Assembly (NCBI RefSeq): GCF_002286735.1
Contig: NZ_NRTA01000017.1
Coordinates: 42,656-80,504, forward strand
DNA from: Leptolyngbya sp. BC1307
Lineage (GTDB): Bacteria > Cyanobacteriota > Cyanobacteriia > Phormidesmidales > Phormidesmidaceae
Direction of reading: 5' to 3'
DNA: 37,849 nt
Below, in pieces: positions 1-37,849 of the stretch. The notes beneath the pieces were generated by a model. It ran no database searches and had not been told where the DNA came from. It saw only the letters and a program-made list of their open reading frames with translations. The stretch's first letter is position 1, and each line of letters opens with the position of its first letter. A program made the position numbers and the translations under genes.

Positions 1-201
1 AAACAGCCAGCCATAGTAAGCCAGCACGCCCAACGCACCCATCAAAGCCACTACCACCAGCAGCACCGTTAGCTGAGCCAGCAAAGGCGACACTGCTGCC
101 ACCGCGCTATATAGCTGACCTAGCGAACTGACCGCGATGAGCAGTGCGCCCAGGCTGATAAGAGTGGCGATCGCCACCAGCAATAGGTAGGGCCGACGCA
201 T
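1..201 (-). CDS. N-terminus of a membrane protein, truncated by the window edge
   Basis: An open frame runs leftward from an ATG at 199-201 off the window edge, giving 67 codons without a stop. The peptide begins MRRPYLLLVAIATL and has two hydrophobic stretches (about residues 5-22 and 38-66) separated by a short polar piece, so it looks like an integral membrane protein or a membrane-anchored N-terminus. The arrangement resembles the N-terminal hairpin of cyanobacterial membrane GTPases of the DUF697/YcjF type, but no GTPase motif is inside the window, so that is only a guess. A HIP1 octamer lies inside the gene at 167-174. It is co-directional with crtD upstream, with an 89-base gap. Confidence 0.45.
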   Translation of the reverse strand, partial: MRRPYLLLVAIATLISLGALLIAVSSLGQLYSAVAAVSPLLAQLTVLLVVVALMGALGVLAYYGWLF

Positions 202-290
202 AGGTAAAACCGAGGAACCAGTTGCCGACGCTCATCAGTGATGGCGAGCGGGTATGTCCGGCATTGTATCAGAGCTTTCTGTAATCAGCC

Positions 291-1808
291 TCAGGAAGAC
301 GACCCGCCTGCTTCGATCTGCCGGACTGCCGTCATCGCCGAATAGCTAACGCCTGCTGTGCCTTCTCCAGGATGGGTGCTGTCACCGACCAGCCACAGGT
401 TGGTAATCGGTGTGCGGGTGGCAAAGCCAAACGGGCCAAAGGTAGGGACTCGCTGACCAATGCCGCCGACAATGCCGCGATCGCGCCCCGTAAACGTCTC
501 AAAGCTCCTTGGTGTCGCCGCCTCCACATGCACCAAATGCTCGGGCCGCAGGTCAAAGTAGCCCTTCAGCCGGGAAATTGCCTCCTGAGTATAGCTCTCC
601 TTCATTGCCCGATAGCCTGCTTCGTCACAGTCATACCACTGCTGCACTTCTGTAAAAGAAGAGGCGATGACGGTGGCTTTTCCGTCAGGTGCACGCCCAT
701 CGCCCGGACGACTCACCGAAACAAAGAGAGAATTGTTTTCAGCAATCGGGCCGTCATAGTCATAGAGAAACTGGAGATGGGGCGGGCAGTTTGCAGGCAG
801 CGCAGCTTGTTCTACCCCTAAGTAAATCACGAACGCACCGGAAGAAGGAGAGAGATTTTCGACTCTGCGCTCGTAGCCTTTCATTCTGTTATCTTTAGCT
901 AAACGCACCAGATTTTGAACAGTCACGTTGGCAACTACATGATCTGCGGGTTCCAGCCAGGTATCTCCTTTGGGGCTGGTCACTTTTACCTGGGTTGGCT
1001 TGCCCTGTTCTATTGCTATCGCTTCGGCGGTGTGGCGCATGTGGAGTTCGCCGCCGTTTTGCTTAAGGGAAGTGGTGAGGCGATCGCTCAAAACCTGCAT
1101 ACTCCCCTTCAGATGAGACAACCCGTGCGGTGCCTGCGATACGCCCAGCGCCGTAGCCGCATACAGCACCGCCGTCTTGTCGGCTGTTGTTTGCGAATAC
1201 AGCTTGAGCTGCATGTCCAAAAACGTTCGTAGCCGCCGATTATCGTACAGGTCGTAGCCTCTTAAAATCTCTCCGACTGTCGAAAACGTAAACGGTACCG
1301 TCAGCAGCGTATCGGGCCTTACCGCCGTCCCGAGCTGCCAAATATCCCAGAGGCTGCGGGGGGGCAAGACCGGTTCGCGCTGCTGAAACCGCCAGCTATA
1401 GTCGAACAGCGCTTTCATGAACTGCCAAAAGGGAGCGCTTCCTGGGAACTGCCGCTCCCGCTCTTCCCGCCACTTTTGCGGATCGCGCCACACATTAATC
1501 GGCTCCTGCTCTCCCGGCAAAAATACCGCGCAGGCCGGGTCGCACTCACTCGCCGCAGGCAGATCAATCCCCAATTCTTCAAATATTTGAGCGTGAATAC
1601 CGCCCGGCTCCAGCCCCGCCACTTGAGTAGCGCCCACGTCAAAGGTGAAGCCCCGTCGCTTAAAGGTAGAGGCGCAACCGCCCGGCACAATCGCCTGATC
1701 AAACACCTTTACCTGATAGCCTCGATGCGCCAGTAGCGCCGCCGCCGTCAGCCCGCCAATGCCTGCGCCAATCACTACTACTCTTTGCTGAGCTGAGCTG
1801 CTGCCCAT
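291..1808 (-). CDS. crtD: C-3',4' desaturase CrtD (carotenoid FAD oxidoreductase)
   Basis: A 505-residue protein of the phytoene-desaturase/carotene-isomerase superfamily. The N-terminus has the FAD dinucleotide-binding motif (VVIGAGIGGLTAA, residues 11-23) followed by PGGCASTFKRRGFTFDVGAT. The C-terminus has the FAD-binding LVGDSTHPGEGTAGVSYSA motif. The stretch FDVGATQVAGLEPGGIH is typical of cyanobacterial CrtD rather than of CrtO or CrtISO. In cyanobacteria CrtD introduces the 3',4' double bond on the acyclic end of the precursor of myxol glycosides (myxoxanthophyll), in or at membranes. Length is normal for the family. The ATG at 1808 puts the Rossmann motif about ten residues in, as expected. 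No other carotenoid gene is in the window. Cross-assignment to a paralogous isomerase is the main uncertainty. Confidence 0.85.
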   Translation of the reverse strand: MGSSSAQQRVVVIGAGIGGLTAAALLAHRGYQVKVFDQAIVPGGCASTFKRRGFTFDVGATQVAGLEPGGIHAQIFEELGIDLPAASECDPACAVFLPGEQEPINVWRDPQKWREERERQFPGSAPFWQFMKALFDYSWRFQQREPVLPPRSLWDIWQLGTAVRPDTLLTVPFTFSTVGEILRGYDLYDNRRLRTFLDMQLKLYSQTTADKTAVLYAATALGVSQAPHGLSHLKGSMQVLSDRLTTSLKQNGGELHMRHTAEAIAIEQGKPTQVKVTSPKGDTWLEPADHVVANVTVQNLVRLAKDNRMKGYERRVENLSPSSGAFVIYLGVEQAALPANCPPHLQFLYDYDGPIAENNSLFVSVSRPGDGRAPDGKATVIASSFTEVQQWYDCDEAGYRAMKESYTQEAISRLKGYFDLRPEHLVHVEAATPRSFETFTGRDRGIVGGIGQRVPTFGPFGFATRTPITNLWLVGDSTHPGEGTAGVSYSAMTAVRQIEAGGSSS

Positions 1809-2004
1809 AGACCTTTACATTTCTTAAAGCTTCTTTCAGTTTAGCGCTGTTATACCGCTGGCCACCTTGCCTACATCCGGCATGCAAAGGAATATAAAGG
1901 AATATATGTCTGCTCTGGCAACAATCTCCGTCATCAGATATACACTCTATTTTTGCTTCGCTTCGTAAGCTGTTAGTCGATAGTAAAATTGCGTGGAGCC
2001 CACT

Positions 2005-2340
2005 ATGGCAGACCCTAATAACATTTCGCAGGACGCAAAGCAGCTCTCTGAAGACTTAGAGAGCAAAGACGAAAAGACCCAAAACAAAGCCAAGTCAGAA
2101 GTTGCTCATACAGATTTCGATAAAGAATATGATATCGCGCTAGAAAACGAGACCAACGCCGGTGGCAATCAGTCAAGCGACCCCAGTCCCGTCACCCGCA
2201 AATCTGAAGCTAGGGCTAGCGGCCAGTCTTCATCAACCGCTCAACAAGGTACCAAAAGCCCCGGCGATAGCGACCCTAATGACTATCGCGATATGGCTAA
2301 AGACGTGACTAAAAATGCAGAAGCCGCCGCAGAATCTTAG
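2005..2340 (+). CDS. small hydrophilic, probably disordered protein
   Basis: A 111-residue protein very rich in D, E, K, S, N, Q and A, with no hydrophobic core, membrane segment or cysteine; it is probably largely unstructured. I chose the ATG at 2005 over an in-frame GTG at 1993 because GGAG at 1995-1998 lies six bases before the ATG, an ideal ribosome-binding site. The composition recalls stress-related hydrophilins (LEA-like), but I see no repeat or motif that proves it, so the function is unknown. It stands alone, divergent from crtD, and ends 41 bases before a strong terminator. Clean start, ribosome-binding site and terminator make it a real gene. Confidence 0.6.
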   Translation: MADPNNISQDAKQLSEDLESKDEKTQNKAKSEVAHTDFDKEYDIALENETNAGGNQSSDPSPVTRKSEARASGQSSSTAQQGTKSPGDSDPNDYRDMAKDVTKNAEAAAES

Positions 2341-2381
2341 TCCTGCCAGGTCAGTCAATTTCTGCTCTAAAGAGACGATCT

Positions 2382-2419
2382 AAAAAGGGCTATACCTATT
2401 GAGTGGTATAGCCCTTTTT
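2382..2419. terminator. bidirectional intrinsic terminator
   Basis: A perfect 15-bp inverted repeat (2382-2396 with 2405-2419) around an 8-base loop. The arms start with five A and end with five T, so it works in both directions. It sits between the converging hydrophilic-protein gene and the prohibitin-like gene. Confidence 0.87.
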
Positions 2420-2446
2420 GCTATTTACTCTGGAGTGCTAGTACAC

Positions 2447-3286
2447 TTACTCAGTCTCTGCCGCCAGATTAAACAAAAACGGCACACCGCCGCCAGAGCC
2501 GTCGCCTGTGACCAGCACCCGAGGCATCTGCGAGCCGCCTTCGCGCCACGCTTCAATCGCTTCCTTCTGCAAAACCAGAGTACCGCCCTGAGCTTTCAAG
2601 GTCTCGGCGATCAGTCTCTGCGCTTCAGCTCGGCCTTTGGCCCGGTTGATCTCAGCCTGCGCAGATTGCTCTGCTTCCTGGGCGACGTAAACCGCCCGCT
2701 GCGCTCGCTGCTCAGCGATTTGCTTTTCTTCAACCGCCTTGGAAAACTCGGGCGAAAAGGCCAAATCGACCACGCTGGTATCGAGTACGTCAATGCCGTA
2801 CTTATCTAGCCTGAGCGCCAGGGCCTCGTCAAAGTCGGCCTTGAGCAATGTCCGCTGCGTAATCGCCTGCTCGACCGTTCGTCTGGCCGCTGCCACCTTA
2901 AAAGACTCCTGAGTCTGTGGCGCAATGATCTTAGAAACGATGTTCGAGAGCGACCCCTGCTTCCGGCGAATGTCTACAATTTTCTCGGGCACCAGGCGAA
3001 AGTTAATCGCAAACCGCGCCTTGAGATCCTGTAAATCTTTGGTCGAACTTTCTGCGGGCACCTCAAATTTTTGCACCGTAATGTCATATACGTCTACATA
3101 CGAGACAAACGGTGGCTTCAGGTGAATGCCTTCTAGCAGTGCGCCATTTTGGGCTTTACCCAATACGCTCAAAACGCCCGCCTGACCGGGGTTGATAATC
3201 ACAAAGCTGCTCGCCAGCACAATGGCCACAATCGTAGCGATAGTCGCAATCACCACCGGCTGAATATTTCCCTTGCTCACGCTCAA
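2447..3286 (-). CDS. SPFH/prohibitin-family membrane protein
   Basis: A 279-residue protein with one N-terminal membrane anchor (about residues 10-32). An SPFH/Band 7 domain follows (INPGQAGVLSVLGKAQ through VVDLAFSPEFSKAVEEKQIAEQ). After that comes an Ala/Glu/Gln-rich coiled coil (about residues 190-240). The order and spacing match bacterial prohibitins, including Phb1 (slr1106) of Synechocystis. Such proteins form large ring-like membrane assemblies, often with FtsH-type proteases; that role is inferred here. It lies 90 bases downstream of purM on the same strand and may be read through from it. It ends just before the shared terminator at 2382-2419. Confidence 0.87.
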   Translation of the reverse strand: MSVSKGNIQPVVIATIATIVAIVLASSFVIINPGQAGVLSVLGKAQNGALLEGIHLKPPFVSYVDVYDITVQKFEVPAESSTKDLQDLKARFAINFRLVPEKIVDIRRKQGSLSNIVSKIIAPQTQESFKVAAARRTVEQAITQRTLLKADFDEALALRLDKYGIDVLDTSVVDLAFSPEFSKAVEEKQIAEQRAQRAVYVAQEAEQSAQAEINRAKGRAEAQRLIAETLKAQGGTLVLQKEAIEAWREGGSQMPRVLVTGDGSGGGVPFLFNLAAETE

Positions 3287-3376
3287 TAGAAAAACTCCTT
3301 ATCTTATATATAGATAAAACTGCAAGATGAATGGCGATCGCCTCAAACCCTGCCTGTACCCATACAGCCTAGCTCG

Positions 3377-4432
3377 CTACAGCCCTAAAAGCTCCCCATC
3401 GCCTGTAACCACTTCCCCAATGACGTAGGCTCCAATTCCTTCGCTGGCGAACTGCTCGCAAGCCGCATCTGCCTGCTCAGGCGGCACCATCACCACAAAG
3501 CCGATGCCCATATTAAAGGTATTAAACATATCGGCGCGGCTCACTTCCCCAGCGGCGCGAATCCAGTCAAATACGGGCAGTACAGGCCAGCTATCGGGTA
3601 CGAGCTGAATAGATTGCCCCTTGCCCAGGCAGCGCGGCAAATTCTCCGGCAGACCGCCGCCCGTGATGTGGGCCATGCCGTGAATGGTGAGGTCAGTCTT
3701 CAGAGCCGCTAAAACGGGCTTTACATAGAGCTGCGTTGGCGTCAGCAGTACTTCGGCTAAAGACTGGCCTCCCAGCATACGAGGCTTTTCGTCCCAGCTA
3801 TAGCCGGTGGGCCTGCCAGCTTCGCGGGCGTCTCTAGCGCCTTCGGCGACAATTTTGCGCACCAGGCTAAAGCCGTTGCTGTGAACGCCGCTGCTGGCGA
3901 GACCGATCAGGCGATCGCCCACCGCCACCTGCGACCCATCCAGCATCCGGTCTTTTTCGACAATGCCGACACAAAACCCCGCCAGGTCATACTCCCCTGG
4001 CGCATAAAACCCAGGCATCTCAGCAGTTTCACCGCCCAGCAGCGCGCAGCCCGAAGTCTGACAGCCGCTAGCTACGCCTGCCACCACCTGCGCCAACTGC
4101 TCAGGGGCCAGCTTTCCGGTCGCTAAATAATCCAGGAAGAAAAGCGGCTCTGCCCCCATTGTCAGCACATCGTTTACACACATCGCCACCAGGTCTATAC
4201 CCACCGTATCGTGGCGATCCAGCGTGTGAGCCAGCTTCAGCTTCGTACCAACGCCATCAGTTCCCGATACCAGCACCGGCTGACGATAGCCACTCGGAAG
4301 TTCAAAGCAGCCGCCAAATCCGCCCAGCGCCCCCAGCACCTCTGGCCGACGTGTGCTGTCTACCATCGTTCGAATCTTATTTACAAACGCCCGACCCGCT
4401 TCAACATCTACCCCAGCCTGCCGGTAATCCAT
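3377..4432 (-). CDS. purM: phosphoribosylformylglycinamidine cyclo-ligase (AIR synthetase)
   Basis: A 351-residue PurM. It closes the imidazole ring of formylglycinamidine ribonucleotide with ATP, the fifth step of purine synthesis, in the cytosol. Diagnostic blocks are SGTDGVGTK (56-64), the [10 protein letters not shown] block (132-141), and further on [13 protein letters not shown] and [11 protein letters not shown], all intact. The length is normal, and the protein starts MDYRQAGVD as its orthologues do. There is no purine operon here; the neighbour downstream on the same strand is the prohibitin-like gene. Confidence 0.97.
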
Positions 4433-4899
4433 AGCTAATTCGATATTTCAATATTCAGTGTCTAATTCACTGTAACCTCAGCAGGAATTTAGAGAAATGA
4501 AAGTCCGTTTAGCCGCTCAATATAGTCATTTAATAGTCAGCTAATTGCATAGTCTCTAAAAAACTATGCCTATAGACGCATTAAAAATCAGCTCTGATTG
4601 ATTAGTTATCTAGAACCCAAGCCTTGAAAAGCATAAGTATTACAGCAGGTTTACACAACGACAAATTGACCGGCAAATCCTTTACATTTCGTCATTTCAA
4701 GCTTTTTATGAAAGCGATATAAAGTTTCTCGCTAGGGATTGATCAGAAGATTTGCTGATCCTGGTTCAAATTCGTTCGTGTAGATTGGCGACTGTTCGCT
4801 TATTTGATTCGAGGTCAGAGCGCTGCTATGACACAATCGCTCAACAAACAAGACCTAACGCGAGTAGCTGCGGTCTGAGCGGTTGCGATGTAGCCCATT
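4433..4899. other. 467-base intergenic region between purM and rlpA-like gene
   Basis: An AT-rich divergent promoter region for purM (leftward) and the RlpA-like gene (rightward). It holds two small inverted repeats: GCATAG/CTATGC (4548-4553 with 4563-4568) and GATCAG/CTGATC (4741-4746 with 4755-4760). There is also a 16-codon open frame at 4828-4878 with no supporting signal. I could not place a convincing -35/-10 pair. Confidence 0.4.
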
Positions 4900-6033
4900 A
4901 TGTTTGTGATTTCTAACGGTTCAACCAAACACCACGCCAGCAGTCTGGCAGCAGCCGTTCTGCTGTCTAGTCTCGGCGTCACCCTTGTGGGTGCTCGGCC
5001 TGTCAGTGCGTTGCCTATTGCTGACGAGGCTAATTTTAAGATTGCTGAGTCTGTTTCAGCCGGAACAGAGGCCAGTTTATCGACTGGCTCACCTGTAGAA
5101 ACTAAGTTGGTAGAGGCAAACTCGGTAGAGCTATCCGATACCGTCGCTTCTAGCGCTATCTCTGCTAGTTCAGCCAGTAGCGGCTCACAGCCCAACGCCG
5201 AACTGGTGCCCGCTCTCAGCGGCGATATCCTGATTCATTCCCACGCTGTCGATGGTCGCCAGGCCGCCACTCTCTACATCAAAAATATTCCAGTACTTAC
5301 GTTCATCGGTACTGAAGTTAACAGTCTTTCTAACGCTAGCGACGCGCTTTCCCTGGCCGCTAGTGATGCAACGATCTCCCTCCAGGCCAGCGTTTCTAGA
5401 GCCGGCGATATTCTCAATGCAGAGCAGGAGAATGATCCTGTGCTGAGAGCTACCCGTCTAGGCAGCAAAATTGGCTCTGCCGAGACTGATGCGACCGATA
5501 TCTCAGTTCGCTGGAATTCAGAAAGCGAGGGCTATGTGGTCACCCTGGCGGGCACAGATCTGGTCGCTCTGGACGCTCGCACCCTTTTGCCTGACACTAC
5601 TGACAACCCGGCAGAAGATGCGCTACAGGTGACCAATCGCCTGCGACGACTGCTAGGAAATGTGCAGCCGGTCTCTGAGATTGAGGGGCGACCTCAGCCT
5701 GAACTACCAGTACCAGCAGTTGAGACGGTAGCAATTGTCTCTAGCACCATTGGCGGCGCTTCCTGGTATGGCCCTGGCTTCAACGGCAGACGCAGCGCTA
5801 GCGGTGAAGTCTTTAACCAAAATGCGATGACAGCGGCTCACCGGACGCTGCCTTTTGGCACCCGGGTGCGCGTGACCAATCTCAGTAACAACCGTCAGGT
5901 TGTCGTCAGGATTAATGACCGTGGCCCTTATAGCGGCAGCCGGGTGATTGACCTTTCTGCTGGAGCCGCCGCTGAGATCGGGCTGATCAATGCGGGGGTA
6001 GGCACCGTTCAGCTAGATGTTTTAGGCAACTAA
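4900..6033 (+). CDS. RlpA-like secreted protein with C-terminal double-psi beta-barrel
   Basis: A 377-residue exported protein. The N-terminus has a signal peptide (hydrophobic stretch about residues 15-33, likely cleavage near ARPVSALPIA). A Ser/Ala/Thr-rich poorly conserved middle follows. The last ~95 residues are an RlpA-type double-psi beta-barrel: GGASWYGPGFNGRRSASGE, then LPFGTRVRVTNLSN and VRINDRGPYSGSRVIDLS. RlpA proteins act on peptidoglycan; Pseudomonas RlpA is a lytic transglycosylase acting on glycan strands without stem peptides. The DRGP aspartate of that active-site region is present. No SPOR domain is visible, so septal targeting by that route is unlikely. It is flanked by a promoter region upstream and an intrinsic terminator downstream, so it is probably monocistronic. 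Confidence 0.85.
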   Translation: MFVISNGSTKHHASSLAAAVLLSSLGVTLVGARPVSALPIADEANFKIAESVSAGTEASLSTGSPVETKLVEANSVELSDTVASSAISASSASSGSQPNAELVPALSGDILIHSHAVDGRQAATLYIKNIPVLTFIGTEVNSLSNASDALSLAASDATISLQASVSRAGDILNAEQENDPVLRATRLGSKIGSAETDATDISVRWNSESEGYVVTLAGTDLVALDARTLLPDTTDNPAEDALQVTNRLRRLLGNVQPVSEIEGRPQPELPVPAVETVAIVSSTIGGASWYGPGFNGRRSASGEVFNQNAMTAAHRTLPFGTRVRVTNLSNNRQVVVRINDRGPYSGSRVIDLSAGAAAEIGLINAGVGTVQLDVLGN

Positions 6034-6112
6034 TGTTGATGCTCTTCGCTTAGAAGCGCGATCGCAGCTCAGCAACCTCAAAGACATCTGGGGCATCTGG
6101 GGCATCTGGATT

Positions 6113-6147
6113 AAAAAGGGCTCTCTCCGAGGGCCTTTTTATTTTTT
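6113..6147 (+). terminator. intrinsic terminator after the RlpA-like gene
   Basis: AAAAAGG pairs with CCTTTTT and continues inward through CTCTC/GAGGG with one bulged G. The stem is followed by T5-A-T6, a strong U-tract on the plus strand. A short direct repeat of CATCTGGGG lies just before it (6085-6109). Confidence 0.82.
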
Positions 6148-6256
6148 GCTCAGCTCGCGCTGGGTGCTCATTCCCGATCAGGCATGGACTGCGCTAGATT
6201 GATGTAGGCCAAATAAACACGGCATTTTTACTGAAAGCGTCTATGGGGAGAAGGCT

Positions 6257-7879
6257 GTGCGGCTGTTTAATACCGTCACTGGATTGCGTCACCACCTGGA
6301 CCAGTGCGAACGGAGCGGTCGGCGATCGCTCCCTAAACCCGATTCAGGCGATCGCCCCCTATCCAATTTAGAACAGTTCACCATTGGTCTCGTGCCGACG
6401 ATGGGCGCACTCCATGCCGGTCACCTCAGCTTGATCGACCAGGCCCGCCACGATAGTGACATGGTCGTCGTTAGCATTTTTGTCAATCCGCTTCAGTTTG
6501 GCCCTAACGAAGATTTTGAGCGCTATCCTCGACCGCAGCAAGCCGATCAGGAGCTGTGTCAGTCGGCTGGGGTAGATATTATCTTCATGCCTTCGCCGCT
6601 AGCACTCTATGGCACGCCTCAGCCCGACCTGACGACGGTGACCCAGGTGGTACCGCCCCAATTGATGACCGCTACGCTCTGCGGTCGCTCTCGTCCAGGC
6701 CACTTTCAGGGCGTTGCTACCGTGGTGACTAAGCTGCTGAATATCGTGCGACCGACCTATGCCTATTTCGGGCAAAAAGACGCTCAGCAGATCGCTATTC
6801 TCAAGCGGCTTTCGCAAGACCTGCATCTACCGGGTGAGATTGTGGTTTGCCCAACGGTACGCGAACCAGACGGGCTGGCAATCAGTTCACGCAACCGCTA
6901 CCTATCAGAATCAGAGCGTCAGCAGGCAACAGCGCTCTATCACAGTTTACAAGCCGCCCAATTAGCCTTCAGGAGGGGGGAGCGATCAGCCCGCAGCCTG
7001 CTACAGACAGCAGGTGAGGTCATAGCGACTGTACCGGCTGTCACTTTAGACTACCTGGCGCTAGTCCAGCCTGATACACTGGAGCCTTTGCAAGCAATTG
7101 AGACTGTAGGAATGATGGCGATCGCGGCATACATAGGCACCCCAGGCACTGAAGGCAAGACCCGTTTAATTGACAATGTTGTGTTGCAACGCGCGCCCAT
7201 CATTGCGATCGATGGTCCTGCTGGGGCGGGTAAATCCACAGTTGCCCGTCAGGTCGCTCACCGGCTGGGCCTGCTCTATCTCGACACAGGGGCGATGTAC
7301 CGGGCGCTGACCTGGTTTGTCTTACAGCAAGATATCGACCCCGCAGACGAAACGGCGGTTGCTCAGCTACTGCCTACCTGTGAGATTCAGCTCATCGCTA
7401 ACTTTAAAGACGATCAGCCTCAGCCGCCGCAAGTACAGGTAAATGGTCAAGAGGTGACGCAAGCGATTCGCAGCGCTACGGTCACCGCCCAAGTTTCGAC
7501 GATTGCTGCCCAAGCTGCCGTCCGCGCCAAATTAGTCGATCAGCAGCAGCAATACGGCCTCCGTGGCGGCATCGTCGCCGATGGTCGTGACATTGGCACC
7601 GAAGTCTTTCCTCAAGCCGAACTCAAGATTTACCTGACCGCTTCAGTCGCTGAGCGTGCCCGTCGCCGCTATCGCGATTTGCAAGCTGCCGATCAGCCCC
7701 TACCCGATCTCGATCAGCTTGCCCAGTCGATTGCAGAGCGCGATCGCCAGGACAGCACCCGCACCGTCTCCCCGCTGCGAAAAGCCCCCGACGCAATCGA
7801 AATTGTCTCCGACCATCTAGACGCTGAACAGGTAATCGAGAAAATTTCTACCCTTTACCAACAGATTGCAGCCGAGTAA
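6257..7879 (+). CDS. panC/cmk: bifunctional pantoate-beta-alanine ligase / cytidylate kinase
   Basis: A 540-residue natural fusion known in cyanobacteria. Residues 1 to about 300 are PanC, which condenses pantoate and beta-alanine with ATP for pantothenate and CoA. It shows the adenylate-forming PTMGALHAGH (47-56), FVNPLQFGPNEDF and YFGQKDAQQ. From residue 313 it is cytidylate kinase (CMP/dCMP to the diphosphate), with the P-loop IDGPAGAGKS (318-327), LDTGAMYRA and VADGRDIGTEVFP. The start is a GTG at 6257, preceded by GGGGAGAAGG at 6245-6254. Residues 17-41 between the first helix and the PanC core carry a low-complexity insert whose DNA contains two HIP1 octamers (6322-6329 and 6348-6355). 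Both active sites look intact. Confidence 0.97.
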   Translation: MRLFNTVTGLRHHLDQCERSGRRSLPKPDSGDRPLSNLEQFTIGLVPTMGALHAGHLSLIDQARHDSDMVVVSIFVNPLQFGPNEDFERYPRPQQADQELCQSAGVDIIFMPSPLALYGTPQPDLTTVTQVVPPQLMTATLCGRSRPGHFQGVATVVTKLLNIVRPTYAYFGQKDAQQIAILKRLSQDLHLPGEIVVCPTVREPDGLAISSRNRYLSESERQQATALYHSLQAAQLAFRRGERSARSLLQTAGEVIATVPAVTLDYLALVQPDTLEPLQAIETVGMMAIAAYIGTPGTEGKTRLIDNVVLQRAPIIAIDGPAGAGKSTVARQVAHRLGLLYLDTGAMYRALTWFVLQQDIDPADETAVAQLLPTCEIQLIANFKDDQPQPPQVQVNGQEVTQAIRSATVTAQVSTIAAQAAVRAKLVDQQQQYGLRGGIVADGRDIGTEVFPQAELKIYLTASVAERARRRYRDLQAADQPLPDLDQLAQSIAERDRQDSTRTVSPLRKAPDAIEIVSDHLDAEQVIEKISTLYQQIAAE

Positions 7880-7936
7880 AACATCACATCTAGCTGCTCC
7901 CTTTCCCCCTTCTCCCCTCCCCGGCTTCCCCCTGGC

Positions 7937-8551
7937 ATGGCTGATCCCTCTAACCCCGCGCATATCCAAGCGCAAAAAGCAGCTCAGCGGCGGGCGCTAC
8001 TCAAAGCCCGGCAGGCCATGCCTCAGCGAATCTGGCAAGAGAAGTCGGCTAGCATTTGCCGACATCTGCAAGCTTGGCCAGTGTTTACGCGATCGCGTCT
8101 GACACTGGCCTACTGTAGCTTTCGAGGCGAACCCGACTTAGGCATATTGCTCAAGCAGCAGCGCGTTTGGGGACTGCCCCGCTGCGAAGATAAAGCGCTT
8201 CACTGGCATCGCTGGTTTCCGACCTGTCAGTGGCCGTTGCGCACTGGCACTTACGGCATTACTGAACCTGATCCTGCTTCGCCGCTAGTCGATCCCCACC
8301 GGGTCGATCTGATCTTGATCCCCTGTTTGGCCTGCGATGTGAACGGCTACCGACTGGGCTATGGCGGCGGCTTTTATGACCGGATGCTCAGCCACCCGAC
8401 TTGGGCCAACAAAACCACCATTGGCATCGTCTTTGAATATGCCCGGTTGCCTCAGCTGCCGCGAGCCGACTGGGACATTCCGCTCAGCGGTATCTGCACA
8501 GAAAGCAGCCTGTTTCTTTCGCCTAGCTACAGAGACGCTAAACAGGCATAG
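7937..8551 (+). CDS. 5-formyltetrahydrofolate cyclo-ligase
   Basis: A 204-residue protein of the 5-FTHF cyclo-ligase (MTHFS, also called Fau/YgfA) family. It converts 5-formyl-THF to 5,10-methenyl-THF using ATP, salvaging folate in the cytosol. The family signature LGYGGGFYDR ends at residue 149, preceded by VDLILIPCLACDVNGYR. The N-terminal Lys/Arg-rich helix (QKAAQRRALLKARQAM) is the usual nucleotide-contact region. Length is typical. It starts 57 bases after panC-cmk and is probably co-transcribed. No Shine-Dalgarno is visible at the ATG at 7937; instead the gap is a C/T tract. It converges with the glucokinase gene with only 15 bases between stops. Confidence 0.95.
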   Translation: MADPSNPAHIQAQKAAQRRALLKARQAMPQRIWQEKSASICRHLQAWPVFTRSRLTLAYCSFRGEPDLGILLKQQRVWGLPRCEDKALHWHRWFPTCQWPLRTGTYGITEPDPASPLVDPHRVDLILIPCLACDVNGYRLGYGGGFYDRMLSHPTWANKTTIGIVFEYARLPQLPRADWDIPLSGICTESSLFLSPSYRDAKQA

Positions 8552-8566
8552 CAACGCGGCTACTTT

Positions 8567-9334
8567 TTATCTGCGGGCAGTCTCTGCTGATTGCCATAGC
8601 TTAATGCCGCCTAGCAAACCCAAGACGTTAGAAACCACCTTCACATTTTCAGGTAAGGCAGTATCGATCTGCTTGACTTCACCGCCGCCCAAATAAAGCC
8701 GGTCGTAATTAAACGCATGAGAGAGAGAGGCGATCGCCTTCGTCAGTCTCTTGTTCCAAGTTGTGGTGCCGACCCTTTTTAGCGCCTCCCGACCGAGCTG
8801 CTCCTCGTAGGTCTCCCCTTTGCGAAAGCGATGGTGAGCAATTTCTAAATTGGGGACGAGCTGCCCTTCAGTAAAAAGAGCAGTGCCAAACCCGGTGCCC
8901 AGGGTGATGACCATCTCTACTCCCTGACCGGAAATCGCCCCTAGCCCTTGCATATCGGCATCGTTGGCGACTCGTACGGGTCTGCCAAGGCGATCGCTTA
9001 GCTGCTGAGCCAGATCGCAACCCTGCCAGAGCGGATGCAAATTGACCGCTGTAAACACGACCCCCTGCCGGACGACGCCCGGAAACCCGACCGAAACCCG
9101 ATCATAGTCACTTTGCTGGCTGGCCAATTGCTCGATGATGGCAATTACAGCATCGGGGGTAGCGGGGTCAGGGGTTTTTTCGCGATCGCGCGTTCCCAGC
9201 GGATTGCCCTGCTCATCTAAAATCAAGACCTTAATCCCGCTCCCCCCAATATCGACTGCCAAAGTCTTCTTCACAGTTGCGGGCTGATCTTGCGCCAATT
9301 CAGCATCAGCGGGCTGAACGTCAGTAGGCTGCAT
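8567..9334 (-). CDS. ppgK: polyphosphate glucokinase (ROK family)
   Basis: A 255-residue ROK-fold sugar kinase of the polyphosphate glucokinase type, which phosphorylates glucose from inorganic polyphosphate (and often ATP). The phosphate-binding loop is DIGGSGIK (28-35). The catalytic region is VANDADMQGLG, with D125 or D127 as the likely base. The adenosine/phosphate motif is TLGTGFGTALF. The short length and LEIAHHRFRKGETYEEQLG match PpgK rather than ATP-glucokinases; the usual ROK zinc cysteines are absent, as in PpgK. The first ~22 residues are a low-complexity Gln/Pro/Asp tail. GAGGAG lies about nine bases before the ATG. It follows the creatininase-family gene by 36 bases on the same strand and is probably in one operon. 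Confidence 0.87.
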   Translation of the reverse strand: MQPTDVQPADAELAQDQPATVKKTLAVDIGGSGIKVLILDEQGNPLGTRDREKTPDPATPDAVIAIIEQLASQQSDYDRVSVGFPGVVRQGVVFTAVNLHPLWQGCDLAQQLSDRLGRPVRVANDADMQGLGAISGQGVEMVITLGTGFGTALFTEGQLVPNLEIAHHRFRKGETYEEQLGREALKRVGTTTWNKRLTKAIASLSHAFNYDRLYLGGGEVKQIDTALPENVKVVSNVLGLLGGIKLWQSAETARR

Positions 9335-9370
9335 ATAAAAACACTCCTCGTCTGAATCTCTTTTGAATCT

Positions 9371-10180
9371 TTAAGAGGGCAGCGGACGCAAGCCCTCAAA
9401 GCGGTAAACTTCTTCGAGCACTTTCACCCAGCCCGCTGCCACCGACGCCAAAATCGCATTGCCTTTAGCCGCCGTCGATACCGTAGCATCTCCTACCACC
9501 CCGCTCCGACTCAGGTCAGCCATCGTCCAGGCGATCGGCAGTTGCCCTTCCAAACTCAGCAGGCTCCCAGCTGGTAGCTCATTGGGATACTCTCGCACAG
9601 CCTTAGCCATATCGACTTGATTGGGCAGAAGGGAAAGCATCACGCTGGTTTCCACATCGCCTGCATGAATGCCCTGATTGTATTCTGATGCGCCCACCAG
9701 TTCAGCCGCATTGTGCGGGGCTCCCCAGACGAATAGGGGAAATATCATCAGGTCACTGTGCTGCTGGCGTAAGTCACGAGCGACAATTTCTAAGACTTGG
9801 GGCTGGCCGCCGTGCCCGTTGACCAGGACTAGCTTACGGAAACCGGCTCTGTAAACACTGACAGCCATCTCCATGAGCACGGCTATCAGTGTTTGCGCCG
9901 TCAGCGTGATGGTGCCGGGAAACTGCCAGTGCTCATTGGACTTACCGTAGTAGAGGGGCGGTAAGGCATAGGCCGGTATGGCTGGGTCTAGCTGGTGCAG
10001 GGCTTGGCCGACGACTGCGGTGGCGATCGCCGCGTCCACCACCAAAGGCAGATGCGGCCCGTGCTGCTCCACCGCGCCAATCGGCTGAATAATTAGGGTA
10101 TTGGCCTTGTCAGGCAGCGCCTCCACCTGAGTCCAGCTCAGGTAAGGAAAAAAGCGCTCTGCGGGAATATAGCCATGCAT
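9371..10180 (-). CDS. creatininase-family metal-dependent amidohydrolase
   Basis: A 269-residue member of the creatininase family. The metal ligands of the family are visible: E38, H40 and D49 in GAVEQHGPHLPLVVD, the NGHGGQ loop at 121-126, and HAGDVETS at 172-179, whose Glu is a metal ligand in creatininase. Characterised relatives cleave cyclic amides (creatinine) or formamides in flavin and F420 biosynthesis. The substrate in cyanobacteria is not known, and nothing in the sequence fixes it. It begins at MHGYIPAERFFPY with no clear ribosome-binding site. It is 36 bases upstream of ppgK on the same strand. Confidence 0.86.
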   Translation of the reverse strand: MHGYIPAERFFPYLSWTQVEALPDKANTLIIQPIGAVEQHGPHLPLVVDAAIATAVVGQALHQLDPAIPAYALPPLYYGKSNEHWQFPGTITLTAQTLIAVLMEMAVSVYRAGFRKLVLVNGHGGQPQVLEIVARDLRQQHSDLMIFPLFVWGAPHNAAELVGASEYNQGIHAGDVETSVMLSLLPNQVDMAKAVREYPNELPAGSLLSLEGQLPIAWTMADLSRSGVVGDATVSTAAKGNAILASVAAGWVKVLEEVYRFEGLRPLPS

Positions 10181-10567
10181 AAATTAAAAATATCCTGCTT
10201 CAAGCTGCGTAATCTTACAGATCAACAAGAAAGGGCCAGCAAATCGGAGCACTCTGTAAGAATAGGGTAGGGCAGTCAACGAGCTGGCCGCAGCCGAGCA
10301 GCGATGCCTAGAGACTCCCAGTATTATCGGGGTAGTGGGGTCGTATAAATTACCCGGGTTTTATTCAGGCTCCTGATAATTACCTATTTACGCGCCCAAC
10401 TTTATTGATTACCTTGGGTAGGGCATCTTCTACTCTATAGAGCGTGTCTTCGACATTATTCCTAAATCTGAGTTTAATAGGCTGCGTTTTTAGCCTTACC
10501 CAATTATTTTCAAACCTCTCGTAATTTGCATCTTACGTTTCTTTCCTCTTCGCAGTCTCTGTTGTAA
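10181..10567. other. 387-base divergent intergenic region
   Basis: This separates the creatininase-family gene (leftward) from the ctp gene (rightward). I see no RNA gene, strong hairpin or small reading frame with support. AT-rich stretches around 10370-10420 and 10490-10540 are plausible promoter positions, but no -35/-10 pair stands out. Confidence 0.35.
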
Positions 10568-11926
10568 ATGAAAAATACCGCCTGTGCTCTAAGCTTTCTA
10601 AAACATTGCTCCGTAGGCGCTACCGCCCTGATTTTTCCCGCCATTGTCACTGGTATGGGCGGGGTGGCCCAACCAGTCGCCGCCGCCGATTTTCGAGACA
10701 GTCCTAAAATGGTCTTAGATGAGGCATGGCAGCTGGTTTACCAGGAGTATGTCGATGCCAGCTTTAACCGGGTCGATTGGCTGGGCGTAAGAGAGGCGCT
10801 GCTAAGCGGCGAATATACCTCCAGGGATGCGGCCTACAGTGAGCTACGGCGGGTGCTGCGCCGATTAGAAGACCCCTACACGCGCTTTCTCAACCCCGAT
10901 CAGTACGCGGCTTTGACTGAGCAAACCGCTGGCGAGGTCTCCGGGGTGGGTGTGCGACTAGAGCAAGCTGGCCAGAGTCTTAAAGTCGTAGGCGTTTTAG
11001 AGGGATCACCTGCTCAGCAAGCCGGCATTGAAGCGGGCGACATCATCTTAGTAATCGACGGGCGCTCCAGCCGAGAGCTGAGCATTGAAGAGGCTTCTCA
11101 GCTAATTAGAGGGGAGAGCGGCAGTCCGCTTTCAGTGACGCTGCGCCGGACAGACGGCAGTGAAGCGACGCTGGCATTAACGCGCGAGGTCGTCTCCGTT
11201 CCGACCGTTACTTTTGACTTGCAGCAGCAAGCCGGGATGAACGTGGGCTACATTCGCCTGGATGAGTTTAGCGCCCATGCTGCCGAGCAAATGCACACTG
11301 CGATCAGTACCCTGACTGAGCAGGGCGCAGAGGCTTTTGTGTTAGATTTGCGCGGAAATCCGGGCGGGCTTTTGAACGCCAGCATTGATATCAGCCGCAT
11401 GTGGTTGCCTCGGGGCAGTATCGTCCGCACCGTGGACCGCGATGGCCACAGTGAGGAGATTATGGCCAACCGGACGGCCATTTCAGATCTGCCCCTGGCT
11501 GTGCTGGTAAACGGTCAGTCTGCTAGCTCTAGCGAAATTTTGACCGGTGCCCTGCGAGACAATGACCGCGCAGTGGTAGTCGGCGATCCGACCTTTGGCA
11601 AGGCGCTAGTGCAGCAGCTTCACGGTCTGTCTGATGGATCGGGGCTAGCGGTCACGGTGGCGCACTACTACACGCCCGATGGCACCGATATCAGTCGGCG
11701 CGGCATCACGCCAGATATCAGCGTCAGTCTGACTGAGCAGCAGCGCCAAGAGCTAGAGACGAATCCGGCCAGACGTGGCACCAGCGCTGACCCTCAGTTT
11801 GTCAGGGCCGTCACTGCCATTGAGCCGGAGGTGATTGCTCGTCGCCAGGGAGATTCTCCGATGCTAGCTTCTCCTGGTCTGACGCAACCGCTGCTACCTA
11901 GCCAGCTCGGTCGTGTAGAGCCCTAA
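10568..11926 (+). CDS. carboxyl-terminal processing protease (S41 family)
   Basis: A 452-residue exported serine protease. A Sec signal peptide ends near QPVAAA (about residue 40). A helical region follows, then a PDZ domain (about 121-207, including GVGVRLEQAGQSLKV and GSPAQQAGIEAGDIIL), then the S41 catalytic core. By alignment with E. coli Tsp (S430, D441, K455), the Ser/Lys dyad is S320 in NGQSASSSE and K345 in PTFGKALVQQ; D331 is also kept. Cyanobacteria have CtpA, CtpB and CtpC; CtpA trims the D1 C-terminus in the lumen. I cannot tell which paralogue this is, so no symbol is given. It ends 122 bases before the convergent ribBA stop. Confidence 0.93.
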   Translation: MKNTACALSFLKHCSVGATALIFPAIVTGMGGVAQPVAAADFRDSPKMVLDEAWQLVYQEYVDASFNRVDWLGVREALLSGEYTSRDAAYSELRRVLRRLEDPYTRFLNPDQYAALTEQTAGEVSGVGVRLEQAGQSLKVVGVLEGSPAQQAGIEAGDIILVIDGRSSRELSIEEASQLIRGESGSPLSVTLRRTDGSEATLALTREVVSVPTVTFDLQQQAGMNVGYIRLDEFSAHAAEQMHTAISTLTEQGAEAFVLDLRGNPGGLLNASIDISRMWLPRGSIVRTVDRDGHSEEIMANRTAISDLPLAVLVNGQSASSSEILTGALRDNDRAVVVGDPTFGKALVQQLHGLSDGSGLAVTVAHYYTPDGTDISRRGITPDISVSLTEQQRQELETNPARRGTSADPQFVRAVTAIEPEVIARRQGDSPMLASPGLTQPLLPSQLGRVEP

Positions 11927-12048
11927 CGACCGCGTAAGCAGACTCGGCGTGGCTGGTTTGAACGCAGCACGTAGAGATTCTAGCGATCGCTACTAGATAA
12001 CAAAGTGCCGGAGGCTATACAGAGCAAAGTGGCCAAAGCTACCCAAAG

Positions 12049-13869
12049 CTATATAGGCTGAGTGCTGTGCTGAGAGAAGACGTAAATTCTCTGAGTCTCT
12101 AACTGCCGGCAAATATCACCGGGCGTTAGCGGGTTTTCTCCGGTTGGCAACCAGGGGAAAATCTGCCGATCTAGCCGCACTTTGAGCTGAGTAAACGGAT
12201 CGCCACCGGTTGAAATCAAAAATTCTAACTGGTCGATGTTCTTCCAGCTGATTAAGTCATCCAGTAGAGCAGCGATCGCCCGCACATACGGATGGCTTTC
12301 ATCTTTGTACCAGTGGTCGTCAGCCACATCGGGTTGATCTAAACCCAGGTGAGCAATCAAAGGCATCTGGCCAAATACCGCCACCGCCACTGAGCGGGCC
12401 TCTTCTTGCAGCAGCAGGTTGTGCTGCTGGGCCAAAGCGCGCAGCTTTTCTAGCCTTTCGTAGCGGGCTGTGACCGGATCGTCGCCTGCCACCTCAGCGC
12501 TCCACTGAATCGCGACCGTCACCAGATAGGTCTGCAGCAGCAGATGACCCATTTTTTTGGCCTTGGTGGCCAGATAATTGGCGTTGTAAGAAGTGGCTTC
12601 AATTAGCAGCGGCACCCGGTCTACCATCTCTAGGCCATAGCCCTTGAGCCCAGCGATCTTGCGAGGGTTATTAGTAATCAGCCGAAACTGACCAACGCCC
12701 AAATCCATCAAAATCTGAGCGCCCATGCCATAGTTGCGCTGATCGACCGGCAGGCCGAGCCGCTCATTGGCCTCAACCGTATCGAGCCCCATATCTTGCA
12801 GAGAATAGGCTTTGAGCTTGTTGACCAGGCCAATGCCGCGCCCTTCCTGACGCAGATAGACCACCACCCCTCGACCGGCGTTTTCGATCATCTTCAGCGT
12901 GGCCTGAAGCTGCATCCGGCAGTCACAGCGCATCGATCCTAATGCGTCTCCGGTCAGACACTCGGAGTGCATCCGCACCATGATCGGATCGGCTTTAAAT
13001 GTTGCCGGATCGCCTTTGACCAGGGCAACATGCTCAGAGCCATCGAGCTGGTTACGATAGGCATATACCTGAAAATCGCCAAACTTGGTCGGCATGGCGG
13101 CGATCGCCTCACGTGTGACAAACCGCTCGTGCCGCAGCCGGTAGCTGATGAGGTCGGCAATGCTGATTAGCTTCAGGCTGTGGCGCTTGGCGTAGTGCAC
13201 CAGGTCTGGCAGCCGGGCCATAGAGCCATCGGGGTTCGAAATTTCGCAGATGACGCCTGCTGGATACAGCCCCGCTAGCCGGGCAAGATCAACGCCGGCT
13301 TCGGTATGTCCGGCCCGCTTGAGGACGCCACCCTCTTTGGCCCTCAGGGGAAAAATATGGCCCGGTCGGCGCAAGTCTTGGGGGACGGCTTTGCCATTGA
13401 TGGCGACTTGAATGGTGCGCGCCCGGTCTTCTGCTGAAATGCCGGTCGTGACGCCCCAGGTGAGAGCTGCATCAATACTGACCGTAAAGGCCGTTTGCTC
13501 GTTTTCATCTTCAAACGGGCTGCTGATAACCATCAGCGGCAGATCGAGCTGATCGAGGCGATCGCCAGTCATCGCCAGACAGATCAGCCCTCGCGCTTCT
13601 ACCGCCATAAAATTAATCAGATCTGGGGTGGCAAACTGCGCCGCGCAGATGACATCGCCTTCGTTTTCGCGATTCTCATCATCGACGACGACAATCGCTC
13701 GGCCCGCTGCCAGCTCTGCCAGGGCCGCTTCAATAGAGTCAAATTCAAAATCTAGCGGTGGTTTGCCAGGGGTAACCTCACCAGCGGGGGCTCCATCGGC
13801 ACTGTCTTCAGGGGAACTTAAGTCGCGAGAGGGGGTGAGATCACGAGCATCGAAAGCGGCGTCAACCAC
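12049..13869 (-). CDS. ribBA: bifunctional RibBA with C-terminal extension
   Basis: A 606-residue protein supplying both precursors of riboflavin. After ~40 residues of low-complexity leader comes 3,4-dihydroxy-2-butanone-4-phosphate synthase, with DDENRENEGD, RRPGHIFPLRA and HTEAGVDLARLAG intact. GTP cyclohydrolase II follows, with the zinc cysteines in HSECLTGDALGSMRCDC and the RQEGRGIGL motif. The GCH II core ends near the NANYLATKAKKMGHLL stretch (about residue 450). Beyond it are ~155 residues (VTVAIQWSAEVAGDD to the end) that are not part of either enzyme; a similar tail is familiar in cyanobacterial RibBA proteins but I know no function for it. I see no FMN riboswitch in the 5' region. 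It converges with ctp. Confidence 0.96.
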   Translation of the reverse strand: MVDAAFDARDLTPSRDLSSPEDSADGAPAGEVTPGKPPLDFEFDSIEAALAELAAGRAIVVVDDENRENEGDVICAAQFATPDLINFMAVEARGLICLAMTGDRLDQLDLPLMVISSPFEDENEQTAFTVSIDAALTWGVTTGISAEDRARTIQVAINGKAVPQDLRRPGHIFPLRAKEGGVLKRAGHTEAGVDLARLAGLYPAGVICEISNPDGSMARLPDLVHYAKRHSLKLISIADLISYRLRHERFVTREAIAAMPTKFGDFQVYAYRNQLDGSEHVALVKGDPATFKADPIMVRMHSECLTGDALGSMRCDCRMQLQATLKMIENAGRGVVVYLRQEGRGIGLVNKLKAYSLQDMGLDTVEANERLGLPVDQRNYGMGAQILMDLGVGQFRLITNNPRKIAGLKGYGLEMVDRVPLLIEATSYNANYLATKAKKMGHLLLQTYLVTVAIQWSAEVAGDDPVTARYERLEKLRALAQQHNLLLQEEARSVAVAVFGQMPLIAHLGLDQPDVADDHWYKDESHPYVRAIAALLDDLISWKNIDQLEFLISTGGDPFTQLKVRLDRQIFPWLPTGENPLTPGDICRQLETQRIYVFSQHSTQPI

Positions 13870-13985
13870 AGGTATTCCTTACACAAGCGAAGAGTATCTA
13901 TACCTCTCGATTGTATCGGCCTGGGTCGAAATCGCTAACCCATAAAGCTTCGGCGACCTGTGAATGGGTGGGCTATTCGCAGGTT

Positions 13986-14012
13986 GCTTGCCTGCTCGCT
14001 TGCCTGCCTGCT
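13986..14012. repeat. 12-bp tandem repeat at the end of the coiled-coil gene
   Basis: GCTTGCCTGCTC is followed directly by GCTTGCCTGCCT and then GCT. It abuts the stop codon of the minus-strand gene at 14011. Confidence 0.7.
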
Positions 14013-14412
14013 ATTCTTTGCCCGGCGTACCCGCTAGGGACGGAGTCCAAATCACCTGCTTTTGATTGGGATAGGCCAGACCGCTCTGCTCTTGCATAAT
14101 TCGCGCTGCCTGAGCCGGATCAAAATTGCGGTCAAACTGCGATCGCAGCTCAGCGTTCTTCTTCTCAGCGCCCTGTACCGACTCTTGCAAGGTGTTCAGT
14201 TGCTGCTGCTGAGACTGATAGTAAGGCACTAGCTTGGCAATCGTGGTCGTCGCTACAATCGCTAGCAGTAGGTTAACCGTTAGCTTCACCGATGACTCAA
14301 AGGCAATGGCCCGACGCGCCCCGACATGGAGCGTTCGCTTCGGTTGGTAAGGGCTCTGAACGGGCGATGTCGATGGGGTCGCAGGGGGGGCCGGGTGCTT
14401 AGCAGCATTCAT
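14011..14412 (-). CDS. single-pass coiled-coil membrane protein, FtsB/DivIC-like layout
   Basis: A 133-residue protein: a Pro/Ser/Thr-rich cytosolic tail (1-30), one membrane segment (about 43-60, VKLTVNLLLAIVATTTIA), then a Gln/Glu/Lys coiled coil (about 65-95). A short C-terminal piece contains ARIMQEQSGLAYPNQKQVIW. The layout, one membrane helix plus an extracytoplasmic coiled coil plus a short conserved tail, is that of FtsB/DivIC septum proteins, whose tails also contain a Glu-x-Gly-hydrophobic motif. Sequence similarity is too weak to assign division function. It lies upstream of ribBA on the same strand, with a 141-base gap containing short tandem repeats. Confidence 0.62.
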   Translation of the reverse strand: MNAAKHPAPPATPSTSPVQSPYQPKRTLHVGARRAIAFESSVKLTVNLLLAIVATTTIAKLVPYYQSQQQQLNTLQESVQGAEKKNAELRSQFDRNFDPAQAARIMQEQSGLAYPNQKQVIWTPSLAGTPGKE

Positions 14413-14638
14413 AGATGAAAATCACCAAAATAGCGAGCTGATCGTAATTAGCGACAGGGCAAACGGCATCCGGGGAATTACGGCTTACCTGATACTCGCA
14501 TACATTATGGATGTATTTCTGAAACTTGCAAGTTCTTCAGGCTCCTTATTAGTTTTGCTCATGACTAGCTCGCGAAGGGAGCTCTATAGCCGCCATAGGG
14601 CTTACGCTTCAGTTCGGGCCATGAAGCTAGCGGGTTGG

Positions 14639-14675
14639 GCAAGACGGAGCAGGCAAGACGGAGCAGGCAAGACGG
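14639..14675. repeat. 14-bp tandem repeat, 2.6 copies
   Basis: GCAAGACGGAGCAG occurs twice without a gap (14639-14652, 14653-14666), followed by the first nine bases of a third copy. Copies are identical, so the duplication is recent. Confidence 0.85.
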
Positions 14676-14713
14676 TCGGTCGAGGCGATAGCAAAGCTTC
14701 CGATATGAAATAA

Positions 14714-14756
14714 AACTCCCGATAGACAAACCAGCCATGGTCTTCCGTCGGGAGTT
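14714..14756 (-). terminator. intrinsic terminator downstream of psaM
   Basis: AACTCCCGA (14714-14722) pairs with TCGGGAGTT (14748-14756). The 25-base interior can fold further (CCA/TGG and GAC/GTC). On the minus strand the stem runs into TTTTATTTC. It lies about 120 bases after the psaM stop. Confidence 0.65.
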
Positions 14757-14874
14757 CTCTTTAAAATCCGGTAGGTCTAGTCCGAGCAGATCAAGTTCGG
14801 CCTTTAAATTCAGAAAACCCGGGCAATCAGGAGCGGTCAGTGCCTCTCGATTCGCCTTGAAGTCTGAATCAACT

Positions 14875-14970
14875 CTACTTGTACAGTTCAGTGGCTAGGC
14901 GCAGGGCCAAAAACCCAGGAACTAAGGCAAAGGCGAGCGCCATGAAGATTTGAGTATCTGATAAAGCCAT
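14875..14970 (-). CDS. psaM: photosystem I reaction centre subunit XII (PsaM)
   Basis: A 31-residue single-helix protein. It begins MALSDTQIFMALAFALVP and ends LRLATELYK, the same start (MALSDTQI) and end (STELYK-like) as known cyanobacterial PsaM. PsaM is a small thylakoid subunit near the trimerisation face of photosystem I. The reading frame is complete, with ATG at 14970 and stop at 14875-14877. AGGA lies about 13 bases upstream of the ATG, a loose ribosome-binding site. The gene is isolated, divergent from phoU, with its own terminator and a possible HLR1 element upstream. It is short enough that automated calling may miss it. Confidence 0.94.
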   Translation of the reverse strand: MALSDTQIFMALAFALVPGFLALRLATELYK

Positions 14971-15045
14971 TGTGATTACTGTCCTTTCTAAAGTATGTAA
15001 TACAGGTAAATTGTTTCCTAAAGTGACCACTGTGTTAGCAGTTTA

Positions 15046-15063
15046 GTTACTAACCGTTACACA
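15046..15063 (+). promoter_or_regulatory. HLR1-like direct repeat upstream of psaM
   Basis: GTTACTAA-CC-GTTACACA matches the HLR1 pattern (two KTTACAWW octamers two bases apart) at 14 of 16 positions. HLR1 is bound by the response regulator RpaB at photosystem I genes of cyanobacteria. The site lies 76-93 bases before the psaM ATG but reads on the plus strand, opposite to psaM. Confidence 0.4.
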
Positions 15064-15155
15064 TCTTCACCTACATGAACATCTGCGTCTCTCTCTGCGG
15101 CGCGGCGCAGAGACGACATTGCCTGACATCTGCCGTTGTGTAGACAAACAGCTAC

Positions 15156-15181
15156 AGCTTCGTCCCTAAGCTTCGTCCCTA
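15156..15181. repeat. 13-bp tandem duplication
   Basis: AGCTTCGTCCCTA occurs twice in direct contact (15156-15168 and 15169-15181), identical copies, in the psaM/phoU intergenic region. Confidence 0.85.
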
Positions 15182-15398
15182 ATCTATCAGCGAGCTATAT
15201 CGGGCCTATCTCCTGCATCCCAACCGGTTAGGCAATAAATAGCGTTGCTATGCTCAGACTGTGTCGTCTGATGGAGAGCCCTTTTGCCTGTTCGAGGCTA
15301 ATTTAATTGTTTATGAGCGGCCATTTCGTCAGCTTCTATTTTATAGCAACCATATTTTATAAGCACCCGTTTACAATAAGCCAGACATCATAGAAAGT

Positions 15399-16169
15399 AT
15401 GCAAAGCACCTCTCCATCCCCATCCGACCCCTCTAACAGCGGTCGATCAAGGCCCTACAGTGGTCGCCTGGCAGACGTTTACGCCGCAGCTCAAACGGGT
15501 GACGGGGGGCTTACCCATGAGCAGAGTTCTTCTCGGCCTAGTCTGGATCGCAAGCTAATCCGGGTCTATCGGGATGTCTTAAAGATGGGGGCGCTAGTCG
15601 AAAATTCTTGTTTGCTAGCCCGAGAGGCGCTGTGCGATCGCGATCTAGAAGCCGCTAGAAAAATTCCCATTCAAGACAAGCAGATTGACCAGCTCTATCG
15701 TCAGATCGAAGTTGACTGTACCCATCTGCTAAATTTAGAAGCGCCGGTCACCCAAGATCTGCGTCTGGTGAGCGCTTTTACACAAATAGTGCGCGATCTA
15801 GAGCGCATCGGTGACTATGCCAAAAGCATCGGCAAGACCTCAATCAAGCTGTTTCCCTATCCGGTCTATGAGGGGATGAAAGAGGTTGAGACGATGCTAG
15901 ATCGCTGTCGGTCGATGGTGGCGCTGTGCCTGCGATCGCTCGCCGAGCTTGACCCCGAGGCTGGCCGCAGCATTAAACGCAAAGATGACGTGGTCGATGA
16001 CGATTACGAAAGGCTGTACAACCAGCTAGTCAGCTCGCCTTGTGTCAGCGGTTCGGTAGAGCCGATTGTGCTGATGGTGCTCGTTATCCGTTCTCTAGAG
16101 CGGATTGCTGACCACGCTACGAATGTGGGCAAACGAGTGACTTATGTGATTACGGGTGAGCGTTTTTAG
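15399..16169 (+). CDS. phoU: phosphate signalling complex protein PhoU
   Basis: A 256-residue PhoU. After an unstructured Ser/Pro-rich N-terminus of ~45 residues come the two three-helix PhoU repeats. The metal-binding signatures of the repeats are visible as IVRDLERIGDYAKSIGK and VIRSLERIADHATNVGKRV (the family E-R-x-x-D motif). PhoU couples the PstSCAB phosphate transporter to the SphS (PhoR-type) kinase and represses the Pho regulon in high phosphate. No pst genes, kinase or regulator are next to it, so it is an orphan phoU here. The start at 15399 gives a longer N-terminus than usual; a later start is possible but no better ribosome-binding site is evident. Confidence 0.94.
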   Translation: MQSTSPSPSDPSNSGRSRPYSGRLADVYAAAQTGDGGLTHEQSSSRPSLDRKLIRVYRDVLKMGALVENSCLLAREALCDRDLEAARKIPIQDKQIDQLYRQIEVDCTHLLNLEAPVTQDLRLVSAFTQIVRDLERIGDYAKSIGKTSIKLFPYPVYEGMKEVETMLDRCRSMVALCLRSLAELDPEAGRSIKRKDDVVDDDYERLYNQLVSSPCVSGSVEPIVLMVLVIRSLERIADHATNVGKRVTYVITGERF

Positions 16170-16772
16170 CGGGCATCGTTGTAGCCCTGGGTTTAACTGC
16201 AAAAATCTGCCGTAAATAGGTAGAATCAGAAGTAACTTGAAGGAAAACATTTGACAGTCCTCTACCGATGCGGAAACATAAGAGGGTTGTGAGATTAGAA
16301 AACATGAAAGCTGGCAATATCTTTAAGATGTGAACGCGGCTAATTTCTGACACCGCTTATGAACGCTTTGGAAAGTCATTTTCAGGTGCATTTAGCCCAA
16401 CCGCCCGTGAGCTAGCATCCGCCCTGATATCGCTTGCCCTGATATCTTTTGATTTAGTGCATCAAAGCGTAAAGGCCTCTGACCTCACTGCTTAAAAAAC
16501 GCCGCATACCATCTGATTTTATCGTTCGCTCAAAACTAGACAGTTGCCAATCAGCTGCCAATTACGCTGTGATCCGAAGCTGCTAGCGGCTATATGTCAT
16601 CACGCTGGCAGTGGCTGCGTAAGATAAGTAGAGGCAAGCGCTGCAGCTTCTGATAGTGCGAGTCAAAACTGCCTGCTTGAGATGTGTCTGTGCCTATTCG
16701 ATGCAGATTTTCACTTCATCTTAAGCCCCTTTCTTCGAAATTTAAGGATTCAATTCAAGGATTCATCGCTAC
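16170..16772. other. 603-base intergenic region phoU / zam-like RNase
   Basis: No gene is supported. It contains an 11-bp direct repeat GCCCTGATATC separated by four bases (about 16419-16450) and a duplicated AAGGATTCA just before the RNase gene (16744-16764); the second copy supplies the AAGGA ribosome-binding site. The element TTGACA at 16252 has no good -10 partner. The length leaves room for a small RNA or a long 5' leader, but I see no known RNA motif. Confidence 0.35.
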
Positions 16773-19127
16773 ATGGAATTTTCGATCGCGTCACTGTTAG
16801 CCAATTTTTCAGACGACAAGTTGGTGACTGTCAAGACTCTGGAAAAAAAGCTGAACTGTACAGCTGAGCCCTGTGCCCAAGATTTGCAGATCGCCCTAGA
16901 TGCGCTGGAGCGCATTGATATTTTGCAAAAGTCTCGTGGTAAATACCGCCGGGTTCAAGAAGAAGATGTGATCGAAGGCAAGCTGCGCTGCTCTAGTAAG
17001 GGCTTTTGCTTTGCCATTCAAGACGAAGAAGGGGCCGATGATATCTACGTGCGAGAGAGCCAGCTAAATACGGCCTGGAATGGCGATCGCGTGCTGGTCA
17101 AAGTCACCAAAGACGGCAGCCGTCGCCGTAGCCCCGAAGGCGAAGTCAAGCTGATTTTGGAGCGGGCCAACGCTTCGGTGCTCTCTAAAGTCAAAGCGGG
17201 CGAAGCCGACCAGTTCAAAGCGGTCCCTCTAGATGATCGGCTGCTGTTTGATGTGGATATCACTGAGAGCGAAGCCGACTTAGCCGATGCGATTAACCAT
17301 TTGATCCATGTTGAAATCACCCGCTATCCGCTCGCCCAAAATCCGCCTCAAGGCCGGGTAGCTCGCATCTTGGGCAGCGACGCTGAAGACGCCGCCGATA
17401 TTGACATTGTCTATTGCAAGCACGATCTGCCGCGCAACTTTTCAGAAGAGGTGTTTATCGCCGCACGGGGCCTGCCCAACCGCGTCCGCAAAAGTGACAG
17501 CAAAGGCCGACTCGATCTGCGCAGCCAAACTATCATCACCATTGATGGCTCTGATGCCAAAGTCATTGACGACGCCCTCAGTCTAGAAATTACCGACGCT
17601 GGCTACCGCCGTCTGTCTGTGCATATTGCCGATGTCTCTTTTTACGTGCAGCCCAATCAGCCGATTGATCGCGAAGCCAGACGACGGGGCACGGCGGTTT
17701 ATCTGGGTGATGATGTCGTCTCTATGCTGCCGCCGCCTTTGCCCAATGCCCTTTGCGCTCTAGTTCCTGGCAAAGATCGGCTCGCTGTTTCGGTATTGGT
17801 CACGTTTGATGACGACGGCGAGGTGCTTGAATACGAAATTCAGCCCAGCGTCATTCAAGTTGATCATCAGCTCGACTACGAGCAGGTGCAGTCGATCTTG
17901 GGGCGCGAAGACGATGAAGCCCTAGCAGAGAGGGAACCGACTTCAGAAGATATAGAGCCCTTTGAGTCAGCCTATGATCTGATCGACAGCCTGTTTCAGC
18001 TCTCACAAGAAGTCCAGCAGCGACGCCACGAGCGCGGGTCTTTTGAGCTGAACTTACCTGAGCACGTTTTTCCGCCTGAGGCAGAAGAGCTAGCTGAGTA
18101 CCTTTCTCCCAAGTTTCAGTACGACGATGAGGGAGCACTCGGGGCCATGGTGGTCTCATCGCAGCTACCCGCCCGGATTATTGTCACTGAGTTTATGCTG
18201 CTGGCCAATCATCTGGTGGCTAAGCATATCCAGGCGCTGGGCATTCCGGGGCTGTACCGCATTCACCGGACCCCTGACCCGGCTGATGTGCAGGAGCTGA
18301 TGAAGCTGGCCAACAATATGGATCTCAATCTGCAGCTAGAAAACGAAGACGAGGTGCATTCCCGCGACTATCGTAACTTTACTGAGCAGTTTGCCGCTTC
18401 CAAAGCTGAAAAGGTGCTGACCTACCTGTTGCTCGCGACCTTTAAGCCAGCTGTCTACAGCGCGCAGCCGGGGCCTCATTTTGGGCTGGCGATCGCCGAT
18501 GCCTACACCCATTTTGCCTCGCCAGTACGCCGCTACCCCGATTTGCTGGTACACCGGCTGTTACATGCAGTGTTTGAGCATGGGCGCGATCGCCGCTCTT
18601 CCCGGTCGAAAGATCAGGTCAATCTGCGCCACAGCTCTTGCCACGGCAACATCAACTGGAGCGTACTGCCGCCGGCCGTGCAGCAAGAAATGGAAGAGCA
18701 ACTGTCGCGCGTGCCGATCAAAATGACGGAGCGAGAGCGGTTAGCGCAAGATGCCGAGTCCGATCTAGAAGGGCTGAAAAAAGCGGCCTTTATGCAGGCG
18801 CACACGGGCGAGGTATTTCACGGGCTGATTACGGGTGTGCAGTCCTATGGGTTCTTTGTAGAGCTAGAGGAACTGCTGGTAGAGGGCTTAGTGCATGTCA
18901 GCTCGCTAAAAGATGACTGGTATGAATATCGCTCGCGGCAGCAGAAGCTAGTTGGCCGTAAAAACCGGCAGCAGTATCGGCTGGGCGATCGCGTCGAAGT
19001 GCAGGTCAAGAGCGTTGACTACTACCGGCAGCAGATTGACCTGGTAGCCGTCGGTGGCGGCAGCGAAGCCACCGATGACGACGATGATGACAATGGCAAC
19101 GAGGACTTTAGCCAAGAAGAAGAGTAA
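16773..19127 (+). CDS. zam: RNB-family exoribonuclease, Zam-like (RNase II/R superfamily)
   Basis: A 784-residue protein. Residues 1-60 look like a winged-helix region, then cold-shock/OB-type domains (LRCSSKGFCFAIQDEEGADD), a central RNB catalytic domain (about 240-600), an S1 domain (about 670-755, GEVFHGLITGVQSYGFFVE), and a very acidic tail (DDDDDDNGNED). RNB enzymes degrade RNA 3' to 5'. Length and N-terminal sequence fit the cyanobacterial Zam type, first described from an acetazolamide-resistance locus in Synechocystis, rather than the shorter RNase II. The RNB metal motif reads TIDGSDAKVIDD: D258, D266 and D267 are present, but the aspartate expected at 264 is valine. AAGGA lies 11 bases before the ATG. 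ubiX follows directly. Confidence 0.85.
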   Translation: MEFSIASLLANFSDDKLVTVKTLEKKLNCTAEPCAQDLQIALDALERIDILQKSRGKYRRVQEEDVIEGKLRCSSKGFCFAIQDEEGADDIYVRESQLNTAWNGDRVLVKVTKDGSRRRSPEGEVKLILERANASVLSKVKAGEADQFKAVPLDDRLLFDVDITESEADLADAINHLIHVEITRYPLAQNPPQGRVARILGSDAEDAADIDIVYCKHDLPRNFSEEVFIAARGLPNRVRKSDSKGRLDLRSQTIITIDGSDAKVIDDALSLEITDAGYRRLSVHIADVSFYVQPNQPIDREARRRGTAVYLGDDVVSMLPPPLPNALCALVPGKDRLAVSVLVTFDDDGEVLEYEIQPSVIQVDHQLDYEQVQSILGREDDEALAEREPTSEDIEPFESAYDLIDSLFQLSQEVQQRRHERGSFELNLPEHVFPPEAEELAEYLSPKFQYDDEGALGAMVVSSQLPARIIVTEFMLLANHLVAKHIQALGIPGLYRIHRTPDPADVQELMKLANNMDLNLQLENEDEVHSRDYRNFTEQFAASKAEKVLTYLLLATFKPAVYSAQPGPHFGLAIADAYTHFASPVRRYPDLLVHRLLHAVFEHGRDRRSSRSKDQVNLRHSSCHGNINWSVLPPAVQQEMEEQLSRVPIKMTERERLAQDAESDLEGLKKAAFMQAHTGEVFHGLITGVQSYGFFVELEELLVEGLVHVSSLKDDWYEYRSRQQKLVGRKNRQQYRLGDRVEVQVKSVDYYRQQIDLVAVGGGSEATDDDDDDNGNEDFSQEEE

Positions 19128-19194
19128 GCCCAGCCTCGCCGTACTCAATCCGCTATCAATTGCCACCTATCTATCAGCAGGACTAACGCCAAAA

Positions 19195-19857
19195 GTGACC
19201 GTGGACAACGCTGCTGAGTCAGTAAACGCTAATCTCACGCTGCCTACGCCTCAACGACCGATGATTTTGGGGGTGAGCGGCGCTTCAGGGATGATCTATG
19301 CGGTGCGATCGCTCAAGCATTTGCTGAGCGCGGGCTATACCGTTGATCTAGTCGCCTCCCGGGCCTCTCATCAGGTCTGGCTAAAAGAAGACGGCGTGCA
19401 GATGCCGACTAACCCCGAGCAGCAAGCAGACTTCTGGCGAGAGCAGGCGGGCGTCCAGTCTGCCGGTAAGCTGCGCTGTCACGCCTGGGGCAATGTGGGG
19501 GCTAGCATTGCCAGTGGTTCATTTAGAGCGTTGGGTATGGTGATTATGCCTTGCAGTATGAGTACGGTCGGTAAGCTGGCAGCAGGGTTGAGTTCAGACT
19601 TGCTAGAGCGCGCTGCCGATGTGCAGATCAAAGAGGGGCGATCGCTGGTCGTCGTGCCGAGAGAGACACCACTAAGTCTGATTCATCTGCGCAACCTCAC
19701 CACTCTGGCTGAAGCAGGGGCGCGGATCGTGCCCGCCATTCCGGCCTGGTACCACCGCCCGCAGTCAGTTGAAGACCTGGTTGACTTTGTTGTGGCTAGA
19801 GCGCTGGATCAGCTTGCGATAGACTGTGTACCATTACGACGTTGGGAAGGCAAATAA
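19195..19857 (+). CDS. ubiX: flavin prenyltransferase UbiX
   Basis: A UbiX/Pad1-family enzyme, which makes prenylated FMN, the cofactor of UbiD-type decarboxylases. The FMN-binding MILGVSGASG motif is near the N-terminus. The conserved WGNVGASIASGSFRALGMVIMPCSMSTVGKLA block follows, then the phosphate/prenyl site VVVPRETPLSLIHLRN. The start is unclear. The frame is open back to an ATG at 19054, overlapping the RNase gene by 74 bases, but those extra residues are low-complexity and read from the acidic-tail codons. I chose the GTG at 19195 (AGGA 12 bases before); the ATG at 19261 would give the usual ~198 residues. The protein ends 25 bases before the next start and is probably co-transcribed with the RNase and the LapA-like gene. 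Confidence 0.87.
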   Translation: MTVDNAAESVNANLTLPTPQRPMILGVSGASGMIYAVRSLKHLLSAGYTVDLVASRASHQVWLKEDGVQMPTNPEQQADFWREQAGVQSAGKLRCHAWGNVGASIASGSFRALGMVIMPCSMSTVGKLAAGLSSDLLERAADVQIKEGRSLVVVPRETPLSLIHLRNLTTLAEAGARIVPAIPAWYHRPQSVEDLVDFVVARALDQLAIDCVPLRRWEGK

Positions 19858-19882
19858 AAAGGCCCCCTGGAGGTACTCAACC

Positions 19883-20914
19883 ATGCCCCGACTGATTGTT
19901 CTGCTGCTGATCCTGGCTGCGCTGATAGTGCTAGCCGTACAAAACCTGTCTCCTGCCGTCGCACTGGTCATTTTGAGCGGCAAGACCATCGAAATTCCCT
20001 TTGGCCTGCTGTTGCTCGGGGCCGTCTGTCTCGGTGCTTTGGTGACACTGCTGATCTACGCGCTAGTTGGCCTGCAACGACCGCCCGAAAGCAAGTACCG
20101 CCCGATGGGCAGACGAGTGCCCTACCCAGAGAGCCCTGGCAGCACGACTCTGCCTAACGCTAGCCCGTCTAGCTCATCGACTGGCTCCCAGGCAGATCCT
20201 AACTACAGTCGTTCTTCGGCCTTTGTCAGCGAACCTGCGCCTGCTCAAACGGTCAGCTCGCCTCAAGACTCACCGCCCCGTACCGCTCACAAGCCATTTG
20301 TCACCCCGCCACCCAGCCGAGAAACGCCCCCCTCGGTAAAAAAAAAGAGTGATGACGACCCGACCCCTCGCAGTCGCCGCACTGACGATGACTGGGGCGA
20401 TCGCCGCACCCCGGAGCAGCGCAACAGCTGGGACGCTGAGGACGAAGACCCCTCGCTCCGTGGCTCCGCTGCAGCTGGCCAAATCCCCTCTCCTAAGCGG
20501 GGCCTATTTGATTTCATTCGGCCCGGAAGCACTCGTGAAAGCCCCGACCGTCTAGCTGACGATATTGCGTCCGGATGGGAGTCATCTGCCGATCAAGCTA
20601 GCGGCTATGCGGAAGATGATCGCTACCGTCGTCCGAGCTATCAAGGCGACGGCGATGAGCTTGACCAGGGCTGGGAAAGCTTCGACAGCTATGACAATCC
20701 GCCGCCGCCCAGCGCACCCGGCTACACCCGCAGGGTCTATGCCGATGGCCTCTATGGGGCTGACAGTGACGATATCGCTGACGACTATGCGGATCTCGAC
20801 CGAGATGGCGTTGACCAAATGGGGCCTGACGGCGTGTATGAAGCTGACTACCGGGTGATTGCCCCACCGACCCGACCGCTAGACGACGATGAGGAGCCGT
20901 ATTCCTCGTCTTAA
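19883..20914 (+). CDS. LapA-like (DUF1049) membrane protein with long acidic disordered tail
   Basis: A 343-residue protein. The first ~65 residues form two membrane helices (about 3-22 and 39-62) in the pattern LAVQNLSPAVALVILSGKTIEIPFGLLLL, as in LapA/DUF1049 proteins. The other ~280 residues are polar and low-complexity, rich in Pro, Ser, Asp and Arg, with repeated Asp/Tyr pieces (DDIADDYADLDRDG), and probably disordered in the cytosol. I chose the ATG at 19883 because GGAGGT (19869-19874) lies eight bases upstream, an excellent ribosome-binding site; an upstream ATG at 19826 would overlap ubiX. E. coli LapA takes part in regulating lipopolysaccharide synthesis; the role of the tailed cyanobacterial form is unknown. 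Confidence 0.65.
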   Translation: MPRLIVLLLILAALIVLAVQNLSPAVALVILSGKTIEIPFGLLLLGAVCLGALVTLLIYALVGLQRPPESKYRPMGRRVPYPESPGSTTLPNASPSSSSTGSQADPNYSRSSAFVSEPAPAQTVSSPQDSPPRTAHKPFVTPPPSRETPPSVKKKSDDDPTPRSRRTDDDWGDRRTPEQRNSWDAEDEDPSLRGSAAAGQIPSPKRGLFDFIRPGSTRESPDRLADDIASGWESSADQASGYAEDDRYRRPSYQGDGDELDQGWESFDSYDNPPPPSAPGYTRRVYADGLYGADSDDIADDYADLDRDGVDQMGPDGVYEADYRVIAPPTRPLDDDEEPYSSS

Positions 20915-20992
20915 GCGTTGCTAGATCAGTAACCAGTTAACGCTTGAGCTGATTGATCGCTATCCTGTTATCTGTGCGCCTATATCTGCAAC

Positions 20993-22363
20993 ATGACTTC
21001 GCTGGCTAGCCCTATCCATCAACGCTATACCGCTGGTAGCTGTACGCTTGATGTCACGCTGCAGCTCTCGGCGCTGTCGCAATGGCAGCCGCAGCCGGTC
21101 GCTCACCAGCTACAGTTTCAGCTATGGCTACGACCTGCCGATAGCGACGAAACTGCTGCGACTTTGGTGACCGAAGGCGATCGCCAAACCCTCCAATCAG
21201 TCACCCACTACATTCAGCAGCAAACCCGCGCGACCCTGGCCTTAGCCAGCCTTAATACGGGGACTGCTCGCTCCGTGCCGCCGCTGCCCCCCGGCTGTAA
21301 GATAGCGTCCCCCCTCAGCTATCTACAGCTTTGTGACCTGACAACTGTCCTTAACCAGTGCGAACAGGCCGTCCGTCCGCTGCCTGTGTCTCTCAGTCTG
21401 GCTTTAGCGAGCGAACCCTCCAGTAGCGCTACTGAGGGCAGCCCCGAGCGCCGTAGCAGAGACAGCGGCAATCTAATTTCGTTAGCAGCCGTCCGTCGTC
21501 GCCCTAAGCTATGGGCCAGTTCTGCTGCTGCCGCCGTATTTGCTATTGGCCTGACGACGACGCTGTGGCCAGTTGTTAATCGAGACGCAACTACCTCCGC
21601 GCCAGAAGTCGCCTCAGAATCAGACTATTCTGCCGCTGCCCCTCGCCCAGATCAATCCCCATCCAATCAATCTCCAGAAGCGTCCGCGCCTAGAGACCTG
21701 GAGGCACCTGATGCGAGCGCCGTGCCAGAGGGTAGTAATACGTTACCTGCTTTGCCTGGCCGTTCTGCTGGCCGCTCTGAGAGCCCACCGGCGGGTAGCC
21801 GTGCCCCTGCCGACAGTCGTCCAAAACAGCCACCTGGCCCGATGCCCAATCAGCCCGCTCAATCGGCAGGTGCTGAATCGAATGAGTCCCTCGCCTCAGC
21901 ACCTGCCAATGTCAGCGAAGATGCACCCGCAGCAGCCCGTCAAGCCGAGCCGATAGCACCCTCTGCGGCCAGCTCTGCAGCCAGTGCCGATACCGCTGAG
22001 GAATTCTCTGTCGCTGATGCTCCCACACCAGTCTCTCCAGCCGCTACCGATGAAGCGGATACTATTGCGCAGATACAAGCCTATTTTGCAGCCCGCTGGC
22101 AACCCGATCAGTCGGCCAGTCAAGCACCGCTAGCCTATCAGATGCGGCTATCTGGATCGGGTGAGGTCGTGACCTTTGCAGCGCTTAGCGAAGCAGCCCA
22201 AGCCTATCGCGATCGCTTGCTCCCCCCCGATGGCCAACCCCTCACGTTTTCAATGAGCCCTGATGACTCAACCACTAACGGCCACAGCACTGCTCAATCT
22301 GCCGGGATGACCCTGCGCATAGTGCTCACAGCCAGCGGACAGGTGCGAATTTCCAAATTTTAG
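20993..22363 (+). CDS. DUF4335-like single-pass protein
   Basis: A 456-residue protein. The N-terminal part (1-140) begins HQRYTAGSCTLDVTLQLSAL and later reads SPLSYLQLCDLTTVLNQCEQ; this two-part pattern resembles cyanobacterial DUF4335 proteins. A membrane helix (about 174-195, LWASSAAAAVFAIGLTTTLW) follows a basic stretch. Then come ~150 residues rich in Pro, Ala and Ser, and a compact C-terminal domain (about 353-456) containing QAYFAARWQPDQ and ending LRIVLTASGQVRISKF, with strand-like ends. I know of no function. The family match is from memory of the pattern. It follows the LapA-like gene by 78 bases on the same strand. Confidence 0.58.
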   Translation: MTSLASPIHQRYTAGSCTLDVTLQLSALSQWQPQPVAHQLQFQLWLRPADSDETAATLVTEGDRQTLQSVTHYIQQQTRATLALASLNTGTARSVPPLPPGCKIASPLSYLQLCDLTTVLNQCEQAVRPLPVSLSLALASEPSSSATEGSPERRSRDSGNLISLAAVRRRPKLWASSAAAAVFAIGLTTTLWPVVNRDATTSAPEVASESDYSAAAPRPDQSPSNQSPEASAPRDLEAPDASAVPEGSNTLPALPGRSAGRSESPPAGSRAPADSRPKQPPGPMPNQPAQSAGAESNESLASAPANVSEDAPAAARQAEPIAPSAASSAASADTAEEFSVADAPTPVSPAATDEADTIAQIQAYFAARWQPDQSASQAPLAYQMRLSGSGEVVTFAALSEAAQAYRDRLLPPDGQPLTFSMSPDDSTTNGHSTAQSAGMTLRIVLTASGQVRISKF

Positions 22364-22377
22364 CGATCGCTTGTCGC

Positions 22378-22875
22378 CTATGGCTTCTGGGCACGCTTAG
22401 CCTGCCGTCGGCGCTTTTGAACGGCGGCTACGGCTTTTTCTACAGGAAAGCCGACCACTGGAATAACCTGATGCTGGCGATCGCGCTCTAGCTGCCGCAG
22501 TTCGGTGTAGTCCACATGGTGAATGCAGTTCACCGGGCAGGTATCAATCGCCTCCTGCACTAGGTCTTCTGAATCGCCGTCCTGGCAGATCACCCGCGCC
22601 CGGCCATAGTCAGGCTCAATATAAAACGTACGGCGTGCCACATGAGCGCAGTGGGTACAGCCAATGCAGGTCAGCTCGTCAACATACACCCCCGTTTGGC
22701 GAAAGCGTCCGCCTAGCTCTGGTTCCAACCCAGTGCGCGATTGCGCATCTCTGAGCGATCCACCCAGCTCTGGCTCTAGCCCAGTGCGGCGGTCTGGACT
22801 GGCGGCTGACGTTGAGTACTCAGCCTCTGCTTTCAGGGCGTTGTCCGGCGTCAGTGCGTCTCGGTTTTCGGCCAT
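22378..22875 (-). CDS. 4Fe-4S ferredoxin with duplicated N-terminal peptide
   Basis: A 165-residue protein with one ferredoxin-type iron-sulfur site: C70, C73 and C76 in CIGCTHCAHVA, and C113 in DTCPVNCIHHVDY (C117 is an extra cysteine). The sequence ARRTFYIEPDYGRARV between them is typical of a cyanobacterial and plastid ferredoxin family, also found fused to DnaJ domains in plants. The C-terminus is basic (KRRRQAKRAQ). Before the cluster domain the peptide RTGLEPELGG occurs twice, 17 residues apart (30-39 and 47-56). The electron-transfer partner is not evident. It converges with the DUF4335-like gene with 14 bases between stops. Confidence 0.86.
   Translation of the reverse strand: MAENRDALTPDNALKAEAEYSTSAASPDRRTGLEPELGGSLRDAQSRTGLEPELGGRFRQTGVYVDELTCIGCTHCAHVARRTFYIEPDYGRARVICQDGDSEDLVQEAIDTCPVNCIHHVDYTELRQLERDRQHQVIPVVGFPVEKAVAAVQKRRRQAKRAQKP
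22708..22788 (-). repeat. 51-bp in-frame duplication inside the ferredoxin gene
   Basis: Two copies encode RTGLEPELGG, with period 51 bases. The DNA copies differ at several third positions, so the duplication is not brand new and the peptide seems to be kept. Confidence 0.8.
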
Positions 22876-22956
22876 GTTAATACCTGATTACGTCTGTGCT
22901 ACGTGGGGACTATGTGGGGACTATGTGGAGATCAGCTCTTTGGGGCGGCAGCTAAT

Positions 22957-22991
22957 AAAAAACCTCGGCCCATAGGTAGCCGAGGTTTTTT
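22957..22991 (-). terminator. intrinsic terminator after ycf35
   Basis: A perfect 13-bp inverted repeat (22957-22969 with 22979-22991) with a nine-base loop and A6/T6 flanks, so it can act both ways. It lies 30 bases after the ycf35 stop on the minus strand and separates it from the ferredoxin gene. Confidence 0.87.
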
Positions 22992-23021
22992 GATCAGTAA
23001 ATTCTGGGCTATTACCCCGAC

Positions 23022-23414
23022 TTACGCACCCCAGCGCTGCAGCACCAAGCGAATAGAACCATCTTTATTGTCTACCTGCTCAGCTACCTGAAAGCCCTGG
23101 CTAGCAGACTCGTTTAAAACCGTATGGTAAGCGTAGCGCTGCGTCACCTGATTTAGAAAGCCATCTACCGAAAGCGGCTGCTTCCAATACTGCAGATCGG
23201 CCACTAGCTCGTAGTCACCGCTTTCAGCGCTGCGCTTAAACCCTAAGTCATAGCCGTTGTCCTGCTCAATGACTAGCTCCGCGGTTTCGGTCTTTCCCTG
23301 ATAGCCTCGAACTGGCCGAGGGCCAGTCTGCCAGCGTACGCCTGCATCGCTCAGCGCCTGCTGCAAAGAGGTGAGATTACGGAGCTTAGTCTTTATCTGG
23401 CTAAAGTGAGACAT
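23022..23414 (-). CDS. ycf35: Ycf35 / DUF1257 protein
   Basis: A 130-residue protein of the DUF1257 (Ycf35) family, present in cyanobacteria, some phages and red-lineage plastids. It begins MSHFSQIKTKLRNL, the usual start of the family, followed by LQQALSDAGVRW, GYQGKTETAELVIEQDNGYDLGF, DYELVADLQYW, LNQVTQRYAYH and a conserved end. I set the start at the ATG at 23414; the frame is open ten codons further but those residues are not family-like. Its molecular function is unknown. It lies 128 bases downstream of the DUF2997 gene on the same strand, a pairing often seen in cyanobacteria, so the two products may act together. A strong terminator follows. Confidence 0.88.
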   Translation of the reverse strand: MSHFSQIKTKLRNLTSLQQALSDAGVRWQTGPRPVRGYQGKTETAELVIEQDNGYDLGFKRSAESGDYELVADLQYWKQPLSVDGFLNQVTQRYAYHTVLNESASQGFQVAEQVDNKDGSIRLVLQRWGA

Positions 23415-23542
23415 TTTCAAAACCGGGCTACTAGATGAGCACAAAAAGTTAACAGCAGTCGAGCAAAACGGGACGAAGTGAGCACCGACTTTAGCTTTAA
23501 CGCGGGCCTAAAACCCGACGCTAGCTAAAAACTGATAGCAGG

Positions 23543-23752
23543 CTACCAGCGGCTTTCGGATACCTGCGAGCGAGCAGCGTTGGAAACTTGAACAGGCTGA
23601 GCATAAAATTCAGAAGACTTGCTGTGAGCGACTACTTGGCCTAGCTGAGCCTCAATAGCAGCTGTCACCTCAGCGCAAGAAGCGCCAATGATGCCAGTCA
23701 CAGTCTCCTTCACTCGGCCATCCGGATAGATTACAAACTCAAGCGTTTCCAT
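23543..23752 (-). CDS. DUF2997 small protein
   Basis: A 69-residue protein starting METLEFVIYPDGRVKETVTGI, followed by GASCAEVTAAIEAQLGQVV, the DUF2997 pattern (two beta strands, then a helix containing a conserved Cys-x-x-Val/hydrophobic stretch). The ATG at 23752 is chosen because the open frame further upstream gives a basic, aromatic peptide unlike the family. Function is unknown. It precedes ycf35 on the same strand; co-occurrence with DUF1257 suggests a shared role. Its promoter region faces that of narM. Confidence 0.8.
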   Translation of the reverse strand: METLEFVIYPDGRVKETVTGIIGASCAEVTAAIEAQLGQVVAHSKSSEFYAQPVQVSNAARSQVSESRW

Positions 23753-23880
23753 AAAACCAACCGCCAAATAGCTGAATCTGAAAAAGCTGTGGGCAAGCCT
23801 TATCACGCCACTGCCCCAGCCTGCCATTTCTGATGAAATGGCCTTTCGCAACCGGCGTTACAGGTCAATAAAAATCACCT

Positions 23881-23965
23881 GTAGCGCTTTGAGCTACGCC
23901 TGACGATATGCTTTACATCGTCTTTTAATCGTAGTCAATGTCCCTGATTTTATCTAGGGACATTG
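23881..23965. other. three consecutive stem-loops in the DUF2997/narM intergenic region
   Basis: Three inverted repeats follow one another: GTAGC/GCTAC (23881-23885 with 23893-23897), GACGAT/ATCGTC (23902-23907 with 23917-23922), and CAATGTCCCT/AGGGACATTG (23936-23945 with 23956-23965, perfect, 10-base loop). No U-tract follows on either strand. On the minus strand they would lie 129-213 bases before the DUF2997 start. Confidence 0.6.
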
Positions 23966-23994
23966 CATCAAAACTTAATAGTTCTTAGCAACAG

Positions 23995-24036
23995 GTAGGC
24001 GTGTTTACCCTCGACATTTTCAGTTTCCCTTAACTT
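23995..24036 (+). promoter_or_regulatory. NtcA-activated promoter for narM
   Basis: GTA-GGCGTGTT-TAC at 23995-24008 is an exact GTA-N8-TAC NtcA box. Exactly 22 bases later TAACTT (24031-24036) matches the TAN3T -10 element. This is the canonical layout of NtcA class-II promoters. Transcription would start near 24043, leaving a leader of about 355 bases before narM. The distance to the gene is the weak point. Confidence 0.62.
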
Positions 24037-24069
24037 TTCTAAACAGTCAAGGTAAAAAGGCAAAGCGCT

Positions 24070-24111
24070 ACCTGAGGTAGAACTCTGTGATCAAAGATCT
24101 CTTCCTCAGGT
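24070..24111 (+). other. inverted repeat in the putative narM leader
   Basis: ACCTGAGG (24070-24077) and CCTCAGGT (24104-24111) form an 8-bp stem (nine with the flanking T/A). The first arm is also part of a near-palindrome CTACCTGAGGTAG. It could form in the narM 5' leader; there is no U-tract. Confidence 0.5.
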
Positions 24112-24322
24112 AAAGTTGTGAGTTTTGTGGGCCTCTGCTTTACAGCTAAGTACACTGTTATTGCCTTCACGCTAACTCTGGCTGGTTTGCGCTACGCTTT
24201 TTGGCCAATCCCCTTTTGGCCAATCCCTTTTTACTCAATCCTCTGAAGTGTTTAGCCAGACGGGTAGCGGTATACTGCAGCCTAGAAAGGCTAGAATTCG
24301 TCTTCCCCGGCATCTTCCGGCA

Positions 24323-24364
24323 GTGTGCGAATTTGACTGTACGGATCTGGCTGTGCGGATTTAG
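24323..24364. repeat. 14-bp degenerate tandem repeat, three copies, before narM
   Basis: GTGTGCGAATTTGA, CTGTACGGATCTGG and CTGTGCGGATTTAG follow each other without gaps, ending 35 bases before the narM start codon. Copies differ at a few positions each. Confidence 0.7.
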
Positions 24365-24399
24365 CTGTTCTGCTAAAAGTATTCGTTTGGGCATCTTCT

Positions 24400-24861
24400 A
24401 TGGCGTCGCCATTCTTTGAGTTCGAGCAAGATTTTGTGGGCTCTTTGCGCTGCATTCCGATGGTGGTACGCCATCGGTTGGATACCTGTGGCGTCAAGCT
24501 GAAGCTAGAGCACTGGAATCACCTGACTCAGGCTGAGCGTCAGGCTCTGGTGGAGTGGCCCTGCGATACGCCAGCGACGGCTCAGGCGTATGGCGATCGC
24601 CTGCAAACCCTCATCACTCAGCGCACCGGCTCACCCGCCAAAACGCTAGAAGTCTCGCCGCAGCCACCCTGGAGAAATATTGCGGCTATTCCTGCACCGG
24701 TACAAGAAAAATGCCAGGCTCATCAGGTGCCGCTGTCTGTGCAGCAGTGGGCTAGCTTGAGCGAGCTGCAGCGGTTTGCGCTAATTAAGCTCAGCCGTTC
24801 GAGTCACGAAAACCTCAACTTTGTGCCTGCCGTTCAAGAATTCGGTCTGGTCGCTGCCTGA
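24400..24861 (+). CDS. narM: nitrate reductase-associated protein NarM
   Basis: A 153-residue protein of the cyanobacterial nitrate-reductase-associated family. It opens with FFEFEQDFVGSLRCIPMVVR and HRLDTCGVKLKLEHW, then LTQAERQALVEWPCDTP and a second half with QVPLSVQQWASLSELQRFALIKLSRSSH, all typical. NarM is needed for active nitrate reductase (NarB) in Synechococcus elongatus, probably in cofactor assembly or maturation. Neither narB nor nitrate transporter genes are in the window. Upstream there is a canonical NtcA box with -10 element, in keeping with nitrogen control. Two conserved cysteines (in LRCIP and DTCG) are present. The ATG at 24400 leaves only four residues before the conserved region. 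Confidence 0.88.
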   Translation: MASPFFEFEQDFVGSLRCIPMVVRHRLDTCGVKLKLEHWNHLTQAERQALVEWPCDTPATAQAYGDRLQTLITQRTGSPAKTLEVSPQPPWRNIAAIPAPVQEKCQAHQVPLSVQQWASLSELQRFALIKLSRSSHENLNFVPAVQEFGLVAA

Positions 24862-24890
24862 CCTACTGGCCTAGCCGACTTTTGTGGCCG

Positions 24891-24909
24891 ATAGCCGCCT
24901 CCCGGCTAT
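24891..24909. other. short hairpin after narM
   Basis: ATAGCCG (24891-24897) pairs with CGGCTAT (24903-24909), loop CCTCC, 30 bases after the narM stop. There is no T-run, so a terminator role is uncertain. Confidence 0.4.
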
Positions 24910-24997
24910 ACTGCTCTAAGCAATTGCCCAGCGGCCGCTTGTCGTCTGCTGCACTTATCGCCTTTGTTGAAGCTGATTTCAGGACTGACTTGAGTCA

Positions 24998-25543
24998 ATG
25001 GCAGGATCTAGCCCTAATCCGCCGCGCCCTGCTCGCCGCCGCCGTGCGGCCAAGCCGCTTATGCCGTGGGTGCTCATCAGCATTTTGTTTTTACTCTATG
25101 TGCTGATGGGACTGCTGCTGTCTGTGCCCGCCCCGCCCTACTGGATATGGGTGCTGGTGGTCCTGGGCATACCGTTAATTGCGGTAGGTCTGAGCCAACC
25201 TGCCCTGAGCCAGTCTGCCTTGAGCCAGCAGTCGGCACGATTGCGACTGCTGACTTATCCGGGGGCGTTACTACTAGTGGTAGCGCTGGCGATCGCCGCT
25301 AACTACATCGGCAGCAACCAAGACTTCGACAACGTTCGCTTTTTCGTCGCGCTGCTAGGCTTGGTGGTGCTCACGTTACTAGCCGTCATGCTGACAGCGG
25401 CAGCGGTGGTAGTCAGCGCTCAGATCGGAGACAAACTGATACGAATCGTGGACTACCGGCAGCGTTTAACCGTCCTTATGGGTGCCGGCTTTGTCGGCGT
25501 CGGCGTTGGTGGCCTCGCCGGTTTTCTTAGCAAAACTCTTTAG
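24998..25543 (+). CDS. small polytopic membrane protein of unknown function
   Basis: A 181-residue protein. A basic N-terminus (PARRRRAAKP, residues 11-20) precedes about five membrane helices (22-43, 48-65, 86-103, 114-139, 157-176). Between helices 2 and 3 is a small repeat, LSQPALSQSALSQQ, from tandem codons. The positive-inside rule puts the N-terminus in the cytosol. I do not recognise a family. It ends 28 bases before the Hsp70-like gene on the same strand, and a 10-bp duplication spans its stop codon, so the two are probably co-transcribed. Ribosome-binding signal is weak. Confidence 0.62.
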   Translation: MAGSSPNPPRPARRRRAAKPLMPWVLISILFLLYVLMGLLLSVPAPPYWIWVLVVLGIPLIAVGLSQPALSQSALSQQSARLRLLTYPGALLLVVALAIAANYIGSNQDFDNVRFFVALLGLVVLTLLAVMLTAAAVVVSAQIGDKLIRIVDYRQRLTVLMGAGFVGVGVGGLAGFLSKTL

Positions 25544-25558
25544 TGACATTTAGTGACA
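25539..25558. repeat. 10-bp tandem duplication at a stop codon
   Basis: TTTAGTGACA occurs twice in contact (25539-25548, 25549-25558). The first copy contains the TAG stop of the membrane-protein gene. Confidence 0.8.
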
Positions 25559-25571
25559 CCCCTGTGAGGCT

Positions 25572-27182
25572 ATGTACGCCATTGATTTTGGCACCAGTAA
25601 TACGGTAGTTGCTCGTTGGAATGCGGCTACCCAAACCCCAGAGACACTCTCGCTGCCGTCTCTCTCAGCGCAGGTCAAGGCTAATCCGCCCCTGGTGCCT
25701 AGTTTGATCTATGTCGAACAGGCGGCGGCAACAGCAGATCAAGCCAAAACAGTAGCCGGGCAGCAGGTGCGTGATCGGGGGCTAGATTTAGCCAGCGACG
25801 CCCGGTTTTTTCGCAATTTTAAGCGCGGCATTGGCGCTACCGTGCAGGGATTTATCCCTGAGCTAGACGGTCAGGTGCTCTCTTTTGAGCAGGTGGGCAG
25901 CTATTTTTTGCATCAGGTAATAGGTCAGCTTAAGCAGCAAGATCCGACGCTGAATTCGCTGGTGTTTACGGTGCCCGTCGATAGCTTTGAGACCTACCGT
26001 CTCTGGCTGGGCCAGGTGTGTCAATCGCTAGAGATTGAGCAGGTACGGCTGCTAGATGAACCGACAGCGGCAGCTTTGGGTTACCAGCTAAGCGCCGAGC
26101 AGCGCACGCTCTTAGTGATAGATTTTGGCGGCGGCACTCTAGATTTTTCGCTGGTGCAGCCGACCATCTCTGTAGAGCGACCGCTTGGTTTTTTACTCAA
26201 GTGGGGTAAATCATTCTCTGCTCAGCCTGCGGGTAGCGCGCAGCAAACGGCAAAAACGGTGCGCGTATTGGCCAAAGCCGGCGAAAATCTGGGGGGTGCT
26301 GATATTGATAGATGGCTAGCCGACTATTTTGCAGAGACTCAAGCGCTGCCCATGACCGCTGTGACGCTGCGTCTGGCGGAGCGGCTGAAGATCGCCCTCT
26401 CGACTGCGCCTACTGCTGCTGAAGCTTACTTCGATGAAGAGACCCTAGACAGCTACGAACTGTCTTTAGATCGCGATCGCTTTGAGCAAATCCTCACAGA
26501 CCAAGGCTTTTTTCAGCGACTAGACAGCCGCCTGGATCAGGTGTTGCAGCAGGCTCAGCGACAGAGTCTCAGCGCTCAAGATATCGATGCGGTACTGCTG
26601 GTGGGGGGCACGGCTCAAATCCCGGCGGTACAGTCTTGGGTGGCACGCCACTTCGACGCTGACAAAATTCGCAGCGATCGCCCCTTCGAAGCCGTTGCTC
26701 AAGGCGCGCTGAGCCTGCAAACTACCCAGCTTCAAGACTTCCTCTATCACAGCTATGGCATTCGCTATTGGGATCGCCGCCGCAACGCCCACAGCTGGCA
26801 TCCCATTATTCAGGCCGGGCAGCCCTACCCAACCACCGCGCCGATTGAGATTTTTTTGGGGGCTTCTAGTGAAAAGCAACCCAGCATTGAGCTGATTTTA
26901 GGGGAAATTGGCGAAGCCCAAATCGATACTGAAGTCTATTTTGAAGGCGATCAGCTGGTTACCCGTCAGGCCAGCAGCAGCGGCGATCTTCAGGTGCAGG
27001 CGCTCAATGATCGCGAAGGTGCCCGGACAATCGCTAACCTGACGCCGCCGGGTTTTCCGGGTAGCGATCGCGTCCGCATCCTCTTCAGCATCGACACCGA
27101 CCGATTTCTCAGAATGACCGTAGAAGACCTACTGACCTCAGAAACCCTGATGGACAATCAGGTCGTCGTTCAGCTGAGCTAG
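25572..27182 (+). CDS. Hsp70-family (DnaK-like) ATPase, short form
   Basis: A 536-residue Hsp70-like protein. The actin/Hsp70 nucleotide-binding domain is complete: phosphate 1 IDFGTSNT (4-11), DEPTAAALGY (162-171), phosphate 2 IDFGGGTLD (183-191), GGADID (241-246) and the adenosine motif VLLVGGTAQIPAV (341-353). The C-terminal ~150 residues resemble a beta-type substrate-binding region (QPYPTTAPIEIFLG, DRVRILFSIDTDRFLRMTVED), but the helical lid and the EEVD-like tail of DnaK are missing. Such short Hsp70s are common extra copies in cyanobacteria; clients are unknown. The linker is unlike the DnaK DVLLLD motif, so interdomain coupling may differ. The preceding small membrane protein, 28 bases upstream, may be a partner. 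GAGG lies just before the ATG. Confidence 0.9.
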   Translation: MYAIDFGTSNTVVARWNAATQTPETLSLPSLSAQVKANPPLVPSLIYVEQAAATADQAKTVAGQQVRDRGLDLASDARFFRNFKRGIGATVQGFIPELDGQVLSFEQVGSYFLHQVIGQLKQQDPTLNSLVFTVPVDSFETYRLWLGQVCQSLEIEQVRLLDEPTAAALGYQLSAEQRTLLVIDFGGGTLDFSLVQPTISVERPLGFLLKWGKSFSAQPAGSAQQTAKTVRVLAKAGENLGGADIDRWLADYFAETQALPMTAVTLRLAERLKIALSTAPTAAEAYFDEETLDSYELSLDRDRFEQILTDQGFFQRLDSRLDQVLQQAQRQSLSAQDIDAVLLVGGTAQIPAVQSWVARHFDADKIRSDRPFEAVAQGALSLQTTQLQDFLYHSYGIRYWDRRRNAHSWHPIIQAGQPYPTTAPIEIFLGASSEKQPSIELILGEIGEAQIDTEVYFEGDQLVTRQASSSGDLQVQALNDREGARTIANLTPPGFPGSDRVRILFSIDTDRFLRMTVEDLLTSETLMDNQVVVQLS

Positions 27183-27202
27183 CCCCGCTTGCGCTTGCCG
27201 CC

Positions 27203-27892
27203 CTAAGGATCAGAATCGTCAAAGAGGATTCCCTGGTCTTTAGTCTCACCGTCAGGGTTCGACAGCTCGTCCAGCGCTTCCTGACCAGCCTTGTTCGCGT
27301 CGGCCTGTACCCGAGTAACGATGAATACCTGCGTAGTAATCAAGACCACCATAAAGAGAATGCCAGAGACCAAAAAGCTCAGCCGCTGAGAGGGAATGCT
27401 CTGACCCAGTGCATAGAGGGCAATGCCGAAAACCGCTGAGACAAAGAGCTTGGAGGTCAGCAGCATCGAAGGAGCTGACCAGCATAACGCGACTAAAATC
27501 GAGGTGAAATAAAACGCTAGCAGCAGCAGATGAATCCGCTTGGCGTAGATCGCCTTCAGGCTCACAGAGGAACGTGCAAATGGCAAGGCAGCCGGATTAC
27601 TGAGCGCGGTGACTGCATCGACCAGCAGATAGGCCAGCGGGCCAGCGGCGCAGACCAGATAGACAAACCAAGGGGCCGGTCTGAGCATGAGACTACCCAG
27701 GTCGTTAGTTCCTTCGACGACGCCCACAGCGCTGTTGAAGAGCAGGCCCATCAGCAGCGATATCCCGAGCAAAACAATGTCAACCATCAGCGACTGCCAG
27801 ATTGCCGAAACACCTGTGATCTGCTGAGGAGACGATGCGTTCGCAGCTGGCTCAGCCGGTATGTCTACAGTGGAGGGAGGAGAATACCTCAT
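27203..27892 (-). CDS. polytopic membrane protein of unknown function
   Basis: A 229-residue protein starting MRYSPPSTVDIPAEP. A polar N-terminus is followed by about five membrane helices (35-53, 75-93, 119-138, 145-165, 170-192) and an acidic C-terminal tail (ELSNPDGETKDQ, FDDSDP). I set the start at the ATG at 27892, with GAGG within GGAGGGAGG mapped on the other strand only, so the ribosome-binding site is not informative. The frame is open upstream to 28066, but those residues are non-hydrophobic and unlike a natural N-terminus. No family is recognised. It converges with the Hsp70-like gene (20 bases between stops). Confidence 0.58.
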   Translation of the reverse strand: MRYSPPSTVDIPAEPAANASSPQQITGVSAIWQSLMVDIVLLGISLLMGLLFNSAVGVVEGTNDLGSLMLRPAPWFVYLVCAAGPLAYLLVDAVTALSNPAALPFARSSVSLKAIYAKRIHLLLLAFYFTSILVALCWSAPSMLLTSKLFVSAVFGIALYALGQSIPSQRLSFLVSGILFMVVLITTQVFIVTRVQADANKAGQEALDELSNPDGETKDQGILFDDSDP

Positions 27893-28370
27893 GACTTGGG
27901 TACCAATTTGTAAATTAAATTTTGAACCAGGGTGACGCACAGAGAAAAAAGCCTTACAGCGGCATGTCTTTGTGGAGTAGATAACGAACCCAAGATGCGC
28001 GATCTTCAAAAAATCCAGAGTGCCCACTGAAAATGCTGAGTCGAATCTCGAAGCTACCGCGATCATGCTTGATGAATAGCAGTATCGCAGTATCTAGGTA
28101 GGTATGCTGGAATAGGTTCTCAGGTTTACAGAGACTATACGATTTTAGATGGGAAATTACTGTGATCTTCTTCTTAGCTCGTAGTGAACTTTTTATTTTG
28201 GCAATCTAGATATCTCAGGCCAGTGTTTTTACGCAGGCTGGTGCCATATCCCTTAACCCACTGCTGTCAGCGAGCGAGGCCGGCAAGGTAAACTGCAAGC
28301 TGGCAGGGCCAGCAAAAATTGCTCAAGCTGCCTGAACTGAGACCTGTTAGATCTGGAGCGTGCCGCATCT
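27893..28370. other. 478-base divergent region before speA
   Basis: Promoters for the membrane protein (leftward) and speA (rightward) should lie here. The middle (28080-28220) is AT-rich. I see no RNA gene, riboswitch or strong repeat. Confidence 0.35.
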
Positions 28371-30377
28371 GTGAACTCAACCTATACGCCTGCAAATTCT
28401 GCCGCTGGGGCTGCTGATACTCAGCGCGATCGCTCAGACCACCCAGAAGCTAACCCCACTGCCGCGCCAGCAGGATGGACCGTGGAAGACAGTGAAGAAC
28501 TCTACCGGATTAGAGGCTGGGGAGAGCCTTACTTTGCGATTAACGCGGCGGGCAATATTACGGTGTCGCCTCAGGGCGATCGCGGCGGCTCTTTAGACCT
28601 GCACAAGCTGGTAACCGGACTTAAGCAGCGAGATTTTCAGCTGCCGGTGCTGATTCGTTTCTCAGAGATTTTGGCAGACCGCCTAGAGCGGATTAACGCC
28701 TGCTTTGCCAAGGCGATCACCCGCTACAGCTATGAAGGGATTTATCAGGGCGTCTTCCCGGTTAAGTGCAATCAGCAGCGGCACATTGTCGAAGACCTGG
28801 TGCGCTTTGGCAAAGCCTATCAGTTTGGCCTGGAAGCGGGTACTAAGCCCGAGCTGATGATCGCCCTGGCCAGCCTGGATACGCCTGGCGCGCTGATTAT
28901 CTGCAACGGCTACAAAGACGACTCTTATATTGAGACGGCCATGCTGGGCCAGCGCCTGGGGCAAAAGACCATCATCGTGCTAGAGCAGGTAGAAGAGGTT
29001 GAGGTGGCGATCGCAGCCAGCCGTCGTTTGGGCATTCAGCCTGTTCTCGGCGTCAGGGCCAAGCTAGCGGCTAAAGGCTCAGGTCGCTGGGGAGACAGCG
29101 CTGGCGACCGGGCTAAATTTGGTCTGAGCATTCCAGAAATTGTCGCGGTGATTGAAAAGCTCAAGGCTGCTGACATGCTCTCTAGTCTGGAACTGCTGCA
29201 CTTTCACATCGGCTCTCAGGTATCGGCCATCAGCGTGATTAAAGACGCGCTGCGCGAAGCCTGCCAAATCTATGTAGAACTGGTTGAGCTAGGCGCGCCG
29301 ATGGGCTATCTCGATGTCGGCGGTGGCCTCGGCGTTGACTACGATGGCTCTAAAACCAGCTCCCAGGGATCAAAAAACTACAGCATTCAAAACTATGCCA
29401 ATGATGTGGTCTCCGAGGTCAAAGATGTTTGCACCGCTCGGGAAGTAACCATGCCGACTTTGGTGAGCGAAAGCGGTCGGGCGATCGCCTCTCATCAATC
29501 CGTCCTCGTTTTTGACGTGCTCGGTACCAGCGAAGCCAGCTACAGCAGCCCTCAGCCCTACCAGACGGGCGAGCACAGACTGGTGCGCGAGCTTTGGGAA
29601 ATATACACCAGCGTCAACGCTGAAAACTATCAAGAAGTCTTTCACGACGCCGTAGAATTCAAGCAAAAAGCCGCCAGCCTGTTTAATTTTAGCTATCTGC
29701 GCCTGGCTGAGCGTGCCCGCATCGAAAGGCTGTACTGGGCCTGCTGCCAGAAGATTGTCACCCTGCTGCGCCAGCAAGACTACGTCCCTGACGAGCTAGA
29801 GCACCTCGAACAGAGCATGGCCTCTATCTACTACATCAACCTCTCTTTATTTCAGTCGGCCTTAGATAGCTGGGCGATTGAGCAGCTCTTTCCTATTTTG
29901 CCGATCCACCGCCTCGGTGAAGAACCCACCCAGAGAGGCACCCTGGCTGATCTCACCTGTGACAGCGATGGCAAAATCGCCCGCTTCATTGGCAAAAAAG
30001 GTCAAAAAGAGGTTTTAGAGCTGCACACCCTGCAAGCTGGAGAACCCTACTACCTGGGGATGTTTCTAGTCGGTGCTTATCAAGAAACGCTCGGCAACCT
30101 GCACAACCTGTTTGGCCATACGAACACCGTCCACATTCACCTGGCCTCAAAAGCCAAAACGCAGCAGGGCTACACCATTGAACATGTCGTACGCGGTAAC
30201 ACCACCAATGAAGTGCTGCAGCAGGTACAGTACGACCCGGAAACCATGGTTGAGCAAATTCGGCGGCGCTCTGAGCAAGCCCTGCAATCGGGACAGATCA
30301 CCCTCGAAGAAGCGCGTAAGCTCATGGCTAACTATAAAGCTGGCATGGATCGCTACACCTATTTAGCGGAGCCCTAA
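28371..30377 (+). CDS. speA: biosynthetic arginine decarboxylase
   Basis: A 668-residue PLP-dependent arginine decarboxylase that makes agmatine for polyamine synthesis. The PLP lysine is K132 in FPVKCNQ. Other fold-III landmarks are FGLEAGTKPEL, HFHIGSQ, YLDVGGGLGVDYDGS and LVSESGRAI. The C-terminal domain carries the GxFLVGAYQE motif (MFLVGAYQETLGNLHNLFG). Start is GTG at 28371; the first ~33 residues are low-complexity and contain a HIP1 octamer in the DNA, and GGAG lies further upstream than ideal. Length matches the bacterial SpeA class. No polyamine genes are adjacent. Confidence 0.96.
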   Translation: MNSTYTPANSAAGAADTQRDRSDHPEANPTAAPAGWTVEDSEELYRIRGWGEPYFAINAAGNITVSPQGDRGGSLDLHKLVTGLKQRDFQLPVLIRFSEILADRLERINACFAKAITRYSYEGIYQGVFPVKCNQQRHIVEDLVRFGKAYQFGLEAGTKPELMIALASLDTPGALIICNGYKDDSYIETAMLGQRLGQKTIIVLEQVEEVEVAIAASRRLGIQPVLGVRAKLAAKGSGRWGDSAGDRAKFGLSIPEIVAVIEKLKAADMLSSLELLHFHIGSQVSAISVIKDALREACQIYVELVELGAPMGYLDVGGGLGVDYDGSKTSSQGSKNYSIQNYANDVVSEVKDVCTAREVTMPTLVSESGRAIASHQSVLVFDVLGTSEASYSSPQPYQTGEHRLVRELWEIYTSVNAENYQEVFHDAVEFKQKAASLFNFSYLRLAERARIERLYWACCQKIVTLLRQQDYVPDELEHLEQSMASIYYINLSLFQSALDSWAIEQLFPILPIHRLGEEPTQRGTLADLTCDSDGKIARFIGKKGQKEVLELHTLQAGEPYYLGMFLVGAYQETLGNLHNLFGHTNTVHIHLASKAKTQQGYTIEHVVRGNTTNEVLQQVQYDPETMVEQIRRRSEQALQSGQITLEEARKLMANYKAGMDRYTYLAEP

Positions 30378-30396
30378 TTTTTATTTCCTAACCAGT

Positions 30397-31029
30397 CTAA
30401 GGGTGAACTTTCACGAAATCTCTTAATTGCTTCAGTACGCATAAGACGTGATAGAGGTCATTACCGCGATTGAGCAATGAAAACAAATTGGACGTAGCAT
30501 ATTGAGGCGTCTCACCTCGAACTAGCTTGAGGAACAGAAACTCGCTGCCATTCAAGATAACTCCAAAAGTGGGTTTCTGATCATCGGGTGCTGCCAGCAT
30601 GTAGGCCAAGGTTTGAGGAATCGCTTTAGTCACCGAGAATTCTGAATTCTTAGCCTCAATAGTCGTCACCCATAGCTGGCCTTGAATAACCACTACATCA
30701 ATGCATCCCTGGATAATGTCACCTTCGTCCTCTGCTGAAACTCTAATATTTGTCTCACCATCCACGCGAAAAGGTGGCTCATAAAAGCCTGCCAGATCTA
30801 ATAAAGGTGAGAGGATTACCATCTTCACAATGCTCTCCATGACCGGATATTCCAGCAGGTAGAGATAGTTGCGCTTGATCCGGTCAAGGGTACGCCGTTC
30901 TGCTGCCGTAGCTTCGGGTAAACCTTCTCTCCATTCTAAAAAGAATGACTCATCCTGCGATCGCTGCAGTCCAAACGTTGTCTTCAGGTCGTGTAGCTTA
31001 ATTTTTCTAGCAGCTATAGTTTGAGCCAT
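30397..31029 (-). CDS. PD-(D/E)XK nuclease-like protein of a common cyanobacterial family
   Basis: A 210-residue protein belonging to a family that is very abundant in cyanobacteria and often named restriction endonuclease subunit R. The family landmarks are present: MAQTIAARKIKLHDLKTTFG, RIKRNYLYLLEYPVMES, KMVILSPLLDLAGFY, and a nuclease-like core GCIDVVVIQGQLWVTTIEAKNSEF with D..(10-15)..E-x-K. FGVILNGSEFLFLKL and SLLNRGNDLYHVLCVLKQL follow. The family's true activity is not established to my knowledge. No methylase or specificity subunit is adjacent, so a classic restriction system is not supported. It starts at 31029, about 120 bases after the MATE stop, separated by two hairpins. Confidence 0.76.
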   Translation of the reverse strand: MAQTIAARKIKLHDLKTTFGLQRSQDESFFLEWREGLPEATAAERRTLDRIKRNYLYLLEYPVMESIVKMVILSPLLDLAGFYEPPFRVDGETNIRVSAEDEGDIIQGCIDVVVIQGQLWVTTIEAKNSEFSVTKAIPQTLAYMLAAPDDQKPTFGVILNGSEFLFLKLVRGETPQYATSNLFSLLNRGNDLYHVLCVLKQLRDFVKVHP

Positions 31030-31085
31030 GTAGCCTTTGGTGACCGTAAGCGTCGTGGTTTCAGATGAGCGCGAAGACTCTCTAG

Positions 31086-31149
31086 TCAGTTTAATTCAAA
31101 CTGATTGGACAACGAGGTGACGCAATCAAAGGCAGCACTGCCTTTGATT
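31086..31149. other. two hairpins between the MATE gene and the nuclease-like gene
   Basis: TCAGTTT/AAACTGA (31086-31092 with 31098-31104, five-base loop) and AATCAAAGGCAG/CTGCCTTTGATT (31124-31135 with 31138-31149). The second, a near-perfect palindrome, overlaps the MATE stop codon. Neither has a U-tract; they may protect or terminate the MATE transcript. Confidence 0.6.
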
Positions 31150-32518
31150 ACCGCGTCATGCGATGGAAACGCCAGACAAAAATCACCCCGGCTACGGCGA
31201 TCCCGGTATACTGACCGATCCACAGGCCCACCGCGCCCCACCCTACCCAAAAGCAGAGGGCATAGCCGCTAGTGAGCCCAATGCCCCAAAACGCGATCGC
31301 GCTCATCAGCATCGGCACGCGGGTATCTTGCAAGCCATAGAGCGCACTCATCGTCACCCGCTGCACGCCGTCAATCACCTGCGCGGTGACAGCAATCAGC
31401 AGTAGACTCATCGCCAGGTCAATCACGGGCGCATTTTGTGGGGCCTGCAAGTCGATAAATAGGCCAATGATAGATCGGCGGTAGATGACCAGGGCGATCG
31501 CCTCTACAAACAACGTCAAAGCAGCGATGGCGATCGCCACATACCCCGCCCGCCGTGCCCCGCTCAAATCGCCTTTACCCAGGCACAAACCCACTCGCGC
31601 CGTCACAGCATAAGACATACCCAGCGGCACCATAAACAGCAGCGCCATCGTCTGAAAGGCAATCTGGTGAGCAGCTAGCACCTCAGTACCCAGACTGCCC
31701 GCCATGTAAGAGACCGCCGCAAACATGCCAATCTCCAAGACCAGGGTGATCGCAATCGGCAGGCCAATCGCCATCAGCCGCCGCAAAACACCGATATCTA
31801 GCCGCTGCCACTGTCGCCAAAAGCGGTGGCGGCGCAGTTGCTCCTGGCGCAAAATGTAGACCAAAAACAGCCCAAACATCAGCCAAAGACTGAGACTGCT
31901 GCCCAACCCCAAACCCGCTAACCCCAAGCGCGGAAACCCTAACTTGCCAAAGCCGAGGACGTAGTTACCGGCAATATTGCACAGCGTCCCGATCATGACG
32001 ATCACCGTCACCACATTCGCCAGCGAAAAGGCCGAAACATAGCCCCGCAGCATAGCAAACCCCAGCGCCGGGAAAACCCCCGCCGAAATCCAAAGAAAGT
32101 ATTGCTGAGCCAGCTGAACAACCGCTTCTGGCTGCTGTAACCCTCTCAATATGGGGCCCGTTTGCCAGAGCACCGTCATCAGCGGCAGAGTTAGCAACAG
32201 CGATAGCCAAAACCCCTGCCGCGCCAAATGCTCAATTCGACCTTTTTGGTTTGCGCCATAGGCTTCAGCCGCCAGTACCCCCACCGACATGACAAAGCCG
32301 CTGATAACTGTAAGCATCAGCTGAAAAGTGCTCGATGCCAGCCCGCCTGCTGCCAGGGTTTCCGTGCTCAAGTGGCCCATCATAATGGTGTCAACAAACC
32401 CCACCGAAAACTGAGCTAGCTGCGCGATCGCCAGCGGCACCGCCAGATTTAAAAAGGCGCGGATCTCTATCACCACTGCAGATTTAGCCGCTTCAGACTG
32501 AAGCGATCGCCAGTTCAT
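31148..32518 (-). CDS. MATE-family efflux transporter
   Basis: A 456-residue multidrug and toxin extrusion transporter with 12 predicted membrane helices in two bundles. The N-terminal motif LAVPLAIAQLAQFSVGFVDTIMMGHLS is characteristic of NorM-type MATEs. These exchange cationic or other organic compounds for Na+ or H+; the substrate is unknown. I chose the ATG at 32518 because AGGA lies eight bases upstream; the open frame further up adds 24 polar residues and overlaps the ggt stop. It follows ggt by 49 bases on the same strand and is probably in the same transcript. Confidence 0.93.
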   Translation of the reverse strand: MNWRSLQSEAAKSAVVIEIRAFLNLAVPLAIAQLAQFSVGFVDTIMMGHLSTETLAAGGLASSTFQLMLTVISGFVMSVGVLAAEAYGANQKGRIEHLARQGFWLSLLLTLPLMTVLWQTGPILRGLQQPEAVVQLAQQYFLWISAGVFPALGFAMLRGYVSAFSLANVVTVIVMIGTLCNIAGNYVLGFGKLGFPRLGLAGLGLGSSLSLWLMFGLFLVYILRQEQLRRHRFWRQWQRLDIGVLRRLMAIGLPIAITLVLEIGMFAAVSYMAGSLGTEVLAAHQIAFQTMALLFMVPLGMSYAVTARVGLCLGKGDLSGARRAGYVAIAIAALTLFVEAIALVIYRRSIIGLFIDLQAPQNAPVIDLAMSLLLIAVTAQVIDGVQRVTMSALYGLQDTRVPMLMSAIAFWGIGLTSGYALCFWVGWGAVGLWIGQYTGIAVAGVIFVWRFHRMTR

Positions 32519-32567
32519 GACGCTATTCCTATTGCTTGCTGAAAGTTTCCTATTTGAAATCGCTTGC

Positions 32568-34148
32568 TCAAGCTTGGGCCACTGCGCCACTGCGCCGAGG
32601 ATCGCCCGCGCCCTGCAAGCCGCCCGCTGCGTCTAATCCCACCGTATGAACGCCGCCAAAAAACATATTGGTCTGCTGCCACTGCAAAACCCGCTCAGTT
32701 CCCCACTGTTCAGATTTAAACTGTGCCGCCTGCGAGCCCTCGACCAGTCCCGGCTCTAGATGAAGCACCCCGCTCTCCCAGTGCAGGCGAGGGGCTTCTA
32801 CCGCCGCTGCTAACGGTATGCCAAAATCTAGAATATTTGAAATCACCTGCAAAATAGCGGTGCGAATGCGGTTCGATCCGCCCGAGCCTAAAACCAACTG
32901 CGGCTTTCCGGCTTTGAGAATCATCGTGGGAGCCATCATCGACGACATCCGCTGATTGACCGGCCACTGATTGAACCCGTGCGGATTGAGGTCTTCTTCG
33001 CCTAGCATATTATTCATCATAATTTGGGTGTTCGGAATCACATAGGAAGCGCCCTCGCCGTTAGAGGTGGTCACACTAGCGGCGTTGCCTTCATCGTCCA
33101 TGACGCTGATGTGAGTGGTGCTGCCCCACCGATTAACGCCTTGTCCCAAGATATCCGCCAGCGGCTGAGCGTATTTATCGACCAAGTCGGCGGCGATAAA
33201 TTTTTCGGCAATGGCGTCATCAAACAGAAAGCCATCCAGATGCGATCGCCGCGCTTCATTCGTCCACCGCATCGCCTGAGCTAGCAGCGTCAGATGTTCA
33301 GCCGAGCCAAACCTCATCTGACTCAGGTCAAACCGGTCGAGCAGCTCCAGACAAAAGGCAATCAGCGCGCCGCCTGCACTCGGCGGTGGATTGGTGATCA
33401 TCTGCACGCCGCGATAGTTGATGGTAAGGGGCGATCGCTCCATCACCCGGTAGTTTGCAAAATCTGCCAGACTCAAGCAGCCACCCCCGGCCTGACAGTC
33501 CTTCACCACCTGCTGCGCTATCTCCCCTTCGTAAAACGCTCTGAGCGCCCCCTCATCTCCTAGCCCCGCCAGATACTCAAGCGTATCGGCCAGCTGCGGC
33601 TGTCGCAGCGTTTCTCCCTGCCGCAGCCGATGACCCGCAGGCGCATAAATTTCTCTAGCGCCCGCCGTTGCCATCAAAATCGGATCGAGCAGCTGATAGC
33701 AGTAGGCTTGAAAATCAGTGACCCTCACCCCGCCGCGAGCATAGCCCACTGCTGGCTCTACCACCCTTTTGAGCGGCAGTCGGCCTAATCTCCTATGTAC
33801 CGTCAGTACACCTGCCAGCATTCCCGGCACCGCCATCGACCCCAGGCCGATATGAAACTCCTGCACCGAATCGCCAAAATTAGCTTCAATCGGGTAAAAA
33901 TCTAGCCGGTCAGAGTCTGAGCGACTGCCCGGCGTCTGCGTAAAAAAATCAAACAGCGTGTTCTCCGCCGTCTCTGCCTGGTGAGCTAGCAAAAAGCCGC
34001 CGCCGCCGAGCGAGGTCAGCGTTGGCTCCACGACACAGGCTGCCAGCATCGCCGCCACTGCCGCATCAAAGGCATTGCCACCTGCCTGCAAAATTTCTTG
34101 ACCCGCCGCCGCCGTTTTCTCATGCCCAGCCGACACTACACCTGCCAT
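32568..34148 (-). CDS. ggt: gamma-glutamyltransferase
   Basis: A 526-residue gamma-glutamyltranspeptidase, an N-terminal-nucleophile hydrolase acting on glutathione and other gamma-glutamyl compounds. The precursor self-cleaves before the nucleophile T344 in RWGSTTHISVMD, giving large and small subunits. GSGGSNRIRT (421-430) forms the oxyanion/substrate region, and LTSLGGGGFLL and NPPPSAGG are family blocks. The start MAGVVSAGHEKTAAAGQEIL matches family members lacking a long leader; I see no signal peptide, so it is probably cytosolic unless an upstream start was missed. The downstream MATE gene on the same strand might export products, but that is speculative. Confidence 0.95.
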   Translation of the reverse strand: MAGVVSAGHEKTAAAGQEILQAGGNAFDAAVAAMLAACVVEPTLTSLGGGGFLLAHQAETAENTLFDFFTQTPGSRSDSDRLDFYPIEANFGDSVQEFHIGLGSMAVPGMLAGVLTVHRRLGRLPLKRVVEPAVGYARGGVRVTDFQAYCYQLLDPILMATAGAREIYAPAGHRLRQGETLRQPQLADTLEYLAGLGDEGALRAFYEGEIAQQVVKDCQAGGGCLSLADFANYRVMERSPLTINYRGVQMITNPPPSAGGALIAFCLELLDRFDLSQMRFGSAEHLTLLAQAMRWTNEARRSHLDGFLFDDAIAEKFIAADLVDKYAQPLADILGQGVNRWGSTTHISVMDDEGNAASVTTSNGEGASYVIPNTQIMMNNMLGEEDLNPHGFNQWPVNQRMSSMMAPTMILKAGKPQLVLGSGGSNRIRTAILQVISNILDFGIPLAAAVEAPRLHWESGVLHLEPGLVEGSQAAQFKSEQWGTERVLQWQQTNMFFGGVHTVGLDAAGGLQGAGDPRRSGAVAQA

Positions 34149-34276
34149 AAACCCACCACACTCACTGCCTAACTAATTAAAATAGAACATATGTATTACT
34201 TTTACTTTTCAAACCGCCTTTATAGCAAGGAATAATTTAGAGTAAGAAGCAAGGATAGAAAGGAAAATCCCCCTCA

Positions 34277-35047
34277 ATGGCTATTATTGCGCTCAAGGCT
34301 TGGTATCTCAGCAACTACGAACCCATCCGCGAGCTGGAAAAGCGGCCCCACGACCTGCGGCTGGCGAAAAATAGCCTGCTCAAATCGGCGCTGCGGGCTG
34401 ACTTTTTAGAAGATATTGAAGAAGTTAAGCAGGCTGAGTGGTTTCAGCGCTACCTCGAAGGCGATCACGTCGAATTCTACATTGAGGGCAGTGGAACCTA
34501 TGCGATCGCCAACATCGACCTGATCAGCCACGAAATCTACTTCGCCAAGCAAGATTCGCTCGCGAACCTGGATCCTACTATTTTCTTGTGCTACCAGAGC
34601 GAATACTCAGACTCTAGCGACCTGCTGCGCGACGAGCTAGAAGCTTTCGTCCAAAAGTTTAACGGCAAATCTCGGCTGCCCCTGTCCCTGGTAGAGTCCC
34701 ATCGTCTCAGCCAGGGGCCGGTGCGAATCAATAGCGACCTGATGCGAAAAATCCGGCGATCGCTCCTCTTCATCGCCGATGGCACCCCAGTTATTGGCAT
34801 TGACGGCACCCCGCCCCAGCTGATCCCCAGCCCTAAAGTCTGCGTAGAGATGGGATATGCCCTTCAGAGCAAGCGCCCCGAGCAAATCATCCTGGCCCAA
34901 ATGGAGCGCTCAGACCTGCCCGGCCAGTTCCCCTTCGACACCCCCACTCACAATCGGCTGAGCTTCACCAAACAGTCCGAACTCCACAAAGCCCTGCCTC
35001 AGCTACTGCAAGAGAGACTACAGCGATTTAACCTCGTCAGCCAGTAG
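34277..35047 (+). CDS. conserved protein with TIR-like or deoxyribosyltransferase-like C-terminal half
   Basis: A 256-residue protein. The N-terminal half (1-95, MAIIALKAWYLSNYEPIREL, then WFQRYLEGDHVEFYIEGSG) is a mixed alpha/beta piece I do not recognise outside cyanobacteria. The C-terminal half begins TIFLCYQSEYSDSSDLLRDE (101-120), as TIR domains do with their first strand and helix. It continues with LMRKIRRSLLFIADGTP (155-171) and PSPKVCVEMGYALQSK (185-200), the position of the catalytic Glu (E191) in TIR-like and nucleoside deoxyribosyltransferase folds (N-x-V-x-x-E-x-G-x-A). Substrate and activity are unknown. It stands alone on its strand; the neighbour tRNA-Ala is on the other strand. 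It looks like a stable core gene, since its sequence style matches widely shared cyanobacterial proteins. Confidence 0.65.
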   Translation: MAIIALKAWYLSNYEPIRELEKRPHDLRLAKNSLLKSALRADFLEDIEEVKQAEWFQRYLEGDHVEFYIEGSGTYAIANIDLISHEIYFAKQDSLANLDPTIFLCYQSEYSDSSDLLRDELEAFVQKFNGKSRLPLSLVESHRLSQGPVRINSDLMRKIRRSLLFIADGTPVIGIDGTPPQLIPSPKVCVEMGYALQSKRPEQIILAQMERSDLPGQFPFDTPTHNRLSFTKQSELHKALPQLLQERLQRFNLVSQ

Positions 35048-35080
35048 AACCAGAGGTGATCAGCGTTAAAATAGAGTATA

Positions 35081-35153
35081 TGGAGCTAAGGAGATTCGAA
35101 CTCCTGACCCCCTCAATGCCATTGAGGTGCGCTACCAGCTGCGCTATAGCCCC
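35081..35153 (-). tRNA. tRNA-Ala(GGC)
   Basis: The minus strand folds as a tRNA. The acceptor stem is GGGGCTA with TAGCTCC (one G-U pair), discriminator A. The D arm contains AGCGCAGCTGGTAGCGC. The anticodon stem CCTCA/TGAGG has loop ATGGCAT (anticodon GGC). The T arm is AGGAGTTCGAATCTCCT. CCA is not encoded. No pseudo-features. Confidence 0.97.
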
Positions 35154-35254
35154 GCCTGTGATCAACCTGTAACTCAGGTGTAATCAGACTACTATAATTA
35201 CGTAGAAACGAGGATTGCGTCAAGCAAAATCTATTCCAAGAGCAAAATCACTCT

Positions 35255-36385
35255 ATGCCTGCCACTCCCCCCGACTCCCAATCTAAAGCAGACGCCGCGC
35301 TAGAGATAGGCAATATCCCTACGGCGCAAGCGACTACCCAAGAAACGATTGACACGCTACAAAGCCAGCTGCGCCGCAAAGAAGGCAATTGGGTAGAGTG
35401 GGGCAAAGCCTGCCAAACCCTGCAAAAAGCGGGCATGATGCCGCAGGCCATCTTCGAAGCCACCGGGTTTGAACCCATCCAGCAAAATCAGCTGATCGTT
35501 GCAGCTCAGGTCTTCGATTCGATGATCGCAGGTGGCGTCAGCGAGGCAGCCCGAGTGCACTATCAAACCCGAGGCAGCGACAGCCTCTATGAGTTTCGCA
35601 TTTTGTCACAAGACATCCGGGCAGCGGCAGCCGACTTTGCCTTTAGCAACGGGCTTGACAGTGAGCAGGTAAGAGACATTGTCAAAGGGCTGCGAGACTT
35701 CTCCTACAGTGACAAGCCCCCTGTCGGGTTTGAAAAAACTATGGGCGATGCCGCCGCCTACCACTACTGGCGGTTGGCCCGGCAAATGAGCGATTTGCAG
35801 GCTCGGTCGCGGCTAATCGCCCAAAGTCTGCGGTTTGTCACCAGCGTCAGCGCCCGTAGCAAAATCGAGCAGCTCTTAACCGACTTCACGGTGGTTTCTG
35901 CCAAAGCCGCGCCGCGTCTGCCCATCTTTCGGTTAGAGAGCGAAGTAGATTCGCCAGTGATCGTGCCGGTTGCAGGTCAGTTGCCGCTGCCGACAGCCGA
36001 CTATAAAGCGGTGCCCGCTGTCGAGCCTGAAGAACCTTTCGGCATGGTGAAGTTTGCCGGTACAGGAGCCTGGCTGCCGGTACCCGGCTGGCAGGTAATG
36101 CTCAAGGCCGAAGACCCCATCGCCCTGCTCGCCGAATACGGCCAGCTGCCTAATCCACCTAATGAGGTAGCGAAGACTGAGCCGGTGATGGTCATCATTG
36201 ACCGGGCCAAGCGCCAGTGGGATGAATTTAGCTATTTCGTTTACGATGCGGACGGTCAACTGGGTCTGCGCTGGTTTGAAGAAGCGCCTCAGACCACACT
36301 GCTAGGCGGCCTTATCTTGATCATGCGACCTCAGAAGATCCTCGATCAAAACTATAGCCACGAGTATTGGCAAATAGATGAGTAG
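35255..36385 (+). CDS. raf1: Rubisco accumulation factor 1
   Basis: A 376-residue Raf1, a chaperone that brings Rubisco large-subunit dimers together for assembly of the hexadecamer. The helical alpha-domain (about 35-220) has the family block NWVEWGKACQTLQKAGMMPQ and IFEATGFEPIQQNQLIVAAQ, followed by the RbcL-contact region. A flexible linker precedes the C-terminal beta-domain (about 250-360, FGMVKFAGTGAWLPVPGWQV), which dimerises Raf1. Domain order and length are as in other cyanobacterial Raf1. The start at 35255 is the first ATG of the frame; the first ~35 residues are variable, as in other members. It lies divergent from tRNA-Ala and is followed by a small gene 18 bases on. Confidence 0.94.
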   Translation: MPATPPDSQSKADAALEIGNIPTAQATTQETIDTLQSQLRRKEGNWVEWGKACQTLQKAGMMPQAIFEATGFEPIQQNQLIVAAQVFDSMIAGGVSEAARVHYQTRGSDSLYEFRILSQDIRAAAADFAFSNGLDSEQVRDIVKGLRDFSYSDKPPVGFEKTMGDAAAYHYWRLARQMSDLQARSRLIAQSLRFVTSVSARSKIEQLLTDFTVVSAKAAPRLPIFRLESEVDSPVIVPVAGQLPLPTADYKAVPAVEPEEPFGMVKFAGTGAWLPVPGWQVMLKAEDPIALLAEYGQLPNPPNEVAKTEPVMVIIDRAKRQWDEFSYFVYDADGQLGLRWFEEAPQTTLLGGLILIMRPQKILDQNYSHEYWQIDE

Positions 36386-36403
36386 AGATAGGAAGGTACC
36401 CTG

Positions 36404-36604
36404 ATGGCTATAGAACGTCGGCTATCGCGCAGTATGTTTGCAGAGGCAGAAGTCGTCGAGCTGCGGCAAGTCTGCATGACGCCGAGCGGCCTGTTTGAAC
36501 CGGGCAAATATATCGCCGGGCAACTGCCAGACGCTGCTTTTGAAATGGGCTTGGTAGAGAAGCTGCCGCCTGTGCGCGGCAAGAGTGAAGAAAAGGAGAC
36601 CTGA
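36404..36604 (+). CDS. small conserved protein between raf1 and recR
   Basis: A 66-residue soluble protein, [22 protein letters not shown] to the end, containing [24 protein letters not shown]. There is no membrane segment or cysteine pair. The ATG has AGGAAGG about seven bases upstream, and the gene sits 18 bases after raf1 and abuts recR (stop TGA at 36602-36604, two bases before the recR frame at 36607). Its composition and tight spacing support a real co-transcribed gene. Similar short proteins ending in LVEKL seem familiar from cyanobacteria, but I know no function. Confidence 0.68.
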
Positions 36605-36606
36605 TC

Positions 36607-37203
36607 ATTTACACGCGCCCCCTCGCCAAACTGATTGAAGAATTTCAGCGCCTGCCTGGCATTGGGCCAAAGTCAGCCCAGCGGCTAGCTATGCACATGC
36701 TCAAGCGCCCGGAGGCAGAGGTGCGCGCCCTAGCCACCGCTCTGGTTGAAGCGAAGCAACAGGTAGGGCAGTGCTCCCGCTGCTTTCACCTCTCAGCGGA
36801 GCCAGTCTGTAATATTTGCCTATCTCAAACCCGTGACCCACATACGCTGTGCGTCGTCGCCGACTCGCGAGATGTGATCGCGCTAGAAAAAACGCGGGAG
36901 TATAAAGGCAAGTACCACGTTTTAGGTGGGCTGATTTCGCCGATGGATGGGATTGGCCCTGAACAGCTCAATATTGGTCAGCTCGTCCACCGGGTCAACA
37001 AAGAAGGCACAGGCGAAGTGATTTTGGCCATCAGCCCCAGCATTGAGGGCGACACCACGACACTGTACGTCGGTCAACTGCTGAAGCCCTTTACCCGAGT
37101 CACCCGGATTGCCTTTGGCCTACCGATGGGCGGCGACCTGGAGTACGCCGATGAAGTCACTCTAGCGAGAGCCCTCGAAGGGCGGCGAGAACTGGATACG
37201 TAG
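36607..37203 (+). CDS. recR: recombination mediator RecR, with a non-canonical start codon
   Basis: A 198-residue RecR: helix-hairpin-helix [13 protein letters not shown] (16-28), a C4 zinc finger (C56, C59, C68, C71 in [16 protein letters not shown]), and a Toprim domain with [20 protein letters not shown]. RecR works with RecO and RecF to load RecA at gaps. The first ATG in frame is at 36691 and would delete 28 residues, including the helix-hairpin-helix. Upstream, the frame is open after a TGA at 36586-36588. The conserved start [17 protein letters not shown] places the natural start at ATT 36607 (GGAG at 36595-36598, eight bases before) or ATC 36604; CTG 36601 overlaps the previous stop. 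No ATG, GTG or TTG is available. Confidence 0.95.
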
Positions 37204-37345
37204 GCCCAGCCCAGCAGATCCTATAGACCTAAGTCATACACCTAAGCCACACAAAAGGCAGCCTCACTTCGATAACGTGAACCGGCCTGAGTTAGCTGTA
37301 TTAGTTAGAAGGCTTGTGCATCAGCAGAAAATGCGAGAGGCTGCG

Positions 37346-37537
37346 CTAGTAGGCTAAAGTCTCTAGCGTATCGCGCAGATATAGACGCACTAGCTGGTCG
37401 TCCGAAGTTGCGGTGGTGATGGCTGAAAGCTGCTCTGAGCGCCAGCGCTGAAAACCGGAGCTAGCGGCGATCGCATTTTTCAGACTCTGCCAAAGCTCAG
37501 CGTCTTGGGCGGCGTGAGCAGGCGATGAATTTGCCAT
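37346..37537 (-). CDS. small conserved soluble protein
   Basis: A 63-residue protein, MANSSPAHAAQDAELWQSLK onward, with the blocks IAASSGFQRWRSEQL and LYLRDTLETLAY; these look like a widespread small cyanobacterial family, without a known function. The frame is open four codons further to an ATG at 37549, but GGAG six bases before the ATG at 37537 fixes the start. It is helical, soluble and has no cysteine. It converges with recR across ~140 bases holding an 8-bp inverted repeat (37258-37265 with 37337-37344) with a long spacer. Confidence 0.62.
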   Translation of the reverse strand: MANSSPAHAAQDAELWQSLKNAIAASSGFQRWRSEQLSAITTATSDDQLVRLYLRDTLETLAY

Positions 37538-37849
37538 AGTGATCTCCATTGGTACAGAACCTGGATAGAATCTTTCAGGCTCCGCTGATTTGTTTAAGAG
37601 TAGCCTAAGACGCTGAGCCCGTATGTAATAATCGCCACGGTTCTGGGAGTTCCGAGGCCAATTTACGCCTTTTTATGTAAAGACTCCATCAATCAGTCGG
37701 CTGCGTATCCGCTTTGATATCTTCATCATCTACCGATAGAGCCGCTGCATTAAGGGGCTGGCAATAAAATACATTACCGGTCATTATAAGGCGGAGTTAA
37801 GTCAGTTGAGAGAGGCTAGGGGATGCTAGATGAGCAGATGAAGGAAACC
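37538..37849. other. 312-base region at the window end
   Basis: No gene is supported across most of this stretch. A 28-codon open frame on the minus strand ends near 37690 but has no ribosome-binding site. A frame starting at the ATG at 37823 runs off the window edge and is listed separately. Confidence 0.35.
37823..37849 (+). CDS. possible start of a gene cut by the window edge
   Basis: ATG at 37823 opens a frame MLDEQMKET to the last base. A weak GAGAGG stretch lies 8-13 bases upstream. Only nine codons are visible, so this is a tentative partial call. Confidence 0.22.

Follow-up and report, generated by a model that had tools for sequence, protein, structure and literature searches.

Recurrent absence of a canonical start codon at recR across oxygenic cyanobacteria

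In most recR loci of the oxygenic cyanobacteria examined, a canonical start codon is lacking, the codon found in its place turns over without leaving the noncanonical state, and a Shine-Dalgarno element and a pyrimidine at position -2 stand in register with it. This class-wide pattern is our main finding, and it would place recR among the genes that are held at weak starts. One such locus lies in the window, our term for the whole stretch of DNA analyzed (37,849 nucleotides from Leptolyngbya sp. BC1307). From the pattern we infer initiation at the noncanonical codon, low output of RecR, and selection for that low output. It is quite probable that AUU at 36607 initiates RecR in the window, that most oxygenic cyanobacteria use varied weak codons at this gene, and that selection keeps initiation weak and output low. 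The class-wide extent, with codons specific to lineages, is an addition to the preliminary description of this DNA that the comparison supports.

In the window, recR occupies positions 36607 to 37203 of the forward strand (198 codons plus the stop) and encodes the recombination mediator RecR. Its product scores 262.8 bits against TIGR00615, above the cutoff of 162.55, and is thus a member of the RecR family, with the Pfam domains in their proper order: helix-hairpin-helix (RecR_HhH, residues 7 to 49), Cys4 zinc finger (RecR_ZnF, 53 to 72), Toprim (Toprim_4, 80 to 169), and the C-terminal domain (RecR_C, 171 to 194). A family search found one copy in the source genome, and the closest named relatives, among the best 80 of 554, belong to Phormidesmis (93 to 94% identity), which suggests a Leptolyngbyaceae-type cyanobacterium as the source. 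Upstream, the frame is closed by TGA at 36586 to 36588, after which it reads AGA AAA GGA GAC CTG ATC ATT TAC ACG CGC CCC. Read directly, the window bears out the earlier claim that the conserved start has no ATG, GTG, or TTG: from the stop at 36586, none occurs in frame until the ATG at 36691 to 36693, which is codon 29 if ATT counts as codon 1. A scan of 36100 to 37400 for promoters and terminators gave matches at chance level only.

The likely start is the ATT at 36607 to 36609, with GGAG 8 nt upstream. The Shine-Dalgarno element AAGGAG lies at 36593 to 36598, strong and well spaced at 8 nt; its GGAG (36595 to 36598) stands 5 nt from the ATC at 36604 to 36606 and 8 nt from ATT, as had been described. 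The preliminary description left the choice between ATT and ATC open, and comparison with relatives, as it had proposed, supports the first: in the window's family, each of the 27 genomes examined, the source genome among them, carries ATT (16) or ATC (11) just ahead of the conserved tyrosine (Y). Also, the two pyrimidines before ATT (TC, 36605 to 36606) agree with the -2 pyrimidine of 64 of the 67 ATT/ATC loci. The place of ATC 36604 is not conserved, being held by CCC, ACC, GCC, TCT, and other codons in ATT/ATC loci. CTG at 36601 to 36603 does overlap the preceding stop as CTGA (TGA, 36602 to 36604), and the same CTG recurs in just one further locus of the family (L221). ATT is thus better supported than ATC or CTG as the start in the window.

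The ATG at 36691 was rejected as a start because the cut would enter the helix-hairpin-helix domain; codon 29 falls within the RecR_HhH match, and the warning that a start here would cost this domain was correct. More generally, among 186 noncanonical loci, 148 have no ATG anywhere in the first 60 codons, and at no single position of the first 35 codons do more than 68 carry ATG, GTG, or TTG.

Both a family search and genomic position were used to gather recR loci. Each genus contributed one or a few genomes, and the sample is wide by genus and not random: the search of 388 genomes, which found recR in 378, supplied the best-scoring places among the matches listed, and relatives of the window's protein were the best 80 of 554. 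In the other 10, some of them 99% complete, a six-frame search gave no recR match, and some cyanobacteria may therefore lack the gene. A script parsed 283 of the 291 loci and, with duplicates removed before counting, yielded 237 distinct oxygenic and 16 distinct nonphotosynthetic loci. The remaining 8 were read by hand and stand outside the 237: 4 are oxygenic (3 distinct) and all have ATT, and 4 are nonphotosynthetic and all canonical. A locus was counted as canonical if ATG, GTG, or TTG occurred no more than four codons away from YTRP, the conserved motif at the start of the protein, or from its variants.

By this rule, 190 of the 237 distinct oxygenic loci are noncanonical and 47 are canonical, and so a normal recR start is tolerated. 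By genome, the noncanonical state holds for 153 of 186. It characterizes 116 of 139 genera throughout; another 21 are canonical throughout, and 2 contain both states. Of 41 families, 27 are wholly noncanonical, 9 are wholly canonical, and 5 are mixed. In an earlier set of 220 distinct loci, 145 had no ATG, GTG, or TTG at any place between the in-frame stop and the start, and another 37 had one only farther upstream; three of these 37 were judged singly (L003, L023, and L229), and in them the upstream codon shares bases with the Shine-Dalgarno element.

The pattern is particular to recR among the genes compared. In a uniform test on the same group of relatives, with 30 loci per gene, a canonical codon was found from 25 codons before to 3 codons after the profile start in all 30 loci each of infC, recA, recF, and recO (120/120) and in 10 of 30 for recR. 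With the narrower range of -12 to +3, the counts were 29 for infC, 26 for recA, 30 for recF, and 29 for recO, as against 8 for recR. In nonphotosynthetic relatives in the phylum, all 20 recR loci have a canonical codon no farther than five codons from this place (16 scripted and 4 read by hand); the 16 include L373, which has ATG at codon -5 and was listed as GTT in the tally by genome. The single locus checked outside the phylum, recR of E. coli K-12, starts with ATG. Two oxygenic loci, L154 and L151, also have an ATG start; we take their genomes to be Gloeobacter violaceus PCC 7421 and Synechococcus sp. JA-2-3B'a, respectively. Together, these canonical loci make the noncanonical start appear derived within oxygenic cyanobacteria. 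As the trait spans much of the class, the suggestion that a start codon had recently been lost in the window does not hold.

Four types of start cover nearly all noncanonical loci, and 4 of the 237 loci fit none. ATT or ATC directly ahead of the tyrosine is found in family f31 (7/7 genomes) and others besides the window's own family, f1. ACG stands one codon farther up, in all 24 genomes of family f32 and in others. GTT or GTC directly ahead of the tyrosine occurs in 24 loci, and this class is the weakest of the assignments, because CTG also stands one or two codons upstream in 7 of the 24 and GUU lies two changes from AUG. The fourth type, CTG two codons farther up with no Shine-Dalgarno element, accounts for 32 loci. 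Of these, 31 belong to family f2, where CTG occurs in 31 of 39 genomes; this family seems to resemble the marine Synechococcus and Prochlorococcus group. Among 32 f2 loci with CTG at this place (f2 loci include, e.g., L222 to L251), 26 have a TANATT element 21 to 22 nt upstream of CTG, a distance that hints at a very short leader lacking a Shine-Dalgarno element. Class sizes differ by one between counts because a single ACG-ATC sequence was taken as ACG for class and spacing and as ATC for the pyrimidine count. Two further loci, L094 and L179, have ATG 2 nt past GGAG and ACG at 8 nt; they were counted as canonical and their state was omitted from the tree, and ACG may remain their actual start.

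Several features of the sequence mark the proposed starts. A Shine-Dalgarno element, scored in every class alike as GGAG or GAGG no more than 22 nt from the start, is present in 147 of 154 loci with ATT, ATC, ACG, GTT, or GTC starts versus 8 of 47 canonical recR loci (Fisher P = 2e-26, a value not corrected for kinship). An alternative scoring range anchored on the tyrosine codon gave 147/154 versus 6/47. The element occurs in 21 of the 120 control-gene loci and in none of the 32 CTG loci. Its spacing is regular: GGAG precedes the start by 6 to 11 nt in ATT/ATC loci and by 7 to 9 nt where ACG is at codon -2, and in two odd loci with ACG at -1 or -3 it still stands 8 to 9 nt away. A pyrimidine at -2 is found in 64/67 ATT/ATC, 60/63 ACG, 29/32 CTG, and 19/24 GTT/GTC loci, and it holds although the starts of these classes stand at different distances from the protein; at -1, 59 of 67 ATT/ATC loci have a pyrimidine. 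This sign is a matter of degree, since canonical recR (33/47) and the control genes (infC 13, recF 23, recO 19, and recA 15 of 30) often share it.

In the ATT/ATC class, the three letters of the codon take 0, 0, and 11 parsimony steps (the last between T and C only). The zeros arise by construction, because class membership fixes the start letters. The three-base periodicity that begins at the codon and the turnover upstream of it do not arise in this way: positions -9 to -6 take 25 to 27 steps each, -5 takes 6, and -4 takes 16. Purifying selection thus runs from the recR start codon onward.

A single-gene tree with 232 rows requires a minimum of about 48 changes between start types but of only about 16 across the canonical boundary. 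ACG could become ATG by a single transition, yet all 24 genomes of f32 keep ACG. The Shine-Dalgarno element is mostly absent at canonical recR starts, which suggests stabilizing selection on low RecR output. A kinship-aware test of this contrast gave 5 independent pairs on supported branches, of which about 4 showed the expected opposition between the two features and none ran against it, a result short of significance (median P = 0.125); with so few pairs and such a P value, a trade-off between start type and Shine-Dalgarno element is only suggestive.

In the scheme that we favor, a strong Shine-Dalgarno element would position the 30S subunit at the recR start, the initiator tRNA would pair imperfectly with the near-cognate AUU at 36607, and initiation would be slow. 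Selection would act on weak initiation and not on one particular codon, so that RecR would be made at a low, codon-limited rate. The scheme would be common to most of the oxygenic cyanobacteria examined, with AUU/AUC, ACG, GUU/GUC, and CUG as its codons. The picocyanobacteria-like family, with CUG, no Shine-Dalgarno element, and probably a short leader, may arrive at low output by another route. The pattern as a whole suggests that the cell keeps RecR scarce or under special translational control.

Starts of this kind have precedents. The infC gene of E. coli starts with AUU and is under autocontrol by IF3; this start reportedly limits infC expression (Butler 1987, Brombach and Pon 1987). The noncanonical AUU start is shared with recR, but infC encodes the very factor that reads the start, whereas recR is a DNA-repair gene. 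In the 30 cyanobacterial infC loci checked, unlike in E. coli, a canonical codon lies close to the profile start. E. coli pcnB, which encodes a low-level protein, shares the AUU start and is not known as more than a case of a single gene in a single lineage. By its title, a survey by Gvozdjak and Samanta (arXiv:2008.10758) treats bacterial genes that prefer non-AUG starts. As in genes of the infC and sigR kind, recR has no usable ATG, GTG, or TTG and carries a conserved noncanonical codon instead.

A close likeness is to sigR of Streptomyces, which starts at GTC behind an extended Shine-Dalgarno sequence, AGGAGGTG. IF3 represses this gene, and a change of its start to ATG, GTG, or TTG leads to overproduction (PMC5472188). 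The same study describes its noncanonical start as conserved in related genomes of Streptomyces and misannotated by gene finders, with no evidence of it in other actinobacterial genera (PMC5472188). Like sigR, recR combines a noncanonical start with a strong Shine-Dalgarno element, conserved in related genomes. The sigR start, however, was proved by experiment, whereas that of recR is predicted from sequence; and where sigR has one codon in Streptomyces, the recR trait extends through much of a class, and its codons turn over within the noncanonical state. The titles and abstract openings found in our literature search mention no unusual recR start, and an earlier mention may exist. Six passages on recR in a comparative study of cyanobacterial repair genes never discuss its start, and the term "start codon" is absent from that study (PMC5101192).

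The resemblance to sigR raises a specific form of the weak-start explanation, a plausible one in which regulation and not just a low level would be selected: IF3 would reject the mismatched start, and RecR synthesis would track how much free IF3 there is relative to 30S subunits, and hence the state of growth or stress. We hold this tentatively. An infC match was present in 55 of the 56 genomes searched, some with two, but infC copy number, judged by eye, has no obvious link to recR start type, and the scarcity of Shine-Dalgarno elements at canonical starts fits a fixed low output at least equally. Put more broadly, and with the same reserve, oxygenic cyanobacteria might long have kept a start-codon gate on recR, in which AUU, AUC, ACG, GUU, and CUG drift and AUG is avoided, so that the fidelity of initiation, through IF3 and the state of the ribosome, would determine RecR supply and would tie recombinational repair to translation status. 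If so, natural ACG and GUU starts would be kept across whole bacterial families.

It was also noted, in genomes G000 to G006 and relatives, that cyanobacteria often have two infC-like genes, one scoring about 225 to 249 bits and the other about 134 to 161 bits. In the window's genus, only the lower-scoring kind was found, and so the main IF3 of this genus may be lost, divergent, or missed.

The neighborhood of recR bears on a second alternative. The gene order in the window is raf1, a 66-codon open reading frame (ORF), and recR, all on the forward strand. raf1 (35255 to 36385) encodes Rubisco accumulation factor 1, with the Pfam domains RuBisCo_chap_C, Raf1_N, and Raf1_HTH. The 66-codon ORF (36404 to 36604) has no Pfam or NCBIfam match; it is conserved, with a homolog before recR in 19 other loci. 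In these Leptolyngbyaceae-type genomes, the ORF between raf1 and recR encodes 63 to 66 residues that are 73 to 89% identical. Ribosomes that finish it at the TGA at 36602 to 36604 could resume at ATT, only 2 nt on, and the preliminary description had raised such coupled reinitiation in connection with a lost start. We consider this improbable as the source of the trait. The 2-nt gap is peculiar to the window, and where the ORF has a match in the 19 other loci, that match stops 51 to 155 nt short of the tyrosine codon of recR, so the adjoining stop and start of a translationally coupled pair are not kept in relatives. The remaining loci have no upstream ORF match (many offer only about 400 nt of upstream sequence), and most are still noncanonical. 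Coupling may add to recR translation in the window; it cannot explain the trait.

A programmed frameshift, in which translation would begin at a normal start in another frame upstream and enter recR with the aid of the Shine-Dalgarno-like site, is very unlikely. As a raw count, 59 of the 190 noncanonical loci have such an ORF, which begins at a canonical codon 20 or more codons upstream and stays open past the recR start, but it is lacking in the other 131; three-base periodicity is absent upstream of the recR start, and the Shine-Dalgarno element and the -2 pyrimidine hold the spacing of a start codon. The chance of a sequencing or assembly error, which the preliminary description had considered, or of a broken gene is negligible: the noncanonical state recurs in many genera, the 153 genomes include single-contig ones (L008 and L024), the RecR domains are intact, and selection is purifying from the start codon onward.

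Among the genera examined of this bacterial class, most have one housekeeping repair gene that does without a canonical start, with at least four types of codon in its place. RecR dosage may be controlled at translation in cyanobacteria, and the recR loci offer material at hand for comparative study of the purpose of non-AUG starts. Gene finders limited to ATG, GTG, and TTG would probably shorten, lengthen, or overlook RecR in many cyanobacteria. As a separate observation, the RecR proteins of two loci, L406 and L407 (genomes G307 and G328), contain an in-frame low-complexity insertion rich in Asp, Thr, Ala, and Pro, which precedes the EVILALTPS motif and splits the family match in two.
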